Shown: one piece after another, positions 1 through 64,000 of the stretch
Numbering within the stretch: the first letter of the stretch is position 1
Layout: each line of letters begins with the position of its first letter
NCBI RefSeq assembly: GCF_021172045.1
Contig: NZ_CP087164.1
Location: 3,348,001-3,412,000, forward strand
DNA length: 64,000 nucleotides
Source of the DNA: Capillimicrobium parvum
GTDB taxonomy: Bacteria > Actinomycetota > Thermoleophilia > Solirubrobacterales > Solirubrobacteraceae
Direction of reading: 5' to 3'
Position numbers and translations under genes: made by a program
The notes under the pieces: generated by a model
What the model was told of the DNA's origin: nothing
The model's input: the letters and a program-made list of their open reading frames with translations, nothing else
Database searches by the model: none

Positions 1-59
1 GTCGCAGGCGACAGGCGGCACGTCTCCTATGTGTCCCTTCGCGGGACCTTGGGAGTTCC

Positions 60-1466
60 TTACCGGCTCTCGTGAGCGGCGCGCATGGGCCCGGTCGTGG
101 GCACCTCGGTGAGCTGCGCGGCCCCCTCGACGGCCAGCTCGAGGCGCCCCCGCCCGGTGCGCCGCAGCCCGATCCCGCACCCGGCGGCGTCGAGCCGCCG
201 GCGCAGGACGAGCAGGCGGGCCTCGAGGTTGTCGGCGCCGGCGGGCAGGCCGAGCGACTCGTCCAGGCGCAGCTCGCGGTTGGTGAACGCGGTGCGGCCG
301 TGGCGGGCGTGCTCGCCGAGCAGCCGCCACAGGATGCGTCCCGGCACGCCCTTGACGAGGTACTCGCCGTCCACGAACACGCTGTCGTCGGCCTGGTAGT
401 AGGTGACCGCGAGCGGCGCGGTGCCGGGGACGGCGCTCGGCTCGGACGCCCCGGCGGCCGCTGCCGCGGGCGCTCCCGCATCGGGCGCGTCGTGGCGCTC
501 CGCGGCGAGCAGGGCGAGCGCGGTCGCGAGGTGGCCGCCGACGATCCGCAGCAGCCGCTCGTTGTGGCCGCCGAAGCGGCCCGGCCGGTCGCTCTCGAGG
601 TACAGCGCGCCGGTCAGCCGGCCGCGCAGGATGAGCGGCACCGCCGCCGCGCTCTGCGCGTCGGCGAGCCCCGGCAGCGGGATCTCGCGGCCGGGCAGCC
701 GGCCGCCCCGGTCCTCGACGCTCTCCCGCACCGCGGCGCGCATGGCGCGGCTGCGGGCGAGGTTCGGCACGCAGACGACCTCGCGGCGCTGGGCGGCGAT
801 CCCGATGATCCCCTCCCCCACCGCGATCTCCGCCCCGGCCGACGGCGCCGGGTAGCCGTTGCCGCCCACCGCGAACAGGCGGTCGCCGCGCTCGTCGGCG
901 ACCAGCAGGATCGCGTGGGAGAACCCGAAGAGGTCGTCGAGCGCCTGCAGGGCGACGCGCGTCGCGTCGTCGTAGTCGGGGCACTGCGAGACGCGGCGCA
1001 CGAAGTCGTCCAGACGGGCGATCGCGCGGTCCTCGGGCTGAGGCGCGGGTGCCGCGGGCGCCGGCCCGACCGCCGCGGAGCGGGTGACGCGGCAGACGTC
1101 GACGCCGCGCAGCCGGAACGCCTCGCCCATCCCGGTCTGCGAGGCGACCGCGTCGAGGTTCGCGCGCATGCGCTCGAAGACCGGGCCCTCGGTCTCTGTG
1201 TGCAGGTAGCTCAGGTCGAGGACGAAGTCCTGCAGCGTCTCGGGGTCGACGACGCGCACCTGGGCGCGCGGGTTGGCGTCGAGGTTCGCCCGGGTCTTGT
1301 TGAAGAACTGGCGCGAGAGCGCGACCCGCTCGCGATCGACGTATTGGACGATCGACAGGTAGGTGACGTTCGGCGTGCCGTCGGCCGCGCAGGTGGCCAG
1401 CGGCGAGGGGATCACGCCCTGCAGGCACGCGCGGATCGACTCGAGCGGGACCGCGAGGTCGCTCAT
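60..1466 (-). CDS. Flavin split-barrel (PNPOx-like) + GAF + winged-helix-like C-terminal protein
   Basis: This 468-residue protein combines three modules. Residues 1-115 resemble the pyridoxamine-5'-phosphate-oxidase-like FMN-binding barrel (short motifs such as TCAADGTPNVTYLS and NPRAQVRV). Residues about 150-325 are a GAF sensor domain ending in a typical ALYLESDRPGRFG stretch. Residues about 355-450 resemble the winged helix of OmpR-type effectors (FVDGEYLVKGVPGRILWRLL). An alanine/proline linker separates barrel and GAF. The ATG overlaps the TGA of the upstream split-barrel gene as ATGA, so the two are translationally coupled. I infer a redox- or ligand-sensing regulator; the ligand is unknown. 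The domain calls come from motif reading only, and the wing assignment is the weakest. Confidence 0.75.
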   Translation of the reverse strand: MSDLAVPLESIRACLQGVIPSPLATCAADGTPNVTYLSIVQYVDRERVALSRQFFNKTRANLDANPRAQVRVVDPETLQDFVLDLSYLHTETEGPVFERMRANLDAVASQTGMGEAFRLRGVDVCRVTRSAAVGPAPAAPAPQPEDRAIARLDDFVRRVSQCPDYDDATRVALQALDDLFGFSHAILLVADERGDRLFAVGGNGYPAPSAGAEIAVGEGIIGIAAQRREVVCVPNLARSRAMRAAVRESVEDRGGRLPGREIPLPGLADAQSAAAVPLILRGRLTGALYLESDRPGRFGGHNERLLRIVGGHLATALALLAAERHDAPDAGAPAAAAAGASEPSAVPGTAPLAVTYYQADDSVFVDGEYLVKGVPGRILWRLLGEHARHGRTAFTNRELRLDESLGLPAGADNLEARLLVLRRRLDAAGCGIGLRRTGRGRLELAVEGAAQLTEVPTTGPMRAAHESR

Positions 1467-1942
1467 CCCAGCACCGCCCCCGCCCGCGGGCCCGGCGTCT
1501 GGTCGTAGACCTCGGCGACGGTGAACGTCACGGCGAGGACCCGGTCGTCGAGGAAGCGCATCGCCCGGCCGGGTGCGATGCCCACCTGCGCGACCTCGTC
1601 GGCGAACGCCGCGACGTGCTCGCGCATCCGTTCGAGGTCGGTCTCGGTCGGCTCACCCACCGCGGTGGCCGTGCCCTTCAACTGCACGCCCCGGTAGGTC
1701 GTGGGGAGGCTGAACGTGGCGGCGATCGCGCCGTTGCGTTCGAGGTTCGCCCGCGTCCGCGCCCCGGGCGGATCGCCGAGGCAGAGCGTCACGGCGGCGC
1801 CGTCCTGCGCCACCGCCGGCCCCCACGCGCGGGTGATCTCGGGCTGCAGATCCGCATCGCGGGTGGCGGCGACGATTGCCACGCCGCGGGCGAGGAACGC
1901 CACGACGTGCGGATCGAGGCGCAGCGCGGGAGGGGTCGTCAC
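1463..1942 (-). CDS. PNPOx-family flavin split-barrel protein
   Basis: A 159-residue single-domain member of the pyridoxamine-5'-phosphate-oxidase-like superfamily. Family-like segments are VAIVAATRDADLQPEITRAWG near the start, RTRANLERNGAIAATFS in the middle and GVQLKGTATAV after it. I chose the GTG at 1942; an ATG at 2014 is in frame, but it would add a non-family N-terminus and overlap the divergent gene at 2005. It is the first gene of a two-gene unit with the sensor fusion downstream (ATGA overlap). It probably binds FMN or a related cofactor. Substrate and reaction cannot be read from the sequence. Confidence 0.75.
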   Translation of the reverse strand: MTTPPALRLDPHVVAFLARGVAIVAATRDADLQPEITRAWGPAVAQDGAAVTLCLGDPPGARTRANLERNGAIAATFSLPTTYRGVQLKGTATAVGEPTETDLERMREHVAAFADEVAQVGIAPGRAMRFLDDRVLAVTFTVAEVYDQTPGPRAGAVLG

Positions 1943-2004
1943 GAGCAGACCGTACCGACCATCGCCCGTTTGCCCGGCCGGGCGCCGGGTACCGAAGAGA
2001 CAGC

Positions 2005-2211
2005 ATGTTTCCACCTCTCATCTGGCTGGCTTTCGTGATCCTCCTCGTCGCCGTCATCGCCATCGGCGCCTTGTGGGCCGTACGCGCCGGGCTCTGGGCG
2101 CGCGAGACGTCCACGTCCGGCGACAACGTCGAGGGCGAGAAGCGCTTCGAGAAGCGCCCCGAGCACACGAAGGTCGACGAGCCGGGCAACCAGACCTACA
2201 TCGGCACCTGA
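2005..2211 (+). CDS. Small single-span membrane protein
   Basis: A 68-residue protein starting at the ATG at 2005, preceded by a purine-rich GAAGAGA about 6 bases upstream. Residues 3-25 form one hydrophobic segment (PPLIWLAFVILLVAVIAIGA). The rest is a charged tail rich in Glu, Lys and Arg. It is divergent from the split-barrel pair and 65 bases ahead of fabI. I recognise no family. The membrane segment, clear start and codon pattern support a real gene, but its function is unknown. Confidence 0.6.
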   Translation: MFPPLIWLAFVILLVAVIAIGALWAVRAGLWARETSTSGDNVEGEKRFEKRPEHTKVDEPGNQTYIGT

Positions 2212-2276
2212 CGGACGCCGCTCGGGTGTCGAGCCAGACTCCGCGCCCGGCCCGCGCCCCGTAGGGTGCCCGGGCG

Positions 2277-3065
2277 ATGCCGCTTCTCGAAGGCCGCCGC
2301 CTGCTCATCACCGGGGTCCTCACGGACCGCTCCATCGCCTTCGCCGTCGCTTCCGAGGCGCAGAAGGAAGGTGCCCAGATCGTCCTCACCGGCTTCGGCC
2401 GCGGACTGCGGATCACGCAGCGCATCGCGCGGCGCCTGCCGCAGGAGGCGGACGTCCTCGAGATGGACGTCAACGACGCCGACCACCTCGCGGCGGTCGC
2501 CGCCGATCTCGAGCGCCGCTGGGGCGCGCTCGACGGGGTCCTGCACGCGATCGCGTTCGCCCCGGCCGACGCGCTCGGCGGCGGCTTCCTCGACACGCCG
2601 GCCGAGTCGGCGGAGATCGCCTTCCGCACCTCCGCGTACTCCTACAAGGCGCTGGCCGCCGCGCTGCTGCCCCTGCTCGAGCGTGGCGACGACGCGTCCG
2701 TCCTCGGGCTCGACTTCGACGCGAGCGTCGCCTGGCCGATCTACGACTGGATGGGCGTCGCGAAGGCCGCGCTCGAGTCGGTGAACCGTTACCTGGCGCG
2801 CGACCTCGGACCGCGCGGCGTGCGGGCGAACCTCGTCTCCGCCGGACCGCTGCAGACGATGGCCGCGGGCTCGATCCCCGGGTTCGAGCAGCTCGCGGGC
2901 GCATGGAACCAGATGGCGCCTCTGCACTGGGACATCGAGGACACCGACGCGGTCGCGCAGGCGTGCCTGTGGCTGCTGTCGGCGCGGGCGCGGGCGATCA
3001 CCGGGGAGATCGTCCACGTGGACGGCGGCTACCACGCGATGGGCGCGCCGGTCTCGCCGGCGTAG
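2277..3065 (+). CDS. fabI: Enoyl-[ACP] reductase (NADH), InhA type
   Basis: Reduces trans-2-enoyl-ACP, the last step of each type II fatty-acid elongation cycle, in the cytosol. The 262-residue length and sequence follow mycobacterial InhA closely: an N-terminal nucleotide fold with ITGVLTDRSIAFAVA, FabI-type catalytic Tyr156-x6-Lys163 (YDWMGVAK), GLDFD before it with Phe147 matching InhA Phe149, and a terminal GEIVHVDGGYH. It is not part of the fabD-accD operon 7 kb away on the other strand, although the pathway is the same. It ends facing the winged-helix gene, with a short hairpin between them. The family call is firm. Isoniazid or triclosan sensitivity cannot be inferred. Confidence 0.93.
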   Translation: MPLLEGRRLLITGVLTDRSIAFAVASEAQKEGAQIVLTGFGRGLRITQRIARRLPQEADVLEMDVNDADHLAAVAADLERRWGALDGVLHAIAFAPADALGGGFLDTPAESAEIAFRTSAYSYKALAAALLPLLERGDDASVLGLDFDASVAWPIYDWMGVAKAALESVNRYLARDLGPRGVRANLVSAGPLQTMAAGSIPGFEQLAGAWNQMAPLHWDIEDTDAVAQACLWLLSARARAITGEIVHVDGGYHAMGAPVSPA

Positions 3066-3106
3066 CAGGCCGCGAAACCGCCCGACTCCGGACGTGCGGC
3101 CGTCCA

Positions 3107-3123
3107 TGCCCGCTCAGCGGGCA
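3107..3123. terminator. Short hairpin between convergent genes
   Basis: A perfect 7-bp inverted repeat, TGCCCGC / GCGGGCA, with a 3-base loop lies 41 bases after the fabI stop and 17 bases after the end of the opposing gene. There is no clear T-run. Its position between convergent genes suggests a bidirectional terminator. Confidence 0.4.
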
Positions 3124-3140
3124 CAGACAGCCGAACGTGC

Positions 3141-4280
3141 TCAGGAAGCGAACGAGACGCGCCGCGCTTTCGCCCGCGGATGCCGTGCGACGAGGAGCCG
3201 CTCGCCCTCCGAGACGACGTCGCGCTTCGCGGCGCGGCCCAGCTTCACCCCCGGACCGGGCATGACCGTCAGCGTCGCCTCGCCCCGCTTGACCTCGTCG
3301 CTCCACACCGCGGCGACGAGCCCGTCCACCAGCACGGTGGGGCGGATCCGCAGGTTCCCGCGGATGTACACGTGGTCGCGCAGCGCGTCCGGCCAGATGC
3401 GCGCCCGGTGCTTGGGCACGTACGCGAGCAGCATGCTGTCGAAGTCCCCGAGGAACCGGACGGGCGCCGGGACGTCCGGGTCCGGCCGGGGGGCGTCCGG
3501 CAGGTCGTAGAGCGTTCGCCGCCCGACGGAGATCGCCTCGAGCTCGGCGGCGGCCAGCGCCTCCACCCGCGGCCGCACGACCGGCGGCGCGAGCCCCATC
3601 CAGCCCGCGATGTCGTCGACGCCCGCGGGCCCGAACGCGCGCAGGTGCCGGCGCACGACCTCGTCGATCGCGGCCTGCGCGGACGGCGCGTGCGCCGAGC
3701 CCGGCGGGCAGGCAGCGGCGGCCGAGAGCGCGGGCGTCCTCGGCCCCCACTCGCCGCCGGCCGGGACCCGGACGAGCCCGCTGCAGCGCAGCAGCGGCCG
3801 CCACTTCACCGTCCGCTGCTCGTCGGCCTCCGCCGGGTCGACGGCCTCAGGATGCGCGGCCAGCCAGTCCTCGGCGAAGGGCGCGACATCGGCGACCTCG
3901 CGCGGCCGCTCGTCGGCCCAGGCGACCAGGTCCTCACGCAGCGCGGCGCCGGCCTTCGGCAGCGGCGCCTTCGTGCGCCGCCAGTCGTTGACGCCGCCCG
4001 TGTCCGCCACGACCGCATACGCCGCGTGCTCGCGCGCCGACACCAGATGCAGCGTGCCGCGCAGCGAGATCCCGAACGCCAGCTCACCGGCCGACAGCGC
4101 GCCGTAGAGCTCGTCCGGGGCGAACGACGCCATCCGCGACCACAGCCCGACGGGCACCGCCGGCCAGTGCTGCGCCTGGATGGCGCCGATCCGCTCGACG
4201 ACCTCGACGACCGGCGCGACGAGCGGCTCGAGCAGGCCCTGCCGCGCGAGCAGGGCGCGGTTGAGCGCCCGGTCGTCCAC
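3141..4280 (-). CDS. Winged-helix DNA-binding domain protein (HTH_42/YcaQ-like family)
   Basis: A 379-residue protein of the family annotated as winged-helix DNA-binding domain-containing (DUF1006/HTH_42). Supporting stretches are RIGAIQAQHWPAVPVGLWSR near the N-terminus, ISLRGTLHLVSARE, and FLGDFDSMLLAYVPKHR with HVYIRGNLRIRPTVLVDG in the C-terminal half. Related YcaQ/AlkX proteins are DNA glycosylases acting on crosslinks, while actinobacterial relatives are mostly uncharacterised, so a DNA-repair role is possible but unproven. It starts 7 bases after the TetR stop codon and is therefore probably co-transcribed with that regulator. Confidence 0.75.
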   Translation of the reverse strand: MDDRALNRALLARQGLLEPLVAPVVEVVERIGAIQAQHWPAVPVGLWSRMASFAPDELYGALSAGELAFGISLRGTLHLVSAREHAAYAVVADTGGVNDWRRTKAPLPKAGAALREDLVAWADERPREVADVAPFAEDWLAAHPEAVDPAEADEQRTVKWRPLLRCSGLVRVPAGGEWGPRTPALSAAAACPPGSAHAPSAQAAIDEVVRRHLRAFGPAGVDDIAGWMGLAPPVVRPRVEALAAAELEAISVGRRTLYDLPDAPRPDPDVPAPVRFLGDFDSMLLAYVPKHRARIWPDALRDHVYIRGNLRIRPTVLVDGLVAAVWSDEVKRGEATLTVMPGPGVKLGRAAKRDVVSEGERLLVARHPRAKARRVSFAS

Positions 4281-4287
4281 CGCCTCC

Positions 4288-4902
4288 TCAGGCGGCCGGC
4301 GGGAACAGGTACACGGCGCGGTACCAGAGCTCGGCGAGCGTCCGCACCGATTCCGTGACCGACTGCTGGCCCTTGATGACCTCGGTCGTCAGATGGCGCT
4401 CCACCATGGCCGACAGCGCCCGAGCGCAGATGCCCGCGTCGATGTCGCTCGGCGCGCGGCCGCGCATCTGGTCGGCGCGGATGCGCCGCTCCGCCGCTCG
4501 CACCAGGCGCCGGACGTACGGCTCCCACTCGCCCGGCAGCCGGTCCTCGGCGCCCGAGAGACGGCCCGCCAGCAGCAGCACGTGGCCGTTGTTGTTGACG
4601 ACGCCGACGACCCGGGCGAGCCCGATGCGCAGCTCGCGCCGCGGATCGCCCGCACCCTCGAGGTACGGCGCGCCCGCCACGAGCATCTCGGCGAACGCCT
4701 GCTGCACGAGGCGGTCCATGACCGCGCGCTTGTTGGCGAAGTAGAAGTAGACGTTCGTGCGGCTGACGTAGGCCCGCTGCGCGAGCCCGTTCATCGTCAT
4801 CCGGTCGTAGCCGCCCTCGGCGATGATCTGCCGAGCGGCGTCGAGGATCGCGGCCTCGGTCTCGTTGCGGGGTGCGAGCCGCTGAACCGCGACCGAGCTC
4901 AC
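4288..4902 (-). CDS. TetR/AcrR-family transcriptional regulator
   Basis: A 204-residue TetR-type regulator. Residues 13-60 form the helix-turn-helix (ILDAARQIIAEGGYDRMTMN, then AYVSRTNVYFYFANKRAVMD). The remaining helices are the variable ligand-binding domain. It starts at GTG, 8 bases after TGAGG. It lies 69 bases downstream of accD at the end of the fatty-acid operon and is followed by the winged-helix gene. An imperfect palindrome in the accD-tetR gap has a near copy between acpP and fabF, which makes lipid-linked autoregulation plausible but untested. The effector is unknown. Confidence 0.88.
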   Translation of the reverse strand: MSSVAVQRLAPRNETEAAILDAARQIIAEGGYDRMTMNGLAQRAYVSRTNVYFYFANKRAVMDRLVQQAFAEMLVAGAPYLEGAGDPRRELRIGLARVVGVVNNNGHVLLLAGRLSGAEDRLPGEWEPYVRRLVRAAERRIRADQMRGRAPSDIDAGICARALSAMVERHLTTEVIKGQQSVTESVRTLAELWYRAVYLFPPAA

Positions 4903-4936
4903 GATGAAACCTCATCACAGGACGCGACCTCCGTGG

Positions 4937-4958
4937 GTGAGGACCCGCAGGGTCTCAC
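4937..4958. promoter_or_regulatory. 22-bp imperfect palindrome, copy B (accD-tetR gap)
   Basis: The + strand reads GTGAGG at the left end and TCTCAC at the right, with CCCGC near the centre. The arms form a 9-bp stem with one bulged base and a 3-base GCA loop. The element matches 19 of 22 positions of a second copy at 7542-7563 in the same operon. It could be a TetR operator or an RNA hairpin that processes or attenuates the transcript. Confidence 0.45.
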
Positions 4959-4971
4959 GGCGCGACCGGTC

Positions 4972-6324
4972 TCAAGTAAAGGCTCCCAGCGCCTGCGCGA
5001 TGCGTCCCCGCGTCTCCATCGGCTCGATCACCTCGTCGATGTAGCCCTCGCCCGCCGTCACGCCCACGTCGAGGCGCTCGATCTCGTACGCCGCCTCGAG
5101 CGCCATGCGGTCCGCGCCCGCGGCCAGCTCGCGCCGGCCGACGACCTCCACGGCCTGCCGCGCGCCCATCACCCCGACCCGCGACGCCGACCATGCCAGC
5201 GTCAGATCGGCGCCCAGGTCACGCGAGTTCATGACGATGTGGGCCCCGCCGAAGGCCTGGCGCAGCGTGATGGTCACGCGGGGTACGGTAGCCCGTGCGA
5301 AGGCGCGGAGGAACGCGGCCCCGTAGCGGATGACTCCCTCGCGCTCCTGGCCGGTCCCCGGCAGGAACCCCGGGGTGTCGACGAGCACCACCATCGGCAG
5401 GCTCATCCGCTCGCACCAGTTCACGAACCACGCGCCCTTCTCGGCCGCCCTCACGTCGAGCGTCCCGCCGAGATGGCGCGGCTGGTTGGCGAGCACGCCG
5501 ACCGGCATCCCGTCGACGCGGCCGAGGCCGGTCACGAGGTTGCGCGCCCACCGCGGGCAGAACTCGAGCAGCTCGCCGCCGTCGAGGATGCGGCCCGCAA
5601 CGTCGCGAACGTCGTAGACCTGGCGCGGCGACGGCGGCAGCACGTCGCGCGGATCGCCGCCGATCGGCTCGCGCGGCAGCGCGGTCGGAGGCCGGTCGCC
5701 CAGCCGCGCGGGCAGGTACCCGAGCACCTCGCGCACGAGCTGCGCCGCGTCGTGGTCGTCGTCGCTCGTCAGGTGGATGACGCCGTTGGCGGAGTGCACC
5801 TTCACGCCGCCGAGGTCGATCGCGGTGACCTTCTCGCGCGTGATCTCCTCGACGACCCGCGGGCCGGTGAGGAACAGCTTGACGTCGTCGCCCGCGGCGA
5901 TCGTCAGGTCGCCCACGGCGGCCCCGTAGGCGGCGCCGCCGGCGCACGCGCCCGCGACGACCGAGATCACCGGGACCTTGGCGATCGCCTCCGCGCGGAA
6001 GATCGCGCCGTAGGCCGACAGACCCGCCGCCCCCTGCTGGACGCGCGCGCCCCCGGACTCGGGGAAGCACACGACCGGCGCTCCGGCGCGATCGGCCAGG
6101 GCGAACGTGCGGGTGATCGTCTCGCCCCCGGCGGCGCCGAGGGAGCCGCCCTTGAAGCGGCCGTCCTGCGCCCAGCAGAACACCGCCCGGCCGTTGACGC
6201 GGCCGGAGCCGGCGACCACGCCGTCGCCGACCGCGGTGCGCAGCAGGTGCAGGGTGCCGGGGTCGACCAGCGACTCCATCCGGGTGATCGGGGTCTCGTC
6301 GACGAGTAGCTCGGCGGCGCTCAC
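4972..6324 (-). CDS. Acyl-CoA carboxylase carboxyltransferase (beta) subunit, AccD6-like
   Basis: Transfers carboxyl from biotin carrier to acetyl- or propionyl-CoA, supplying malonyl-CoA for fatty-acid synthesis. The 450-residue protein has both crotonase-fold halves: the N-terminal half with SGGARVQQGAAGLSAYGAIF and a GACAGGAAYGAA oxyanion-type loop, the C-terminal half with DTPGFLPGTGQEREG and AFGGAHIVMNS. It follows fabF by 4 bases, matching the fabD-acpM-kasA-kasB-accD6 layout of mycobacteria. The biotin-bearing alpha subunit is not in the window. Preference for acetyl- or propionyl-CoA cannot be settled by reading alone. Confidence 0.88.
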   Translation of the reverse strand: MSAAELLVDETPITRMESLVDPGTLHLLRTAVGDGVVAGSGRVNGRAVFCWAQDGRFKGGSLGAAGGETITRTFALADRAGAPVVCFPESGGARVQQGAAGLSAYGAIFRAEAIAKVPVISVVAGACAGGAAYGAAVGDLTIAAGDDVKLFLTGPRVVEEITREKVTAIDLGGVKVHSANGVIHLTSDDDHDAAQLVREVLGYLPARLGDRPPTALPREPIGGDPRDVLPPSPRQVYDVRDVAGRILDGGELLEFCPRWARNLVTGLGRVDGMPVGVLANQPRHLGGTLDVRAAEKGAWFVNWCERMSLPMVVLVDTPGFLPGTGQEREGVIRYGAAFLRAFARATVPRVTITLRQAFGGAHIVMNSRDLGADLTLAWSASRVGVMGARQAVEVVGRRELAAGADRMALEAAYEIERLDVGVTAGEGYIDEVIEPMETRGRIAQALGAFT

Positions 6325-6328
6325 GGGT

Positions 6329-7507
6329 TCATGCTCCAGTCAGGACGAGGGTCGCGTTCTGGCCGCCGAACCCGAAGGAGTTCGACAGCACGGCCTGCAG
6401 ACCGGGCGCCTCGCGCGGCCCGTCGGGCACGTAGTCGAGGTCGCATTCGGGATCCGGCTCGGTGAGGTTGAGGGTCGGGGGCAGCACGCCGCGCTCGATC
6501 GCGCCGAGCGAGGCGACGGCCTCCACCGCTCCGGCCGCCCCGAGCAGGTGGCCGATCGCCGACTTCGTCGAGCTGATCGGCGGGACGGAGCCGTTCGTGC
6601 CGAAGACGCCCTTGATGGCGAGCGTCTCGATCTTGTCGTTGAAGGGGGTCGAGGTGCCGTGCGCGTTGATGTAGCCGACGTCGCCCGGCTGGGCACCCGC
6701 GTCCTCGAGCGCCTTCGTCATCGAGCGGATCGCGCCGCGGCCGTCCTCGTCGGGCTGCGTGATGTGGAACGCGTCGTTCGAGGCGCCGTAGCCGGCGACC
6801 TTGCCGTAGATCCTCGCGCCGCGCGCCTTCGCGTGCGTCTCGCTCTCGAGCACGACCACCCCGGCGCCCTCGCCCATCACGAACCCGTCGCGCTGGGCGT
6901 CGAACGGGCGCGAGATCCCTACGCGCGACGTCGCGCCCATGCGCTTGAACGCGGCCAGGCAGACGTTCGTCAGCGCCGCCTCGGTGCCGCCGGCGACGAC
7001 GAGGTCGACGTCGCCGCGCTCGATCATCCGCTTGGCCTCGCCGATCGCGTGGGTGCCCGTCGCGCATGCGGAGGCGATGGACCAGCCGGGGCCCTGGATG
7101 CCGAAGCGCATGGCGATCAGGCCGGCCGCGGCGTTCGGCATCATCATCGGCACGAACATCGGCGACACCGCGCGCTCGCCGTCCTGCAGCCACGCGAGCG
7201 TGTTGCGCTCGAGCGTCTCCAGACCGCCGACGCCGGTGCCGACGACGACCGCCGCCCGCTCCGGGTCGAAGCCGTCGGGGCTCGCCTCGTCCCACGCCTG
7301 CTGGGCCGCGGCCAGCGCGAAGTGCGACACGCGGTCGGCGCGGCGGGCCTCCTTCGGCGTCATGACGACCTCGGGGTCGAACTCCGTGCAGGCGCCGACC
7401 CCGTCGGCGATCCCGCTCCGGCGGTCGATCAGCGCGTCGAAGAACCCGTCGGCGGTCTCTCCGAGCGACGTGACGACGCCGCGTCCGGTGATGACGACCT
7501 GGCTCAC
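6329..7507 (-). CDS. fabF: Beta-ketoacyl-[ACP] synthase II
   Basis: Condenses malonyl-ACP with acyl-ACP during elongation. The 392-residue protein carries the full Cys-His-His triad: Cys148 in IASACATGTHA, His283 in NAHGTST and His320 in SAIGHLLGAAGAVE, with the terminal SNSFGFGGQNATL typical of FabF/KasA. It starts at GTG, preceded by GAGGGGG with about 8 bases of spacing. A 52-base gap to acpP contains palindrome copy A. Only one KAS II is present, unlike the KasA/KasB pair of mycobacteria. It is a confident family member, acting in the cytosol within the type II complex. Confidence 0.95.
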   Translation of the reverse strand: MSQVVITGRGVVTSLGETADGFFDALIDRRSGIADGVGACTEFDPEVVMTPKEARRADRVSHFALAAAQQAWDEASPDGFDPERAAVVVGTGVGGLETLERNTLAWLQDGERAVSPMFVPMMMPNAAAGLIAMRFGIQGPGWSIASACATGTHAIGEAKRMIERGDVDLVVAGGTEAALTNVCLAAFKRMGATSRVGISRPFDAQRDGFVMGEGAGVVVLESETHAKARGARIYGKVAGYGASNDAFHITQPDEDGRGAIRSMTKALEDAGAQPGDVGYINAHGTSTPFNDKIETLAIKGVFGTNGSVPPISSTKSAIGHLLGAAGAVEAVASLGAIERGVLPPTLNLTEPDPECDLDYVPDGPREAPGLQAVLSNSFGFGGQNATLVLTGA

Positions 7508-7541
7508 GACGTGATCCCCCTCAAGGCCGAAGCCGTGGTGT

Positions 7542-7563
7542 GTGAGGGCCCGCGGAGTCTCAC
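7542..7563. promoter_or_regulatory. 22-bp imperfect palindrome, copy A (acpP-fabF gap)
   Basis: Runs from GTGAGG to TCTCAC on the + strand and agrees with copy B (4937-4958) at 19 of 22 positions. It overlaps the acpP stop codon and lies 34 bases upstream of the fabF GTG. The outer 5-bp arms pair perfectly, while the inner stem is weaker than in copy B. The role is unknown: operator, attenuator or RNA-processing site. Confidence 0.45.
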
Positions 7564-7829
7564 GCGCTCTGGGCCTCCGCGAGGCGGATCGTCAGGGTCA
7601 CGGCGTCGCCGACGCCCTTGATCGGCTTGAGCTCGTCGTCGGCGATCTGGATGCCGTACTCGTCCTCCAGGGCCTTGACGAGCTCCACGAGGTCGAGCGA
7701 GTCGACGTCCAGCTCCGACCACTGGGTCTCCATCGTCGCGTCCTCGGCGCCGGGCACCTTGATCGCGGCCAGCTCCTCACGCACGCGGTTGAGGACCTGC
7801 TCTTCGTTCGGAACGGTGGTCTCGGGCAC
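7560..7829 (-). CDS. acpP: Acyl carrier protein
   Basis: An 89-residue acidic carrier that holds growing acyl chains on a phosphopantetheine arm. Ser44 in the DVDSLDLVEL motif is the attachment site. The helix III region VKALEDEYGIQIADDEL is typical. It sits 11 bases after fabG and ahead of fabF, the classic fatty-acid order, which separates it from carriers of polyketide or peptide synthesis. Confidence 0.95.
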   Translation of the reverse strand: MPETTVPNEEQVLNRVREELAAIKVPGAEDATMETQWSELDVDSLDLVELVKALEDEYGIQIADDELKPIKGVGDAVTLTIRLAEAQSA

Positions 7830-7840
7830 GTTGTGTCCTT

Positions 7841-8524
7841 TCAGGCGCTCATCGCGCCGTCGACGGTCAGGGTCGCTCCGTTGACGTAGCCGGCTTCCTC
7901 GGAGGCGAGGAACGAGACGGCGCTCGCCACCTCCTCCGGGGTGCCGACGCGGCCCGCGGGGATCGCGGACAGCAGGCCCTCGTCAACGTCCTTGGTCATG
8001 TCGGTCGCGATGAACCCGGGGGTCACCGCGTTGCAGGTGATGCCCTTGCGGGCCATCTCACGGGCGATCGTCTTCGTGAAGCCGACGAGGCCCGCCTTCG
8101 AGGCAGCGTAGTTCGCCTGGCCCGGGTTGCCGATCCGCGTCCCGACGACCGAGCTCACGTTGACGATGCGGCCGAAGCGGCGGCGCATCATCGGCGACAG
8201 GACGCGGCGGGTGCAGTGGAAGGCGCCGGTCAGGTTCGTCTGGAGGACCGCGTCCCAGTCGTCGTCGGACATGCGCAGGGCGAGGCCGTCGCGGGTGATG
8301 CCGGCGTTGTTGACGAGCACGAGGATCGGGCCGTGCTCCTCCTCGATGCGGGTGAACGCCGCGTCGACGCTGCCGGCGTCGCGCACGTCGCACTCGCTGC
8401 TCGAGAGCCCGACGACGTTGAGGCCGTCGCCGCGCAGGCGCTCGACGATGGCGGCGCCGATGCCCCGCCGCCCGCCGGTGACGACCGCGCAGGGACGGGT
8501 GGCGGTCGATTCACGCGCAGACAT
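7841..8524 (-). CDS. fabG: 3-oxoacyl-[ACP] reductase
   Basis: NADPH-dependent short-chain reductase of the elongation cycle, 227 residues from the chosen ATG at 8524. Features are the cofactor motif TGGRRGIGAAI (17-27), NNAG (72-75), catalytic Ser125, Tyr139 and Lys143 (NYAASKAG) and GFIATDMT near the C-terminus. A longer reading from 8602 would add a non-homologous, arginine-rich leader and overlap fabH heavily, so the shorter start is preferred. It overlaps the 3' end of fabH by 14 bases. Its position between fabH and acpP supports a dedicated fatty-acid role over generic SDR activity. Confidence 0.93.
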   Translation of the reverse strand: MSARESTATRPCAVVTGGRRGIGAAIVERLRGDGLNVVGLSSSECDVRDAGSVDAAFTRIEEEHGPILVLVNNAGITRDGLALRMSDDDWDAVLQTNLTGAFHCTRRVLSPMMRRRFGRIVNVSSVVGTRIGNPGQANYAASKAGLVGFTKTIAREMARKGITCNAVTPGFIATDMTKDVDEGLLSAIPAGRVGTPEEVASAVSFLASEEAGYVNGATLTVDGAMSA

Positions 8525-9545
8525 GCACGCGCTCCTTCCAGCGCACGACGCCCGCGCTCCAGACGAAGCCGGCGCCGAACGCCGACATGAGGACGTTCGC
8601 ACCGGGCCGCAGGCGGCCGTCGCCCTCCGCGCGCTGCAGCGCCAGCGGGATCGTCGCCGACGACGTGTTCGCGCAGCGGTCGATGTCGAAGACGACGCGC
8701 TCGCGCCCCAGTCCGAGCTCGGCCGCGGTGGTCTCGATGATGCGGGCGTTGGCCTGGTGGGCGACGAACAGGTCGACGTCGTCGATCGTCAGGCCGGCGG
8801 CGGCGAGCGCCTCGCCGGTGGCGTCGACCATCCGGGCGATCGCGTGCCGGTAGACGGTCGGGCCGGCCATGCGCAGCATGCGCTCGTCGGTCTCGGCGTA
8901 GAGCGCCTCGCCCTGTGAGGGGTCGCTGCCGCTGACGAACCGCGCGACGCCGAGCTCGAGCTCGCCGCCGGCGACCACCACGGCGCCGGCGCCGTCGCCG
9001 AACAGCACGGCCGTGCCGCGGTCGTCGTGGTCGGTGATGCGCGACAGGGCCTCGGCGCCGCAGACGAGCACGACGCCCGCGCGGCCGCTCTCGACGAACG
9101 CGGCCGCCTCGTCGAGCGCGACGAGGAAGCCGGCGCAGGCGGCATTGAGGTCGACCGCCGCGGTGGCCGGCCCGCAGCCCAGCAGCTCGGCGACCATCGG
9201 CGCGAGGCCGGGCGTGAGGCGGTCGGGAGTGATGGTGGAGACGATGATCCGGTCGACCTCGGACGGGTCGCGCCCGGCGTCGGCCAGCGCGGCGACGCAG
9301 GCCTCGGCGGCCAGCGGCGCGAGGCTCTCCTCCGGAGCGAGCCAGTACCGCGTGTGAATCCCGGTGCGCTTGACGATCCAGTTGTGGTCCGTGTCGAGGC
9401 GCTCGGCGAGGTCGTCGTTGGTGACGACGCGGCCGGGCAGCGCGGCGCCGAGGCCGAAGATGCCGGCGCGGGTCTGCGGGCGGTGGACGGCAGGGCGGGC
9501 GCGTCGGGTGTACGGGACGAGGTCGGGGACGGTCGTGGCGGTCAT
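8511..9545 (-). CDS. fabH: Beta-ketoacyl-[ACP] synthase III
   Basis: Initiates fatty-acid synthesis by condensing an acyl-CoA primer with malonyl-ACP. The 344-residue protein has the Cys137-His262-Asn292 triad in NAACAGFLV, VAHQANARI and RCANTSSATIP. About 25 extra residues precede the usual N-terminus and are rich in Arg and Pro. The ATG shares one base with the fabD TGA (TGATG). The family call is firm. Whether it prefers straight or branched primers, which sets iso/anteiso content, cannot be read directly. Confidence 0.94.
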   Translation of the reverse strand: MTATTVPDLVPYTRRARPAVHRPQTRAGIFGLGAALPGRVVTNDDLAERLDTDHNWIVKRTGIHTRYWLAPEESLAPLAAEACVAALADAGRDPSEVDRIIVSTITPDRLTPGLAPMVAELLGCGPATAAVDLNAACAGFLVALDEAAAFVESGRAGVVLVCGAEALSRITDHDDRGTAVLFGDGAGAVVVAGGELELGVARFVSGSDPSQGEALYAETDERMLRMAGPTVYRHAIARMVDATGEALAAAGLTIDDVDLFVAHQANARIIETTAAELGLGRERVVFDIDRCANTSSATIPLALQRAEGDGRLRPGANVLMSAFGAGFVWSAGVVRWKERVHVCA

Positions 9546-10354
9546 CAGGCCGTGACCTCGCTCGCTCGCAGGATGCGCTTGATCAGGCCGCTGAGCACGC
9601 GTCCCGGCCCCAGCTCGACGAACTCCTCGACGCCCAGGCCGCGCAGGGCGACAACGGTCTCGCGCCAGCGCACCGGACTGAGCAGGTTCTCGACGAGCTC
9701 GGCGCGGATGTCGCCGAACGCCGCCGCGGTGCCGTTGGAGATGACGGGGAACCGGGGGGCGCGCACCTCGACGGCTTCGAGGGCGCGCGCGAGCTCCTGC
9801 GCGGCGGGCGCCATCAGCGGCGAGTGAAACGCGCCGGACACGTCGAGGCGCCGGGTGCGCAGTCCGGATGCGTCGACGGCCTCGATGCCCGCGACCGGGC
9901 CCGAGAGCACGAGCTGCCCGGGCGCGTTGTCGTTGGCGATCGTGAGGCCGTGCTCGTGGGCGGTGGCCCGTACCGCGGCATCGTCCTCGCCGAGCACGGC
10001 GACCATCGAGCCGGCACGCTCCTCGCCGGCGCGGGCCATCGCATCGCCACGGAGGGCGACGAGCCGCAGCGCGGCGTCGAAGTCGAGCGCCCCGGACGCG
10101 ACGAGCGCCGCGTACTCGCCGAGCGAGTGGCCGGCGGCGGCCACGGGCGCGGCAATGCCGCTGCGCTCCCACCCCACGACGGAGCACAGGAAGAGGGCGG
10201 GCTGCTGGAAGCGGGTTCCCTCGTCGAGCCGGGCGAACGGATCGAAGCCGAGCACCTCGAGCCCGTGCACGAACAGCGGGTCGTCCCGCAGTCCTTCGTC
10301 CATGCCGTCTTCGTGGGAGCCCTGTCCGGGAAAGATGATCGCGACACTGGGCAC
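9545..10354 (-). CDS. fabD: Malonyl-CoA:ACP transacylase
   Basis: Loads malonate onto acyl carrier protein. The 269-residue protein from the GTG at 10354 begins VPSVAIIFPGQGSHEDGM, the standard transacylase opening. The nucleophile is Ser77 in GHSLGEYAAL, and the second catalytic His lies in SGAFHSPLM. A start further upstream is possible in frame but would read through a perfect inverted repeat and lacks homology. It is the first gene of the fabD-fabH-fabG-acpP-fabF-accD operon, and the short upstream gap probably holds the operon's promoter and operator. Confidence 0.93.
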   Translation of the reverse strand: MPSVAIIFPGQGSHEDGMDEGLRDDPLFVHGLEVLGFDPFARLDEGTRFQQPALFLCSVVGWERSGIAAPVAAAGHSLGEYAALVASGALDFDAALRLVALRGDAMARAGEERAGSMVAVLGEDDAAVRATAHEHGLTIANDNAPGQLVLSGPVAGIEAVDASGLRTRRLDVSGAFHSPLMAPAAQELARALEAVEVRAPRFPVISNGTAAAFGDIRAELVENLLSPVRWRETVVALRGLGVEEFVELGPGRVLSGLIKRILRASEVTA

Positions 10355-10394
10355 GTTGGGCCATCCAACACCGCCCAACCGTGAGGGGGACACG

Positions 10395-10418
10395 CATTCG
10401 ACGCTCTGGCGTCGAATG
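10395..10418. promoter_or_regulatory. Perfect 10-bp inverted repeat upstream of the fatty-acid operon
   Basis: CATTCGACGC and its exact reverse complement are separated by TCTG. The repeat lies 41 bases upstream of the fabD start and 34 bases past the potassium-channel stop. No T-run follows on the minus strand, so a terminator is less likely than an operator for a fatty-acid regulator. Confidence 0.5.
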
Positions 10419-10451
10419 TCGAGCGGTGGTCGGCGCCCTTCGACGCCGGCG

Positions 10452-11204
10452 TTATGTCTCCTGCCGCGAAACGCCAAGATCCTCGCGCAGCGCGGCCAGT
10501 TCCGCGCGTAGGTCCCGGATCTCGCCGTGCAGCACGGCCAGGCTCGGCTGGCCGCCCTCCTGCGCGCCGTCGTCGCCGGTGCTGCCGGCGACGAAGCGCT
10601 GCGATGCGGCGCCGACCAGCAGCGCGGCGGTGCCGATCCCGGTGACCATGACGATCACCGCCACCGCCCGGCCCGCTTCGGTGTGCGGGACGATGTCGCC
10701 GTAGCCGACGGTCGTCACCGTGACGATCGCCCACCAGATGCCGCTCTCGATCGACAGGTGCTGGGCGCTGCGCTCGACCGCGGTGAAGATGATCCCGCCG
10801 CCGACGACGACGATCGCCAGGACCGCACCCGCGTACACGAGGCCCTGGGTCGAGAACAGCCGCTTGGCGTGGTGGGCGGCGCCGAGCAGGGCACCCAGGC
10901 GCAGCAACCGGAACATCTGCAGGCCGGCGGGCGCGAACGGCGTGGTGAAGACCACGATGATCGGCAGCACCGGGTTGGCCTTCAGGGCCTTCCAGGGGGA
11001 CGGCGCGCGGACCAGGACCACGATCAGGACGATCAGGAAGACCGACCACACCGTCCAGTTGAGGACCCTCGCGAAGACGTCGAGCCAGTGCGGCAGTCCG
11101 ATGACGACGTCGAGCAGGACGCTGGGGACGGTCAGCAGGGCGGCGACGAGCGAGAGGGTGCGCAGCCACGGGGGGACCAGCGCTTCGAAGTCCACCTCGT
11201 TCAC
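10452..11204 (-). CDS. Six-helix voltage-gated-type potassium channel
   Basis: A 250-residue membrane protein with hydrophobic segments near residues 15-37, 45-65, 78-94 and 121-143. An S4-like positively charged stretch (LQMFRLLRLG, about 95-104) precedes the pore helix and the selectivity filter TTVGYGD (164-170), followed by a last helix near 180-200. The C-terminus is a short coiled coil (EIRDLRAELAALREDLG). It should form K+-selective tetramers in the inner membrane. The start is one of several in-frame GTGs; 11204 is chosen because it follows the end of the downstream-facing terminator and fits the first helix. It is unrelated to the fatty-acid genes that follow. Confidence 0.88.
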   Translation of the reverse strand: MNEVDFEALVPPWLRTLSLVAALLTVPSVLLDVVIGLPHWLDVFARVLNWTVWSVFLIVLIVVLVRAPSPWKALKANPVLPIIVVFTTPFAPAGLQMFRLLRLGALLGAAHHAKRLFSTQGLVYAGAVLAIVVVGGGIIFTAVERSAQHLSIESGIWWAIVTVTTVGYGDIVPHTEAGRAVAVIVMVTGIGTAALLVGAASQRFVAGSTGDDGAQEGGQPSLAVLHGEIRDLRAELAALREDLGVSRQET

Positions 11205-11240
11205 GCCCTGCACCGTATGCAACGAAGGGGACGGGACGAC

Positions 11241-11272
11241 GGCGACCCCGGCCGCGTCAGGCCGGGGTCGCC
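11241..11272 (-). terminator. Strong GC hairpin downstream of the PKD gene
   Basis: A perfect 13-bp stem (GGCGACCCCGGCC and its complement) encloses a 6-base loop, 57 bases after the PKD-protein stop on the minus strand. The following minus-strand sequence is only moderately T-rich. It probably separates the PKD gene from the potassium channel. Confidence 0.6.
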
Positions 11273-11329
11273 GCGGGGTCTGCCGGTCCCGCGCCGGCAC
11301 CCCACCCGCGGAGAGCGCTCCCGTCGCTC

Positions 11330-12688
11330 TCAGCGCTTGATGGTCACCGTGGCACTGCTCGAGCCGACGTTGCCGGCCGCGTCGGCGGCGACGCTCAGGG
11401 CGGTCGCGCGCAGCTTCCCGGCCTTGTTGACCGTGCGCCTGTCCACCCGGCCGAGGCGGAAGGTCAGCGACTTCGACGCGCCGCCCTTCAGCGCGAACGC
11501 CTTGCTGCCGAGCGAGCTGGTCCGGGCGCCGTGCCTGGCCCGCAGGGTCACCTGGCCGGCGCACGTGCTCTCGCTCTTCGGGCAGGCGACGCGCAGCTTG
11601 ACCTGGCCGCCGCGCGACATGTGCACCGAGCGCTTGACGATGCGCATCCTCGGGGCCTTCGCGTCGATCGCCAGGACCGCGGGCGCGGGGTCGACCGTCA
11701 CGGCGTGGGTCACGACGTCCTGGACGCCGTGGTCGTCGGTGACGCGCAGGCGCACCTGCACGGTGCCGGGCGTGGCGTAGACCTTGCCGGCCCGCGGGGA
11801 GGCGAGCGTGTCGGTCTCGAACGTGCCGTCGCCGTCGAGGTCCCAGGCGTAGTCGGCGATCGCGCCGTCGTCGCCCGAGCCGGAGCCGTCGAACTGGACG
11901 GGCGCGCCCGCGACCGGCGCGGCGGGTGCGAACGCGAACGCGGCGGTCGGCGCGCGGTGCACGACGACGCCGGCGCTCGCGGTCGAGCTCGCGCCGTAGA
12001 TGTCGGTGACCTTGACCTTCAGCGTGCGGGTGCCGAGGGTGGTGAAGGACGCCGAGGCGGTCGGCGTGGTGCCGTTGGCCGTCTCGAACGTGCCGTCGCC
12101 GTCGAGGTCGAACTCGTACTTGGCGATGCCGTTGTCGTCCGTGGAGCCCGCGGCGCTGAGCGCGACCGACTGGCCGAGCAGCGCCGTGCCGGGCGTCGCC
12201 GCCAGCCTGGCCACCGGCGGGCGGTGGACCAGCAGCTGGTGGGAGGCGATGCGCTTGGCGCCGCCCGTGTCGGTGACGCGCAGCTTGATCGTCGTCGTGC
12301 CCGCCGTGCCGTAGCGCCGGCTCGTCGTCGGGGCCGCGCCGTGCGTCTCGTACGTGCCGTTGCCGTCGAGGTCCCAGGCGTAGTCGGCGATGCCGTCGTC
12401 GTCGGTCGAGGCCGAGGCGTCGAAGCTGACGAGCGGCCCGAGCTGGAGCGCCTTGACCGGCCCGATCCCGCCGACCGGGTCGAGCACCCGCAGGCTGTTG
12501 AGCAGCGCCGGGTTCGGCGAGATGCTGAAGCGCGGGACCGGCGGCTGGTTGGGCGGCGGCGGCGGGGTCCCGCCCCCACCGCCGACGGGGATCGCCGTAG
12601 CCGGTGAAGCGGCGGCCAGCAGCGCGCCGCCGGCGAGCAGGACGCCGAGCGGAGCGCGGCGGGAGAAGCGGTGGGTGCGGATGGACAT
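11330..12688 (-). CDS. Secreted protein with three PKD domains
   Basis: A 452-residue exported protein. Residues 1-32 are a signal peptide (RRAPLGVLLAGGALLAAASP), followed by a Gly/Pro spacer. Three PKD repeats cover about 46-155, 158-245 and 248-340, each with a D-x-DG(D/N)GT(Y/F)ET calcium-site-like stretch and a closing (V/I)TD segment. The last 100 residues (about 355-452) are a basic beta-rich domain with two cysteines, seen in many secreted proteins of this group. GGAGG lies 5 bases before the ATG. Its likely role is a surface or matrix adhesin; no catalytic domain is visible. Confidence 0.82.
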   Translation of the reverse strand: MSIRTHRFSRRAPLGVLLAGGALLAAASPATAIPVGGGGGTPPPPPNQPPVPRFSISPNPALLNSLRVLDPVGGIGPVKALQLGPLVSFDASASTDDDGIADYAWDLDGNGTYETHGAAPTTSRRYGTAGTTTIKLRVTDTGGAKRIASHQLLVHRPPVARLAATPGTALLGQSVALSAAGSTDDNGIAKYEFDLDGDGTFETANGTTPTASASFTTLGTRTLKVKVTDIYGASSTASAGVVVHRAPTAAFAFAPAAPVAGAPVQFDGSGSGDDGAIADYAWDLDGDGTFETDTLASPRAGKVYATPGTVQVRLRVTDDHGVQDVVTHAVTVDPAPAVLAIDAKAPRMRIVKRSVHMSRGGQVKLRVACPKSESTCAGQVTLRARHGARTSSLGSKAFALKGGASKSLTFRLGRVDRRTVNKAGKLRATALSVAADAAGNVGSSSATVTIKR

Positions 12689-12722
12689 GGGTGCCTCCGA
12701 GGGGGTCGTTTGGTCCTCGGGA

Positions 12723-12742
12723 GCGACCGTACGAGCGGTCGC
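12723..12742. terminator. Hairpin in the gap upstream of the PKD gene
   Basis: GCGACCG and CGGTCGC form a 7-bp stem with a 6-base loop, 66 bases after the stop of the membrane protein ending at 12809. It may terminate the SBP56 operon or serve as an operator for the PKD gene. There is no T-tract. Confidence 0.3.
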
Positions 12743-12808
12743 CGCACGCGTCCGTCGAGCGCGTGACGGCGGTTCTGTCAGGTCCGCGACACAGCGCGCG
12801 GGGCGGGT

Positions 12809-13459
12809 CTACGTGAAGAACGTCACGACGCCGGCCACGATGAACGCGCCCGCCCACAGCCAGTCGAGGTTCAGCCACGTCTTGCGCAGCAGCGCGGTGC
12901 CGAAGCGGTCGTAGACGACGAGCGAGATCGCGCCCATCACGGCGAGCATCGCGGCGACGTGGACCGATACGGCGAGAACGGTCGTGATGACCGACAGCCC
13001 GCCGACGTCGACGTGGCCGAGGGTCTGCCCGCCGTCCGCCGTCGCGTCCGCCGCGCCGACCCCGATGAGGATCGGCGCGACCATCAGCCCGGCGCCGTGC
13101 GCGCTCGACATCAGGAACGACCACCACGTCAGCTCGCCGCGGTTGACACGCATCCGCGTCCAGCGCGGGTGGGCGCGCGGCCGCGCGAACCGGAACAGCC
13201 CGAACCCGACGAGGACGCCGCCGGCGACCATGTGCAGGATCGACTGGTCCGTGACCACGCCGAGGCCGAGCACGAGCGCCGCCACGACCGCGATCGAGGC
13301 CTCATGGCCGATCGCGATCGGCACCAGCGCCCGCTTGACCGAGCGCCGGTCGCCGTCCTGCATGCCGAGGCCGACCGCGAACAGCCAGCCCATCGCCGGG
13401 TTCAGGCCGTGGTAGGCCCCGAGCAGCGCGACGAGGATCCAGGGCCAGGCGCCGTGCAT
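12809..13459 (-). CDS. Polytopic membrane protein linked to SBP56
   Basis: A 216-residue protein with about six hydrophobic spans. Conserved-looking polar positions inside membrane segments include HGLNPAMGW near the N-terminus, GHEAS in the second span and SSAHGAG in the middle. His residues beside small residues recall NicO/RcnA- or UreH-like metal or sulfur transporters, but I cannot place the family with confidence. It begins 27 bases after the SBP56 stop and is the last gene of that operon. A transport or metal-supply role for SBP56 is inference from context. Confidence 0.6.
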   Translation of the reverse strand: MHGAWPWILVALLGAYHGLNPAMGWLFAVGLGMQDGDRRSVKRALVPIAIGHEASIAVVAALVLGLGVVTDQSILHMVAGGVLVGFGLFRFARPRAHPRWTRMRVNRGELTWWSFLMSSAHGAGLMVAPILIGVGAADATADGGQTLGHVDVGGLSVITTVLAVSVHVAAMLAVMGAISLVVYDRFGTALLRKTWLNLDWLWAGAFIVAGVVTFFT

Positions 13460-13486
13460 CTCGACCCCAGCCTACGCCGGACGCGC

Positions 13487-14881
13487 TCAGTCCGGGAAGC
13501 AGTAGCTGTCGCTCGAGGCGTCGCCGCCCTCCAGGCGCACCTGGTGCGGGCGCTCCCCGTGGAACTCGAGGAAGAAGTCCGGATCGAGCCGGAAGTCGCC
13601 CTCGGCGTCGAGCTTGACCATCCACCCGTCGATGCCCTCGGGGTAGAACTGCTCGTCCCAGGCCGCGTACAGCGAGTTCGTGAGGTAGATGCGCTTGCCG
13701 TCGCGCGAGACCTCGACCATCTGCGGGCCGCCCTTCAGCGCCCCCGCGGCCGGGTGCGCGGTGCGCTCGACGATGCCGCCCAGCCGCACGGAGCCCGTCT
13801 CGCGCGGGTTGTCGGGATCGGTCACGTCGTAGCGCTTGATCTCCCCCGTCCCCCAGCAGGAGACGAACAGCGCCGAGTCGTCGACCGAGAGCGCGATGTC
13901 GGTGACGAGCGGCGGCACCGCGCCGAACGGCTGCAGCAGCGGCGGCAGCTGATCGGCCTCCGCCGGCTCGGCCGGGATCGAGATGACCTTCTTCGCGCTG
14001 ACCGTGCCGTCGTCCGCGCGGCGCCACAGGAACACCGACGCCGACAGGTCGGCGGTCGACGTGACCACGCCGACGAAGCCGTACGCGTTGCGCGGGTTGT
14101 GGGCGGGGCGCAGCTCGAGCACCATCTGGTGCTCGGCGCCGAGGTCGACGGCCTGGACGTGCTTGCGCTTCTTCCAGTCCCAGACGTGGAGCTGGTGGCC
14201 GTACTTGTTGCCGAGCAGCAGCTCGCCGATCAGGCCGTCCTCGACCATGTTCGGCGTCCCCCACTCGCTGGTGACGATCGTGTCGTAGGCGATGTGCCAC
14301 CAGAAGTCGTAGGCCAGCTCCTGCGGCCCGCGGTCCTGCTCCCAGGCGCTCTTGACGGAGAAGTTCTCGTGGTCGAGCAGGAAGATCCCGCCGGGACCGT
14401 CGCCGTCGGGCGCGCCGAGTGCGCTGACGTAGATCCCGTCGGGGCCGCAGTGGATCGTGTGCGGACGGCTGTAGCCGGCCTTGCGGGCGATCTCGTCGGC
14501 CTCGACGACCTTCTCGAGCTTCGGCTGGCGCGGGTCGCCCTTGACGTCGACGACGTGCAGGCGCGACGACCGCAGGCCGGGGATCAGCAGGTAGCGCCGC
14601 TCGACGTGCGGGTGCGCGGCCCACGGGCACAGCGCGGACGAGCAGGCGTTCCACCCGAAGTGGTGCAGCTCATCGCCGATCTCGGGCATGTCCAGCCGTC
14701 CCACGACGGTGCCGTAGCTCGACGAGGACGGATCGAGGTCGACGACGCACAGCGCGTCGGGCGCCTTGTCGCCGTTCGTGCCCGTGTTCAGCGTGACGAC
14801 GTAGCCGAGGGTCTCCGGCGGCGCGGCAGCCGCCTCGCCCGGGCTGGCGTGGAAGGTGGGATCCGGCTTGAGGAGGGCCAT
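13487..14881 (-). CDS. SBP56-family protein (selenium-binding protein / methanethiol oxidase)
   Basis: A 464-residue beta-propeller protein of the SBP56 family. Characteristic segments are YVVTLNTGTNGDKAPDALCV near the N-terminus, DELHHFGWNACSS with the conserved Cys, RPHTIHCGPDGIYVSALG, SEWGTPNM and GAEHQMVLELRPAHNP. Characterised members oxidise methanethiol to formaldehyde, sulfide and peroxide and bind copper; the human homologue binds selenium. No signal peptide is visible, so it should be cytosolic, unlike some periplasmic bacterial enzymes. It lies between an MFS exporter (10-base gap) and the membrane protein. The family call is firm; activity is inferred. Confidence 0.9.
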   Translation of the reverse strand: MALLKPDPTFHASPGEAAAAPPETLGYVVTLNTGTNGDKAPDALCVVDLDPSSSSYGTVVGRLDMPEIGDELHHFGWNACSSALCPWAAHPHVERRYLLIPGLRSSRLHVVDVKGDPRQPKLEKVVEADEIARKAGYSRPHTIHCGPDGIYVSALGAPDGDGPGGIFLLDHENFSVKSAWEQDRGPQELAYDFWWHIAYDTIVTSEWGTPNMVEDGLIGELLLGNKYGHQLHVWDWKKRKHVQAVDLGAEHQMVLELRPAHNPRNAYGFVGVVTSTADLSASVFLWRRADDGTVSAKKVISIPAEPAEADQLPPLLQPFGAVPPLVTDIALSVDDSALFVSCWGTGEIKRYDVTDPDNPRETGSVRLGGIVERTAHPAAGALKGGPQMVEVSRDGKRIYLTNSLYAAWDEQFYPEGIDGWMVKLDAEGDFRLDPDFFLEFHGERPHQVRLEGGDASSDSYCFPD

Positions 14882-14891
14882 GTGTCAAAAC

Positions 14892-16094
14892 CTACTCAGC
14901 CGATGCGGTTTTGACCACGTTCGCCGCCGTACCGGCGATCGTCAGCGCCGCGAGCGCGGCGGTGACCGCCGCGATGACGTGCAGCCCCGCGCCGTCGACC
15001 GCGTCGGCGAACGCCACCCCCATGATCACGGTGGCGAGGATCGCGCCGAGGTAGCGGCACGTCTGGAACAGGCCGCCCGCGGCGCCCATCTGTCCCTCGG
15101 GCGCCCCCTGGTACAGGCCGGTCTGCAGCCCGAGGTTCGCGAATCCCAGGCCCGCGCCGAGCACCGCCCCCGCCGCCGCCACGACCGCCAACGGCGTGCC
15201 GGGCCCGTACGTCAGCATCGGGGCCGAGCCGACCACCACGAGCGCCGCACCGACGATCACCGCGGGTTCCGCCCCGACCGCGCGGATGAAGCGGGCGGCG
15301 ACCGGCGTCGCGATCATGCCGAGCGCCGCGACCGGTGCGACGACCAGCCCGACCGCGCTCGACTCCAGGCCGCGCGCCTCCTCGAGCCACACGGGCAGCC
15401 CGAGCACCACGCCGTAGAACGCGAGCGTCACGGCGACGAAGCGGGCGTAGACGCCGCGCAGCGTGGGCAGGGCGAGCAGCGTGACGGTGCGCCGCCGGTC
15501 GTGCGCGCCGGCGTGATGGGTCCCCGGCACCGCCGGCAGCCACACGCGCGCGAGGACGATCCCCGCGAGGGCGAGCGGCACGTTGACGAGGAAGATCGCC
15601 TCCCACCCGGCCACCGCGACGGCGATCCCGCCGACCACCGGCCCGAGGGCCGCCATCCCGTTCGCGGCGATCGACAGCGCGCCGAGCGTGCCGGTCGGCG
15701 CCGGGCCCTCCCCCGCGACCGCCCGGACCATCGCCAGGCCGGCCGGGAACGCCGCGGCGGTGCCGAACGCGAGCACCATCCGCGCCAGCACGAGCCACGG
15801 CAGCGACGGGGCGAGCGGCGCGACGAGGCTCGCCACCACCACGATCGACAGCCCGCCGACGAACACGCGCCGCGGGCCGAAGCGGTCCGCGAGGCGGCCC
15901 ATCGCCGGCTGGCCGAACGCCCCGACGACGTAGAACGCGATGACGAGCGACCCCGCCGCGGCCAGCGTCACGTCGAAGTGCCGGCTGACGTCGACCAGGG
16001 CCAGCGCGATGATCGACGAGTTCAGCGGGTTCAGCGTCGTGCCGAGCATCACGGTCCCGACGATCCGGGCCGGGACGCGCGGCGCGGCGCTCAT
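14892..16094 (-). CDS. MFS transporter (EmrB/QacA-like drug efflux type)
   Basis: A 400-residue integral membrane protein with about 12 spans. The N-terminal motif GTTLNPLNSSIIALAL and loop motif GRLADRFGPRRVF (MFS motif A) identify the proton-coupled efflux branch, and the GGIAVAVAGWEAIFLVN segment resembles motif C and its flank. It lies 19 bases after acetoacetyl-CoA synthetase and 10 bases before SBP56 in one transcript, so the substrate may be a metabolite of that pathway instead of a drug. The substrate is unknown. Confidence 0.88.
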   Translation of the reverse strand: MSAAPRVPARIVGTVMLGTTLNPLNSSIIALALVDVSRHFDVTLAAAGSLVIAFYVVGAFGQPAMGRLADRFGPRRVFVGGLSIVVVASLVAPLAPSLPWLVLARMVLAFGTAAAFPAGLAMVRAVAGEGPAPTGTLGALSIAANGMAALGPVVGGIAVAVAGWEAIFLVNVPLALAGIVLARVWLPAVPGTHHAGAHDRRRTVTLLALPTLRGVYARFVAVTLAFYGVVLGLPVWLEEARGLESSAVGLVVAPVAALGMIATPVAARFIRAVGAEPAVIVGAALVVVGSAPMLTYGPGTPLAVVAAAGAVLGAGLGFANLGLQTGLYQGAPEGQMGAAGGLFQTCRYLGAILATVIMGVAFADAVDGAGLHVIAAVTAALAALTIAGTAANVVKTASAE

Positions 16095-16113
16095 GTCACG
16101 GGCGCGGCGGCGC

Positions 16114-18060
16114 TCAGCGTTGGGCTGCGAGGTCGACGAACCAGTCGAGTGCGGCGGGGTTGGCGAGGCTGTCGCGGCTGGCCGCCTTCTCGGCCGCCGT
16201 GCCCATGAGGATGCGCTTGACCGGCACCTCGAGGACCTTGCCCGACAGGGTCCGCGGGACCTCGGAGATCTCGTAGACGACGTTGGGCACGTGGCGGGGC
16301 GAGCAATCCTGGCGGATGCGGCGCGCGATCTCCTGCTTGAGGTCGTCGGTCAGGGTGGCGCCGTCGCGCAGCACGACGAACAGCGGCATCCAGCCGTCGA
16401 TGTCGACGACGAGCGCGTCGGTGACCGCGTCGACCGCGAGCACCGCGCGGTAGATCTCGCTGGTGCCCATCCGCACGCCGCCGCGGTTGATGGTCGAGTC
16501 GCTGCGGCCGTAGATGATCGCGGTCCCGCGGTCGGTGATCTCGATCCAGTCGCCGTGGCGCCAGACCCCGGGGAACATGTCGAAGTACGCCTCGTGATAC
16601 CGGGAGCCGTCCGGGTCGTTCCACAGCCCCGTCGGCATCGACGGCAGCGGCTCGGTGATCACCAGCTCGCCGACCTCTCCGATCAGCGGCCGGCCCTCCT
16701 CGTCGAAGGACTCGACGCGCGCGCCGAGCGAGCGGGCCTGCAGCTCGCCCTCGTAGACCGGCAGCGTCGGCACCCCGCCCACGAACGCCGTGCACACGTC
16801 GCTGCCACCCGACGTCGAGAACAGCCACGTGTCGGCGCCCACGTGCTCGTAGACCCACTCAAAGCCCTCCGGCGCCAGCGGCGACCCCGTCGAGCCGACC
16901 GACCGCAGCGCCGACAGATCGCGCCCCGCGCCGGGCTCGATGCCCGCCTTCATGCACGCCGCGATGTAGCTCGCGCTCGTACCGAACGTCGTGATCTGCG
17001 CCTCGGCCGCGAGATCCCACAGCGCCGTCATGTCCGGATAGCCCGGGTTGCCGTCGTAGAGCACGATCGACGCCTCGGTCAGAAGACAGCCGACGAGGAA
17101 GTTCCACATCATCCAGCCCGTCGTGGTGAACCAGAACACCCGGTCGCCCGCCCGCGCGTCGACGTGCAGGTTCTGGTGCTTGAGCTGCTCCAGCAGGATG
17201 CCGCCCTGGCCCTGCACGATCGCCTTCGGCAGCCCGGTCGTGCCCGAGCTGTAGAGCACCCACAGCGGGTGATCGAACGCCACCTGCTCGAAGGAGAGCT
17301 TCGCGCCCTCCGGCCCCAGGAACTCCTCCCACGCCACGGCCCCGTCGAGCGTCGCCGACTCGTCGAGGTAGCCGAGCAGCACCGTCGCGCGCAGCGACGG
17401 CATCTCGCGCCGCAGCCCGTCGACGATGTCGCGGCGGTCGAAGTCGCGCCCGTTGTAGCGGTAGCCGTCGACCGCCAGCAGCACCTTCGGCTCGATCTGC
17501 GCGAAGCGGTCGACCACGCTGCGCGCCCCGAAGTCCGGCGAGCACGACGACCACGTCGCCCCCAGCGACGCGCACGCCAGCACGCCCGCGACCGCCTCGA
17601 CGCAGTTGGGGACGTAGGCCACCACGCGATCGCCCCGCACCACGCCCTGCGCGCGCAGCCCGGCCGCGATCCGCGCCGTGAGCGCGCGCAGCTCGCCCCA
17701 CGTCGTCTCGGCCAGCGCACGCCCCTCGCCCGCCGCGCGGATCGCCACCGCCTCGGGATCCTTGCCGCGAAAGACGTGCTCGGCCCAGTTCAGCCGCGCG
17801 CCGACGAACCACTCCGCGCCCGGCATCTCGCGCCGGCCGAGCACCCGCTCGTAGGGCACCGACGCCTGTACCTCGAAGAAGTCCCAGATCGACGCCCAGA
17901 ACCCCTCGACGTCGTCGACCGACCACTGCCACAGCTCGTCGTAGCCGGCGAACGAGCGACCCAGCCGCTCCTCCAGCCAGGCCTGGTAGCGGGTCAGCGT
18001 GGCATTCTCGATGCGCTCGGGCGAAGGCTCCCAGAGCACGGGCGGGGCGGTCGTCGGCAT
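16114..18060 (-). CDS. Acetoacetyl-CoA synthetase (first copy)
   Basis: Activates acetoacetate (or a related short keto/branched acid) to its CoA thioester with ATP. The 648-residue protein has the N-terminal AACS cap (LGRSFAGYDELWQWSVDD), the P-loop YSSGTTGLPKAIV, the adenylate motif STGSPLAPEGF, GDWIEITDRG with GRSDSTINRGGVR, and the C-terminal lysine segment RTLSGKVLEVPVKR. A second copy lies at 40432-42405. It follows the 384-residue membrane protein by 15 bases and heads toward the MFS and SBP56 genes. The AACS subfamily is clear. True substrate may differ between the two copies. Confidence 0.9.
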   Translation of the reverse strand: MPTTAPPVLWEPSPERIENATLTRYQAWLEERLGRSFAGYDELWQWSVDDVEGFWASIWDFFEVQASVPYERVLGRREMPGAEWFVGARLNWAEHVFRGKDPEAVAIRAAGEGRALAETTWGELRALTARIAAGLRAQGVVRGDRVVAYVPNCVEAVAGVLACASLGATWSSCSPDFGARSVVDRFAQIEPKVLLAVDGYRYNGRDFDRRDIVDGLRREMPSLRATVLLGYLDESATLDGAVAWEEFLGPEGAKLSFEQVAFDHPLWVLYSSGTTGLPKAIVQGQGGILLEQLKHQNLHVDARAGDRVFWFTTTGWMMWNFLVGCLLTEASIVLYDGNPGYPDMTALWDLAAEAQITTFGTSASYIAACMKAGIEPGAGRDLSALRSVGSTGSPLAPEGFEWVYEHVGADTWLFSTSGGSDVCTAFVGGVPTLPVYEGELQARSLGARVESFDEEGRPLIGEVGELVITEPLPSMPTGLWNDPDGSRYHEAYFDMFPGVWRHGDWIEITDRGTAIIYGRSDSTINRGGVRMGTSEIYRAVLAVDAVTDALVVDIDGWMPLFVVLRDGATLTDDLKQEIARRIRQDCSPRHVPNVVYEISEVPRTLSGKVLEVPVKRILMGTAAEKAASRDSLANPAALDWFVDLAAQR

Positions 18061-18075
18061 GGGCGCGAATATAGG

Positions 18076-19230
18076 TCAGGCCGCCGGAGCGGGCGCGGCC
18101 GGCGCCACCGGCCCGACCGGGTCCTTCACCGTGCGCCGGCGCACCATCTCGACGTCGACGACCGCGACGATGACGAGCAGGAGCGCCGCGATGGCGGTCC
18201 GGATGCCCGGGATGACGCCGATCGCCAGCAGCGCGAGCAGCACGGCCAGCACCGCGCCGTGGACCATCTCGGGCCGCGCCAGCAGGGCCGGGCGCAGGAA
18301 CGTCCGGATCCGCAGCGCGAGGCGCGACGGGCCCGACAGCCAGGCCCCGAGCAGGAGCAGCAGCGCGAGCAGCAGGAGCGTGCGCGCGATCTTGGCCAGC
18401 AGGGACGTCCCGATGGCGAACGCCGAGTCCGCCGCAGCCTGCCCGGTGGACGTGTTCGCCAGGTCGCCGATGACCTGGTTGCCCAGCACGCGGCGCAAGA
18501 GCAGCACCACGATCGCCGCCACGATGAGCGACAGCGCGGCCGCGGCCGTGATCTCCCGCCGGTGGCCGCGGGCCAGCCAGATCGCGATGCCGAGCAGGAC
18601 GAGCGCGAGCAGGAACAGCACGATCGCGAGCGTCTTGAGCAGCTTGACGACCGTCCGCATGGCGTCGAGCTGCTGCGCGTCCATGATCTTGATGACCCCG
18701 GCGCTCTCCGGCAGCCGCGAGCCGTCGATCGGCAGCCCGAGCTGGTCGCCCACCAGCGCGATGAGCGGGCGCACGTCGAGGACCACCGCGTCGCCGTTCT
18801 CGCGGATCGCCCGGCTCTCGTTGTTGACCAGCGCGATGAACTGGTCGTGCGTGATCGACGCGGCCTTGGCCCAGAGCACCTGCAGCCGCGGCGCGTCGAG
18901 CAGCTTCTCGACGGCCCGGACGGCGGGCTCGCGCAGCGCGCCCGCGGCCGGCGCGGCGAGCGGCTGCAGCCGCGGCGGGAGCGCGTCGCGCAGCTTCGCG
19001 GCCGGGTCGGCGTTGGTGTAGACCTGATCGACGAGGTAGGTCGCGAGCGCCGTGTGGATCGAGTCGTCGGCGATGAGCGCCTGCGTCGTCTGATCCCAGT
19101 TGTCCTTCTCGAGGAGCTGGCGCGCCGTCCAGACCGCGAAGATGGCCAGGATCGCCACGATCGCCCCGGCGACGAGCAGTCCGTAGATCGCGGCGCGGCG
19201 GCCTCGGGAGAGCTGCATGGCGCCCATCAT
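18076..19230 (-). CDS. Actinobacterial multi-span membrane protein of unknown function
   Basis: A 384-residue protein with one N-terminal membrane span (about 13-35), a roughly 165-residue external or cytosolic helical domain, and four more spans (about 208-228, 236-255, 285-305 and 325-355). The extracellular-type domain contains DNWDQTTQALIADDSIHTAL and YLVDQVY, a pattern repeated in uncharacterised actinobacterial membrane proteins. Two ATGs, at 19230 and 19218, compete as starts. It is the first gene of the unit leading to AACS. No function can be assigned. Confidence 0.7.
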   Translation of the reverse strand: MMGAMQLSRGRRAAIYGLLVAGAIVAILAIFAVWTARQLLEKDNWDQTTQALIADDSIHTALATYLVDQVYTNADPAAKLRDALPPRLQPLAAPAAGALREPAVRAVEKLLDAPRLQVLWAKAASITHDQFIALVNNESRAIRENGDAVVLDVRPLIALVGDQLGLPIDGSRLPESAGVIKIMDAQQLDAMRTVVKLLKTLAIVLFLLALVLLGIAIWLARGHRREITAAAALSLIVAAIVVLLLRRVLGNQVIGDLANTSTGQAAADSAFAIGTSLLAKIARTLLLLALLLLLGAWLSGPSRLALRIRTFLRPALLARPEMVHGAVLAVLLALLAIGVIPGIRTAIAALLLVIVAVVDVEMVRRRTVKDPVGPVAPAAPAPAA

Positions 19231-19306
19231 CTCCGCCGCACCGGCGGCACGGCAATCGTGGGCGCATGCCTGTCGCGCAGGTGCCCGCGCCGTTTACCCT
19301 GGCCGC

Positions 19307-20056
19307 GTGCAACCGGACCGCCTGACCTGGCTCGGGCACGCGACCGTGCTTATCGAGCTGGGCGGCGTGCGTCTGCTGACCGATCCGGTGCTGCGCTCGC
19401 GCGTCGCGCACCTGCGCCGCCACGCCCCGCCGGCGCCGGCGACCGGCGAGCTCGACGCCGTGCTCGTCTCCCACGCGCACCGCGACCACCTCGACGTGCC
19501 GAGCCTGCGCGGTCTGCGCCCGGCACCGCGCGAGCTCGTCGTGCCGCCCGGCGTCGGGCGCATCGTGCGCGGCAAGACGGGCGCGCACGTGCAGGAGCTG
19601 CCCGCGGGCGGCGCGCTCGACGTCGGCGCGGCGCGCGTCCTCGCGGTGCCCGCGGTGCACGACACCCGGCGCAGCCCGGTCTCCGGCGCCTCGGAAGCGG
19701 TGGGCTTCGTCGTCGAGGCGGCCGGCCGGCGCGTCTACTTCGCCGGCGACACGTCCGTGTTCGACGGCATGAGCGACCTCGGCCCGCTCGACGTCGCGCT
19801 GCTGCCGATCTGGGGCTGGGGCCCGTCGCTCGGGCCCGGCCACATGGATCCGGGCGAGGCGGTCGATGCGCTCGAGCTGCTGCGTCCGGAGGTCGCCGTG
19901 CCGATCCACTGGGGCACGCTGCTGCCCATCGGTCTGCGGCGCCGCCACGGGCACGTCCTGCGCGCCCCGCTCGAGGCCTTCGTGCGCGGCGCCGGCGAGC
20001 GCTGCCCGGACGTGCGCCTCGCCGTCCTCGACCCCGGCGGCCAGGTCGCGCTGTGA
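19307..20056 (+). CDS. MBL-fold metal-dependent hydrolase (UlaG-like)
   Basis: A 249-residue metallo-beta-lactamase-fold protein from the GTG at 19307. It opens TWLGHATVLIELGGVRLLTD, as in UlaG and NAPE-PLD-type lactonases, and has the metal motif SHAHRDHLD, further ligands in VPAVHDT, FAGDT and PIHWGT. It probably acts as a lactonase or phosphodiesterase with two metal ions. A longer reading from 19217 would overlap the divergent gene. Its TGA overlaps the GTG of the next gene by 4 bases (GTGA), so expression is coupled. The substrate is unknown. Confidence 0.85.
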   Translation: MQPDRLTWLGHATVLIELGGVRLLTDPVLRSRVAHLRRHAPPAPATGELDAVLVSHAHRDHLDVPSLRGLRPAPRELVVPPGVGRIVRGKTGAHVQELPAGGALDVGAARVLAVPAVHDTRRSPVSGASEAVGFVVEAAGRRVYFAGDTSVFDGMSDLGPLDVALLPIWGWGPSLGPGHMDPGEAVDALELLRPEVAVPIHWGTLLPIGLRRRHGHVLRAPLEAFVRGAGERCPDVRLAVLDPGGQVAL

Positions 20057-22227
20057 TCCGCCGCGCGCTCGTCACGGTCGTCGTCTCGACGCTGGCGCTG
20101 CTCGTGCTCAACGCGATCCTGCCCGGCTTCCACGTCGACACGATCGGCGCGGCCGTCGGCGCGGCGGTCGTCTGCGCGGTCCTCAACGCGCTCGTCTGGC
20201 CGCTGGTCATCCGCTTCGCCCTGCCGATCACCGTGCTCACACTCGGCGGCGCGGTGCTCCTGCTCAACGGGCTCGTGGTCCTCGCCGCCGCGTGGATCGT
20301 CCCGGGCGTCCACGTCGATGACATCTGGACCGCCATCGCGGTGACGTTCGGACTGACGGCTGCGAGCACCCTCGCGGGCTCCGCGGCGGCGATCGACGAC
20401 GAGGGCCGCGTGCGCCGCCACCTGCGCCGCCACGCGCCGGCCGGCCGCGGCGACGACGGCGTCCCCGGCGTCCTCTTCCTCGAGATCGACGGCCTCGCCC
20501 ACGAGGTCCTCGTCCGCGCCCTGCGCGACGGCAACGCGCCCACGCTCTCGCGCTGGCTGCGCGACGGCAGCCACCGGCTGGTGCGGTGGGAGACCGACTG
20601 GTCGTCGCAGACCGGCGCCTGCCAGGCCGGGCTGCTGCACGGCGACAACGACGACATGCCCGCCTTCCGCTGGTGGGAGAAGGAGCACGGGCGCGCGATC
20701 GTCACGAACCACCCGCGCGACGCGGCCGAGATCGAGCGGCGGATCTCCGACGGCCGCGGCCTCCTGCACGCCGACGGCGCGAGCCGGGCGAACATCCTCT
20801 CCGGCGACGCCCCGCACTCGCTCCTGACGATGAGCACCGTGATGCAGCTGCGCCGGCCGGGCAGCCGGCTCGGCGAGGACTACGCCGCGTACTTCTCGAG
20901 CCCGTACAACCTCGCGCACACGGTGCTCGCCTCGATCGCGCACGTCGCGCGCGAGCTGCGCGCGGCCGCGGAGCAGCGCCACCTCGACGTGCAGCCGCGC
21001 ATCCGCCGCACGCTGGGCTACGCCCCGGTCCGCGCGTGGGCGACGGCGGTCCAGCGCGACCTGCAGGTGGCGGCGGTCGTCGCCGACGCCCATGCCGGCC
21101 GGCCCGTCGTGTACACGACGTTCCTCGCCTACGACGAGGTCGCCCACCACTCCGGGATCGAGCGCAGCGACACGCTCGCGGTGCTGCGCGACGTCGACCG
21201 CCAGATCGGGCGGATCGCCGCGGCCGCCGCCGCGGCGTCGCGCCCGTACGAGATCGTCGTCCTGTCCGACCACGGCCAGACCCAGGGCGCGACGTTCCGC
21301 GACCGCTACGGGCAGACGCTCGAAGGGCTGGTCCGGGCGACGTGCCGGACGGAGAGCGTCGCCGCGGAGGGATCCGGCGAGGACGAGGCGCTGGGGCGCA
21401 TGGGCGCCGCGCTGACCGAGGCCGCCTCGGGCACGGGCCTGGCCGCGCGGACGGTGCGCGGGGTGACCCGGCGCCGGCAGGTCGACGGCGAGGTGCGGCT
21501 CGGTGCCCGAGCGCCCGCGGACGGCGACAGCGCCGGCGAGGTGCGGCTCGGTGCCCGAGCGCCCGCGGACGGCGACAGCGCCGGCGAGGTGCGGCTCGGT
21601 GCCCGAGCGCCCGCGGACGGCGACGGCGACGGCGACCGGGACGAGGACGGGGGCCGTCCCGCGCTGCCCGCCGCGCCCGAGCCGCCGCCCGAGATCGTCG
21701 TCATGGCGTCCGGCTGCCTCGGGCTCATCACCTTCCCGCGCATCCCCGGCCGCGCGACGCGCCAGCAGATCGACGAGCGCTACCCCGACCTGCTGCCGAC
21801 CCTGCGCGCGCACCCCGGCATCGGCTTCGTCCACGTGCGCTGCGCCGAGCACGGCGCGCTCGTCCTCGGGCCGCGCGGCAGGTGCCGGCTGCACTCCGGC
21901 GAGGTCGAGGGCGAGGACCCGCTCGCGCCGTTCGGCCCCAACGCCGCCGCCCACGTCCTGCGCACGGACGGCTTCGCACACTGCCCGGACATCCTCGTCA
22001 ACAGCACCTACTGGCCGGAGACCGGCGAGGTCGCCGCCTTCGAGGAGCTCGTTGGCTCGCACGGCGGGATGGGCGGCCCGCAGGCCTATCCGTTCATCCT
22101 GGCGCCCGCCGGGTGGGCGCTGCCCGGCGAGGAGGTCGTCGGCGCCGAGCACATGCACCGATGGATGCGGCGCTGGCTAGCGGACCTCGGCCACGCGGCG
22201 TTCCGCGACGACGCCCACGATGCCTAG
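20053..22227 (+). CDS. Fusion of holin-4-like membrane domain and alkaline-phosphatase-superfamily phosphodiesterase
   Basis: A 724-residue protein starting at GTG 20053. Residues 1-115 hold four membrane spans of the PhageHol_4_2 type (LNALVWPLVIRFALPITVLT is diagnostic). Residues about 140-480 and 545-724 resemble a type I phosphodiesterase/nucleotide pyrophosphatase: FLEIDGLAHEVL, YDEVAHHSG and VVLSDHGQTQG carry the expected metal-ligand Asp/His residues. Between the halves is an insert with three copies of a 16-residue repeat (GEVRLGARAPADGDSA). Similar fusions occur in actinobacteria; the holin part is a membrane anchor here, not phage lysis. Likely substrates are nucleotides, lipids or envelope polymers. 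Confidence 0.85.
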   Translation: MIRRALVTVVVSTLALLVLNAILPGFHVDTIGAAVGAAVVCAVLNALVWPLVIRFALPITVLTLGGAVLLLNGLVVLAAAWIVPGVHVDDIWTAIAVTFGLTAASTLAGSAAAIDDEGRVRRHLRRHAPAGRGDDGVPGVLFLEIDGLAHEVLVRALRDGNAPTLSRWLRDGSHRLVRWETDWSSQTGACQAGLLHGDNDDMPAFRWWEKEHGRAIVTNHPRDAAEIERRISDGRGLLHADGASRANILSGDAPHSLLTMSTVMQLRRPGSRLGEDYAAYFSSPYNLAHTVLASIAHVARELRAAAEQRHLDVQPRIRRTLGYAPVRAWATAVQRDLQVAAVVADAHAGRPVVYTTFLAYDEVAHHSGIERSDTLAVLRDVDRQIGRIAAAAAAASRPYEIVVLSDHGQTQGATFRDRYGQTLEGLVRATCRTESVAAEGSGEDEALGRMGAALTEAASGTGLAARTVRGVTRRRQVDGEVRLGARAPADGDSAGEVRLGARAPADGDSAGEVRLGARAPADGDGDGDRDEDGGRPALPAAPEPPPEIVVMASGCLGLITFPRIPGRATRQQIDERYPDLLPTLRAHPGIGFVHVRCAEHGALVLGPRGRCRLHSGEVEGEDPLAPFGPNAAAHVLRTDGFAHCPDILVNSTYWPETGEVAAFEELVGSHGGMGGPQAYPFILAPAGWALPGEEVVGAEHMHRWMRRWLADLGHAAFRDDAHDA
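21487..21630 (+). repeat. Three tandem 48-bp repeats inside the phosphodiesterase gene
   Basis: Units begin at 21487, 21535 and 21583. The first two are identical and the third matches for about 42 bases before passing into a GGCGAC run. Each codes for 16 residues in frame, so copy-number change lengthens the loop without a frameshift. Confidence 0.9.
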
Positions 22228-22236
22228 CCTGAGGAC

Positions 22237-22479
22237 ATGCGCCTGGCCAGCGTCCTCGTCGGCGACATCGTCCTCGTCAACCGCAAGGGCCGCGTGTTCC
22301 ACGCGCTCGTGACCGGCATCGAGCTGCGCGGCCTCGGCATCGAGCCGATCGACAAGCGCGTGACCTATCGGCAGTGCAGCGCCCACGACGTCGTCGGCCA
22401 CTGGGCGCGGCGCGGGCGCCCGCAGGCCGGCGACGAGGAGCTGCGGCCCACCGAGGCGCAGCTGTCCCTCGGCGTATGA
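22237..22479 (+). CDS. Small protein of unknown function coupled to SNF2 helicase
   Basis: An 80-residue protein with a beta-rich N-terminal half (LVGDIVLVNRKGRVFHALVT) resembling a small barrel and a charged C-terminal half. GAGGAC lies just upstream of the ATG. It starts 9 bases after the phosphodiesterase stop and its TGA overlaps the helicase ATG (ATGA), so the reading is well supported as a gene. I recognise no family. Coupling suggests it may work with the helicase, but nothing in its sequence shows how. Confidence 0.65.
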   Translation: MRLASVLVGDIVLVNRKGRVFHALVTGIELRGLGIEPIDKRVTYRQCSAHDVVGHWARRGRPQAGDEELRPTEAQLSLGV

Positions 22480-24632
22480 AGCTCGCCGAGCCGGCGTACA
22501 ACGTCGAGCTGCGCGAGCGCCCGGAGCGCGGGCGCATCGTCGTGCTGTCGTTCCCGTACCGGTCGGACATCGTCGACGCCGTGCGGGCGATCCCCGGCCG
22601 CCGCTTCGACTGGGACGTGCGCGAGTGGTGGGCGCCCGCGGACGACTGGGCGGGCGCGCACGTCGCCGAGATCGTCAAGCGCTTCCCGCATCTGCGCGTC
22701 GCCGCGGACGCCGCCGTGTGGCTCGACGGCCTCGGCGAGCGCTGGATCGGCCGCGTCACCACCGGCCGGCACGAGGGCCGCGGATGGTTCATCTGCGAGA
22801 CGCGCGCGGGGACGCTGCCCGACTCGCTCGCCGCCCGTGCCGTCGTCCAGGGCGCCCACCACCGGCTCCCGCTCGAGCCCGATGTGGCCGAGGCGCTCGG
22901 CGAGCTGCCATCCGCCCGGATGGACCCGCGCGCCGCGGACTGCGCGAGCCGGCTGCAGGTGGGTCTGCCGCCGCCGCCGGCGATGATCGCGCTCGCCACG
23001 GGCGTCACGGGCGACCGCCTGCGCCTCGACGTGCTCTGGGACCAGTCGGCGGCGATCGCGTTCGCCGAGCTGCCCGGGGTCGAGGGAGCGAGCCGGACGC
23101 TGCCGGTGGACCCGTGGGTCGTGCCCGCGATCGACCGCTTCGTGCGCGATCACGGCGTCGAGGTCGGGGGGCGCGCGCGTCCGGTCCTCGAGGCGCTGCG
23201 CCGCGAGCACGATGCCGCCATGGCCGCGGTCGACCGTTCGCGCGCGACCGACGGCCCGCCGTTGGATCCGTCGGTGCGCCTCGGGGGCACGCTCGAGCCG
23301 TTCCAGCGCGCCGGGGTCCAGTACGTGCTCGACGCGCGCCGTACGTTCCTCGCCGACGAGCAGGGCCTCGGCAAGACGGTGCAGGCGCTCGCCGCCCTCG
23401 AGGCCGACGAGGCGTTCCCGGCGGTCGTCGTCTGCCCGGCCTCGCTCAAGCTCAACTGGGAGCGCGAGGCGCAGCGCTGGCTGCCGCACCGGACGCGCAC
23501 CGTCGTCTCCGGCCGCGGCGGCGTCGCCGCGAGCGCGGACATCACGATCCTCAACTACGAGATCGTCGAGGCGCACACCGACCGGCTGCGCCTGCGCCGC
23601 CCGCGGGCGCTCGTCGTCGACGAGTCGCACCTCGTCAAGAACCCCCGGGCGAAGCGCACGCGGGCGGTCCGCCGCCTCGCCGACGCCGTCGCGCCCGACG
23701 GGCTCAAGCTCGCGCTGACGGGCACGCCGGTGATGAACCACCCCGACGAGCTCATCGCCCAACTGCGGGTCATCGACCGCCTGTCGGACTTCGGCAGCGG
23801 TGCGCGCTTCAGCCAGCGCTTCCGCGGCGGGCACGGCGCCGAGGAGCGCCTGCACTGGCATCTGCGCCGCCACTGCTTCGCCCGGCGCCTGAAGAGCGAG
23901 GTCCTGCCGCAACTGCCGGCCAAGCGCCGCACGGTCGTGCCGGTCGCATTGACCAACGAGGACGAGTACCGCCTGGCCGAGCGCGACGTCATCGCCTGGC
24001 TGCAGTCGCTGCCGCTCGACCTCCAGGAGCTCGATGCCAAGGTGGCGGCGGCGCGGCGCGCCGAGCGGCTCGCCCAGCTCAACGCGCTCAAGCGCATCGC
24101 CGCGCGCGGCAAGCTCGCCGCCGCCCTGAGCTGGATCGGCGACTTCCTCGCCTCGGAGGAGCCGCTCGTCGTCTTCGCCCACCACACCGACGTGCAGGAG
24201 GCGGTCCTCGCGCGCTTCCCGGAGGCCGGGCACCTGCTCGGGCGCGACTCGGGCCCCGCGCGCGACGCCACCGTGCGGGCCTTCCAGCAGCCGGCGGGCC
24301 CGCAGCTGCTCGTGTGCTCGACGCCCGTCGCCTCTCAGGGCATCACGCTGACGCGCGCGACGAACGTCTGCTTCCTCGAGCTCGAGTGGACGCCGGCGGT
24401 CCACGACCAGGCCGAGGACCGCGTGCACCGGATCGGCCAGCGCGACGCGGTGACGGCCTGGTACCTGCTCGCCGCGGACACGATCGACGAGACGATGGCC
24501 CGCCTGATCGAACGCAAGCGCGACCTGGTCGCGGCGGTGACCGACGGGCGCGAGCGCGACGCCGAGCCGCTCGTCGCGGCGGTGGCGCGCGAGCTGCGCC
24601 ACGCGCCGATCCGGCATCTCAAGGCGGTGTAG
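22476..24632 (+). CDS. SNF2-family helicase, HARP/SMARCAL1-like
   Basis: A 718-residue superfamily 2 DNA-dependent ATPase. The N-terminus has a HARP-like segment (RFDWDVREWWAP, about 44-55). The core has Walker A DEQGLGKTVQAL, motif II VVDESHLVKN, ALTGTPVMN, and in the second lobe LLVCSTPVASQGITLTRA with the arginine motif QAEDRVHRIGQRD. SMARCAL1-type enzymes anneal single-stranded DNA and remodel stalled forks. It is the last gene of the operon that starts with the metallo-hydrolase. The family is clear; a role in repair is inferred. No nuclease domain is attached. Confidence 0.9.
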   Translation: MKLAEPAYNVELRERPERGRIVVLSFPYRSDIVDAVRAIPGRRFDWDVREWWAPADDWAGAHVAEIVKRFPHLRVAADAAVWLDGLGERWIGRVTTGRHEGRGWFICETRAGTLPDSLAARAVVQGAHHRLPLEPDVAEALGELPSARMDPRAADCASRLQVGLPPPPAMIALATGVTGDRLRLDVLWDQSAAIAFAELPGVEGASRTLPVDPWVVPAIDRFVRDHGVEVGGRARPVLEALRREHDAAMAAVDRSRATDGPPLDPSVRLGGTLEPFQRAGVQYVLDARRTFLADEQGLGKTVQALAALEADEAFPAVVVCPASLKLNWEREAQRWLPHRTRTVVSGRGGVAASADITILNYEIVEAHTDRLRLRRPRALVVDESHLVKNPRAKRTRAVRRLADAVAPDGLKLALTGTPVMNHPDELIAQLRVIDRLSDFGSGARFSQRFRGGHGAEERLHWHLRRHCFARRLKSEVLPQLPAKRRTVVPVALTNEDEYRLAERDVIAWLQSLPLDLQELDAKVAAARRAERLAQLNALKRIAARGKLAAALSWIGDFLASEEPLVVFAHHTDVQEAVLARFPEAGHLLGRDSGPARDATVRAFQQPAGPQLLVCSTPVASQGITLTRATNVCFLELEWTPAVHDQAEDRVHRIGQRDAVTAWYLLAADTIDETMARLIERKRDLVAAVTDGRERDAEPLVAAVARELRHAPIRHLKAV

Positions 24633-24747
24633 GCTCGCGCGCGCCGGCCTGCGATCAGCACCTGCCGGCGTGGCGTGCGACGGCGGCACCCCCGTCCCGT
24701 AGCATCCGGCTCCTGCGGGCCGTCCCCCGGTTCCCGCTCCCTCCTTC

Positions 24748-25959
24748 ATGCCGCTGCCCTCAACAACGGCTGTCCCGCCGACGCGTCGACTCGACGAGCA
24801 GGCCAGCGTGCTCCTGGTCGAGGACGACGAGGGCGACGCGTTCCTCGTGCGCGAGCTGCTCGCCGACGCCGCGCCCGAGCTCGACGTCGTGACCGTGCGC
24901 TCGCTCGCCACCGCCGAGGAGGCGGTCGGCGCCGCCGACTGCGTCCTGCTGGACCTCGGCCTGCCGGACACGACCGGGCTCGACGGGCTCGTGCGCCTGC
25001 GCCGGCGCGCGCCCGAGACCGCGGTGCTCGTGCTCACCGGGCACGGCGACGCCCAGCGCGGCATGGACGCCGTCGGCGCCGGGGCGCAGGACTACCTCAT
25101 CAAGGGCCGCGTCGACGGGGAGACCCTTGCCCGCGCCATCCGCTACGCGATCGTGAGGCGCCGCGCGGAGCGCTCCGAGCGAGCGCTGCTCGAGGCCGAG
25201 CTGCACTCCCGGGAGAACGCGCGCCTCGAGCGCGGCCTGCTGCCCACCGCGCTCCTGCGCGACCCGCGCACCACGTTGACCGCCGGCTACCGCCCCGGCC
25301 GCCGCCGCGCGGTGCTCGGGGGCGACTTCTACGACGCCATCGAGGTCGACGACGGGACGCTGCACGTGATGATCGGCGACGTGTGCGGCCACGGCGCCGA
25401 CGAGGCCGCGCTCGGCGTCTGCCTGCGCATCGCCTGGCGCGCGCTCACGCTCGCCGGCCGGCCGGCCGCCGAGGTCTTCGAGACGATGGAGCGCGTCCTC
25501 GTGGCCGAGCGCCACCGCACGGACATCTTCACGACGCTCACCGCCGTCGCGGTCGCGCCCGATCGCCGCAGCGCCGACGTGTGGCTCGCCGGGCATCCCG
25601 CGCCGGTCATCCTGCACCCGGGCCGCGCGGCGGAGCTGGCGATCGGCCGCGTCCACCTCCCCCTCGGCCTCGAGGCCGGACGCCGCCTGGAGACGACAAC
25701 CGTCGACCTGCCCGCCGAGTGGACCCTGCTGCTCTACACCGACGGGCTCATCGAGGGACGCACCGGCGACGGCGAGCGGACGCGGCTCGGCATCGAAGGC
25801 CTGACGGCCGTCCTGGACCGTCTGCTCGAGCAGCGCCCCGGGTGGGCGGCCGAGCCGGCCGCGTTCCTCGACGAGCTCATCGGCCGGGTCGAGCAGCTCA
25901 ACGGCGGCCCGCACGCCGACGACGTCGCGGCGCTGATCGTCTCGTCACGCGACCACTGA
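24748..25959 (+). CDS. Response regulator with PP2C-type (RsbU/SpoIIE) phosphatase output
   Basis: A 403-residue regulator. The receiver domain (about 20-135) has acidic pocket Asp26-Asp27, phosphoacceptor Asp69 (VLLDLGLPDT), Thr97 and Lys119. A short coiled coil leads to the SpoIIE-like phosphatase domain with GGDFYDAIEV (191-200), IGDVCGHG and YTDGLIEGR. Such proteins dephosphorylate anti-sigma-factor antagonists and thereby control stress sigma factors. The kinase and CheY-like genes follow immediately (3-base gap, then ATGA overlap), so it is probably phosphorylated by that kinase. No antagonist gene is in the window. Confidence 0.92.
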   Translation: MPLPSTTAVPPTRRLDEQASVLLVEDDEGDAFLVRELLADAAPELDVVTVRSLATAEEAVGAADCVLLDLGLPDTTGLDGLVRLRRRAPETAVLVLTGHGDAQRGMDAVGAGAQDYLIKGRVDGETLARAIRYAIVRRRAERSERALLEAELHSRENARLERGLLPTALLRDPRTTLTAGYRPGRRRAVLGGDFYDAIEVDDGTLHVMIGDVCGHGADEAALGVCLRIAWRALTLAGRPAAEVFETMERVLVAERHRTDIFTTLTAVAVAPDRRSADVWLAGHPAPVILHPGRAAELAIGRVHLPLGLEAGRRLETTTVDLPAEWTLLLYTDGLIEGRTGDGERTRLGIEGLTAVLDRLLEQRPGWAAEPAAFLDELIGRVEQLNGGPHADDVAALIVSSRDH

Positions 25960-25962
25960 CCG

Positions 25963-27950
<1,988 letters not shown>

Positions 27951-27971
27951 GCGGGCGGCCGCGCGACGGCC

Positions 27972-29339
27972 TCAGCCCGCGAGCACCACCCCGCCCGGCA
28001 CTCGTCCGGGGCCGGTGAGCTCGACGTTCCCCTCGACCGTCACGCCCGGCCCGAAGTGGACGTCGCCGTCGACGCGCAGGCTGCGGCAGCGGCGCAGCGA
28101 GGGCGGTCCGCCGGCGAAGCGGCCGTCGAAGTCCGCCAGCCGCCTGTAGAACGCCGGGTCGAGCTCCACGAACGGCGGGTCGCCGTCGAACGCCGGCGCC
28201 AGGTGGCCGTCGCCCTCGAGCGTGTAGGCGTCCGACCGCACGACGAGGAGATCGTCGGTCGTCTTGACCGGGGCGAAGCGCGACCGCGGGACGTGCAGCG
28301 CCCGCGCACCGTCGATCGCCCCGATGGCGGCGCCCATCGCGGTCTCGAGCTGCAGCACCGCGGGCGAGCCGTCGTCGCGCGGGTCGACGGTCTTGTGGTT
28401 GACGATGAGCGGCAGGGGCGGCCCGGCCGGATCCTCGCGGACCAGCGCCTCGAGCGCACGCAGGTCGATCCACAGGTTGTTCGTGTTGTAGAAGCGCCAC
28501 CGCCGGACGTCGCCGAACGAGTCGTCGCCCTCCGGCACCTGCGCCGTCTCGCGCAGCACGAGGCGGCCGTCGAGCCGTGCGATGTGGCCGCCCTTGCGAT
28601 CGGCGGGCGTCCCGTGCACGACCTCCATGACGAACGGCGCGCCGTCGTCCTGCGCCCAGGCGAGGACGCGCGGGTCGAGCTCGGCGCCCAGGTTGTCGGC
28701 GTTGGAGGCGAACAGCCAGTCGATCCCCCGTTCCCGCAGCCGGGCGAGCGTGCCGGAGCCGGCGAGCGCGGCGTACAGGTCGCCGTGGCCGGGCGGGCAC
28801 CACTCCAGGGCGGGCTCGGCCGGCCAGTGCACCGGCTCGAGCGTCTCGGCGTCGAGCTTGGGCTCGCGCGACTGCAGGAACTGCTCGGCGCCGAGGCCGC
28901 GGTGGGGCCGGAGAGCGCGCGCCGACTGCGCCTCGGTGGCGAAGGACGACATCAGCACGAGCGGCAGCCCGGGGGCGTCGTGGCGGCGGCGAAGACCCAG
29001 CACCTGTGCGGCGATGACGTCGAGGAACGTCCGGTGCCCCTTGACGGGGACCAGCGACTTCGCGTGGTGCAGGCCCATGCTCGTGCCGAGTCCGCCGTTG
29101 AGCTTGAGCACCGCCACGCGGCGCAGGGCCGGGTCCCCGTCGTCGACGCCATCGAGGTCGTCGAGGCGCGGGATGCCGGCGACCGGCTCGAGGCGGTCGC
29201 CGGGCAGCAGGCCGTCGTCGCCTTCGAGGAGCTGGCGGGCGCGGCGCTCGAACGCCGCGATGGCCGGGCCCGAGGCCCCGTCCGCGCGCATCCGCTCGAC
29301 CGCCGCGGCGATCCCGGCGTGGCCGTGCTGTGCGGTCAT
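27972..29339 (-). CDS. UDP-sugar pyrophosphorylase (UDPGP family)
   Basis: Makes UDP-glucose (or a related nucleotide sugar) from UTP and sugar-1-phosphate. The 455-residue protein has the nucleotide-binding motif KLNGGLGTSMG (79-89), the following SLVPVK, NADNLGAELDP, and PVKTTDDLLVVRSD. It belongs to the eukaryotic-like UDPGP family, not the bacterial GalU family. The C-terminal 60 residues form a beta-helix-like tail (DGDVHFGPGVTVEGNVELTG). It lies 56 bases downstream of the CapA-like gene on the same strand. UDP-sugar supply fits the envelope-glycan genes beside it, but exact sugar is unknown. Confidence 0.88.
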   Translation of the reverse strand: MTAQHGHAGIAAAVERMRADGASGPAIAAFERRARQLLEGDDGLLPGDRLEPVAGIPRLDDLDGVDDGDPALRRVAVLKLNGGLGTSMGLHHAKSLVPVKGHRTFLDVIAAQVLGLRRRHDAPGLPLVLMSSFATEAQSARALRPHRGLGAEQFLQSREPKLDAETLEPVHWPAEPALEWCPPGHGDLYAALAGSGTLARLRERGIDWLFASNADNLGAELDPRVLAWAQDDGAPFVMEVVHGTPADRKGGHIARLDGRLVLRETAQVPEGDDSFGDVRRWRFYNTNNLWIDLRALEALVREDPAGPPLPLIVNHKTVDPRDDGSPAVLQLETAMGAAIGAIDGARALHVPRSRFAPVKTTDDLLVVRSDAYTLEGDGHLAPAFDGDPPFVELDPAFYRRLADFDGRFAGGPPSLRRCRSLRVDGDVHFGPGVTVEGNVELTGPGRVPGGVVLAG

Positions 29340-29395
29340 GCGCCCCACCGTATGCCCAGGGAAGCGGGCACTGCACCGATCGCTGGACGGCACCG

Positions 29396-30568
29396 TCAGC
29401 CCAGCGCGGGCCGCGTCCCGACGATCCGCGCGCGCTGCAGGTGGTAGCCCTCCACCCCGTTCGCCGACAGCCGGACGTGCAGGATGCCGGTGCGCGAGCT
29501 CGCGGGCGATCCGGCCGCCCAGACGAAGTTGCCGAGGCTGTAGGCGATCAGGCGCTTGGCCCCAGCCCGCCGGATCGGCTGCAGGACGTGCGGATGCGCG
29601 CCGATGACCGCGCTCGCGCCCGCCGAGACGGCATCCGCCGCGAAACCGCGCTGCCGGGCGGTCTCGCGCGGGTCGCGCTCGACGCCCCAGTGGAAGGTGA
29701 CGATGACGACGTCGGCGTGCCGGCGCGCTTCGCGGACGCCGTCGCGGATCGCCTGCGGCGATGCGAAGGCGGTGCCGGGGCGGTCCGGCGTCGCGGCGAA
29801 CGAGGTGGGCCCGATGTCCGAGAAGCCCACGAACGCGACCTTCAGGCCCAGCCGCTCGATGACCTGCGGCGCGCGGGCGCCGGTGAGGTCGGTCCCGGCG
29901 CCGACCGCGAGCGCGCCGGTGGAGCGCACGTTGCGGATCGTGTCGAGGAGGGCGCCGGTCCCGTAGTCGCCGACGTGGTTGTTGGCGAGGTTCAGCACGT
30001 CGAGCCCCGCGTACGGCACGACCTCGCGCAGGGCGCCGGGGCTGCCCCGGAACGTGAACTCCTTGACCTCGGGCGTCCCGCGGGTGGAGATCGAGCACTC
30101 GAGGTTGCCGAACGCGATGTCGGCGGCCTTCAGCGTCGCGGCGACGCCGCCCCACGGCCAGCGGTTGCCGCGCTGGAGCATCACGGCCTGCACGCCGTCG
30201 CCGAAGTTCGCGTCGCCGAACGCCGCGAGCGTCACGTCGCGGGTGCGGACGGTGCGCGCCGCGGACGGCAGCGCACCGGGCGCCGCGAGGCGGATGCGCA
30301 GCCGCGGGCGCGAGCGGCTCGGCCGGTACGCGAACATGACCCGCCCGGCGGCGTCGGCGGTGCGCCGGCGCACGGGGCTCCAGCCGTTCTCCGTACGCAC
30401 CTGCAGGCTGACCCGCGCGCCGGGAGGCGCTCCGGCGCCGCGGACCCCGATCGGCAGGCCCGTCGCGAGCAGGCGCGGCGCGCGCACGATGAGCGGCGCG
30501 GGCGGCGGGACGGGCGTGGGCGGCGGCGGGACGTCCTGGGCGAGCGGCACGCGGGGATCCTGCCGCAT
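29396..30568 (-). CDS. CapA-like (poly-gamma-glutamate synthesis type) metallophosphatase-fold protein
   Basis: A 390-residue protein. Residues about 25-110 look like a beta-sandwich, and the CapA domain (about 113-385) has GDANFGDGVQ, FGNLECSIS, NLANNHVGDYG, VTFHWGVE and IGAHPHVLQP. CapA/PgsA proteins assist synthesis or export of surface polymers. No signal peptide is visible from the ATG at 30568: the N-terminus is Pro-rich (QDVPPPPTPVPPP). It may be incomplete at the start, since surface CapA proteins are normally anchored. The UDP-sugar enzyme is downstream on the same strand and the SGNH/MBOAT genes are upstream and divergent. Confidence 0.8.
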   Translation of the reverse strand: MRQDPRVPLAQDVPPPPTPVPPPAPLIVRAPRLLATGLPIGVRGAGAPPGARVSLQVRTENGWSPVRRRTADAAGRVMFAYRPSRSRPRLRIRLAAPGALPSAARTVRTRDVTLAAFGDANFGDGVQAVMLQRGNRWPWGGVAATLKAADIAFGNLECSISTRGTPEVKEFTFRGSPGALREVVPYAGLDVLNLANNHVGDYGTGALLDTIRNVRSTGALAVGAGTDLTGARAPQVIERLGLKVAFVGFSDIGPTSFAATPDRPGTAFASPQAIRDGVREARRHADVVIVTFHWGVERDPRETARQRGFAADAVSAGASAVIGAHPHVLQPIRRAGAKRLIAYSLGNFVWAAGSPASSRTGILHVRLSANGVEGYHLQRARIVGTRPALG

Positions 30569-30639
30569 CGGGGCGACCCGGACCGGCCGGCGCCGTGCAG
30601 CCGCCGCGCACCCGAGCGGCGTCCACCTAGGATGCCCGC

Positions 30640-31875
30640 GTGCATCGCCTCCGCCTGCTCGCCATCGCCCTGCTCGTCGCCGCGCCGGCGCTCGCCGCGG
30701 CGGCCGCCGCGCAGACGCCGACCACGCCGCTCTCCGCCGACACCGTCTCCGAGAACGGCTGGATCGCGCTGCGGATCACGGGGCCGGCGGGCGCCCAGGC
30801 GGCGATCGGCGAGCGCGTGGACGGCGCCATCGTCCCACTGACGTCGGTGGCGCTGGCCGGCGGGCGCGCGGAGGTGCCGCGGCTCGCCGCCTGGCAGTGC
30901 GACCGCACGCTGCGCCGCTTCGTCGTGACCACGCCGAACCCTGACGGGACGCTCGCGTCGGCCGACGCCGCGGTGCGCACCCCGTCGTGCTCGCGGCGGA
31001 TGCGCCTGACGGTGGCGTCGAGCCGGGTTCGCACCGGCGGCACGATCACCGTCCGCGTCGAGGACGCCTGGCACGCGGGCGGCGCGTCGGCGCGCGTCTG
31101 CGCGCGGCCACCGCGCGGCGCCGGCGCGCGGTGCCGGGTGCTGCGCCCGTCCGCGGCGCAGCCGGCCACCGCGAGCTGGCGGGCGAGCTCGGCCGGCCTC
31201 TGGCGGATCCGCCTGACGACCGCGGACGGCCAGCGCTCCGACCGGACCGTGCGGGTCAGCCCGCCGGGCCGCGTGCGGCTGCTCGCGACGGGCGACTCGA
31301 TGATCCAGATCATCGACTCCGATCTGTCGGCGCGGCTGGAGAACGCCGCCGTGCGCAGCGACGCGCGCATCTCGACCGGGATCTCCAAGCCGTTCATGCT
31401 CGACTGGGTCAAGCTCGCCCGGCGCCAGGCGGCGTCGTCGCGCCCGGACGTCACCGTCGTCTTCCTCGGCGCCAACGACGGCTTTCCGATCGGCGACGTG
31501 GCGTGCTGCGGCAAGCCCTGGATCGACGCCTACGCGGGCCGGGTCCGGGCGATGATGCGGTCCTACCTGCGCGACGGCGAGGGGCGCGTGTACTGGCTGC
31601 TGCTGCCGCCGCCCGGCAAGGAGTCCTTCGCCCGGGTGTTCCGCTCGGTCAACGGCGCGATCCGCCTGGCGGCGCGCGGCCAGGGACCACGCGTGCGCCT
31701 GATCGACGTCGGCAAGGTCGTTGCCCCCGGCGGCCATTTCCGCCGGACGATCACCTACAAGGGCCGCACGGTGGTCGTCCGCCAGGACGACCAGGTGCAC
31801 CTGTCGACGGCCGGCGCGGCCATCGCCACCGACCTCATCGTCGCGGCGCTGCGGCGGGACGGGCTGACCAGGTGA
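30640..31875 (+). CDS. Secreted SGNH/GDSL-type hydrolase-fold protein 1
   Basis: A 411-residue protein starting at GTG 30640. Residues 1-25 are a signal peptide (LRLLAIALLVAAPALAA). Two beta-rich regions follow with paired cysteines. The SGNH domain (about 212-411) has nucleophile Ser220 in ATGDSM, LGANDGFP as the Asn block, a vicinal CCG motif, and Asp-x-x-His in DDQVHLS. SGNH partners of MBOAT proteins (AlgX, PatB, DltD types) move acyl groups onto envelope polymers. It is closely related to the SGNH protein at 33914 (shared TGISK and LDW segments). Its 3' end overlaps the opposing SGNH gene by 41 bases. Confidence 0.83.
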   Translation: MHRLRLLAIALLVAAPALAAAAAAQTPTTPLSADTVSENGWIALRITGPAGAQAAIGERVDGAIVPLTSVALAGGRAEVPRLAAWQCDRTLRRFVVTTPNPDGTLASADAAVRTPSCSRRMRLTVASSRVRTGGTITVRVEDAWHAGGASARVCARPPRGAGARCRVLRPSAAQPATASWRASSAGLWRIRLTTADGQRSDRTVRVSPPGRVRLLATGDSMIQIIDSDLSARLENAAVRSDARISTGISKPFMLDWVKLARRQAASSRPDVTVVFLGANDGFPIGDVACCGKPWIDAYAGRVRAMMRSYLRDGEGRVYWLLLPPPGKESFARVFRSVNGAIRLAARGQGPRVRLIDVGKVVAPGGHFRRTITYKGRTVVVRQDDQVHLSTAGAAIATDLIVAALRRDGLTR

Positions 31876-32464
31876 GCTCGACGTGCACGTCGCGCACCCG
31901 GCGCAGCAGGCGCGCCATGCCGCTCGCACCGCCGGCGCCGAGATGGATGCCGTCGCCGGCGAACCACGACGAGTGGCCCGCGCTGTAGGCGACCCAGTCG
32001 ACGACGCGCACGCGGCTCGGCCAGCGGCGGCCGGCGGCGCGCACGGCGGCCGCATCGGCGCCTGAGCCGCCGCCCGTCTCGCGCGGCGTGACGAGCCCGA
32101 GGACGCGGTCGGGCCCGACGATGGTCAGCGCGCGGCGGATGTCGGACGTCGTCACGGACGCGTTCGTCCCGAGCGCGAGCACGACGAAGCCGGGCAGCGA
32201 GTTGCGGCGCTGGCGCAGGATCGCCAGCCCCTGATCGATCCGGCGGCAGCCCTTCGCGTCGACCTCGTAGCCGGCCCGCGCCACCTGCGGCACGGCGCCG
32301 AGCAGGACGGAGTCGCCGATGATCAGCGGAGCCCGGCCGCCGTGGCCGGCGTGGACCGCACGGGCGTGGCGGGAGGCGTCGCAGGCCATGGCGGGCGAGG
32401 CCGCCAGCGCGGCGGCGGCCGCGGCAAGCACCGCGGCGATGAGGGTCGCGATCGATCGTGGCAT
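31835..32464 (-). CDS. Secreted SGNH/GDSL-type hydrolase-fold protein 2
   Basis: A 209-residue protein from the ATG at 32464. A signal peptide covers 1-27 (IATLIAAVLAAAAAALAAS). The catalytic Ser52 lies in IIGDSVLLG, the Asn block is LALGTNASV, and the Asp-His pair is in GDGIHLG. It is the minimal single-domain form among the four nearby SGNH proteins and more like the SGNH tail of acyltransferase-3 fusions. Its start is 12 bases from the divergent MBOAT start, and its end overlaps SGNH protein 1 tail to tail. Likely acyl transfer or esterase activity outside the membrane. Confidence 0.8.
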   Translation of the reverse strand: MPRSIATLIAAVLAAAAAALAASPAMACDASRHARAVHAGHGGRAPLIIGDSVLLGAVPQVARAGYEVDAKGCRRIDQGLAILRQRRNSLPGFVVLALGTNASVTTSDIRRALTIVGPDRVLGLVTPRETGGGSGADAAAVRAAGRRWPSRVRVVDWVAYSAGHSSWFAGDGIHLGAGGASGMARLLRRVRDVHVELTWSARPAAAPRR

Positions 32465-32476
32465 GTGGTGGAAGTA

Positions 32477-33889
32477 GTGTCTCCGCGCTCCGTGGTCTTC
32501 CCGACGGTCCAGTTCGCGATCTTCTTCGTGGTCGTCCTCGCCCTCTCCTGGGCGCTGATGCCCAAGCCGGGGCTGTGGAAGCCGTTCATCCTGGCGGCCA
32601 GTGCCGTGTTCTACGGAGCGGCGAGCTGGCGCTGGGTGGCGCTGCTCGCGGCGCTCGTGCTGGCCAATCAGCTCGCGGCGGTGCTCATCGCCCGCTCCGG
32701 CCGGCCGAAGGTCAGGTCGTCGATCGTAGCGGCGGCGGTCGCCGTGGACCTCGGGCTGCTGGGGCTGTTCAAGTACTACGACTTCTTCGCGGAGGACTTC
32801 AACCGCGTCCTCGGCACCGTCGGCCTCGACCTCCCGCTGCCGCTCCTGTCGCTCGCGCTGCCCGTCGGCATCAGCTTCTTCGTCTTCCAGGCGATCTCCT
32901 ACGTCGTGGACGTCAAGCGCGGCCTCCTGCCGCCCGCTCGGACGGTCGACCTGGCGATCTACCTCAGCTTCTTCCCCCACCTCGTCGCGGGGCCGATCGT
33001 GCGCGCCCGCGAGTTCCTGCCGCAGCTCGCCGCCCCGCGCGATCCGCGCAACGTGGCGGTCGGAGCCGGCGTCGTGCTCATCGCGGTCGGGCTCGTCAAG
33101 AAGGTCGTGCTCGCCGACTTCCTCGCGCGCGAGATCGTCGACCCCGTGTTCGCCGTGCCGCAGCTCTACCACACGCCCGACGTGCTGCTGGCCGCGTACG
33201 CGTACGCCGCGCAGATCTACTGCGACTTCTCCGGCTACACCGACATCGCCATCGGCCTGGCGCTGCTGATGGGCTTCATCTTCCCGCAGAACTTCGACTC
33301 GCCGTACCGGTCGGCGAGCTTCCGCGAGTTCTGGCGGCGCTGGCACATCACGCTCTCGCGCTACCTGCGCGACTTCCTCTACATCCCGCTGGGCGGCAAC
33401 CGCGGGGGCCGCTGGTCGACCGCTCGCAACCTGATGATCACGATGGTCCTCGGCGGCCTGTGGCACGGGGCGGCGTGGACGTTCGTGCTGTGGGGCGCGC
33501 TGCACGGCACCGCGCTCGTCACCGAGCACCTGATCGGCGCCGATCGGGTCGACCGCGTCCCGGCGTGGCTGCGCTGGATCGTCGTGTTCAACCTCGTCGT
33601 GTTCGGCTGGATCCTGTTCCGCAGCCCGGACCTCGAGATCGTCGGCTCGTTCCTGCGCGCGCTGGTCAGCCCGGGCGCCGCCACGCTGGTCACGCCGGCC
33701 ATCGTGGGGGCGGTCGTGCTCGTCATCGGGATGCAGCTCCTGCCGCCCCGCCCGCTCCAGGCGCTGCGCCTGCGCGTCGAGGGCTGGCGGCCCACCGCGC
33801 TGGGCGTCGGCCTGGCGGCGGTGATCCTCCTGGTCGCGGCTACCGTGCCCACCCAGGGCGTCCCGCCGTTCATCTACTTCCAGTTCTGA
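32477..33889 (+). CDS. MBOAT-family O-acyltransferase (AlgI/PatA/DltB-like)
   Basis: A 470-residue polytopic membrane protein with about ten to twelve spans. Diagnostic segments are VVFPTVQFAIFF at the start, LFKYYDFF, the AlgI-type YAAQIYCDFSGYTDIAIG, SFREFWRRWHITLSRYLRDF (with His290), and the catalytic GGLWHGAAWTF with His330. These enzymes pass acyl groups from the cytosol across the membrane to an SGNH partner that modifies the glycan. GTG 32477 follows GGTGGAAG; GTG 32492 (giving VVFPTVQF) is an alternative. It lies among four SGNH genes, so it is the likely acyl donor for this locus. Confidence 0.9.
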   Translation: MSPRSVVFPTVQFAIFFVVVLALSWALMPKPGLWKPFILAASAVFYGAASWRWVALLAALVLANQLAAVLIARSGRPKVRSSIVAAAVAVDLGLLGLFKYYDFFAEDFNRVLGTVGLDLPLPLLSLALPVGISFFVFQAISYVVDVKRGLLPPARTVDLAIYLSFFPHLVAGPIVRAREFLPQLAAPRDPRNVAVGAGVVLIAVGLVKKVVLADFLAREIVDPVFAVPQLYHTPDVLLAAYAYAAQIYCDFSGYTDIAIGLALLMGFIFPQNFDSPYRSASFREFWRRWHITLSRYLRDFLYIPLGGNRGGRWSTARNLMITMVLGGLWHGAAWTFVLWGALHGTALVTEHLIGADRVDRVPAWLRWIVVFNLVVFGWILFRSPDLEIVGSFLRALVSPGAATLVTPAIVGAVVLVIGMQLLPPRPLQALRLRVEGWRPTALGVGLAAVILLVAATVPTQGVPPFIYFQF

Positions 33890-33913
33890 GCGACCACCGC
33901 AGCCCTTCCCAGC

Positions 33914-35047
33914 GTGTCCTCGACCCCACCCACCCCGACTTCCGACGACCCGCGCGGGCCGCGCGCCCGCGACGCCGAGGCGGCGCAGGCGGCGCTGGCC
34001 CATGGCGAGGTGCCCGACACCCAGCGGCCCTTCGCGACCGACGCGGCGGCGCCGATGGACGTGCGCGCGCGCCGCTTCCGCGCGCGCGACGGGATCCTCA
34101 CCGTCGTGATCGCGGCGATCATCGTGCTCGTGGCGACCGGGCCGTCGATCCGCCGGACCGGCAACCGCATGGATCCGGGCTTCGAACGCGACATGGTGCT
34201 CGCGGTCGGCAAGCCCGCCGGGGCGGTGGCCGACTGGCTGCCGTTCCACGACTGGGCGAACACGCTGACGGGCTGGCTCGCCCCCGATTCGGAGGTGGGC
34301 GGCGCGGGCGCGTTCGGCACGACGGCGGTGGCGGGGACCGGGGCGCGCGGCGTCGCCCCGGTGGGGCCGGAGGCGTTCGACCCGCGCGCGCTCGGCGCCG
34401 CCCCCGCGCCGCGCCGGCCGCTGCGCACGCTGCTCGTCACCGGCGACTCCATGACGATGCCGCTCGATGCCGAGCTCGCCCGGCGCCTGGCGTCGCGCGG
34501 GGTCGACACGACCCGCGACCCGCACATCGGCACCGGCATCTCGAAGTCCGACCTGCTCGACTGGGGCGCCCTCTCGAGCAAGCAGGCGCGCCAGGACCGC
34601 GCCGACGCGGTCGTCGTCTTCATCGGCGCCAACGAGGGCTTCCCCCTCCCGTCCTCCCGGCCGGGAGGCAAGGCGGTGGAGTGCTGCGGGCCGGCGTGGG
34701 CGGCGGCCTACGCGACGCGGGTGCGGACGATGATGGACACGTACCGCCGCAACGGCGCCTCACGGGTGTACTGGCTCCAGCTGCCGCTGCCCCGCGACGG
34801 CGACCGGCGGGAGATCGCCCGGACGGTCAACGCGGCGATCGCCGTGGCCGCGCAGCCCTATCGCTCGCAGGTGCGCGTGCTCGACCTGGCGGCGGTGTTC
34901 ACGCCGGGAGGGCGCTACCGGGTGAGCATGCCGGTCGACGGGCGCGACACGATCGTTCGCAAGCCCGACGGCGTGCATCTCAGCGATGCGGGCGCCCAAC
35001 TGGCGGCGGATCTCGTCCAGCGGGACCTGGAGCGCGACTTCCGTTGA
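33914..35047 (+). CDS. Membrane-anchored SGNH/GDSL-type protein 3
   Basis: A 377-residue protein from GTG 33914, 24 bases after the MBOAT stop. A Pro- and Ala-rich cytosolic tail (1-58) precedes one membrane span (60-77). The outer SGNH domain (about 168-377) has Ser179 in VTGDSM, FIGANEGFP, a vicinal CCG motif and Asp-His in DGVHLSDAG. It shares the TGISK...LDW block with SGNH protein 1 but has a membrane anchor instead of a signal peptide. The immediate position after MBOAT makes it the most likely direct partner, as DltD is for DltB. Confidence 0.83.
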   Translation: MSSTPPTPTSDDPRGPRARDAEAAQAALAHGEVPDTQRPFATDAAAPMDVRARRFRARDGILTVVIAAIIVLVATGPSIRRTGNRMDPGFERDMVLAVGKPAGAVADWLPFHDWANTLTGWLAPDSEVGGAGAFGTTAVAGTGARGVAPVGPEAFDPRALGAAPAPRRPLRTLLVTGDSMTMPLDAELARRLASRGVDTTRDPHIGTGISKSDLLDWGALSSKQARQDRADAVVVFIGANEGFPLPSSRPGGKAVECCGPAWAAAYATRVRTMMDTYRRNGASRVYWLQLPLPRDGDRREIARTVNAAIAVAAQPYRSQVRVLDLAAVFTPGGRYRVSMPVDGRDTIVRKPDGVHLSDAGAQLAADLVQRDLERDFR

Positions 35048-35081
35048 CGCCGGGCCCCGGCGGGGCTCGTCCCCGGCGGGC

Positions 35082-35471
35082 TCAGGTGTACTGCGTGTAC
35101 GTGTAGGTCACCCGCGCGGCCCCGCGAGCGCACGTGACCTTGGCGTCGAACTGCGTCTTGATCGACGAGAGGCGCTGCTCGCGGCAGCGGAAGCGCTTGA
35201 CCTTGTGGGTGCACGTGCCGTTCTTCCTGCCCCCGTTGGCGACGCGGCAGCGGTGGTAGGCCTTCACGACCGCCTTGCCGGTGGCGCAGGAGACCTTCCT
35301 GACGGACAGCTGGGGCACGTACGTCGGGCCCCATGCGTCGTCGGTGGGCACCTTGCAGCTGGCGGCCGCCGTGGCGACAGGGTCTGCGGCGGGCGCGTCG
35401 CGGGCCGACCCCACGGCGGGCACGGCGGCGGTGGCGAGGACGGCGGCGGCAAGGACGGCGGCGCGGAACAC
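35082..35471 (-). CDS. Small secreted cysteine-rich protein
   Basis: A 129-residue exported protein from the GTG at 35471, preceded by GAGGT with 6-base spacing. Residues 1-23 are a signal peptide (FRAAVLAAAVLATAAVPAVG). The mature part is basic with six cysteines, probably three disulfides, and ends in a threonine/tyrosine-rich strand (YTYTQYT). I recognise no family or catalytic motif. It sits between SGNH genes 3 and 4 and could be an envelope structural or binding protein. Confidence 0.65.
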   Translation of the reverse strand: MFRAAVLAAAVLATAAVPAVGSARDAPAADPVATAAASCKVPTDDAWGPTYVPQLSVRKVSCATGKAVVKAYHRCRVANGGRKNGTCTHKVKRFRCREQRLSSIKTQFDAKVTCARGAARVTYTYTQYT

Positions 35472-35519
35472 GGCTGGACCTCGGGACGGTGATGAAGGCA
35501 AGGCGGGCAGGATAGGCGC

Positions 35520-36617
35520 TCACACGCAGCTCTGCGCGGCCTGCGCGTACAGCTGGGCCCGGGCCTGGTAGCCGGCGCCGGTGGCGTGGACCTTGTCGGA
35601 CACGAGCCACTCCGGGTGGTCGGCGACCGCCGCCGCCCACGGCACCACGACGACGCGCCCGGGCATCTCGGCGGCGAGGCGCTCGAGCGTCGCGTTGGCC
35701 TTCGCGTAGGAGACGCGGCCCTGGGCGGGGCGGGCGATCGTCGCCCACACCGCACAGCCCTCCGCGGCGGTCTCGCGCACCGCCGCCTCGAGCGCGGCGG
35801 TGTTCGCCGGGCCGTCGTTCGTGAACAGGCTGAACGCGTTGACGACCGCGTTGCCCTTCTCCAGCCGCCAGCGCGCCATGCCCTCCGCCAGCGTGCGGTT
35901 CTTGCGGGCGTCGGTGGCGACGCTCCAGCCGGGCAGCTGCGCGGGCAGCAGGCCCTGCATGCCGACGGCGAGCGAGTCGCCGACCATGAGCAGGCTCGAC
36001 GCGGTCCCGCCCGAGCCGCTCGGCGTGACCGGCGACGGCGACGGCGACCCGCCGGCGGGCGGTGCCGGCAGCGTGGCGGGCGGCGGGGGCTCGGGCAGCC
36101 CCTCGGTGCCCTCGCGGTTGGACGGCGCGGCGGCGCCGCCGGTCCGTCCGCCGCTGCGACTCGCGCGCTTGCGCGCCTTCCTGCCCTTCGCCGGGCGCTT
36201 GCGTGCGGCCGCCGGCGGCTGCAGCTTGACGAGCGTGAGCGCGGACTGGCCGGCGAGCTCGGCGACGATGCGGACGTACGGGTGGTCGGACGTCGTCTCG
36301 GCCCGGAGCTTGACGCGCCAGCGCCCCTCGCCGTCGGTCTGGGCGCTCAGCAGGCACGACGGCCGCGTGCAGCCGGTCGTCACCCGGACGAGCGAGCCGG
36401 GCTGCGAGTGCCCGGCGACCGTGACGTCGGCGACCCAGACGCCGCCGGACACGCGCGCGCGGACGGTCTCGCCGTCGGGCTCCTCGACGCTCAACGCGAC
36501 GGGCGCGATCTCCGCGACCGTGGTGGTCGCGGCGGTGGTCCTCCCTGGAGCGCTGCCGCACCCGCCCGCGACGGTGGCGAGGACGAGCATGGCGGCGAGC
36601 ACAGCACGGCCGGCCAT
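35520..36617 (-). CDS. Lipoprotein with SGNH/GDSL-type domain (protein 4)
   Basis: A 365-residue lipoprotein from the ATG at 36617. The lipobox is VAGGC with acylated Cys20. Residues about 38-132 form a beta domain with a disulfide-type CTRPSC pair. A Lys/Arg- and Pro-rich linker (about 135-205) could contact the wall or acidic polymers. The SGNH domain (about 207-365) has Ser215 in MVGDSLAVGM, LFTNDG as the Asn block and Asp-His in SDKVHATG. It is the outermost anchored SGNH of the locus. An in-frame upstream reading to 36662 is possible but lacks the signal-peptide shape. Confidence 0.82.
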   Translation of the reverse strand: MAGRAVLAAMLVLATVAGGCGSAPGRTTAATTTVAEIAPVALSVEEPDGETVRARVSGGVWVADVTVAGHSQPGSLVRVTTGCTRPSCLLSAQTDGEGRWRVKLRAETTSDHPYVRIVAELAGQSALTLVKLQPPAAARKRPAKGRKARKRASRSGGRTGGAAAPSNREGTEGLPEPPPPATLPAPPAGGSPSPSPVTPSGSGGTASSLLMVGDSLAVGMQGLLPAQLPGWSVATDARKNRTLAEGMARWRLEKGNAVVNAFSLFTNDGPANTAALEAAVRETAAEGCAVWATIARPAQGRVSYAKANATLERLAAEMPGRVVVVPWAAAVADHPEWLVSDKVHATGAGYQARAQLYAQAAQSCV

Positions 36618-36716
36618 TGGTCGGTCATGGTAGGAGGCGCGCGAGACGATCCGGGATCGCACGCGCCCGACCTACCCGCGCAGCGACCCTTCTCCGCACC
36701 GGCCGCCGTCAGCGGC

Positions 36717-36813
36717 CGCGCGCCTCAGACTCGCCCACCCGCCGCCGTGCGCGCGCCTCAGACTCGGGCACCCACCGCCCTGCGCGCGCCTCAGACCCGC
36801 GCACCCACCGCTG
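36717..36813. repeat. Three 33-bp tandem repeats spanning a stop codon
   Basis: GCCTCAGAC recurs at 36722, 36755 and 36788, an exact 33-base period. The copy nearest the gene contains the last codons and TGA of the threonine aldolase, so the unit is the gene's own 3' end copied downstream. Units 1 and 2 match at 29 of 33 positions. The rest of the gap to 36617 shows nothing else. Confidence 0.85.
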
Positions 36814-37822
36814 TGCGGATCGCCTCGGCGAAGCCGTCGACCTCATCGGGCGTGGTGTCCCAGGCGCACATCCAGCGCACTTCGCCGGTCGCCGGGTCCC
36901 ACACGTAGAACGGCCACTGCTCCTGGACCTCGCGCGTGGCCGCCTCCGGCAGGATCGCGAAGACCGCATTGGCCTGGACCGCCTGGGTCACGGTCACGCC
37001 ATCGATGCCGGCGACCGCGCCCGCCAGCCGCGCCGCCATCGCGTTGGCATGCCCGGCGAGCTCACGCCACAGCTCGCCCTCCAGCAGCGCCGCGAGCTGC
37101 GCGGCCAGGAACCGCCCCTTCGAGGCCAGCTGGAGCGACTGCTTGCGCAGGTACGGCAGCGCGTCGGCGAGCTCGGGGCGCAGGACGACGACCGCCTCGG
37201 CCCCCAGCGCGCCGACCTTCGTCGCGCCGAACGAGACGAGGTCGACGCCGGCGTCCGTGGTGATCGCGGCCAGCGAGCAGTCCAGCGCGGCGGCCGCATG
37301 GCAGATCCGCGCGCCGTCGACGTGCAGGAGCAGGCCGCGCTCGTGAGCGGCGGCGGCGAGCGCGGCGATCTCCGCCGGGTCGTAGCGCGTGCCGAGCTCG
37401 GTGGTCTGCGAGATCGACACCAGCCCCGGCTGGGCCTGATGCTCGTCGCCCATCCGCACGCAGAGCCGCTCGACGTCGGCCGGGGTGAGCTTGCCGTCAG
37501 CCGCCGGCGCGGTGAGGAGCTTGACCCCCGCGATGCGCTCGGGGGCGCCGCCCTCGTCCACGTTGATGTGCGCCGTGTCCGTGCAGATGACCGCAGCCGC
37601 TGAACGGCACGCCGCGCGGATCGACAGCACGTTGGCCCCGGTGCCGTTGAACACCGCGAACGACCGGGCGTCCGCCCCGAAGGCGTCACGCAGCAGCGCC
37701 TCGGCCCGCGCGGTCCACGGGTCGGCCCCGTAGGCCCGGGCGTGGTCCTGGTTGGCGGCGCCGATCGCCTCGAGCACCGCCGGGTGCACGGCCGCGTAGT
37801 TGTCGCTGGCGAAGCTCTTCAC
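36791..37822 (-). CDS. Low-specificity L-threonine aldolase
   Basis: PLP enzyme that cleaves threonine/allo-threonine to glycine and acetaldehyde. The 343-residue protein from GTG 37822 has SDNYAAVHPAVLEAI near the N-terminus, FNGTGANVLSI, the PLP-ring segment HVDGARICHAAAAL with Asp169, and the Schiff-base Lys202 in SFGATKVGALG. It follows the DUF6421 gene by 22 bases. It may act on another beta-hydroxy amino acid. The 3' end has been copied downstream as 33-bp repeats. Confidence 0.9.
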   Translation of the reverse strand: MKSFASDNYAAVHPAVLEAIGAANQDHARAYGADPWTARAEALLRDAFGADARSFAVFNGTGANVLSIRAACRSAAAVICTDTAHINVDEGGAPERIAGVKLLTAPAADGKLTPADVERLCVRMGDEHQAQPGLVSISQTTELGTRYDPAEIAALAAAAHERGLLLHVDGARICHAAAALDCSLAAITTDAGVDLVSFGATKVGALGAEAVVVLRPELADALPYLRKQSLQLASKGRFLAAQLAALLEGELWRELAGHANAMAARLAGAVAGIDGVTVTQAVQANAVFAILPEAATREVQEQWPFYVWDPATGEVRWMCAWDTTPDEVDGFAEAIRTAVGARV

Positions 37823-37844
37823 GCGTCCGTCCGCCCCGCGACCA

Positions 37845-39911
37845 TCATGCGGCCGCGAGCTTCTGCTGCAGCGACGTGTAGAACAGCGACAGCGGGAACT
37901 CGTCGGGCAGCACCTCGTCGACGTACGGCCGCGGATCGGCGACCTCGCCGAAGTCGCGCGCGCCGGCCGCCCAGCGCGATCCGGCCGCCGCGGGGACGAA
38001 CTCGGAGACCAGGTCGTGCGCCGCCTCCCAGTGCTGGAGCTTCGTGCGGGCGATCCCGGCACGGTACAGCCGCTCGACGCGCTCGCGCAGCTCGAGCACG
38101 CCGTCGGCGACGTGCTCCCACTCGATCGTCAGCCGGTTGTCGGTCCAGTGCAGGCGCCGCGTCGCGTGCAGGAAGCCGAACAGCAGCTGTCCCCCCAGAC
38201 CGTCGTAGTTGCGCACGCGCGGCCCGGTGATCGGGAACCGGAACAGGCGGTCGAACAGGATCGCGTACTGGACGTGGCGCGCGAACGCGAAGCCCTCGCG
38301 CTCCAAGCTGACCGCCTCGGAGAACGCCGTGAGGTCGCAGCGCAGCTCCTCCAGCGAGTACATCCAGTACGGCATCCGCTGGCGGATCATGAACGGGTCG
38401 AAGGGCAGGTCGCCGTGGCTGTGCGCGCGGTCGTGGATGAGGTCCCACAGCTCGTAGGCGTCGCGCGAGAGCTGCTCGCTCTCCAGCAGCGCGGCCGCGT
38501 CGGGCGGCAGGTTCAGCCGCAGCAGCCCCGCCGCGCGCGCCGACGCGGCGCGGAACCGCGCCGCCTCGCGATCGCAGAAGATGGCGCCGAAGTTGTTGAC
38601 CGGCGCGCCGGCGACGCTCACCGTCTCCGGGAACAGCACCGCGCACTCGCTGTCGTAGCCGACGGTGTGGTCGACGAGCGTCACGGGCACGAACTTCGGG
38701 TTGTCGTAGCGCGTGCGCTCGAGCTGGGCAAGCCACTCGGGCCACGGCACACCGACGATCAGCGCCTCGAAGACCGAGTCGCGCGACCCGTTCTGCTTGT
38801 ACATCGGAAACAGCACGAGGTGCTGGATGCCGTCGGCGCGCTGCTGCTCGGGGCGGAAGCGCTGCAGCGCCCGCGTGAAGTCCGGGACTCCGAAGCCGTC
38901 CGCGACCCAGGCGTCGAGGTCGTCGACGACCGCGTCGAGATACGCCGCCTGGTGCGCGAACAGGGCTGCGAGCCCGCGAACCGCGGCCGCGATCCGCTCG
39001 ACCTGCGCGGCCAGCGCTGCCGCGTCGTGGACCTCGAGATCCACGCTGCCGTCGCCGCGCTGGCGCAGCCGCAGGTCGTCGACCTCGTGCTTGAGCGCGA
39101 GCCAGTGGACGTTCTCGCGCGCGGGCGCCGGCGCGGCGGCCGCCGGCCGCCGGAACGCGGAGCCCGCGGCCCACTGCACCAGGTTGCACCAGAGCGCCTC
39201 GTGATCGAGCTCGCCGAGACAGTCGTCGCCGAAGAGGTCGGAGTCCGACAGCACGACGACTCGCCCGGCGCCGTGCTCGGTGACGGCGACCAGCGGCGCG
39301 CACGGCGTCGAGGCGGCTGCAGACGTGCGCGCGAGCACCTTGGCGCCGTTGCTGAGGCTGAGCGTCGACGCACGGTAGAAGCAGGCCTCGTGCACGCGCG
39401 CGAGCAGGTCCACGCCCTCGGACGGATGCACGAGGTCGGCGAGGATCCAGTGCGGCGCCTGACGGTGGTGCGCGTAGTCGGAGACCGTGTCGTTGCCGAT
39501 GCGGACGCCGAAGCGGTCGACCAGGTCGTTGAGGTTGTTGCCGTACTTGTCCTGCTCGGTCTCGCCGAGGACGATCAGCCCGCCGCCGCCGTCCACGAAC
39601 GCCTCGATCGCGTCGAGCTCCCCGGGCGCGAGCTGCGGGGAGCCGGCCGGCAGGGTCCGCTCCCACCGCGGCTCGGACGGATGGGCGATCACCAGCACAT
39701 CGGCCGCGCCCAGCACGCCGGAGTCGAGCGCCCCGTCCTCGTGCACGCGCACCTCCAGGTCCCGCCGCCCGAGCGCCTCCGCGGCGCGCGCGTATGACGA
39801 GTCCTCCGGATGTGCCGGCTGCATGGCGCGCGCCAGGTCGGGACGGACGGTCCAGGCCTCGCTGTGCGCCTCATCGAACAGAACGCGGGCGATGGGCGGG
39901 CGGATGGGCAT
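37845..39911 (-). CDS. DUF6421-family protein
   Basis: A 688-residue cytosolic protein I recognise as the actinobacterial DUF6421 family. Residues about 1-260 resemble a flavodoxin- or amidotransferase-like sensor fold (VLVIAHPSEPRWE, GGGGLIVLGETEQ, VVVLSDSDLFGD). The large C-terminal part is helical, with conserved RQRMPYWMYSLEELRCDL, YAILFDRLFRFPITG and NYDGLGGQLLF. It has no known catalytic motif. Family naming is from memory, not a search. It is transcribed with the threonine aldolase and divergent from an Lrp regulator, which hints at amino-acid-responsive control. Confidence 0.7.
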   Translation of the reverse strand: MPIRPPIARVLFDEAHSEAWTVRPDLARAMQPAHPEDSSYARAAEALGRRDLEVRVHEDGALDSGVLGAADVLVIAHPSEPRWERTLPAGSPQLAPGELDAIEAFVDGGGGLIVLGETEQDKYGNNLNDLVDRFGVRIGNDTVSDYAHHRQAPHWILADLVHPSEGVDLLARVHEACFYRASTLSLSNGAKVLARTSAAASTPCAPLVAVTEHGAGRVVVLSDSDLFGDDCLGELDHEALWCNLVQWAAGSAFRRPAAAAPAPARENVHWLALKHEVDDLRLRQRGDGSVDLEVHDAAALAAQVERIAAAVRGLAALFAHQAAYLDAVVDDLDAWVADGFGVPDFTRALQRFRPEQQRADGIQHLVLFPMYKQNGSRDSVFEALIVGVPWPEWLAQLERTRYDNPKFVPVTLVDHTVGYDSECAVLFPETVSVAGAPVNNFGAIFCDREAARFRAASARAAGLLRLNLPPDAAALLESEQLSRDAYELWDLIHDRAHSHGDLPFDPFMIRQRMPYWMYSLEELRCDLTAFSEAVSLEREGFAFARHVQYAILFDRLFRFPITGPRVRNYDGLGGQLLFGFLHATRRLHWTDNRLTIEWEHVADGVLELRERVERLYRAGIARTKLQHWEAAHDLVSEFVPAAAGSRWAAGARDFGEVADPRPYVDEVLPDEFPLSLFYTSLQQKLAAA

Positions 39912-39983
39912 GCCCACAAGGTAGCCAGCGATTTGTGACATCTCTACCGCACTTTGCCTCGAATCTGTGCAATATATGTGCAA
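39912..39983. promoter_or_regulatory. AT-rich divergent control region of DUF6421 and lrp
   Basis: This 72-base gap is much richer in A+T than its surroundings. TGTGCAA occurs twice in direct orientation, at 39966-39972 and 39977-39983, 11 bases apart, beside TATATG. The spacing is one helical turn and suits an Lrp/AsnC dimer array. The promoters of both genes must lie here. Confidence 0.55.
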
Positions 39984-40418
39984 ATGGACGACATAGATCG
40001 CAATATCATTGCGCTGCTCGTGGAAGATGCCCGACGTTCCTATGGCGACATCGGCAGCCACGTCTCGCTCAGCGCCCCCTCCGTCAAACGCCGCGTCGAC
40101 GCGCTGCGTCGATCGGGCGCGATCGAGGGCTTCACGGCGGTGCTCGACCACAGCGCGATGGGAGACGCGACGGAGGCCCTCGTGGAGCTGTTCTACGCAC
40201 CGGGCACGCTCCTGGACGAGGTGGCCGAGCGCCTGGCCAGCCACCCTCAGGTGGTGGAGGCCTGGAGTGTCACAGGCGACGCGGACGCCGTCGCGCGCGT
40301 GCGCACGCACGGCAATCTCGAGCTCGAGCGGCTCATCATGGAGCTCCAGCGCGACGGCAGCGTCGTGCGCACCCGGACGGTCGTCGTGCTCTCCCGGTTG
40401 GTGTCGCGCCGCAACTGA
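39984..40418 (+). CDS. Lrp/AsnC-family regulator (first copy)
   Basis: A 144-residue regulator. The N-terminal helix-turn-helix is DDIDRNIIALLVEDARRSYG and SAPSVKRRVDALRRSGAI. The C-terminal half is the RAM ligand domain with VVEAWSVTGDADAVARV. ATG 39984 is chosen because the family starts with M-D-x-I-D; a TTG further up is in frame. It is divergent from DUF6421-threonine aldolase and likely controls them and itself. It resembles the second copy at 57517. Confidence 0.9.
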   Translation: MDDIDRNIIALLVEDARRSYGDIGSHVSLSAPSVKRRVDALRRSGAIEGFTAVLDHSAMGDATEALVELFYAPGTLLDEVAERLASHPQVVEAWSVTGDADAVARVRTHGNLELERLIMELQRDGSVVRTRTVVVLSRLVSRRN

Positions 40419-40431
40419 GCGTGCGGCGCCG

Positions 40432-42405
40432 TCAGCCCGCCGGTGCGCGCGATCCGGCGTAGTCGACGAACGCGTCGAGCGCCGTCGGGTCGGCCAGGGC
40501 GTCGCGGCTGGCCACCTGCTCGCGCGGCGCACCCTGCAGGATGCGCTTGACGGGCACCTCGAGCTTCTTGCCGGTCAGCGTGCGCGGCACCGCGCTGACG
40601 GCGATGACGGAGTCGGGGACGTGCCGGGGCGACAGGGCGGCGCGGACGGACCGGGCGATCCCCCGCCGGAGGTCGTCGTCGAGCTCGCGGCCGTCGCGCA
40701 GGACGACGAAGAGCAGCAGCTCGCCGGCTCCGCCGCCCGGGTCCTCCAGGTGGACGATGAGGCTGTCGAGGATCTCGTCGATCTCCTCGATGACCGCGTA
40801 GATCTCGCCCGTGCCGAGTCGCACCCCGCCGCGGTTGAGCGTCGCGTCCGAGCGGCCGCTGATGACGCAGCTGCCGCGCTCGGTGAACGTGATCCAGTCG
40901 CCGTGGCGCCAGATGCCGGGGTAGTGCTCGAAGTACGCGGCGCTCAGGCGGCTGCCGTCCGGGTCGTTCCAGAAGGCGACCGGCATCGACGGCATCGGCT
41001 GGGTGATCACGAGCTCGCCCACCTCGCCGACGATCTCGCGGGCCTCCTCGTCGAACGCATAGGCGGCCACCCCGAGCATCCGGCCGGAGATCTCCCCCGC
41101 CCAGACCGGGAGCAGCTCGCTGTTGCCGACGATGCCGCTGCAGATGTCGGTGCCGCCCGACCCCACGTTGAGGAAGACGTGCGAGCCGAGCTGCTCGTAG
41201 ACCCACGCGAAACCCTCGGGCGGCATCGGGGAGCCCGCGGCGGCGACCTGCTCGATCGCGCGCAGGTCGTACTCCCGGCCCGGCTCGATGCCCGCCTTCC
41301 GGCAGCCGGTCACGAACGCGGGGCTGACGCCCATGTGCGTGGCCCCCGTCTCCTCGGCCAGGCGCCACTGCCACCCCAGGTCGGGATGGCCGGGGTTGCC
41401 GTCGATCGTGACGATCGCGCCGCCGGTCAGCAGGCCGGAGACCAGCGCGTTCCACATCATCCAGCCGGTGGTCGAGAACCACATCAGCCGGGACCCCGGC
41501 CGCAGGTCCCAGTTCAGGCCCATCGTCTTGTAGTGCTCGACCAGGATCCCGCCGTGGCCGTGCACGATCGCCTTCGGCAGCCCGGTGGTGCCCGAGGAGA
41601 ACAGGACGAAGACCGGATGATCGGGCGGCAGCTGCTCGAACTCGAGCGGGCCGGGGTTGGCGACGAGGTCCTCCCAGGCCACGGCGTCGGCCAGCCGCTC
41701 GCCGGCGTAGGCGATGTCGACCACGTGCTCGAGGCCGGGCCCGAGGCCGGCGCGGATCTCCGCGACCTCGTCACGGCGGACGATCAGCCGGTCGCCGTAC
41801 ATGTAGGCGCCGACGGCGAGCAGGACCTTCGGCTCGAGCTGGCCGAAGCGGTCGACCGCGCTGCGGACGCCGAACTCGGGCGAGCAGGACGCCCACACCG
41901 CGCCCAGGCTCGCGCACGCGAGCATCGCGACGACCGTCTCCGGGATGTTCGGCAGATAGGCGACGACCCGATCTCCGCGGCCGACGCCCAGGCGCTGGAG
42001 ACCGGCGCGAGCGCGAGCGACCTGGTCCAGCAGGTCGCCCCACGTCAGATCGACCGCGTCGCGCGACTGCGAACGCCCGAAGATCGCCGGGTCGCCGCTG
42101 GGGCGGCCGCGGTCGAGCAGGTTCTCGGCGTAGTTCAGGCGCGCGCCCGGGAACCACTGCGCTCCCGGCATCGTCCGCCGGCCGAGCACCCGCTCGGGCT
42201 GGACGCTCGCGCGGACGTCGAAGAACTCCCAGATCGAGCTCCAGAACGCGTCCAGGTCGGTGATCGACCACGTCCACAGAGCCTCGTGGTCCGCGAACGT
42301 CAGGCCGCGCTCACTCTCGAGCCAGGCGAGGTAGCGACCGACCTGTGTGTGCTCGCGGATGTCGCCCGGAGGCGTCCAGAGCAGATCTCCCTCTCCCACG
42401 GGCAT
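40432..42405 (-). CDS. Acetoacetyl-CoA synthetase (second copy)
   Basis: A 657-residue paralogue of the AACS at 16114. It has the same cap segment (LTFADHEALWTWSITD), P-loop FSSGTTGLPKAIV, GDWITFTERG with GRSDATLNRGGVR, and C-terminal RTLTGKKLEVPVKR lysine. Cap and core are intact. It stands alone, tail to tail with lrp (13-base gap) and divergent from the amidohydrolase. The substrate may be acetoacetate or a different short-chain acid. Confidence 0.9.
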   Translation of the reverse strand: MPVGEGDLLWTPPGDIREHTQVGRYLAWLESERGLTFADHEALWTWSITDLDAFWSSIWEFFDVRASVQPERVLGRRTMPGAQWFPGARLNYAENLLDRGRPSGDPAIFGRSQSRDAVDLTWGDLLDQVARARAGLQRLGVGRGDRVVAYLPNIPETVVAMLACASLGAVWASCSPEFGVRSAVDRFGQLEPKVLLAVGAYMYGDRLIVRRDEVAEIRAGLGPGLEHVVDIAYAGERLADAVAWEDLVANPGPLEFEQLPPDHPVFVLFSSGTTGLPKAIVHGHGGILVEHYKTMGLNWDLRPGSRLMWFSTTGWMMWNALVSGLLTGGAIVTIDGNPGHPDLGWQWRLAEETGATHMGVSPAFVTGCRKAGIEPGREYDLRAIEQVAAAGSPMPPEGFAWVYEQLGSHVFLNVGSGGTDICSGIVGNSELLPVWAGEISGRMLGVAAYAFDEEAREIVGEVGELVITQPMPSMPVAFWNDPDGSRLSAAYFEHYPGIWRHGDWITFTERGSCVISGRSDATLNRGGVRLGTGEIYAVIEEIDEILDSLIVHLEDPGGGAGELLLFVVLRDGRELDDDLRRGIARSVRAALSPRHVPDSVIAVSAVPRTLTGKKLEVPVKRILQGAPREQVASRDALADPTALDAFVDYAGSRAPAG

Positions 42406-42454
42406 ACGCCGGGCGACAGTATCAGGCTTCCTGAGGACCCGCTACGTTCCCGTC

Positions 42455-43315
42455 ATGCCGATCGATCTCCAGCGCGTCCGTGCCATCGACGTCCACACGC
42501 ACGTCCACCGCAACGCGGCCGGCGAGCCGCTTCCCAGCGACGGGCCGGAGGGGGCGGTCGCCAAGGTCTTCGGCAACGACGCGCTGCTCTCGGTCGCCGA
42601 GCTCGCGGAGTTCTACCGCGAGCGGGAGATGGCGTGCGTCGCGTTCTTCGTCGACCTGATCGGCTTCGAGAGCCCGCTGTCCAACGACGACGTCTTCACC
42701 GAGGCGGCCAAGCACGACGACGTGATCATCCCCTTCGCGAGCATCGACCCGCGCCGGGGTGCGGACGGCGTCGCGGAGGCCCGCCGGCTGATCGAGACGT
42801 ATCCCGTGCGCGGCTTCAAGTTCCACCCCAGCCTCCAGGCCTTCTGGCCCAACGACGAGGCGTTCTATCCGCTCTACGAGGTGCTGCAGGAGGCGCGCGT
42901 CCCCGCCCTGTTCCACACCGGCCAGACCGCGGTGGGCAGCGGTCAGCCGGGCGGCGGGGGCATCCGGCTGAAGTACTCCAACCCGATGGCGCTCGACGAC
43001 GTCGCCGCGGACTTCCCCGACATGCCGATCGTCATGGCCCACCCGTCGGTGCCGTGGCAGGACGAGGCGCTGTCGGTGGCCGTCCACAAGCCACAGGTGT
43101 ACATCGACCTGTCGGGCTGGTCGCCGAAGTACTTCCCGGAGAACCTCGTGCGCTACTCGAACACGCTGCTCAAGCACAAGGTCCTCTTCGGCACCGACTA
43201 CCCCGCGCTCACGCCCGAGCGCTGGATGCGCGACTTCGAGACGCTGCCGATCAAGGACGAGGTCAAGCCGCTGATCCTCAAGGACAACGCCGCCCGGCTG
43301 TTCGGGCTGGGCTGA
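42455..43315 (+). CDS. Amidohydrolase-2 family protein (ACMSD-like)
   Basis: A 286-residue metal-dependent TIM-barrel enzyme of the amidohydrolase-related family (PF04909). The N-terminal metal motif is DVHTHVH (12-18), a barrel strand gives FKFHPSLQAFWPND, VPALFHTGQT and VMAHPSVPW supply further His residues, and FGTDYPALTPERW holds the catalytic Asp. Relatives are decarboxylases or hydrolases of aromatic and dicarboxylic acids. It converges on the PaaK-like ligase. Substrate unknown. Confidence 0.85.
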   Translation: MPIDLQRVRAIDVHTHVHRNAAGEPLPSDGPEGAVAKVFGNDALLSVAELAEFYREREMACVAFFVDLIGFESPLSNDDVFTEAAKHDDVIIPFASIDPRRGADGVAEARRLIETYPVRGFKFHPSLQAFWPNDEAFYPLYEVLQEARVPALFHTGQTAVGSGQPGGGGIRLKYSNPMALDDVAADFPDMPIVMAHPSVPWQDEALSVAVHKPQVYIDLSGWSPKYFPENLVRYSNTLLKHKVLFGTDYPALTPERWMRDFETLPIKDEVKPLILKDNAARLFGLG

Positions 43316-43335
43316 GCGCCGCCCGGCGCGAGCGC

Positions 43336-44730
43336 CTACTCGCGCCGGTCCATCACCCGCTTGGCCTTGAACTCCGTCTTGGGCAGCGTCCCGTAGGGCT
43401 GCAGCCGGATGGTCGGCCGCAGCTCGAGCCGGGCGCGGAAGGCGCCTTCGAGCCGCAGCGTGAGCTCCTCGTGCCGGTCGTCGGCCACGTGCGGCAGCGG
43501 CTCGGCGACGAGGATGAGCTCGTCCAGCTCGGCACGGCGCTCGAGGACTATCTGGAACTCCTCGCCCAGCTCCGCGAAGCCGCGGACGACGTCCTCGACC
43601 GCGCTCGGGAACAGCGTGACCCCGCGGACGTTGAGCATGTCGTCCGCGCGGCCGGTGAAGCCGCCCTCGCAGACGACGTGCGTGCGCCCGCACGCGCAGC
43701 CGGCGTGGTCCAGGGCCGTGTAGTCGCCGACGAGGAAGCGCACCTGCGGCGACGCTTCGCTGATCAGGTTCGTCACGACCGCGACGCCCGGGGACCCCGG
43801 CGCCACCGGCTTCAGGGTCTTGGGGTCGAGCGTCTCCAGGACGTGCGTGTCCTCGAGGAAGTGCACCGAGCCGGCCGTGCACGTGTAGCCGCCGCACGAC
43901 GGTGCCGCCTCGGTGCATCCGTAGAACTGGTGGACCTCGGCGTCCCACAGGTCGCGGATGCGCCGCGCCGAGCTCTCGGGCAGCGGCTCCCCCATCGCGA
44001 TGACGACGCGGACGGGACTCGCGGCCGGGTCGAGGCCCATGTCGCGCATCACCGACGCGAGGTGCAGCGCGTACGACGGCGTGCACCCGATCACGGTGGG
44101 TCCGTAGCGGTCGATCGACGCGGCGCGCGTGCGCGTGTCGAGGCCTCCGGCCGGCACGATCGGCACGCCGATGTGGATCAGGGCATGGTGCAGCCCCCAC
44201 ATCGCCACGTGCGGCCCGTATCCGAACAGCATCATGCCCACGTCGCGGCCGCCCCGGATGCCCATCGCGTGCACCGCGCGGGCATCGGCCCACGTCCACA
44301 TCTCGCGATCGAACTGCGTATAACGGAACGGCCGGGGCTGCGAGGTCGTGCCGGACGTGGCGAAGACCTGCCAGCCGTCCGTCAGCCAGCGCTCGTCGTC
44401 GATGGCCGTGTACGTCCCCCACGGCGCCGCGGCCGCGAGCGAGCGGCTCATGTCGTCCTTCGTGACGACCGGCAGATCGGCAAGCTGCTCGCGCCCGGTG
44501 ACGTCGCCCGGCTCGATGCCGCACGCCGCGCACAGCGAGGCGTACAGCGGCGAGTGCTCGTACAGGTACTGCACCGCCGGCACGAGCTTCTCGGACTGGA
44601 TGGCATGCAGCTCGTCGCGCGAGCACGCCTCGAGCTCGGGCGCCCAGAGCCGCTCGTCCGCGGGCTCGTCCGGATGCAGCTTCCACCGGCGCACCGCCGC
44701 CAGCCACGCGTCGCGAGACGCCGTCGACAT
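43336..44730 (-). CDS. Phenylacetate-CoA ligase family protein (PaaK-like)
   Basis: A 464-residue ANL-superfamily ligase. It has the AMP-binding loop FATSGTTSQPRPFRYT, the adenylate region IAMGEPLPESSARRI and FYGCTEAAPSCGGY, a Cys cluster GCACGRTHVVC and the hinge GRADDMLNVRG. GGAGGAG precedes the ATG at 44730 with 5 bases of spacing. It likely activates an aryl or related acid. The divergent regulator is a broken LysR gene, so its normal control is lost or replaced. Phenylacetate itself is not certain: no paaABC genes are in the window. Confidence 0.86.
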   Translation of the reverse strand: MSTASRDAWLAAVRRWKLHPDEPADERLWAPELEACSRDELHAIQSEKLVPAVQYLYEHSPLYASLCAACGIEPGDVTGREQLADLPVVTKDDMSRSLAAAAPWGTYTAIDDERWLTDGWQVFATSGTTSQPRPFRYTQFDREMWTWADARAVHAMGIRGGRDVGMMLFGYGPHVAMWGLHHALIHIGVPIVPAGGLDTRTRAASIDRYGPTVIGCTPSYALHLASVMRDMGLDPAASPVRVVIAMGEPLPESSARRIRDLWDAEVHQFYGCTEAAPSCGGYTCTAGSVHFLEDTHVLETLDPKTLKPVAPGSPGVAVVTNLISEASPQVRFLVGDYTALDHAGCACGRTHVVCEGGFTGRADDMLNVRGVTLFPSAVEDVVRGFAELGEEFQIVLERRAELDELILVAEPLPHVADDRHEELTLRLEGAFRARLELRPTIRLQPYGTLPKTEFKAKRVMDRRE

Positions 44731-45035
44731 CGCTCTCCTCCCGCTTCGATCGTGCCGCCGAAGGCGTGGCGCCCCCCGCTGTGCCGGAGCGTCGCGCACG
44801 CACCTTCGCCTGTAAAGCGCATGTTGCCGGCGAAGAGCATTCGATTCTCGCGTGAAGACGCTGCTCGACCTCCGCCACGTCGAGTGCTTCGTCGCCGCCG
44901 CGGACACCGGCACGATGACCGCCGCCGCGGGCCGGCTACGAGCTCGTGCGCTCGCTCGTCGGCCGCGGCCTCGGCCTCGGCTACGCCATGCTCATGAGCC
45001 GGCCCGTCGGCGACATGAGCTACGAGGGCCGCCCG

Positions 45036-45065
45036 CTCGTGGCCCGGGCGCTCGTGGCCCGGGCG
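45036..45065 (+). repeat. 15-bp tandem duplication in LysR remnant
   Basis: CTCGTGGCCCGGGCG occurs twice back to back with no mismatch. Confidence 0.9.
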
Positions 45066-45150
45066 CTCGCCGGCCGGCCCCGCCCGATCGACGTGGGGCT
45101 CGCGCGGTCGGCCGGGGTGCGCCCGACACAGCGGGCGCGCGCGTTCGGGG

Positions 45151-45180
45151 CGCACTGCTTCGCGGCGCACTGCTTCGCGG
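45151..45180 (+). repeat. Second 15-bp tandem duplication in LysR remnant
   Basis: CGCACTGCTTCGCGG occurs twice back to back with no mismatch. Confidence 0.9.
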
Positions 45181-45212
45181 CGCTGGGTCCGCGCGCACTG
45201 AGCGCCGACGGG

Positions 45213-46751
45213 CTACGCCGGCGAGCGCTCGGTCTTCTGCCGGTACAGGTCCGCGTCCGCATCGCGCAGCGCGGCGTCGCGGTCGACGGTGTGCGTATCG
45301 ATCAGGGCCACGCCGATCGACGCGGAGATCGGCGTCCTGACGCTGTCGACCCGGCGCGCCGCCCCCTCGATGGCCCGCACCAGATCGAGCTTGACGCGGG
45401 CCGCCACCTCGGCTCCTGCGTGCATGAGCATGACGGCGAACTCGTCGCCGCCCAGCCGCGCCGCCTCGTCGCTCGAGCGCAGGCGCGAGCGGATCGCGTC
45501 GGCCGCCGCCTGCAGGACGCGGTCGCCCGCGAGGTGCCCGAAGCGGTCGTTGACCTGCTTGAAGCCGTCGAGGTCGACGAGCAGGAGCACCGCGACCTCT
45601 CCGTAGCGCTGCGCCCGCCCGACCTGGCCCTCGAGGACGCGCTCGAACCGGCGGCGGTTGGCGAGGTTCGTGAGCGGGTCGTGGTCGGCGAGGTGCTGCA
45701 GGCGCTGCTGGAGCGCCATCTGCTCGGTGACGTCGCGGCTGGCGACCTGGATCTCGCGCAGGAGCCCCTCGTCCGTGCGCACCGCGACCGCGGTCGACTG
45801 CATCCACCGATACGTCCCGTCGCTCGCCCGCAAGCGGCAGCTGACCGTCGGCAGCACCTCGTCCTCGAACACGTCGCTGTGCGCGCGCCGCACGGCGTCC
45901 GCGTCGTCGGGATGGATGAACTCGTACGCCGAGCGCCCGACCAGGTCCGACGGCTGCCACCCGAGCAGCCGGTGGACCGACGGCGACGCGTAGCGGTAGA
46001 TCGCGTCGGGCGACAAGCGCGAGACGAAGTCCGCCGTGTTCTCTGCGAGCTCGCGCAGGTCGGCCTCGCGGGCGCGCAGCATCTCCTCCGCGAGCCGGCG
46101 CTGCGTGACGTCGCGCCCCACGCAGACGACCTCCACGAGCTCGCCCGCCGCCGGCACGAGCGTCGCGCGCAGCGACCCCTCGACCCAGCGGTACTCGCCA
46201 TCGCGGGCGCGCAGGCGCACGGTCACCTCGTGCTCGCCTCCCGACCGCAGCGCGGCCGGCAGGCCGACGATCCGCGCGGCGTCCTGCGGATGCACGAAGC
46301 GGTCGATGCGCTCCCCCACCAGGTCGGCGGCCGTCCAGCCGAGCACCCGCTCGATCGAGGACGAGACCCACGTGCACACGCCGTCCGGGCGCAGCACCGC
46401 GACGATCTCCGTGAGGCTCGCCGCGAGCTGGCGCCGGCGCCGCTCGCGCTCCTGTGCCGCCGAGGCGTCGCGGACCACCAGCACGCACCCCGCGCCGCCC
46501 GGCAGCGGCAGCACCTCGCCGGCATAGCGCTGCCCGGCCGCACCCGTCCACGCCACCGTGCGCCGCACCCCGTCGCCCACGACGGCCTCGAGCTGCTCGC
46601 GGATGTCCCGCGGGAACGGAGGCTCGAGGTCGGGGCCGGTCGCCTCGGCGATCGAAAGGCGGTGGTCGAGGACGACCACCGCCACGTCGCCGTCGGCGGG
46701 ATGCGGGCCGGTGGGGGGATCGCCAGATACCACGCAGCGCTCGGTTGCCAC
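45213..46751 (-). CDS. Diguanylate cyclase with PAS domains
   Basis: A 512-residue signalling protein from GTG 46751. At least two PAS domains (about 110-225 and 235-350; VLGWTAADLVGERIDRFVHP and LLGWQPSDLVGRSAYEFIHP) are followed by a GGDEF domain (about 355-512). The active site is intact: LGGDEFAVML at 433-442, with inhibitory-site RSSD five residues before it, and DHDPLTNLANRRRF at the domain start. A partial, more degenerate PAS-like region covers the first 100 residues. It should make c-di-GMP from GTP with product inhibition. It lies 75 bases downstream of the acyltransferase gene on the same strand. No EAL domain is present. Confidence 0.92.
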   Translation of the reverse strand: MATERCVVSGDPPTGPHPADGDVAVVVLDHRLSIAEATGPDLEPPFPRDIREQLEAVVGDGVRRTVAWTGAAGQRYAGEVLPLPGGAGCVLVVRDASAAQERERRRRQLAASLTEIVAVLRPDGVCTWVSSSIERVLGWTAADLVGERIDRFVHPQDAARIVGLPAALRSGGEHEVTVRLRARDGEYRWVEGSLRATLVPAAGELVEVVCVGRDVTQRRLAEEMLRAREADLRELAENTADFVSRLSPDAIYRYASPSVHRLLGWQPSDLVGRSAYEFIHPDDADAVRRAHSDVFEDEVLPTVSCRLRASDGTYRWMQSTAVAVRTDEGLLREIQVASRDVTEQMALQQRLQHLADHDPLTNLANRRRFERVLEGQVGRAQRYGEVAVLLLVDLDGFKQVNDRFGHLAGDRVLQAAADAIRSRLRSSDEAARLGGDEFAVMLMHAGAEVAARVKLDLVRAIEGAARRVDSVRTPISASIGVALIDTHTVDRDAALRDADADLYRQKTERSPA

Positions 46752-46826
46752 ACGACGTTACGCCGCCGTGCGGACGACGTCAGGTTACCTGGGACAGGGG
46801 CTGTTCAATCCAGCCCGCGCCGGCGT

Positions 46827-48608
46827 CTACTCCGCGCGCAGGGCCTTGGTCACGACCCGTGCGTAGACCACCTGGCCCGCCGGGTCCGGGTGCGCCTGGT
46901 CGTAGAGCAGCGCGGCGTCCCCGCTCGCCCCATACCAGTTCGCGACCCGGGCCTGCGGCCAGTGCTTGACCGCCTCGTCGAGCGTCGCGTTGACCTGCGC
47001 CTGCCAGCTGCGCGGGACGCGCACGTTGACGAGCACCACGCGCTTGACGCCCTTCAGCGCCGCCTTCAGGCGCTCGACGTCGGCGCTCCAGATCGGTCCG
47101 TTCTCGCCCATCTGCACGACGACGGTCTCGGGCAGCGTGCCCTCGCGCCGGTAGGCCTCGAGCCGGCCGAGGATGTCGGTGGCCTGGCGGCCCACCGCGG
47201 CGTCGATCCGCGCCTTCGGGCCGAAGCGCTCCTGCAGCGCCGGCTGCGCCGCGAGCATGACCGACGCGCCCACCGCCAGCAGGCCGCGCGGCAGCGCCCG
47301 CTTGCGCTTGGCGTGCTCGACCGGCGTCGTCGCGGTGCCCGGGCCGGCGGCCGGGCCCTCGGTCGCCGCCTTCGTCGCGAGCGGCCGGGAGGCCTCGCTG
47401 GACGCGACGTGCCCCACGGGCCGCCCGAACGCGAAGCCGACGAGGAAGATGACCGCCGCCGCCGTGCCGACCACGACCGCCAGGCGCTGGCGCGGGCGCC
47501 AGCGGCTCAGGACCGCGCCGATCCGCCGGCGCATGTCGCCCCGCCGGACCGGCATCTCGAGGTACGTGTACGACAGCGCCGCCAACCCGATCGTCAACGC
47601 GATCTGCCCCACGATGATCAGCGTGCGGTTGACGTGCAGGTCGACGCCGGGCCGGCTCAGCGCCATGACCGGCCAGTGCCAGAGGTAGATGCCGTAGCTG
47701 CGCTGCCCGATCCAGCGCATCGGCGCCACCCCGAACACGCGCCCGATGTGGGCCGCCGGGTGCACGAGTGCGGCGATCAGCAGGACGGTCGCGAGCTCCG
47801 CGACGAGGAAGCCGCCGCGGAACAGCCACTGGTCGTAGTCGTGCCACGTCACCATCGCCAGGATGAGGACGCCCACGCCGATCGCGCCCAGCACGTCCAG
47901 GACGACCGCCGCCCCCCGGCCGGGCGCGCCCGTGAAGCGCTGCGGCGGCCAGGCGAACGCGAGCAGCGCGCCCGCCAGCAGCGGCGCCGCCCGGGTGTCG
48001 GTCCCGTAGTAGACCCGCGACGCGTCGCCGTGGGGGTCGTAGATGGCGGCCATCAGCACCGCCGAGAGGACAAGGCCCGCGGCGGTGATCGCGACGATCT
48101 TCCCGCGGCTCAGCCGCGTCAGCATGAACGTCAGGATCAGCGGCCAGATCAGGTAGAACTGCTCCTCCACGGCCAGCGACCACAGGTGCTGGAACAGCGA
48201 CGGCCGACCGAACGTCGCGAAGTACGACCGGTCCGCGAAGACCTGGTGCCAGTTGTTGACGTAGAAGAGCGACGACAGCGCGTCGGCGCGCGCGTCGGCG
48301 AGCTGACTGGGCAGGAACAGCGCGACGATGATCAGGCAGACGACGATGACGAGGACCGCCGCCGGCAGGAGACGCCGGGCGCGGCCGAGCCAGAAGCGCT
48401 TGCGGTCGATGCGGCCGGCGCGGGCGTACTCGGTGAGCAGCAGCGACGTGATCAGGTAGCCGCTGAGCACGAAGAACAGGTCGACGCCCAGGAACCCGCC
48501 CGGCATCCACGACACGCCGGCGTGATAGAGCAGCACGCCGCCGACCGCGAAAGCGCGCAGGCCATCGAGACCGGGCATGTATGGCAGGCGGGGGCCTGAG
48601 CTGCTCAT
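46827..48608 (-). CDS. Acyltransferase-3 (OafA-like) fused to SGNH domain
   Basis: A 593-residue envelope acyltransferase. Residues about 8-370 form the ten-span acyltransferase-3 domain, with YMPGLDGLRAFAVGGVLLYH, GFLGVDLFFVLSGYLI and HLWSLAVEEQFYLIWP. A further span (about 385-405) leads to an external linker and a C-terminal SGNH domain (about 445-593). In that domain block I reads VGASVMLAA, with Ala in place of the usual Asp before the nucleophilic Ser; the Asn block is MGENGPI and the Asp-His pair is in YDQAHPD. Such fusions O-acetylate peptidoglycan or surface polysaccharide. It lies between two GGDEF-type genes. Confidence 0.88.
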   Translation of the reverse strand: MSSSGPRLPYMPGLDGLRAFAVGGVLLYHAGVSWMPGGFLGVDLFFVLSGYLITSLLLTEYARAGRIDRKRFWLGRARRLLPAAVLVIVVCLIIVALFLPSQLADARADALSSLFYVNNWHQVFADRSYFATFGRPSLFQHLWSLAVEEQFYLIWPLILTFMLTRLSRGKIVAITAAGLVLSAVLMAAIYDPHGDASRVYYGTDTRAAPLLAGALLAFAWPPQRFTGAPGRGAAVVLDVLGAIGVGVLILAMVTWHDYDQWLFRGGFLVAELATVLLIAALVHPAAHIGRVFGVAPMRWIGQRSYGIYLWHWPVMALSRPGVDLHVNRTLIIVGQIALTIGLAALSYTYLEMPVRRGDMRRRIGAVLSRWRPRQRLAVVVGTAAAVIFLVGFAFGRPVGHVASSEASRPLATKAATEGPAAGPGTATTPVEHAKRKRALPRGLLAVGASVMLAAQPALQERFGPKARIDAAVGRQATDILGRLEAYRREGTLPETVVVQMGENGPIWSADVERLKAALKGVKRVVLVNVRVPRSWQAQVNATLDEAVKHWPQARVANWYGASGDAALLYDQAHPDPAGQVVYARVVTKALRAE

Positions 48609-48713
48609 CGAACTCCGTTTCGACCTTTCGATGGTCGCCTGAAGTCTCCCGCCGGTGCACGACGGCGCCCGCCGGGACCCCGCCGACGGTAGCGACGCGG
48701 CAGGTCGCGGCCT

Positions 48714-49574
48714 TCAGGCCGCGACGATCCGCGGCACCCGGGCCGCGGAGGACAGCGAGGCGCGGGCCTCCGCCTCGAGCGCCCGCGCGTCCGCCTCGCC
48801 CGCGTCGCCCGCGTCGCCCGCCTGGGCGGAGCCGATCGTCACCGCGACGGGGACACCGGAGCGCTGGGCGCGGATGCGCTCGCGCAGCCGCGCGCCGAAC
48901 GTCCGCACGCCCTCACCGTCGGTCTCCGGCGCGAGGACGGCGAACTCGGCCGCAGCGATACGGAACGCCTCGTCGCTGGACCGGATGGACAGCAGAGTGT
49001 GCGTCACGCGCAGCAGCGCGTCGTCGCCGCCGTGCTCGCCATGGCGCTCGCACGTCTCCGCCAGTCCGTCCACGGCCACGATCACGAGCGACAGGGGCCG
49101 CCCGTAGCGCGCCGCGCGGTCGACCTCATGGCGCAGCCGGTATTCGAAGGAGAGGCGGTTGGGCAGTGCCGTGAGCGGGTCGGTACCAGCGGCCTGCAGC
49201 CCGCGCTCGAAGGCACGCGCGCGGGCGAGCTCGGCGCCGGCCACGCCGGCCAGCAGCACGAGCGTCTCGTACTCGGTCGCGTCGAAGGCGCCCGGCCAGT
49301 GCGCCACCGCCTCGAGCGTGCCCGCGGCCCGCCGCCCGTCCACCACGCCGACGGACACGCGGGAGCGCACGTCGCCCGGCGCGAGGAAGCCCGCGGCCGC
49401 GTCGACCGCCGGTGCGTGGAGGCGCAGGATCGCGGCCTCCGCGCCGGTCAGGACTCGCGCCCGGCGGCAGACGAGCTCGCAGGCCGCCGCCAGATCGAGC
49501 CCGGACGCGGCGATCTCCGTGTGCGCGCCGATGATCGACAGCAGCGCCGGCGGATCGGGCAGGCATGAGGCCAT
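48714..49574 (-). CDS. GAF protein with degenerate GGDEF domain
   Basis: A 286-residue soluble protein. Residues about 10-125 are a GAF domain, and 128-286 a GGDEF fold (GTDPLTALPNRLSFEYRLRH). The signature is AAAEF (207-211) instead of GGDEF, so cyclase activity should be lost, yet the inhibitory-site RSSD (199-202) is kept at the normal distance. It may therefore bind c-di-GMP as a receptor. Starts at ATG 49574. It is 105 bases upstream of the acyltransferase gene on the same strand, so co-expression is possible. Confidence 0.82.
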   Translation of the reverse strand: MASCLPDPPALLSIIGAHTEIAASGLDLAAACELVCRRARVLTGAEAAILRLHAPAVDAAAGFLAPGDVRSRVSVGVVDGRRAAGTLEAVAHWPGAFDATEYETLVLLAGVAGAELARARAFERGLQAAGTDPLTALPNRLSFEYRLRHEVDRAARYGRPLSLVIVAVDGLAETCERHGEHGGDDALLRVTHTLLSIRSSDEAFRIAAAEFAVLAPETDGEGVRTFGARLRERIRAQRSGVPVAVTIGSAQAGDAGDAGEADARALEAEARASLSSAARVPRIVAA

Positions 49575-49666
49575 GCGCCGCCATCGGCGCAGGCGGGCGG
49601 CGGCTTCAGCGAGCCGCCCGCCGCCTCGAACGTCCGCCGACTCGGGGCCGGACTCTCCCGCCCCGC

Positions 49667-49840
49667 TCAGTCGCGCCGGAGCGCGTCCTTGACCTTGTCG
49701 GCGGCGTCGCCGACCTTGTCCTTCACGGAGCCGGAGGCCTGATCGACCTTGCCCTCCCGCTGCAGGTCCTTGTCGTCCGTCAGGTCGCCGGCGGCTTCCT
49801 TGATGTTGCCCTTCGCCCGATCCATCGAACCGTCGCCCAT
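49667..49840 (-). CDS. CsbD-family stress protein
   Basis: A 57-residue hydrophilic protein. The CsbD pattern is clear: GSMDRAKGNIKEAAGDLTDD, and QREGKVDQASGSVKDKVGDA. GAGAGGAG lies 7 bases before the ATG at 49840. CsbD proteins are induced in general stress, often by sigma-B; the biochemical role is unknown. Confidence 0.9.
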   Translation of the reverse strand: MGDGSMDRAKGNIKEAAGDLTDDKDLQREGKVDQASGSVKDKVGDAADKVKDALRRD

Positions 49841-49883
49841 GGTGATGCTCCTCTCGGTGGGGTCCACAACCTTCCCCTTCGGC

Positions 49884-49910
49884 CTTCCCGCCGCCGGGAG
49901 GTCGCCAAAC
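49884..49910 (-). promoter_or_regulatory. Possible sigma-B-type promoter for csbD
   Basis: On the minus strand GTTT is followed after 17 bases by GGGAAG, about 45 bases before the csbD start. This resembles the GTTT / GGGTAT pattern of sigma-B-like factors but the spacing and -10 are imperfect. Confidence 0.25.
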
Positions 49911-49912
49911 CC

Positions 49913-50884
49913 TCAGTCCGGCGGCGCCACGCAGCGGTTGCGCTGGACCCCGAGCCCCGTGATCGAGCCCTCCATGACGTCGCCCGGCCGCAGCCACCGG
50001 CCGCCGTGGTGCGCGGCGTTGCCCGCCGGCGAGCCGGTGAGCAGCAGGTCGCCGGGCCGCAGCTCGATCAGGCTGGAGGCATGCTCGACGAGCCGGTCGA
50101 TGCCGAAGATCATGTCCGCGGTCGACTCGTCCTGCATGGTCTCGCCGTTGACCTTCAGCGTGATCCGCAGGTCGTACGGGTCGGCGACGAACTGGCGCGG
50201 CACGAGGTACGGGCCGGTCGGGAAGAACGTCGGGCGGACCTTCGTGGCCAGGAAGTCGGTCATCGGGAAGTTCGGCCGGTCCATGACGTCGCGGGTGCTG
50301 ATGTCGTTGGAGATCGTGTAGCCGGCGACGTGGTCCATCGCGTGCTCGCGCGACACCCGCCACGCCGGGCGTCCGATGACGACGGCCAGCTCGAGCTCCC
50401 AGTCGTGCTCGACGCCGGGGCCGTGGAGGATCACGTCGTCGCGCGCGCCCGACAGCGCGCCGGGCAGGCCGGCGAACACGAACGGCAGGCCGCGCTCGGC
50501 CAGCCCCTCGACGAAGCTCGTGCTCTCGGCGACCAGATCATCGTCGGAGAGCGCCGAGCCGTGCCGCCGCTCCGCCGCGAAGCGCATCTGGACGAGGTGA
50601 CGCCGGTAGTTCGCGCCCGCGCACAGAACCTGGCCGGCAGGCGAAACCGGGATCCGCACGTCGGCGTCCGCCATCGCCACGCCGCCGGACAGCGGCCCCG
50701 CCGCCAGCTCCGCGAGCCGTTCGAAGCTGCGCTCCCAGTTCTGCAGCAGCGACCACGTCGTGACGCCGTCGTCGCCGAGCAGGGAGCGCAGGTCGTGCGC
50801 GGTCTCCTCGACGACGAGGGCGGGAAACGGACGGGCCCCGCCGTCGGCGAGCGTCGCGAGCTGAAACGGCGGTCGGGCGGTGAT
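49913..50884 (-). CDS. Fumarylacetoacetate hydrolase family protein, apparent AUC start
   Basis: A 323-residue FAH-family enzyme (hydrolysis or decarboxylation of beta-diketo acids). The core has CAGANYRRHL, metal ligands in HDWELELAVVIG, GYTISNDISTRD and GDLLLTGSPAG. The first canonical start, GTG 50680, would cut off about 68 residues that are clearly homologous: FQLATLADGGARPFPALVVE and LQNWERSFERLAELA. Reading back, the frame reaches ATC at 50884, 5 bases after a perfect AGGAGG (50890-50895), with no ATG, GTG or TTG between. I therefore place the start at AUC; a mutation or sequencing error of ATG is the alternative. Confidence 0.75.
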   Translation of the reverse strand: MTARPPFQLATLADGGARPFPALVVEETAHDLRSLLGDDGVTTWSLLQNWERSFERLAELAAGPLSGGVAMADADVRIPVSPAGQVLCAGANYRRHLVQMRFAAERRHGSALSDDDLVAESTSFVEGLAERGLPFVFAGLPGALSGARDDVILHGPGVEHDWELELAVVIGRPAWRVSREHAMDHVAGYTISNDISTRDVMDRPNFPMTDFLATKVRPTFFPTGPYLVPRQFVADPYDLRITLKVNGETMQDESTADMIFGIDRLVEHASSLIELRPGDLLLTGSPAGNAAHHGGRWLRPGDVMEGSITGLGVQRNRCVAPPD

Positions 50885-50889
50885 GGCTG

Positions 50890-50895
50890 CCTCCT
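50890..50895 (-). promoter_or_regulatory. Shine-Dalgarno site that decides the AUC start
   Basis: Perfect AGGAGG on the minus strand, 5 bases ahead of ATC at 50884-50882. It is the best ribosome-binding site near this gene and fixes the start position. Confidence 0.7.
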
Positions 50896-51019
50896 GATCG
50901 GGTCGCGCAAACGGCGCGATCGTAGAGGGCGCGCGACCCGAACGCGAATCTCCGCTCGTATCTGGGCGCCCGCGCCGCCGGCCTCACCGATCCGGCCTCG
51001 AGACCTTCCCGCCCAGCCT

Positions 51020-51034
51020 CCCCGGATACCGGGG
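51020..51034. promoter_or_regulatory. Short palindrome upstream of PAS kinase
   Basis: CCCCGG-ATA-CCGGGG, a perfect 6-bp stem with a 3-base loop, ends 15 bases before the kinase GTG. It could be an operator or an RNA hairpin that restricts ribosome access. Confidence 0.3.
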
Positions 51035-51049
51035 CGTTACAGTCGCGAC

Positions 51050-52216
51050 GTGGCCCGATCCGACGCGGTGCCGACGACCGATGCCGCCAGGACGGCGCAG
51101 CTGGCCCTGCTCGTCGACAGCGTCGTCGACTACGCGATCTTCCTGCTCGATCCGGCCGGCCACGTCGCCACCTGGAACGCCGGGGCGGAGCGGATCAAGC
51201 GGTACCGCGCCGACGAGATCATCGGCCGGCACTTCTCGGTCTTCTACACCGAGGACGACCGCGCCCGCCGCTACCCGCAGTACGAGCTCGAGGTCGCCAC
51301 CCGCGAGGGGCGCTTCGAGGACGAGGGCTGGCGGGTGCGCGCCGACGGCACGCGGTTCTGGGCCAACGTCATCATCACCGCCCTGCGCGGCCCCGACGGG
51401 TCGCTCGAGGGCTTCGGCAAGGTGACGCGCGACCTCTCGGCGCGCCGGGAGGCGGAGGAGACGCTGCGCCGCGCCCAGGAGCAGCTGGCGCGGTCCAACG
51501 AGGAGCTCGACCGCTTCGCCGTGGTGGCGGCACACGACCTCACGGAGCCGATCGCCACCGTCGCGGGGTTCGCGCGGCTGCTGTCGGAGCGCCACGGCGC
51601 CTCGCTGCCGCCCGAGGGCCGGGAGTTCCTCGGCCACATGCTCGCGTCGGCCGACCGGATGCAGCGGCTCGTCGGCACGCTTCTGATGTATGCGCGTTCG
51701 GGCCGGTCGCCCCACGAGGCGACCGCCGTGGACGTCAGCCAGGCCGCCCGGCACGTCATCGCCGACCTCGCCACGCAGATCCGCGACCGCGGCGCCCAGG
51801 TCATCGTCAACCTCGACCCCGGCGTGTGCGTGTGCGCCAACCGCTCCGAGGTCGAGCTCGTCCTGCAGAACCTCATCAGCAACGCGGTGAAGTTCGCCGA
51901 CGACGAAACGCCGGTCGTGGCGGTCAGCGCCGAGCGCGACCCGGATGCCGATGGCGGCTGGATCGTGAGCATCACCGACAACGGCCCGGGCATCGACCCG
52001 GCCGACCAGCGCCGCATCTTCGAGGCGTTCGAGCGCGCGCCGGTCGACGCTGCGCGGCGCGGGACGGGCCTCGGCCTGGCGATCTGCGAGCGCGTCGTGA
52101 CCCGCCGGGGCGGCCGGATCGGCGTCGAGTCGGCGCCCGGCGAGGGCAGTCGGTTCTGGTTCGCGCTCCCCGAGCCGGATGGATCTCCCAGCTCGGTCTC
52201 AGAGATCGCCCGGTAG
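51050..52216 (+). CDS. PAS-domain soluble histidine kinase
   Basis: A 388-residue kinase from GTG 51050 with no membrane span. A PAS domain (about 20-135) has AIFLLDPAGHVATWNAGAER and HFSVFYTEDD, close to blue-light/redox PAS-PAC sensors but lacking an obvious LOV Cys motif. The phosphorylated His162 is in VVAAHDLTEPIATV. The ATPase domain has NLISNAVKF, DNGPGIDPAD and GTGLGLAI. The H-box is like that of the CHASE3 kinase at 25963. No response regulator is adjacent, so its partner is elsewhere; the CheY-like protein at 27510 is possible. Confidence 0.9.
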   Translation: MARSDAVPTTDAARTAQLALLVDSVVDYAIFLLDPAGHVATWNAGAERIKRYRADEIIGRHFSVFYTEDDRARRYPQYELEVATREGRFEDEGWRVRADGTRFWANVIITALRGPDGSLEGFGKVTRDLSARREAEETLRRAQEQLARSNEELDRFAVVAAHDLTEPIATVAGFARLLSERHGASLPPEGREFLGHMLASADRMQRLVGTLLMYARSGRSPHEATAVDVSQAARHVIADLATQIRDRGAQVIVNLDPGVCVCANRSEVELVLQNLISNAVKFADDETPVVAVSAERDPDADGGWIVSITDNGPGIDPADQRRIFEAFERAPVDAARRGTGLGLAICERVVTRRGGRIGVESAPGEGSRFWFALPEPDGSPSSVSEIAR

Positions 52217-52306
52217 TCTGGACATATCAGCTCGAGCGCCCAGGTATCGCAGGACGCAGGCGCGGCCGGCCGGCGCCTGCCCTGGAGGCGGATTCTCGCC
52301 ATCGCC

Positions 52307-53161
52307 GTGCCGGTCATCGCGATCGGCGCGCTGGGCGCGGTGATCTTCTCGCGCCGGAACACGTTCTTCGGCGCGATCGACGCGGCTCCGGTGTGGCTCC
52401 TGGGCGCCGCCGTCGTGCTCCAGCTCCTCGCGCTCCTCGCCCGCGCCGAGGCGTGGCGCGTCTGTGTCGGCGCCGCCGGGTCGCGCGTCTGCCGCCGCGG
52501 CGTGTTCCACGCGTCCGGCATCGGCGGGCTCGTCGGCATCATCAACGGGCCGAGCGGCGTGGCCGCGCGGATCGGCGCGCTGCGCCAGGCCGGTGCGCAG
52601 CATCCGAACTCGCCGCGCGTCGGCGCGCTCGTCACCGCCGAGGTGCCGATCGTCGCCGTCGAGGCGATGCTCGCCGCACTGACGTCGTTCACGCTGCTCG
52701 GGCCGCTCGGGCTGCCGTGGTGGTCGGCCGTGCTGTGCGTCGTCGTGGCGATCGCGCTCGGTGCCGGTCTCAGCATCCTCGCGCGCCGCCACACCAATGG
52801 GCCGTGGAGCGGGCTGGGTGCGCTGCGCACACTCGAGGGCCGCGGACGGATCGTCGGGTTCGTCCTCATCGCGGTCTTCGCGCAGATCGCGCGCAACTGG
52901 CTCGCGCTGCACGCGATCGGCGTGGACGCCTCGATCTTCGACGCGATCGCCGTGCTCATCGCGATGGTCGTGCTCAGCCAGCTGCCGCTCGGGCCGAGCG
53001 TCGGCGCGGCCGCCGTCGTGCTCATCCTCGGGGCGAACGGCGTGGCGCTGACCGCCGCCGCGGGCGTCCTGCTCTCGGCGACGGGCATGGCGGGGACGCT
53101 GTGCTTCGGCGCGTGGGCCCTCGCGGACCGGGTGCGCCCGATCCGCCGCGCCGCGTTCTGA
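52307..53161 (+). CDS. UPF0104/lysylphosphatidylglycerol-synthase-type membrane protein
   Basis: A 284-residue membrane protein with about seven spans. LLGAAVVLQLLALLARAEAWR and the central GIGGLVGIINGPSGVAARIG fit the flippase-like domain of MprF and UPF0104 proteins; no aminoacyl-transferase domain is attached. Start is uncertain: the frame is open back to 52217, but GTG 52307 is the first canonical start and GGAGG lies 18 bases upstream. It could flip a lipid or serve envelope biogenesis. Confidence 0.7.
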   Translation: MPVIAIGALGAVIFSRRNTFFGAIDAAPVWLLGAAVVLQLLALLARAEAWRVCVGAAGSRVCRRGVFHASGIGGLVGIINGPSGVAARIGALRQAGAQHPNSPRVGALVTAEVPIVAVEAMLAALTSFTLLGPLGLPWWSAVLCVVVAIALGAGLSILARRHTNGPWSGLGALRTLEGRGRIVGFVLIAVFAQIARNWLALHAIGVDASIFDAIAVLIAMVVLSQLPLGPSVGAAAVVLILGANGVALTAAAGVLLSATGMAGTLCFGAWALADRVRPIRRAAF

Positions 53162-53210
53162 TCCGGCTCGCCGCCCGCGGCGAGTGTCAGGATGGCTTAT
53201 ATTGCCGGCC

Positions 53211-53690
53211 ATGAGCACCTCCGAGCCCCCCGCGATCGCCGGCCTGGTCAGCGACATCGCCGGCCTGCCCCGGCACGCCGGCACGCACCTGGGCCACACC
53301 GACTGGCGGACCGTGACGCAGGCCGAGGTCGACCAGTTCGCCGACCTCACCGACGACCACAACTTCATCCACGTCGACCCCGAACGCGCCGCCCAGACGC
53401 CGTTCGGCTCGACGATCATGCACGGCTACTTCACGCTGTCGCTGCTGGCGCCGGTCACGCAGACGCTCCTGCAGGTCACCGACGCGGCCATGAACGTCAA
53501 CTACGGCCTCGAGAAGGTCCGCTTCCCGGCGCCCGTGCCGGTCGGCGCGCGCTTTCGCGGCGGCGCCGAGCTCACCGAGGTCACCGAGGTCAAGGGCGGC
53601 GTGCAGACGAGGGTGGTCGCCACGATCGAGGTCGAAGGATCCGAGAAGCCCGCGCTCGTCGCCGAGTGCCTGTTCCGCCACTACGCATGA
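53211..53690 (+). CDS. MaoC/NodN-like hotdog hydratase
   Basis: A 159-residue hotdog protein with the R-hydratase motif DLTDDHNFIHVDPERA and FGSTIMHGYFTLSLL. It likely adds water to enoyl-CoA/ACP chains. TATATT lies 11 bases upstream of the ATG at 53211 and may be the -10 box. It is followed by an SDR after 52 bases, with the arrangement of acyl-CoA catabolism genes. Confidence 0.88.
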   Translation: MSTSEPPAIAGLVSDIAGLPRHAGTHLGHTDWRTVTQAEVDQFADLTDDHNFIHVDPERAAQTPFGSTIMHGYFTLSLLAPVTQTLLQVTDAAMNVNYGLEKVRFPAPVPVGARFRGGAELTEVTEVKGGVQTRVVATIEVEGSEKPALVAECLFRHYA

Positions 53691-53742
53691 GGCCCTGTGG
53701 GTCGTCATCCGGGGACGTTGAGACTCTGACGGAGGCTGCTCG

Positions 53743-54663
53743 ATGACCCCCTCCGTGAAGCTCGACGGCAAGGTCGCCGTCGTCACCGGCGCGGGGCGCG
53801 GCCTCGGGCGCGCGTACGCCGAGGCGCTCGCGCAGGCCGGTGCGGCGGTCGTCATCAACGACGTCGACGGCGACTCGGCGGGCGAGACCGTCGCCGCGAT
53901 CGAGGGCGCCGGCGGACGCGCGGTGGCCGAGATCGGCCCGGTCGGCCCCAGCGAGACCGCCGACGCGGTCGTCGCCCGGGCGGTCAGCGAGTTCGGACGC
54001 CTCGACGTGATGGTGACGAACGCCGGCGTCCTGCGCGACACGGTCCTCTGGAAGATGAGCGACGAGCAGTTCGACCTCGTCATCGCGACGCACCTGCGCG
54101 GCACGTTCACCTGCGCGCGGGCGGCGGCGGTGCGCTGGCGCGAGCAGGGCGACGGCGGGCGGCTCATCGTCGTCGGCTCCCCCGCCGGCCAGTACGGCAA
54201 CTTCGGGCAGACGAACTACGCCGCGGCGAAGGCCGGCATCGTCGCCTTCGCCCGGACGTGGGCGATGGAGCTCGCCCGCGCCCAGGTCACGGTCAACGCG
54301 ATCGTCCCGACCGCGTGGACGCAGATGACGGCGACGATCCCCGTCTACGCGCCGCTCGTGGAGCGCGTCGAGCGCGGCGAGGGGCTGCCGCGCGAGGTGC
54401 GTCAGGCCCATGCGGTCGGCCTGCCGCAGGACAGCGCCCCGCTGGTCGTGTTCCTCGCGTCGGAGGCCGGCGCGGGCGTGACCGGGCAGGCGATCGGGAT
54501 CGGCGGCGACAAGCTGTCGATGTACACCCATCCCGCCGAGACGGTCAGCGCGTTCTACGAGGGCGGCTGGACCGCGGAGGCGATCGCCGAGAACTGGGCG
54601 ACGACGCTCGGGCCGGCGGCCCAGCCGTACGGGGTGCGGCTCCCGGAGCTCGACCTGGGCTGA
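53743..54663 (+). CDS. Short-chain dehydrogenase/reductase
   Basis: A 306-residue NAD(P)-dependent oxidoreductase. TGAGRGLGRAYAEAL (16-30) binds the cofactor, NAG and the catalytic Tyr-x3-Lys in NYAAAKAG follow. The roughly 50-residue C-terminal extension (TVSAFYEGGWTAEAIAENW) resembles the hydroxyacyl-CoA dehydrogenase units of peroxisomal multifunctional enzymes. GGAGGC precedes the ATG. With MaoC upstream it suggests a hydration-oxidation pair for a CoA substrate. Confidence 0.88.
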   Translation: MTPSVKLDGKVAVVTGAGRGLGRAYAEALAQAGAAVVINDVDGDSAGETVAAIEGAGGRAVAEIGPVGPSETADAVVARAVSEFGRLDVMVTNAGVLRDTVLWKMSDEQFDLVIATHLRGTFTCARAAAVRWREQGDGGRLIVVGSPAGQYGNFGQTNYAAAKAGIVAFARTWAMELARAQVTVNAIVPTAWTQMTATIPVYAPLVERVERGEGLPREVRQAHAVGLPQDSAPLVVFLASEAGAGVTGQAIGIGGDKLSMYTHPAETVSAFYEGGWTAEAIAENWATTLGPAAQPYGVRLPELDLG

Positions 54664-54672
54664 CCGGGCGGG

Positions 54673-55122
54673 CTAGCGGGCGCGGAGCGTGCGCATGCAG
54701 CTGATGAGCCCGTCGAGGACGATCTCGCGGTGCTCGGGGGGCACGTCGGCCAGCATCTCGTCCTGCAGCGCGCCGACGACGGGGTCGACCTGGGCGAGCA
54801 GCTCCTCCCCGGCGTGCGTGAGCCGCGTGCGCAGGATGCGCGCGTGCGACGGATCGACGGTGCGCTCGACGAGGCCCCGCCGCTCGAGCTCGGCCACCAC
54901 GTCGTTCATGGACTGCGGCGTCATGAGCGACCGCCGCGAGAGCTGGGCGTTCGACAGGCCCGGCCGGGCGCGCAGGACAGACAGCGCGGTCAGCTCGGGG
55001 ACGCTGAGGCCCCACGGCGCCAGGGCCTTGCGCAGTTCGCGGCGGACGCCCTGGTTGACGCGACCGACGACGTAGACGAGGGACGGCGTCGCTTCCGCCG
55101 AGACGGGAGGAGTGGCGGGCAC
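54673..55122 (-). CDS. MarR-family transcriptional regulator
   Basis: A 149-residue regulator from GTG 55122. The winged helix is VPELTALSVLRARPGLSNAQ with SRRSLMTPQSMNDVV and the wing ERTVDPSHARILRTRLT. MarR regulators of aromatic or acyl-CoA pathways are common near such genes. It ends against the SDR and is 44 bases downstream of the thioesterase gene. Ligand unknown. Confidence 0.88.
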   Translation of the reverse strand: MPATPPVSAEATPSLVYVVGRVNQGVRRELRKALAPWGLSVPELTALSVLRARPGLSNAQLSRRSLMTPQSMNDVVAELERRGLVERTVDPSHARILRTRLTHAGEELLAQVDPVVGALQDEMLADVPPEHREIVLDGLISCMRTLRAR

Positions 55123-55166
55123 GGGCTGAACGTACCAACGCGGTCGGCGCGGCGGGGCGCATCGGC

Positions 55167-55622
55167 TCAGTCCGGGCGCGGGCGCACCGCCATCGTCACG
55201 CGGCTGCTGGCGCACAGCCGGCCGTCGTCGTCGAGCAGATCGACGTCCCAGACCCACGTCGTGCGGCCGCGGTGCCGGGCGCGGGCATGTGCGTGGAGGG
55301 TCCCGGACCGGCACGGTCGCAGGAAGCTCGTGTTGTTCGACTGCCCCATCGCGCCGTCGCCGCGGGGCCAGACGTGGGCCAACGTCGCCTCGCTGGCGGT
55401 CACCTCGGCCAGCGCGGCGTAGACCCCGCCGTGCACGACGCCGAAGCGCTGGCAGACGCGATCGGTCACCTCGACCTCGCCGCGCGCCTCGTCCTCGCCG
55501 ATCTCGGTCAGCCGGAAGCCGAGCACGCCGTCGAGGCTGCGCGGGCCGGGAACGGGATAGCGCTCGAGGACGTCGGCCATGCCGAGCGTCTCACGGTGCT
55601 CGTCGGGCGCGATCCCGGTCAT
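55167..55622 (-). CDS. PaaI/MenI-like hotdog thioesterase
   Basis: A 151-residue acyl-CoA thioesterase. The active-site helix region GVVHGGVYAALAEVTASEAT and the edge strand SNNTSFLRPCRSGTLHA are typical. ATG 55622 overlaps the TGA of the preceding gene (ATGA), which supports that start over the internal Met at residue 20. It probably hydrolyses aryl- or hydroxyaryl-CoA esters. Confidence 0.85.
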   Translation of the reverse strand: MTGIAPDEHRETLGMADVLERYPVPGPRSLDGVLGFRLTEIGEDEARGEVEVTDRVCQRFGVVHGGVYAALAEVTASEATLAHVWPRGDGAMGQSNNTSFLRPCRSGTLHAHARARHRGRTTWVWDVDLLDDDGRLCASSRVTMAVRPRPD

Positions 55623-56674
55623 GCCGGCACCCCGCGCGGCGCGCTGACCTCGGCGTGGGTGGCCAGCAGCCGGCGCAGGCCCTCGTCGTCTCCCCCGCGG
55701 CCCGCCGGCCGGCGCCCCATGCCGCACTCGCAGGCGACGCCGAACGCGGGCAGATGCTCCTGGGCGGTCCGGATCCGGGCGCGCGTGCCCTCGACTCCGT
55801 CGCGGCTGTGGACGAGGCCGAGGTAGACCTCGGTGTCCGGCGGCAGGACCAGGCGGTCGAGTGGGGCGAAGAACGCATCGTCGGTGCGGTCGATCGGGAC
55901 CGGCAGGTGGACCCAGTCGACGGGCCGGGCGGTCGCGGCGACCATGCGGTTGGCGATGTCGACCATGACCCCGGCGTCCGTAGGCTGGTGGAAGTGCTCG
56001 TGGCGGAAGTCGCCGTAGCACAGGTGCAGTCCGAGCTCGACGCCGGCGGACACCGCGTCGGACAACCGGGCGACGCGCTCGACGATCCCCTGCTCGACGC
56101 CGGCGAACGGCGCGGGCAGCCAGCGCTCCCACATCCAGACCTCGATGCAGACGTCCCACTGGATCGCGAGGTCCTCGTGCGGCACCGCGCCGAGGATGCG
56201 GTCGAGCTCGTCGAGCATGCGCGCCTCGTAGGGCGGCTCCACCGCGGCCTGCGCCTCGTCGACGACGAACATCGCGACCGGCGCGAGCGGGGTCGGGAGG
56301 CTGACCTGGAAGCGCGTGCCCGCCGGGACGGCGCCCTCGTCGCGCAGGCGGGCGAACGTGGCGTACGAGTCCAGCGCGGCCGCGGCGTAGCCGAGCTCGC
56401 CGAACTCGGCGGCGGCGGGATCGGTGCCGGGAAGCGGGCGAAAGCGCGGCGTCGGCGGATACGTGTCAGGGCCCGGCTTGACGAGCTCGAACCCCGGGAG
56501 CTTGAACGTGCGCCCCTGCCACGCGACCCAGCCGGCGCGGTCGCCGGTCTCGCCGTCGGGGATGCGGGAGAGGCGGTCGCCGAGGGTCTCGGCCGCCGTC
56601 CGGAAGACCGCCTCGGCGGTCTCGAGCGGCACGCTGCCCACCAGCAGCGCCCCGCAGGGCTGGTCATTGCTCAT
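55619..56674 (-). CDS. MetE-C-like TIM-barrel protein
   Basis: A 351-residue protein that resembles the C-terminal catalytic barrel of cobalamin-independent methionine synthase and its short homologues: VGSVPLETAEAVFRTAA at the start, SRIPDGETGDRAGW, LHLCYGDFRHEHF and the terminal zinc-type Cys region VACECGMGRR. The folate-binding N-terminal domain of MetE is absent. It is therefore probably a methyl-group transferase or lyase on an unknown thiol. ATGA-coupled to the thioesterase and divergent from PaaX. Family call moderate. Confidence 0.65.
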   Translation of the reverse strand: MSNDQPCGALLVGSVPLETAEAVFRTAAETLGDRLSRIPDGETGDRAGWVAWQGRTFKLPGFELVKPGPDTYPPTPRFRPLPGTDPAAAEFGELGYAAAALDSYATFARLRDEGAVPAGTRFQVSLPTPLAPVAMFVVDEAQAAVEPPYEARMLDELDRILGAVPHEDLAIQWDVCIEVWMWERWLPAPFAGVEQGIVERVARLSDAVSAGVELGLHLCYGDFRHEHFHQPTDAGVMVDIANRMVAATARPVDWVHLPVPIDRTDDAFFAPLDRLVLPPDTEVYLGLVHSRDGVEGTRARIRTAQEHLPAFGVACECGMGRRPAGRGGDDEGLRRLLATHAEVSAPRGVPA

Positions 56675-56718
56675 GGCCAGCCACGATAGTCATTCTTTGG
56701 CGGTCACGTCAACTTGAT

Positions 56719-56736
56719 GCCTAACATTAGCTAGGC
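56719..56736. promoter_or_regulatory. Inverted repeat in PaaX divergent promoter region
   Basis: GCCTA and TAGGC are 8 bases apart, and inside them CTAA-CA-TTAG forms another dyad. The element lies 8 bases before the paaX GTG in the AT-rich gap between divergent genes, suiting autorepression. Confidence 0.5.
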
Positions 56737-56744
56737 TGGCGGCC

Positions 56745-57536
56745 GTGCCGGCCCCCGTCCGTCCTCAGCCCCTGCTCTTCGCGTTCCTCGCCGTCCACGT
56801 GCTGGACCGCGGCATCGCGGTCGCTTCGCAGAGCGTCGTCGACGTCCTCGGCCGGGCCGGCGTGGCCGAGCACGCGGCACGCACCACGCTCAGCCGCATG
56901 GCCCGCCGCGACCTCCTCGCCCGCCACCGCCGCGGCCGCCGGGTCTACGTCGGCCTGACCGAGCGCTCGACGGCGGTCCTGCGCGACGGCAACGCGCGCG
57001 TGTACGGCCCGCTCGACGAGCCGTGGGACGGGGCGTGGACGCTCCTGCGCTTCACGGTTCCGGAGGCGCGCCGGCGCGACCGCCGCGCGCTGCAGTCCCG
57101 GCTGCGGTGGGCCGGCTTCGGGCAGATCGACGGGCTGTGGCTCTCGCCGCGGGAGGTCGACGTCGCCGCGCTGCTCGGCGGCGAGCCCGACGGCCTGCGC
57201 GCGTTCCGGTCGCGCGCCCTGGCGCCGACCACCGACGAGCAGCTGGTCCGCGACGCGTTCGACCTCGACGCGCTCGCCGCCCGCTACCGCGCGTTCGCCC
57301 AGCGTTGGCGCGACCGCCCGTCCCCCGGCGCCGATCCGCTGGCCGAGCAGATGCTGCTGAACGCCGACTGGCTGGAGTTGCGCGCCGCCGACCCCCGCCT
57401 GCCGCTGCGCTACCTGCCCGGGGGGTGGCCGGCGGTCGACACGGCCGCCGTGTTCGCGCGCGTCGACCGCGTCCTGCGCGGGCCCGCAGCCCGCGCGGCG
57501 GCGGGACTCGACGCGATCAGTGCGTCCGGTCGATGA
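56745..57536 (+). CDS. PaaX-family transcriptional regulator
   Basis: A 263-residue GntR-like repressor. The N-terminal winged helix is LGRAGVAEHAARTTLSRMAR with DLLARHRRGRRVYVGLT. The central and C-terminal PaaX domains have AWTLLRFTVPEARRRDR, LRWAGFGQIDGLWLSPR and LPLRYLPGGWPAVDTAAVF. PaaX proteins respond to phenylacetyl-CoA or related esters. Its last 20 bases overlap the convergent lrp gene. Divergent target here is the MetE-like/thioesterase pair. Confidence 0.9.
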   Translation: MPAPVRPQPLLFAFLAVHVLDRGIAVASQSVVDVLGRAGVAEHAARTTLSRMARRDLLARHRRGRRVYVGLTERSTAVLRDGNARVYGPLDEPWDGAWTLLRFTVPEARRRDRRALQSRLRWAGFGQIDGLWLSPREVDVAALLGGEPDGLRAFRSRALAPTTDEQLVRDAFDLDALAARYRAFAQRWRDRPSPGADPLAEQMLLNADWLELRAADPRLPLRYLPGGWPAVDTAAVFARVDRVLRGPAARAAAGLDAISASGR

Positions 57537-57981
57537 TCGTCGACAGGACGATCATCGTGCGCGTGCGGACGATGTTCGGGTCGCGGCGCAGGCGCTCGAC
57601 GAGCTTCTCGAGGTGGTCGATCGAGTCGACGCGGGCTCGCACGAGCGCATCGGCGTCGCCCGAGACGGTGAACGCGGTGACGATCTCCTCGACGTCGTGC
57701 AGCGAGGCGTGCATGTCCGCGGGCGAGGTGCGGTCCGCGCAGTAGATCTCCATGACCGTCTCGACGGCGGGCGAGATCAGGCTCGGCTCGACGATCGCGG
57801 TGTAGCCCGTGATCACGCCGTCGCGCTCGAGGCGGTCGACGCGGCGCTTGACGGCGGTCGCGGAAAGCGCCACCTGCTCGCCGATCTGGGCGAACGTGCG
57901 CTTGGCGTTCTCGCGCAGCAACGCAATGATCCTGCGATCCGTGTCGTCGAGAGGGCGGCTGAGCTGCGTCTTGGGGACCAT
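57517..57981 (-). CDS. Lrp/AsnC-family regulator (second copy)
   Basis: A 154-residue regulator with helix-turn-helix LDDTDRRIIALLRENAKRTF and SATAVKRRVDRLERDGVI, then a RAM domain with FTVSGDADALVRARV. Divergent from the ammonia-lyase by 48 bases, so likely amino-acid-responsive control of it. Resembles the copy at 39984 in both halves. Confidence 0.92.
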   Translation of the reverse strand: MVPKTQLSRPLDDTDRRIIALLRENAKRTFAQIGEQVALSATAVKRRVDRLERDGVITGYTAIVEPSLISPAVETVMEIYCADRTSPADMHASLHDVEEIVTAFTVSGDADALVRARVDSIDHLEKLVERLRRDPNIVRTRTMIVLSTIIDRTH

Positions 57982-58029
57982 GGAGTGCGTCTCGCTTGCC
58001 AGACGCTACCGGAGCGCGACACTCGCGTC

Positions 58030-59667
58030 ATGGCCGTCACGACGCTGCCCGGCGCCCGGTTCGAGCGCCCCGAGCCGCCCGCGGTCCTCGAGCTCGACGG
58101 CGGCTCGCTGACGATCGGGGACGTGCTGGCCGTCGCGCGCCGCCGGCGCATCGTGCGCGTCTCCGCGGCCGCGGCCCGCCGTGTGCGCGCCGCCCGCGCG
58201 CTGAAGCAAGACCTGCTGGAGCGCGAGATCCCGATCTACGGGGTCACCACCGGATTCGGCGACAGCGCGAACCGCCAGATCGCCCCCGACCGTGCGGATC
58301 GCCTGCAGCAGAACCTGCTGCGCAACCTCGGCTGCGGCACCGGCCCCGCCGCGTCGCCCGAGGTCACCCGCGCGACGATGCTGCTGCGCGCCAACTGCCT
58401 GGCGAAGGGCAACTCCGGCGTGCGCCTCGAGCTCGTCGAGCAGCTCCTCGCCCTGCTGAACGCGGACGTGCTGCCGCTCATCCCGGAGCGCGGATCGTGC
58501 GGGGCGAGCGGCGACCTCGTCCCCATGTCCTACGTGGGCCGCGCGCTGTCGGGCGAGACCGAGGTTCTGTTCGATGGCCGCGTCTGCGACGCCGCCGCCG
58601 CCCTGGCGGAGCTGGGGCTCGAGCCGATCGCGCTCGAGGCCAAGGAGGGGCTGGCGATGGTCAACGGGACGTCGTTCATGACGGCCTTCGCCTGCCTGGC
58701 CGCGGGCGACGCCCGGCGCCTGGCCGACACGGCCGACGTGCTCACCGCGATGGCCGCCCAGGCGCTGCTCGGCAACCGCGGGCACTTCAACGCCTTCCTG
58801 TTCGACGAGGCCAAGCCGCACCCCGGGATGGTCGCCTCGGCCGGCCACATCCGCGCGATGCTGGCCGACTCGGACCTCGCGCTCGACAGCGAGGAGCTCT
58901 TCGCCGGCGGCATGCACGGCAGGGGCTTCGTCGAGCTCGACCGCCAGGTCCAGGACAAGTACTCCATCCGCTGCGCGCCCCACGTCACGGGGATGCTGCG
59001 CGACACGCTCGAGTGGGTCGAGCGCTGGATCGCCGTCGAGATGAACTCCTCCGACGACAACCCGCTCTTCGACTGCGACGGCGGCCGGGTGCACAGCGGC
59101 GGCAACTTCTACGGCGGTCACATGGGCCAGGCGATGGACGCGCTCAAGGTCGCGCTCGCGAACCTGTGCGACCTGCTCGACCGCCAGCTCGAGCTCGTGG
59201 TCGACGAGAAGTTCAACATGGGGCTCACGCCGAACCTCATCCCGCCGATTCAGGCCGACGACCCCGAGGCGGGCCTGCATCACGGCTTCAAGGGGATGCA
59301 GCTGTGCTGCTCGGCGATGACCGCCGAGGCGCTCAAGCAGTCCAACCCCGCGACGATCCACTCGCGCTCGACCGAGGCCCACAACCAGGACAAGGTCTCG
59401 ATGGGCACGATCGCGGCGCGCGACGCGCGGACCATCGCGGAGCTGGCCTCGAACATCGCGGCGATCCACGCGATCGCGGTGTGCCAGGCCCTCGAGCTGC
59501 GCGGGGTCGAGCTCGCCTCGCCGCGCACCCAGGCCGTACACCGGCGCATGCGGGCCGACGTCGCGTTCCTCGAGCGCGACCGGCGCCTCGACGCCGACGT
59601 CGCGATCGCGGCCGACATGATCCTGGAGGGCGAGCTGACGGCGGCGGCGGGGCTCGGCCAGACGTAG
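58030..59667 (+). CDS. MIO-type aromatic amino-acid ammonia-lyase (or aminomutase)
   Basis: A 545-residue enzyme of the histidine/phenylalanine ammonia-lyase superfamily. Tyr70 in PIYGVTTGFGDS, the self-forming MIO triad Ala159-Ser160-Gly161 (RGSCGASGDLVPMSY), NGTSFMTAF and SSDDNPLFD are in place. The selectivity pair, where HAL has Ser-His and tyrosine lyases His-Leu, reads Asn99-Leu100 (NLLRNLGCGTG). The substrate may be an aromatic or other amino acid; an aminomutase is also possible. No urocanase or hut gene is nearby, so it is not simple histidine degradation. Divergent lrp probably regulates it. Confidence 0.88.
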   Translation: MAVTTLPGARFERPEPPAVLELDGGSLTIGDVLAVARRRRIVRVSAAAARRVRAARALKQDLLEREIPIYGVTTGFGDSANRQIAPDRADRLQQNLLRNLGCGTGPAASPEVTRATMLLRANCLAKGNSGVRLELVEQLLALLNADVLPLIPERGSCGASGDLVPMSYVGRALSGETEVLFDGRVCDAAAALAELGLEPIALEAKEGLAMVNGTSFMTAFACLAAGDARRLADTADVLTAMAAQALLGNRGHFNAFLFDEAKPHPGMVASAGHIRAMLADSDLALDSEELFAGGMHGRGFVELDRQVQDKYSIRCAPHVTGMLRDTLEWVERWIAVEMNSSDDNPLFDCDGGRVHSGGNFYGGHMGQAMDALKVALANLCDLLDRQLELVVDEKFNMGLTPNLIPPIQADDPEAGLHHGFKGMQLCCSAMTAEALKQSNPATIHSRSTEAHNQDKVSMGTIAARDARTIAELASNIAAIHAIAVCQALELRGVELASPRTQAVHRRMRADVAFLERDRRLDADVAIAADMILEGELTAAAGLGQT

Positions 59668-59699
59668 CCGGGAACCGCCGCCGCCCGCTTGCCCCGCCG

Positions 59700-60188
59700 C
59701 TACTGCCGGCCCGCGGCGGCCAGGGCGTCCTTCAGCTGCTGCTCGGTCTCGTCGCTCAGCGACGTCTGGATGACCGTCCCGGGGACCTTGATCTCGGGAA
59801 GGATCTTGTCGGCGGTCACCTTGCGGATGAGGAGGATGAGCGCGGCGTTGCCCGGCTCGAGCTCCTCGCCGAGCTGCTTCATGAACTTGTCGTCGACGCC
59901 GTGGTCGGCGAGTGCGCCGGACGCCGCGCCGGCCGCGGCGCCCAGCGCCATGCCGAACAGCGGCACGAAGAAGATCAGCCCGATCAGGCCGCCCCACAGC
60001 GCGCCGCCGGCGGCGCCGATGCCGGCCATCGACGGCTGGTGAAGCTTGACCTTGCCATCCTGCCGGCGCTCGACGACGACCACGTCCTCGAGCTCGATGA
60101 GATGCTGCTTGACCGCGTCGCCGAGGTTGCCGGCCACCTGCTGCGCGGTCGCGACGTCGGGGTAGGCGATCGCCACCAGATCACTCAC
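59700..60188 (-). CDS. DUF1269-type membrane protein
   Basis: A 162-residue protein from GTG 60188; AGGAG lies 7 bases upstream. An N-terminal alpha/beta region (SDLVAIAYPDVATAQQVAGN) is followed by a Gly/Ala-rich double membrane segment (GAAGGALWGGLIGLIFFVPL and GMALGAAAGAASGAL) and a C-terminal ferredoxin-like part. This layout matches DUF1269. Function unknown, often stress-linked. Confidence 0.85.
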   Translation of the reverse strand: MSDLVAIAYPDVATAQQVAGNLGDAVKQHLIELEDVVVVERRQDGKVKLHQPSMAGIGAAGGALWGGLIGLIFFVPLFGMALGAAAGAASGALADHGVDDKFMKQLGEELEPGNAALILLIRKVTADKILPEIKVPGTVIQTSLSDETEQQLKDALAAAGRQ

Positions 60189-60371
60189 GGGAAAGCTCCT
60201 GTCGTTGATGCAGGGACCGCGCGCCGAGCGCGTGCCCTCATCAAACACCACGCCGCGCCCGCGCTCAAGGCGGGCCTGCACGCCGAAGACCGATCGGATG
60301 CAGCGCTTGACCCGATGCGCCAACCCTGCGCAGAATGGCGACAACCTGTCTCGCGGGAGGATGGATCATCG

Positions 60372-61733
60372 ATGGATACGGATAAGCCGGGCACGAAGAG
60401 GCGTGGGCTCGGAGCAGCCCTGCTCGTGGCGGTCCTGGCGCTGGCGCTGTTCGCGCCATCGGCCGGAGCGCAGGTCTTCCCGAACCAGACGCTCATCAGG
60501 ATCCCGGCCACCGGGACCCAGGGACCGGCCACGCCGTACCCCTCGACGATCAACGTGACCGGCATGACCGGCGCGGTGACGAACGTGACGGCGACGATCA
60601 CGGGCTTCAGCCACACCTTCCCGAGCGACGTCGACATCCTCCTCGTCGGCCCCTCCGGCCAGAACGTCGTCCTGCTGGCGGACACCGGCGGCTCCACGGA
60701 CGTCAACAACGCCACCATCACCTTCAACCAGGCCTCGCTGAACTCGGTGCCGACCCCGATCGTCCCCGGCACGTTCCGCCCGACGAACGGCGGCGCCTTC
60801 ACCGGTCCCGCACCAGCTCCGCCGCCGCCGTACGGCTCGTCGCTGGCCATCTTCAACGGCACGGTGCCCAACGGCGCCTGGAACCTGTTCGTGTTCGACG
60901 ACGCGGCCGGCGACACCGGCCAGATCACCCTCGGATGGAGCCTCGACGTCACGACGAACGGCCCGACGATCTCGTCGTTCGCCCCGGCCACCGGTCCGGC
61001 GGGGACGCCGATCGTCATCACGGGCACGAACCTCACCGGCGCCACCGCGGTCACGTTCGGCGGCGTCCCGGCCGCGGCGTTCACGGTGAACTCGCCGACC
61101 ACGATCACCGCCACCGTCCCGGCCAATGCCGTGTCGGGGCCGATCACGGTCACGACGCCGAACGGCTCAGCGAGCAGCACGGCGAACTTCGCCGTGAGCC
61201 CGCCACCCACGATCACCTCGTTCACGCCGACGTCGGGCAAGGTCGGCACCCAGATCACGGTCACCGGCACGAACCTGACCGGCGCGACGGCGCTCACCGT
61301 CGGGGGAGCGGCGGCGACCGGGGTCACCGTGAGCTCGCCGACGCAGCTCACGGCGACGATCCCGCCGGGCGCGGGAGCGGGGACGCTCCAGGTCACGACG
61401 CCGGGCGGCTCCGGGTCGAGCTCGTCGGCGTTCCAGGTGATCCACAGCCGCCGCGTGTCGCTGTCGCTCACACGCACGCGCGCCCGTGGATCCGTGACCG
61501 CCACGGACGGGTTCACGAAGTGCGCGTCCGGCATCCCGATCCAGCTTCAGGTCCGCTCGCGCGGCCGCTGGCGCCGGGTGTCGAGCGACCTGACCACGAC
61601 GACCGGGCGCTTCAGCTTCTCCAACAGCGCCGCCGGCCGCTACCGGGCGGTCGCACCGCACGCGAACCTCAGCAGCGGCGACATCTGCAACCGCGGGGCG
61701 TCCTCGTCCGCGCGTCGCTCGTCGCGCCGCTGA
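60372..61733 (+). CDS. Secreted protein with P-domain-like and two IPT/TIG domains
   Basis: A 453-residue exported protein. Signal peptide about 1-33 (LGAALLVAVLALALFAPSAG). Residues about 45-195 resemble the proprotein-convertase P domain (FSHTFPSDVDILLVGPSGQN, NGTVPNGAWNLFVFDD). Two IPT/TIG repeats (about 198-275 and 278-355) each have TGTNLTGAT. A basic C-terminal region has two Cys and SRGRWRRVSS. Likely a surface binding protein. GGAGG lies 11 bases before ATG 60372. Confidence 0.82.
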   Translation: MDTDKPGTKRRGLGAALLVAVLALALFAPSAGAQVFPNQTLIRIPATGTQGPATPYPSTINVTGMTGAVTNVTATITGFSHTFPSDVDILLVGPSGQNVVLLADTGGSTDVNNATITFNQASLNSVPTPIVPGTFRPTNGGAFTGPAPAPPPPYGSSLAIFNGTVPNGAWNLFVFDDAAGDTGQITLGWSLDVTTNGPTISSFAPATGPAGTPIVITGTNLTGATAVTFGGVPAAAFTVNSPTTITATVPANAVSGPITVTTPNGSASSTANFAVSPPPTITSFTPTSGKVGTQITVTGTNLTGATALTVGGAAATGVTVSSPTQLTATIPPGAGAGTLQVTTPGGSGSSSSAFQVIHSRRVSLSLTRTRARGSVTATDGFTKCASGIPIQLQVRSRGRWRRVSSDLTTTTGRFSFSNSAAGRYRAVAPHANLSSGDICNRGASSSARRSSRR

Positions 61734-61757
61734 GCCGCAGCTGACCGCAGCAGTCTT

Positions 61758-61788
61758 CGCGCCGCCGGGACCTGGTCCCGGCGGCGCG
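61758..61788 (+). terminator. Perfect 15-bp hairpin after the TIG gene
   Basis: CGCGCCGCCGGGACC pairs exactly with GGTCCCGGCGGCGCG around one T; in practice the loop would open to 3-5 bases. It starts 25 bases after the stop and is followed by TGTGCTTTCC, only weakly T-rich. Good terminator candidate for the + strand. Confidence 0.65.
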
Positions 61789-61971
61789 ATGTGCTTTCCG
61801 GGGCGACGATCCCGGTCGCGCGGGTGCCCCTGCGTCGGGGCGGCGCCGCGCCGGCCGCGAGCGCGAGCCGCTGGTCCGCCACCTGCGCGTCGTGCCGATC
61901 GCGGTCGACGGCACCACCCTGTACCTGCCGCCCGCCCGCCCGCCGCGCGGCGTGACGCGTCGGCGAACGGC
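61789..61971 (+). other. Gap with possible short gene remnant
   Basis: No complete gene is supported here. One + frame reads PLVRHLRVVPIAVDGTTLYL at about 61860-61925, which looks more protein-like than the flanks, but it has no clear start and runs antisense into coxM. It may be the end of a decayed gene or chance. Confidence 0.25.
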
Positions 61972-62814
61972 TCAGCCCGCGGCGCGCGTCAGCGCACGCC
62001 GCGTGAGCACCCGCGCGAGGTGGCGCTTGTACTCCGGCGTGGCGTTCAGGTCGCTGGGGGGATCGGTCCCCTCGGCGGCGTTCTCGGAGGCGCGGGCGAT
62101 CGCGTCGGCGTCGAGCGCGCCGCCGCGCAGCGCATCCTCGACCGCCGTCGCGCGCAGCGGCGTCGAGCCCATGTTCGTGAACGCCACGCGGACGTCCTCG
62201 CAGGTGCCGTCGCCGGCGCGCTTGACCAGGGCGCAGACGCCCACCATCGCCCAGTCCTCGGCGCGCCGCGTGAACTTCTCGTAGGCGTGGCCGTAGCCGT
62301 CGAGCGCGGGCAGGCGGACCTGCGTGACGATCTCGTTCGGCTCGAGCGCCGTCGTGAGGTAGTCGAGGAAGAGGTCGCCGGCGGCGACCTCGCGCTCGCC
62401 CCCCGGGCCGCGGGCCACGACCGCGCCCTCGGCGGCCAGGAGCACCGTCGGCAGGTCCGACGCGGAGTCGCCGTGGGCCAGCGAGCCGCCGATCGTCCCG
62501 CGGTTACGCACCTGCTGGTCGGCGATCGTGCCCGCGACCACCGAGGCCAGGCCCATCTCGGGCTTGGCCTGCAGCTCGGCATGGCGCGTGAGCGCGCCGA
62601 TCCGCCAGTCGCCGTTGGTCCGGTCGATCCCGCGCAGGTCGGAGACGTGGCGCAGGTCGATGAGCAGCGACGGCACCGCCAGGCGCAGCTTCATGAGCGG
62701 GATGAGCGAGTGCCCGCCCGCGAGCAGCTTGGCGTCCTCGCCCCCCTCGCCCAGCAGCCGCAGCGCGTCGTCGAAGGACGCGGGGGCGACGTAGTCGAAC
62801 TCCGAGGGGATCAT
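61972..62814 (-). CDS. Molybdenum hydroxylase FAD-binding subunit (CoxM-like)
   Basis: A 280-residue medium subunit of a xanthine-dehydrogenase/CO-dehydrogenase-type enzyme. The two FAD motifs are LAGGHSLIPLMKLRL and GTIGGSLAHGD; the C-terminal lobe has FTRRAEDWAMVGVCALV. ATG 62814 overlaps the coxL TGA (ATGA). It passes electrons from the iron-sulfur subunit to an acceptor. The small subunit is not in the window, and the order L-then-M differs from the textbook coxMSL. Confidence 0.92.
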   Translation of the reverse strand: MIPSEFDYVAPASFDDALRLLGEGGEDAKLLAGGHSLIPLMKLRLAVPSLLIDLRHVSDLRGIDRTNGDWRIGALTRHAELQAKPEMGLASVVAGTIADQQVRNRGTIGGSLAHGDSASDLPTVLLAAEGAVVARGPGGEREVAAGDLFLDYLTTALEPNEIVTQVRLPALDGYGHAYEKFTRRAEDWAMVGVCALVKRAGDGTCEDVRVAFTNMGSTPLRATAVEDALRGGALDADAIARASENAAEGTDPPSDLNATPEYKRHLARVLTRRALTRAAG

Positions 62815-64000
62815 CGGACCACCCCTGTCTGGTTGTCGTTGGATGAGGCGTTTGGGCGGGTGGTGCCCCGGGCCTCCTGGATCGCGTTCCACACCCTGAC
62901 CGGGGTCAGGGGCATGTCCATGTAGTTGACGCCCAGCGGGCGCACGGCGTCGATGACCGCGTTGAGGATGGCCGGCGTCGCGCCGATCGTCCCGGCCTCG
63001 CCGATGCCCTTGACGCCGAGCGAGTTCACCGGCGAGGGGGTCTCCGTGCGGTCGGTCTCGAACGACGGCACCTCGGCCGCGGTCGGCAGCGCGTAGTCGA
63101 CGAACGTGCCGGTCACGAGCTGTCCGGCCTCGTCGTAGACGACCTGCTCGTAGAGCGCCTGCCCGATCGAGTGCACGACGCCGCCGTGCACCTGACCGTC
63201 GATGAGCATCGGGTTGATCGCCGGGCCGCAGTCGTCGACCGCGACGTAGCGCACGACCTCGACCTTCCCGGTCTCGGCGTCCACGTCGACGATCGCCGCG
63301 TGCGCGCCGAACGGGAAGACGAAGTTGCTCGGGTCGTAGAAGGCGACCTCCTCGAGCCCCGGCTCCATGTTCTCCGGGATGTCCTCGGGGATGTAGGCGA
63401 GGCCCGCGACCTCGGCCAGCGTGAGGCCCTGGTCGGGCTGGCCGCGCACGGCGAACTTCCCGCCGACGACCTCGATGTCCTCGGGGGCCGCCTCGAGCTT
63501 GTGCGCGACGAACGCCTTGGCCTTCTCGACGACCTTCGCCGTCGCCCGGGCGACCGCCTCGCCGCCGACCGCCAGCGTGCGCGACCCGTACGTGTCGAGC
63601 CCGTTGGGGCCGGTGGCGGTGTCGCCGTGGATGATCTCGACCTGCTCGGGATCGACGCCGAGGCGGTCGGCCACGATCTGCGCGAACCCCGTCTCGTGGC
63701 CCTGGCCGTGCGGCGACGTGCCGGTGTAGACGGTCACCGTGCCCGTCAGGTGCACGCGCACGAGCGCCGACTCCCAGCCGCCGGCCTGCAGGCCGAAGCC
63801 GCCCGGGCCGACGACGCGCGACGGCGCCAGGCCGCAGATCTCCGTGTACGTCGAGAAGCCGATGCCGCGGTACGTGCCTTCTCCGCGCAGGCGCTCCTGC
63901 TCGGACCGGAACTCCGCGACGTCGACGTGCTCGAGCAGCTTGGCCAGCGTGCCCTCGTAGTTGCCGGAGTCGTAGACCACGCCGATCGCCGTCTCGTACG
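62811..64000 (-). CDS. Molybdenum hydroxylase large subunit (CoxL-like), partial
   Basis: The C-terminal 396 residues of a molybdopterin subunit; the N-terminus lies beyond the right edge. Visible motifs are GTSPHGQGHETGFAQI, IHGDTATGPNG, VDDCGPAINPMLIDGQVHGG and the catalytic-Glu region VKGIGEAGTIGATPAIL. The AYxCSFR or AYRGAGR motif that separates true CO dehydrogenase from form II/other hydroxylases is outside the window, so the substrate is open. Confidence 0.92.
   Translation of the reverse strand, partial: YETAIGVVYDSGNYEGTLAKLLEHVDVAEFRSEQERLRGEGTYRGIGFSTYTEICGLAPSRVVGPGGFGLQAGGWESALVRVHLTGTVTVYTGTSPHGQGHETGFAQIVADRLGVDPEQVEIIHGDTATGPNGLDTYGSRTLAVGGEAVARATAKVVEKAKAFVAHKLEAAPEDIEVVGGKFAVRGQPDQGLTLAEVAGLAYIPEDIPENMEPGLEEVAFYDPSNFVFPFGAHAAIVDVDAETGKVEVVRYVAVDDCGPAINPMLIDGQVHGGVVHSIGQALYEQVVYDEAGQLVTGTFVDYALPTAAEVPSFETDRTETPSPVNSLGVKGIGEAGTIGATPAILNAVIDAVRPLGVNYMDMPLTPVRVWNAIQEARGTTRPNASSNDNQTGVVR

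What the first reader, a model, noticed from the sequence alone, without database searches (positions are those of the whole stretch)
20053..22227. Holin-like membrane domain fused to a phosphodiesterase with a variable repeat loop
Seen: four-span PhageHol_4_2-type domain at the N-terminus, an alkaline-phosphatase-superfamily domain interrupted by three in-frame 16-residue repeats, two of them identical at DNA level. The gene is GTGA-coupled to an MBL hydrolase and leads to a helicase. Inference: an anchored nucleotide or envelope-polymer phosphodiesterase with a length-variable surface loop.
Basis: partly seen in the sequence, partly recalled or inferred. Interest (0 to 1): 0.5.

Follow-up and report, generated by a model that had tools for sequence, protein, structure and literature searches.

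The report
Membrane phosphodiesterase with expanded floppy loop

Summary
In detail: one intact gene (20053-22227, GTGA overlap with an upstream MBL hydrolase) encodes a four-span PF04020 domain plus a PF01663 phosphodiesterase domain, interrupted by three in-frame 16-residue repeats (copies 1 and 2 identical over 48 nt, copy 3 46/48). The fusion is not a local oddity: 72 distinct full-length relatives share it. The repeat array was seen in 1 of 73; the two same-genus orthologs have one copy of the unit's start. The predicted structure (pLDDT 88) has the NPP fold (Z 22.8 to Xanthomonas NPP); the repeats are mostly disordered. Charge distribution places the catalytic domain in the cytoplasm in 73 of 73, so a 'surface loop' and an envelope-polymer substrate are not supported. 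No phage record matches, so 'holin' is only a family name here. Notable is the neighbourhood: a NAPE-PLD-like MBL gene lies within 1.5 kb in 30 of 72 loci, in four arrangements, and co-occurs with the enzyme in 81 genomes drawn from the family; a DedA-type gene and an unnamed membrane protein join in some lineages. I propose an inner-leaflet phosphodiesterase module, lipid-linked rather than soluble substrate. The substrate is not shown.

The parts
20053..22227 (+). membrane-anchored NPP-fold phosphodiesterase gene (724 aa)
20053..20388 (+). four-span PF04020 domain (residues 1-112)
20467..22227 (+). catalytic domain (residues 139-724), PF01663 / NPP fold; D146, T187, D361, H365, D406, H407, H670 invariant in 73 of 73
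21487..21630 (+). three in-frame 48-nt repeats, mostly predicted disordered (pLDDT under 50 at residues 490-529)
19217..20056 (+). MBL-fold hydrolase, best solved relative NAPE-PLD; overlaps the phosphodiesterase start by GTGA
18076..19230 (-). membrane protein without a Pfam family (called mem384 here), recurrent neighbour of the family
22237..22479 (+). 80-aa ORF, found beside the phosphodiesterase only in this genus among the loci held
22476..24632 (+). SNF2-type helicase, found beside the phosphodiesterase only in this genus among the loci held; judged not part of the module

Best explanation
The protein is a phosphodiesterase of the NPP (alkaline phosphatase) superfamily, held at the cytoplasmic face of the membrane by a four-span PF04020 domain. 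Thr187 would be the nucleophile, with metals bound by D146, D361, H365, D406, H407 and H670 (inferred from the superfamily). It works in a conserved actinobacterial module with an MBL hydrolase related to NAPE-PLD, in some lineages also with a DedA-type membrane protein and the unnamed membrane protein mem384. The most likely job is cleavage of a membrane-linked phosphodiester (phospholipid head group or polyprenyl-phosphate-linked) at the inner leaflet, with the MBL enzyme acting on the same or the next substrate. The repeats are a recent slippage expansion of a disordered, fast-changing loop and need no function. Shown: domain make-up, predicted fold, invariant residues, the repeats' absence from the relatives examined, gene neighbourhood. 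Inferred: topology (charge rule), catalytic roles. Guessed: substrate.
For: NPP fold at Z 22.8, 329 residues aligned to Xac NPP; seven presumed metal/nucleophile residues in 73 of 73. Positive charges on the side of the N-terminus, loop 2 and tail exceed those of the other side in 73 of 73; leaving out the tail, in 69 of 73, fewer in 1. MBL within 1.5 kb in 30 of 72 loci, in four arrangements, while the window genome has 2 MBL hits in 5.95 Mb and 30 other genomes have 1 to 5 each. Of 32 genomes given to (of 34 found with the phosphodiesterase, G000 apart; G017 and G040 left out), 30 have the MBL; in 22 of 30 the best MBL lies within 2.3 kb of a phosphodiesterase (hand count). In 81 genomes drawn from the family: both 21, phosphodiesterase only 1, MBL only 4, neither 55, Fisher p 1.9e-14. 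MBL best solved match NAPE-PLD, E 8e-17. A VTT (DedA-type) gene in 8 loci. mem384 within 1.5 kb in 14 of 72. Repeats in 1 of 73, mostly disordered.
Against: No substrate test. In 8 of 30 genomes the best MBL is not near (seven on another contig of a draft or multi-contig genome, one, G033, far away on the same contig), and G111 and G315 have none. 42 of 72 loci show no MBL within 1.5 kb, some for want of flank; among 44 with at least 1.5 kb on both sides, 23 do not. The two other phosphodiesterase copies of this genome are far from both MBL hits. Co-occurrence was not corrected for relatedness. NPP-fold relatives cleave nucleotides as well as lipids, and their Z values are tied, so the fold does not choose. 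The MBL also resembles UPF0173 hydrolases of unknown role. The DedA-type gene was seen in few lineages, and its match to DedA/UptA models is far below their cut-offs.
Confidence: 0.45

Rival explanations
1. A membrane-tethered nucleotide or cyclic-dinucleotide phosphodiesterase facing the cytoplasm, working like AtaC, the actinobacterial type I phosphodiesterase that degrades c-di-AMP.
For: [quoted passage not shown] This genome encodes a diadenylate cyclase domain. Xac NPP and ENPP1 with 3'3'-cGAMP are among the best fold matches. Predicted cytoplasmic side.
Against: The recurrent partner is a NAPE-PLD-like MBL, not a nucleotide signalling gene that I recognised. The genome has other PF01663 proteins over the cut-off that could do this. 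AtaC was not compared directly, as its sequence was not at hand.
Confidence: 0.3
2. One reading: an outward-facing phosphodiesterase on an envelope polymer, with the repeats as a variable surface loop.
For: Many membrane-anchored alkaline phosphatase superfamily enzymes act outside (recalled: LtaS, ENPPs). Some members have a fairly hydrophobic stretch within the catalytic domain, so an extra span is not strictly excluded.
Against: Four spans and the charge count in 73 of 73; no hydrophobic N-terminal extension (over 1.6) in any of 73; repeats in 1 of 73. Export signals of the MBL partner were not tested.
Confidence: 0.1
3. The repeats are a functional, selected length switch in the loop.
For: The loop differs widely in length in the family (70-147 residues); in-frame unit of 16 residues.
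Against: 1 of 73 has repeats; the unit grows from a motif present once in the same-genus orthologs (EGEVRL, DGEVLL); mostly disordered.
Confidence: 0.1
4. A true holin fused to an enzyme, acting in lysis.
For: Pfam name of PF04020.
Against: The protein has no match in 50,697 phage records and no PHROG family. The PF04020 protein YvlD is discussed as part of a Psp-like stress operon (PMC12791056, passages seen).
Confidence: 0.02

Closest known systems
Nucleotide pyrophosphatase/phosphodiesterase (NPP; Xac NPP, ENPP1-7), PF01663
   Same: fold of the catalytic domain (Z 20.5-22.8 in the rows shown, many tied); the DE..H and DHG motifs align
   Different: four-span PF04020 anchor, predicted cytoplasmic side, 18% identity to Xac NPP, disordered insertion, further invariant residues (F205 R206 W207, G671-Q677 region)
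PF04020 proteins (YvlD, DUF360, '4 TMS phage holin')
   Same: N-terminal domain matches nearly the whole profile (2-104 of 105)
   Different: YvlD and the like are stand-alone (recalled, and weak stand-alone hits); here fused to an enzyme
AtaC c-di-AMP phosphodiesterase
   Same: same broad family, Actinobacteria (PMC10117811, passages)
   Different: sequence not compared; AtaC has no such membrane domain as far as I recall
NAPE-PLD (for the MBL partner)
   Same: best solved sequence relative, E 8e-17 over residues 35-236; HxHxDH motif read in the translation (HAHRDH)
   Different: bacterial, activity untested; UPF0173 hydrolases are close behind (E 3.5e-14)

Membership tests
NPP / PF01663 phosphodiesterase | profile match over the curated cut-off | tested here: met
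   36.7 bits against 23; 73 of 73 members match at E 0.01 or better
NPP / PF01663 phosphodiesterase | NPP fold | tested here: met
   Z 22.8, rmsd 3.1, 329 aligned, to 7n1s_A, on a predicted model
NPP / PF01663 phosphodiesterase | six metal ligands and Thr/Ser nucleophile | tested here: inconclusive
   D361, H365, D406, H407 align with NPP; D146 aligns only in a stretch of -0.9 bits; T187 and H670 are assigned from the recalled superfamily pattern. All seven invariant in 73 of 73
NPP / PF01663 phosphodiesterase | phosphodiesterase activity | not testable with these tools
   needs an assay
Holin (PF04020 '4 TMS phage holin') | profile match | tested here: met
   79.6 bits against 28.8
Holin (PF04020 '4 TMS phage holin') | this protein occurs in phages | tested here: not met
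   no match in 50,697 phage records at E 0.001; no PHROG at E 0.01
Outward-facing polymer enzyme (LtaS-like) | catalytic domain outside | tested here: not met
   charge count against it in 73 of 73; a prediction, not a measurement
AtaC | orthology to AtaC, c-di-AMP hydrolysis | not tested
   AtaC sequence not at hand
NAPE-PLD (MBL partner) | sequence relation and HxHxDH | tested here: met
   motif read in the translation
NAPE-PLD (MBL partner) | phospholipase D activity on N-acyl-PE | not testable with these tools
   needs an assay

The most novel reading that the evidence does not exclude
An undescribed, conserved actinobacterial lipid-handling module: a cytoplasm-facing, membrane-embedded NPP-type lipid phosphodiesterase paired with a bacterial NAPE-PLD-like MBL enzyme, with DedA and mem384 as membrane transport or scaffold parts, that remodels or recycles a phospholipid or polyprenyl-linked phosphodiester on the inner leaflet.
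Probability: 0.3. Interest if true: 0.6.

Novelty: new variant of a known kind. Interest (0 to 1): 0.36.

Why it matters
The listings of my ten paper searches showed no account of the fusion or the module; the two papers that name PF04020 were not opened, and one search listed 20 of 38. The recurrent pairing with a NAPE-PLD-like enzyme gives a testable assignment for two uncharacterised enzymes at once and a possible role for the PF04020 domain other than 'holin'. The repeats themselves matter little.

Tried and rejected
PDB sequence search with the single protein gave nothing at E 1. Clustering all neighbouring ORFs was swamped by shadow frames of GC-rich DNA; the useful outcome was the VTT family. 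The composition-filtered ORFs around the two own paralogs gave no partner that I could name. mem384: no Pfam family for the window protein at E 1, a middling model (pLDDT 75), no Foldseek match at E 0.001 or better. Defence library: nothing for the phosphodiesterase or MBL, a weak hit for mem384 (E 0.0088). PHROGs: none for the phosphodiesterase, phrog_392 'metal-dependent hydrolase' for the MBL (E 4.1e-6). Papers: the lipocone paper (PMC12419801, passages seen) and the DedA paper (PMC10127716, outline and abstract seen) give only background. The repeat DNA has weak look-alikes elsewhere in the genome (80-84% over about 40 bases, 74-75% over about 80-100); I take these for chance in GC-rich DNA and reject a dispersed repeat element.

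Own errors: the helicase query was read in the wrong frame, so their SNF2 columns are void; one search repeats it correctly. In one search the last composition row, and the last translations, were out of frame; one search gives the right composition. One search missed convergent neighbours that overlap the gene by more than 60 bases; one search replaces its counts. Rows dropped before the family counts: matches that did not reach from query residue 12 or lower to 688 or higher, or scored 250 bits or less, and duplicates of the same gene; so 'both domains in 73 of 73' holds for full-length members partly by selection, and I did not look for close relatives without the membrane domain.

Full report
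Observation. The frame 20053-22227 is open over 724 residues without a frameshift, starts with a GTG that overlaps the stop of the upstream MBL gene, and carries PF04020 at residues 4-106 and PF01663 at 140-413. Three 48-nt units stand in tandem at 21487-21630; units 1 and 2 are identical, unit 3 differs at two bases. The array scores 286, the highest of 53 tandem rows in the window. Codon composition agrees with a coding frame on both sides (G+C at third positions 0.97 and 0.99 before, 0.97 after the repeats).

Relatives. A scan of genome contigs gave 74 loci, and searches of 4 genus and 81 family genomes gave more. Of the four genus genomes, three (the window's included) have the full gene; G003 has only a weak match to the membrane domain. 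After the length, score and duplicate filters, 72 distinct full-length relatives plus the window protein were aligned (A1; 33-75% identity to the window protein). All 73 match both Pfam families, partly by selection. By record titles they come from Solirubrobacterales and other Thermoleophilia, Acidimicrobiia, Nocardiaceae, Nocardioidaceae, Actinomadura and Geodermatophilus, with a few rows from Chloroflexota, Dormibacterota and others. In an even draw of 296 genomes of the phylum, 15 match at E 1e-60 or better, 8 of them of one genus, g63, with 7-10 Mb genomes. The fusion is therefore widespread but patchy.

Repeats. Between the DHG motif (residue 406) and the SG motif (553) the 72 relatives have 70-110 residues, the window protein 147. 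No other of the 73 has even a repeated six-residue word in this loop. The two same-genus orthologs show the start of the unit once (EGEVRL, DGEVLL), so the array most likely grew from a single unit by slippage. In the model most of the array is disordered (pLDDT below 50 at 490-529; block 481-490 averages 70). A tree needs four changes between short (79 or less) and long loops; the window protein groups with the two genus orthologs (SH-aLRT 99). Variation among strains could not be tested.

Fold and active site. The AlphaFold2 model has mean pLDDT 88.4 and pTM 0.89. The catalytic part aligns with Xac NPP at Z 22.8 over 329 residues; ENPP4-7, ENPP1, ENPP3 and autotaxin follow within about two units, many tied. 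D146, T187, D361, H365, D406, H407 and H670 are invariant in 73 of 73. The profile comparison aligns D361/H365 and D406/H407 with NPP, D146 only weakly; T187 and H670 are assigned by the recalled superfamily pattern.

Topology. With four spans the N-terminus and the catalytic domain share a side. Lysine plus arginine average 10.2 on that side (3.2 in the N-terminus, 1.0 in loop 2, 5.9 in the tail) against 0.9 on the other; the first exceeds the second in 73 of 73, and without the tail in 69 of 73, fewer in 1. Span limits were set by me from the window protein. This predicts the cytoplasm. Some members have a fairly hydrophobic stretch inside the catalytic domain (up to 2.3 over 19 residues, median of the maxima 1.6), which I take for buried parts of the folded domain; it is a caveat.

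Neighbourhood. At the loci of the 72 relatives the MBL gene lies within 1.5 kb in 30 (upstream same strand 10, downstream same strand 7, downstream opposite 11, upstream opposite 2), mem384 in 14 and a VTT gene in 4. Among the 44 loci with at least 1.5 kb on both sides, 21 have the MBL and 26 any of the three. The background is low: 2 MBL hits and 1 mem384 hit in the window's genome, 1 to 5 MBL hits in each of 30 other genomes. Searches showed 34 genomes with the phosphodiesterase besides G000; 32 were given to (not G017 and G040). 30 have the MBL; the best MBL is within 2.3 kb of a phosphodiesterase in 22 and elsewhere in 8 (G013, G033, G047, G049, G061, G070, G072, G337; hand count; seven of these on different contigs); G111 and G315 have none. 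In 81 genomes drawn from the family (phosphodiesterase counted at E 1e-70, MBL at 1e-40) both occur in 21, the phosphodiesterase alone in 1 (G017, 64% complete), the MBL alone in 4 (G034, G054, G060, G078), neither in 55 (Fisher p 1.9e-14, relatedness not corrected). Of the four, G054 keeps a phosphodiesterase remnant beside its MBL and in G078 the MBL lies at a contig start. A VTT gene stands with the MBL and phosphodiesterase in L039, L070, L072, L076 and in four of the eight further regions fetched (L142, L143, L144, L149; only the L072 protein was tested against Pfam). The helicase and the 80-aa ORF were found only at the loci of this genus among the 149 loci searched.

Meaning. The MBL partner's best solved relative is NAPE-PLD (E 8e-17), with UPF0173 hydrolases next. 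DedA proteins are described as undecaprenyl-phosphate or putative phospholipid flippases (PMC10127716, abstract seen). A membrane-held NPP enzyme facing the cytoplasm with such partners suggests a phosphodiester in or on the inner leaflet. The main rival is a nucleotide substrate: AtaC, of the same broad family, degrades c-di-AMP (PMC10117811, passages seen), and this genome has a diadenylate cyclase domain. The sequence cannot decide between them. A holin role is disfavoured.

Verdict. Observation confirmed; interpretation partly supported. The repeats look ordinary. The family and its module are a new variant of a known kind with an untested function.

Noticed in passing
L109 (G054:C13:187192-188314): A phosphodiesterase remnant (matches to residues 3-61 and 661-724 in nearby frames) lies beside an MBL gene; a deletion or an assembly fault.
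   Followed up: partly
G000:C1:4358943-4360856 and 5233578-5235482: The window's genome has two further copies of the phosphodiesterase, with short loops and far from both MBL hits.
   Followed up: partly
window 18076-19230: Membrane protein without Pfam family or solved-fold match, recurrent beside this family in distant species.
   Followed up: partly
L142, L143, L144, L149: In a genus with large genomes a second MBL gene stands on the far side of the DedA-type gene, so that the latter lies between two MBL genes.
   Followed up: no
window 36717-36817: A second strong tandem array (period 33, 3.1 copies, score 160).
   Followed up: no

What the first reader, a model, noticed from the sequence alone, without database searches (positions are those of the whole stretch)
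50882..50896. Fumarylacetoacetase-family gene appears to start at AUC behind a perfect AGGAGG
Seen: in-frame homologous coding extends about 68 codons upstream of the first canonical start (GTG 50680), reaching ATC exactly 5 bases after AGGAGG; no ATG, GTG or TTG lies between. Known: AUU/AUC starts are very rare, infC being the classic autoregulated case. Inference: a natural non-canonical start, a recent ATG-to-ATC mutation that lowers expression, or a sequencing error.
Basis: partly seen in the sequence, partly recalled or inferred. Interest (0 to 1): 0.6.

Follow-up and report, generated by a model that had tools for sequence, protein, structure and literature searches.

The report
Enzyme gene starting at rare AUC
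A metabolic enzyme gene in an actinobacterium carries the rare codon ATC, behind a perfect ribosome-binding site, exactly where its relatives have an ordinary start codon; it is most likely a real but weak start, of a kind already known from a few bacterial genes, and only reads or protein data can exclude a sequence error.

Summary
On the minus strand AGGAGG (50895-50890) stands 5 bases before ATC (50884-50882). The frame is closed upstream by TGA 50986-50984, has no ATG/GTG/TTG until GTG 50680, and encodes 323 residues of a fumarylacetoacetate-hydrolase-family enzyme. Homologues have canonical starts at or near this column; three (TTG, ATG, and ATG in the genome's own paralogue) are exactly on it. 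Many solved relatives begin at residue 5-7. The ATC site is unusually unstructured, as true starts are; GTG 50680 is structured like internal codons and has no SD. In a scan of 2.4 Mb of this genome it is the one convincing perfect-SD site without a canonical start. Best reading: a lineage-specific switch to AUC, still initiated thanks to the strong SD, giving reduced enzyme. A silencing mutation or a base error cannot be excluded: no orthologue above 61% identity was found. Natural ATC starts are known (Streptomyces infC, Listeria rnhC), so this is a new member of a known kind. In passing: pth in this order repeatedly has only CTG as a possible start (26 of 66 informative loci, 20 as CTGA overlaps with the rplY stop), a stronger lead than the finding itself.

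The parts
49913..50884 (-). FAH-family hydrolase gene read from ATC (323 aa plus stop)
   Evidence: Pfam FAA_hydrolase E 5e-55 at residues 86-317; homologues 44-61% identical over nearly the whole length
50882..50884 (-). ATC at the start column (proposed AUC initiation codon)
   Evidence: TTG (L005), ATG (L115) and ATG (paralogue L113) at the same column; most other close homologues start within six residues
50890..50895 (-). perfect Shine-Dalgarno AGGAGG, 5 nt before ATC
   Evidence: only 81 of 1,991 modelled genes have a perfect AGGAGG at 4-10 nt
50850..50915 (-). weakly structured translation initiation region
   Evidence: MFE -14.4 kcal/mol, z +1.63; 0.7% of internal codon windows are as open
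50681..50884 (-). N-terminal 68 codons that only a start at ATC would translate
   Evidence: invariant W50 and L57; confidently folded beta/alpha domain; GC3 0.93 against 0.67 upstream of ATC
50678..50680 (-). first canonical codon in frame (GTG), rejected as the main start
   Evidence: no Shine-Dalgarno in the sequence upstream; structured, -31.1 kcal/mol; not a shared canonical column in the homologues listed
50984..50986 (-). in-frame TGA closing the frame upstream
51050..52216 (+). divergent PAS histidine kinase gene (neighbour)
   Evidence: Pfam PAS, HisKA, HATPase_c
49667..49840 (-). CsbD-like small protein gene downstream (neighbour)
   Evidence: Pfam CsbD E 1.1e-16

Best explanation
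The gene's start codon has changed, in the lineage of this organism, from a canonical codon (ATG, GTG or TTG) to ATC, and the full-length enzyme is still made by initiation at AUC. The perfect AGGAGG five bases upstream and the open mRNA hold the 30S subunit on the site, initiator tRNA pairs with A and U and mismatches at the third base, and the protein begins with fMet. Because IF3 discriminates against such pairing, output should be well below that of AUG. Shown here: the sequence, the start column, the SD, mRNA openness and conservation of the N-terminal domain. Inferred: that the base is real, that AUC is used, that output is low. Whether low output is selected or merely tolerated is unknown; for a stand-alone accessory catabolic gene, tolerated drift seems likelier than regulation.
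For: Start column: homologues begin canonically at or near ATC, with TTG (L005), ATG (L115) and ATG (own paralogue L113) exactly on it. Many solved family members align from their first residues with model residue 5-7. SD: perfect AGGAGG at spacing 5, seen at only about 4% of gene starts in this genome. Openness: -14.4 kcal/mol at ATC against a mean of -22.6 at 426 starts and -26.9 at 416 internal codons; GTG 50680 is -31.1. N-terminus: W50 and L57 invariant in 22 homologues, residues 7-68 folded at high pLDDT. Frame intact over 324 codons with the conserved acidic residues E163, E165 and D194 present. Precedents: infC ATC and sigR GTC in Streptomyces (PMC5472188); rnhC ATC in Listeria, fixed and experimentally confirmed (PMC13068326); citZ AUA confined to one S. 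aureus lineage, the non-canonical sites there giving about 10% of AUG in poor medium (PMC13009471).
Against: No relative shows ATC here, so there is no conservation of the codon itself. Switches to ATC are very rare: among 61,358 ancestral AUG starts in 36 genome triplets no change to AUC is reported (PMC5622118). The finding is one base in one assembly without reads. A wrong or inactivating base would look the same.
Confidence: 0.65

Rival explanations
1. Sequence error: the genome really has ATG (or another canonical start) and the C is a base-call or consensus error.
For: A single base in one assembly; true ATC starts are extremely rare (PMC5622118); no relative has ATC.
Against: The assembly is a single contig with few broken frames in the 2.4 Mb sample: 23 of 2,103 gene models have notable coding signal before the first canonical start, and those read closely were often overlapping genes or remnants. 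From ATG the needed error is G to C, an uncommon error type (own knowledge, untested).
Confidence: 0.17
2. Recent loss of function: a real mutation destroyed the start, little or no protein is made, and the gene is an incipient pseudogene.
For: The gene is patchily distributed (7 of 146 genomes of the family at E 1e-60), stands alone between a histidine kinase and CsbD, whereas several homologues sit beside another FAH gene, a cyclase or an amidohydrolase; a paralogue in the same genome (L113, 45%) may back it up.
Against: No other lesion in 324 codons; SD and open leader intact; AUC is functional as a start codon in E. coli, at reduced rate, as summarised in PMC13068326, so some protein is expected.
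Confidence: 0.12
3. Translation starts at GTG 50680 and yields a 255-residue protein that keeps the catalytic domain.
For: The Pfam domain begins at residue 86, and one FAHD1 structure aligns only from model residue 78.
Against: No SD, strongly structured (-31.1 kcal/mol), column not a shared canonical start in homologues; it would delete a conserved folded domain.
Confidence: 0.04

Closest known systems
Streptomyces infC (ATC) and sigR (GTC) non-canonical starts (PMC5472188)
   Same: Actinobacterial genes with a non-canonical start; in sigR a strong SD stands upstream and translation is repressed by IF3
   Different: Those are translation and stress regulators, and the sigR GTC is conserved across Streptomyces; here a catabolic-type enzyme gene with no relative sharing the codon
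Listeria monocytogenes rnhC ATC start (PMC13068326)
   Same: Same codon, in a gene other than infC
   Different: Fixed in the species and experimentally confirmed
Staphylococcus aureus citZ AUA start (PMC13009471)
   Same: A metabolic gene with a lineage-restricted non-canonical start
   Different: AUA, measured by reporter; here AUC, no measurement
YisK / 2,4-diketo-3-deoxyrhamnonate hydrolase branch of the FAH family (8sky, 8gsr)
   Same: Same fold over residues 6-323, Z about 35, about 30% identity
   Different: Substrate of the window enzyme unknown

Membership tests
FAH (fumarylacetoacetate hydrolase) superfamily | FAA_hydrolase domain above the Pfam cut-off | tested here: met
   186.9 bits against cut-off 23.9
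FAH (fumarylacetoacetate hydrolase) superfamily | conserved acidic metal-site residues | tested here: met
   E163, E165 and D194 invariant in 22 sequences; their role as metal ligands is taken from general knowledge of the family
Fumarylacetoacetase proper (TIGR01266) | score above the NCBIfam equivalog cut-off | tested here: not met
   28.9 bits against 375.3; the title word 'fumarylacetoacetase-family' holds only for the superfamily
Genes with natural AUU/AUC/AUA starts | ATH codon at the orthologous start column behind a good SD, no canonical alternative | tested here: met
Genes with natural AUU/AUC/AUA starts | non-canonical codon conserved in relatives (supporting, not strictly required) | tested here: inconclusive
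   the homologues examined have canonical starts, but none above 61% identity was available
Genes with natural AUU/AUC/AUA starts | initiation shown by peptide, reporter or ribosome profiling | not testable with these tools
   needs wet work
IF3-autoregulated infC type | gene encodes IF3 with a non-canonical start | tested here: not met
   the window gene is a hydrolase; infC of this genome appears to start with GTG

The most novel reading that the evidence does not exclude
This lineage tolerates and maintains near-cognate start codons more widely than known: an SD-driven AUC start keeps this hydrolase at a low, IF3-sensitive level, alongside a conserved CUG start of the essential pth gene coupled to rplY in the same order of Actinomycetota.
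Probability: 0.25. Interest if true: 0.6.

Novelty: new member of a known kind. Interest (0 to 1): 0.35.

Why it matters
Standard gene callers accept only ATG, GTG and TTG, so such genes are truncated or missed; this one would lose 68 residues including a conserved domain. A confirmed AUC start in an ordinary catabolic gene would add to a very short list and show that a strong SD and open leader can carry it. The pth CUG pattern noticed on the way would matter more: a recurrent, apparently functional CUG start in an essential translation gene.

Tried and rejected
Start upstream of ATC: none, the frame has no canonical codon back to TGA 50986. Start at GTG 50680: rejected on SD, structure and homology. 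Conserved ATC in relatives: not found in genus, family, class and phylum searches or in 80 named genome loci. Codon-position substitution test of the N-terminus: third positions only slightly in excess, not informative at this divergence. Sigma-70 promoter scan: nothing found. infC as a comparator in this genome: apparently a GTG start. A Bestrophin-like gene with a possible ACG start had no orthologue in the family and was left open. The paper measuring all 64 codons (PMC5397182) is not held; its result is cited only second-hand.

Full report
Observation. The minus strand reads CCCGATC AGGAGG CAGCC ATC ACC GCC CGA CCG CCG TTT CAG. ATC is at 50884-50882 and AGGAGG at 50895-50890, five bases apart. 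The frame is closed by TGA at 50986-50984, and the first ATG, GTG or TTG in it is GTG 50680, 68 codons after ATC. Read from ATC the gene gives 323 residues.

What the gene is. It is a member of the fumarylacetoacetate-hydrolase superfamily (Pfam FAA_hydrolase, E 5e-55, residues 86-317). It does not reach the cut-off of any NCBIfam equivalog, fumarylacetoacetase included, so the substrate is unknown. The AlphaFold2 model (mean pLDDT 91.6) matches YisK and 2,4-diketo-3-deoxyrhamnonate hydrolase over residues 6-323 with Z about 35 and about 30% identity. The gene lies between a divergent PAS histidine kinase and a CsbD-like gene, whereas several homologues sit beside another FAH gene, a cyclase, an amidohydrolase, a glyoxalase-family or an FAD-binding gene. 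It therefore looks like a stand-alone accessory gene.

Where translation starts. Four lines point to the ATC column. First, close homologues begin with canonical codons at or near it: TTG in L005, ATG in L115 and ATG in the genome's own paralogue L113 are exactly on the column, L004 and L114 start at column 3, L003 at 4, L118 and L116 at 6; the Streptomyces homologues have a GTG several residues upstream. Second, many solved members align from their first residues (numbered about 0 to 2) with model residues 5-7. Third, the ATC site is open: -14.4 kcal/mol over 66 nt, against a mean of -22.6 for 426 modelled starts and -26.9 for 416 internal codons of the same genome; only 0.7% of internal windows are as open. 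GTG 50680 has -31.1 and lies among internal codons. Fourth, the 68 residues lost by a start at GTG hold two residues invariant in 22 homologues, W50 and L57, and form a confident beta/alpha domain.

How unusual it is. I read 2.4 Mb of the 5.95 Mb genome in stretches, trained a codon model on 0.8 Mb of it and modelled 2,103 genes. This gene has the second-largest coding signal lying before its first canonical codon; the larger value belongs to a short 134-codon ORF. Of the 23 flagged genes it is the one with a perfect AGGAGG before an ATG-like codon at a credible start; the only other perfect-SD entry (B+4184136) lies next to an ordinary ATG. A separate scan for AGGAGG followed at 5-8 nt by a coding frame without a canonical start found this site and one weaker TGC site, against 33 canonical sites. 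The combination is not explained by codon composition alone.

Why ATC. Three causes remain: a real start codon switch that still works, a real switch that silences the gene, or a base error. The search of about 1,000 genomes gave no orthologue above 61% identity, and the three congeneric genomes lack the gene, so the age of the change cannot be set. Published reconstruction reports no change from AUG to AUC among 61,358 ancestral AUG starts (PMC5622118), so the prior is low for the first two. Yet natural ATC starts exist: infC in Streptomyces (PMC5472188) and rnhC in Listeria, fixed and experimentally confirmed (PMC13068326). Lineage-specific non-canonical starts in metabolic genes also exist (citZ AUA in S. 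aureus; the non-canonical sites there give about 10% of AUG output in poor medium; PMC13009471). The intact 324-codon frame, the perfect SD and the open leader favour a working start. I give 0.65 to a real, used, weak AUC start, 0.17 to sequence error, 0.12 to silencing and 0.04 to a start at GTG 50680; these are judgements, not computed values. No error rate of the assembly was measured; the remark that it looks clean rests on the few broken frames among the flagged genes.

Mechanism. From established knowledge of initiation, AUC pairs with the fMet-tRNA anticodon at two positions; IF3 destabilises such complexes, and a strong SD and an unstructured site can compensate. The protein should start with fMet and be made at a fraction of the AUG level. 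Selection for low output is possible but nothing here shows it.

A second, stronger lead. The same coding-signal scan pointed to pth (peptidyl-tRNA hydrolase, TIGR00447). In this genome no canonical start lies between the rplY stop and the conserved WLVVGLGNPG; CTG stands where the three congeners have TTG, GTG and GTG. Among 66 informative loci from the order, 40 have a canonical codon in that interval and 26 only CTG; in 20 of these the CTG overlaps the rplY stop as CTGA (loci). The peptides after CTG match those after canonical starts: CTG AGC CTC TTC CGG/CGC against ATG AGC CTG TTC CGC (L265) and GTG AGC CTG TTT CGC (L279); CTG AAG GTC TTC against TTG AAG CTC TTC (L259). Seven of seven genomes of one genus (g12) have the CTGA overlap. 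This is hard to explain by errors and suggests a natural CUG start, probably through termination-reinitiation coupling with rplY (inference). Literature searches for CTG start codon with translational coupling in bacteria, and for CUG start codon with pth, brought nothing relevant. The upstream gene was recognised as rplY by its sequence, from memory, not by a family search. The pattern also shows that near-cognate starts are tolerated in this lineage, which modestly raises the odds for the AUC start.

Taxonomy.

Noticed in passing
L211:7561-8133 (G000:C1:1047561-1048133), and loci L241-L269, L271-L316: pth (peptidyl-tRNA hydrolase) has only CTG as a possible start after the rplY stop in this genome and in 25 other loci of the order (26 of 66 informative), 20 of them as a CTGA overlap with the rplY stop; N-terminal peptides match relatives with ATG/GTG/TTG. 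Looks like a recurrent natural CUG start by translational coupling.
   Followed up: partly
L156:17728-18537 (G000:C1:3557728): Bestrophin-like gene (PF14023) whose coding signal starts at ACG CTC TTC TTC behind GAAGGAAGCGCC, with no ATG/GTG/TTG until about codon 20; possible ACG start or altered ATG; no orthologue in 146 family genomes.
   Followed up: partly
G000:C1:143139 (in L126): ABC-transporter ATPase fragment that begins in frame at LLRCIDLLDEIDDGDVLLDG without the Walker A part; looks like a remnant or a broken frame.
   Followed up: no
G000:C1:3629031 region, minus strand (in L180): An xseB-like gene is followed by a polyprenyl-synthetase-like gene whose frame has no canonical start near its coding onset, while GTG ACC ACG AGC in another frame overlaps the xseB stop; possible one-base indel or CTG AGC GAG TAC start.
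   Followed up: no
L112:4902-5849: Second, 45% identical FAH gene of the same genome with an ATG at the same start column, near another FAH gene and a substrate-binding-protein-like gene.
   Followed up: partly
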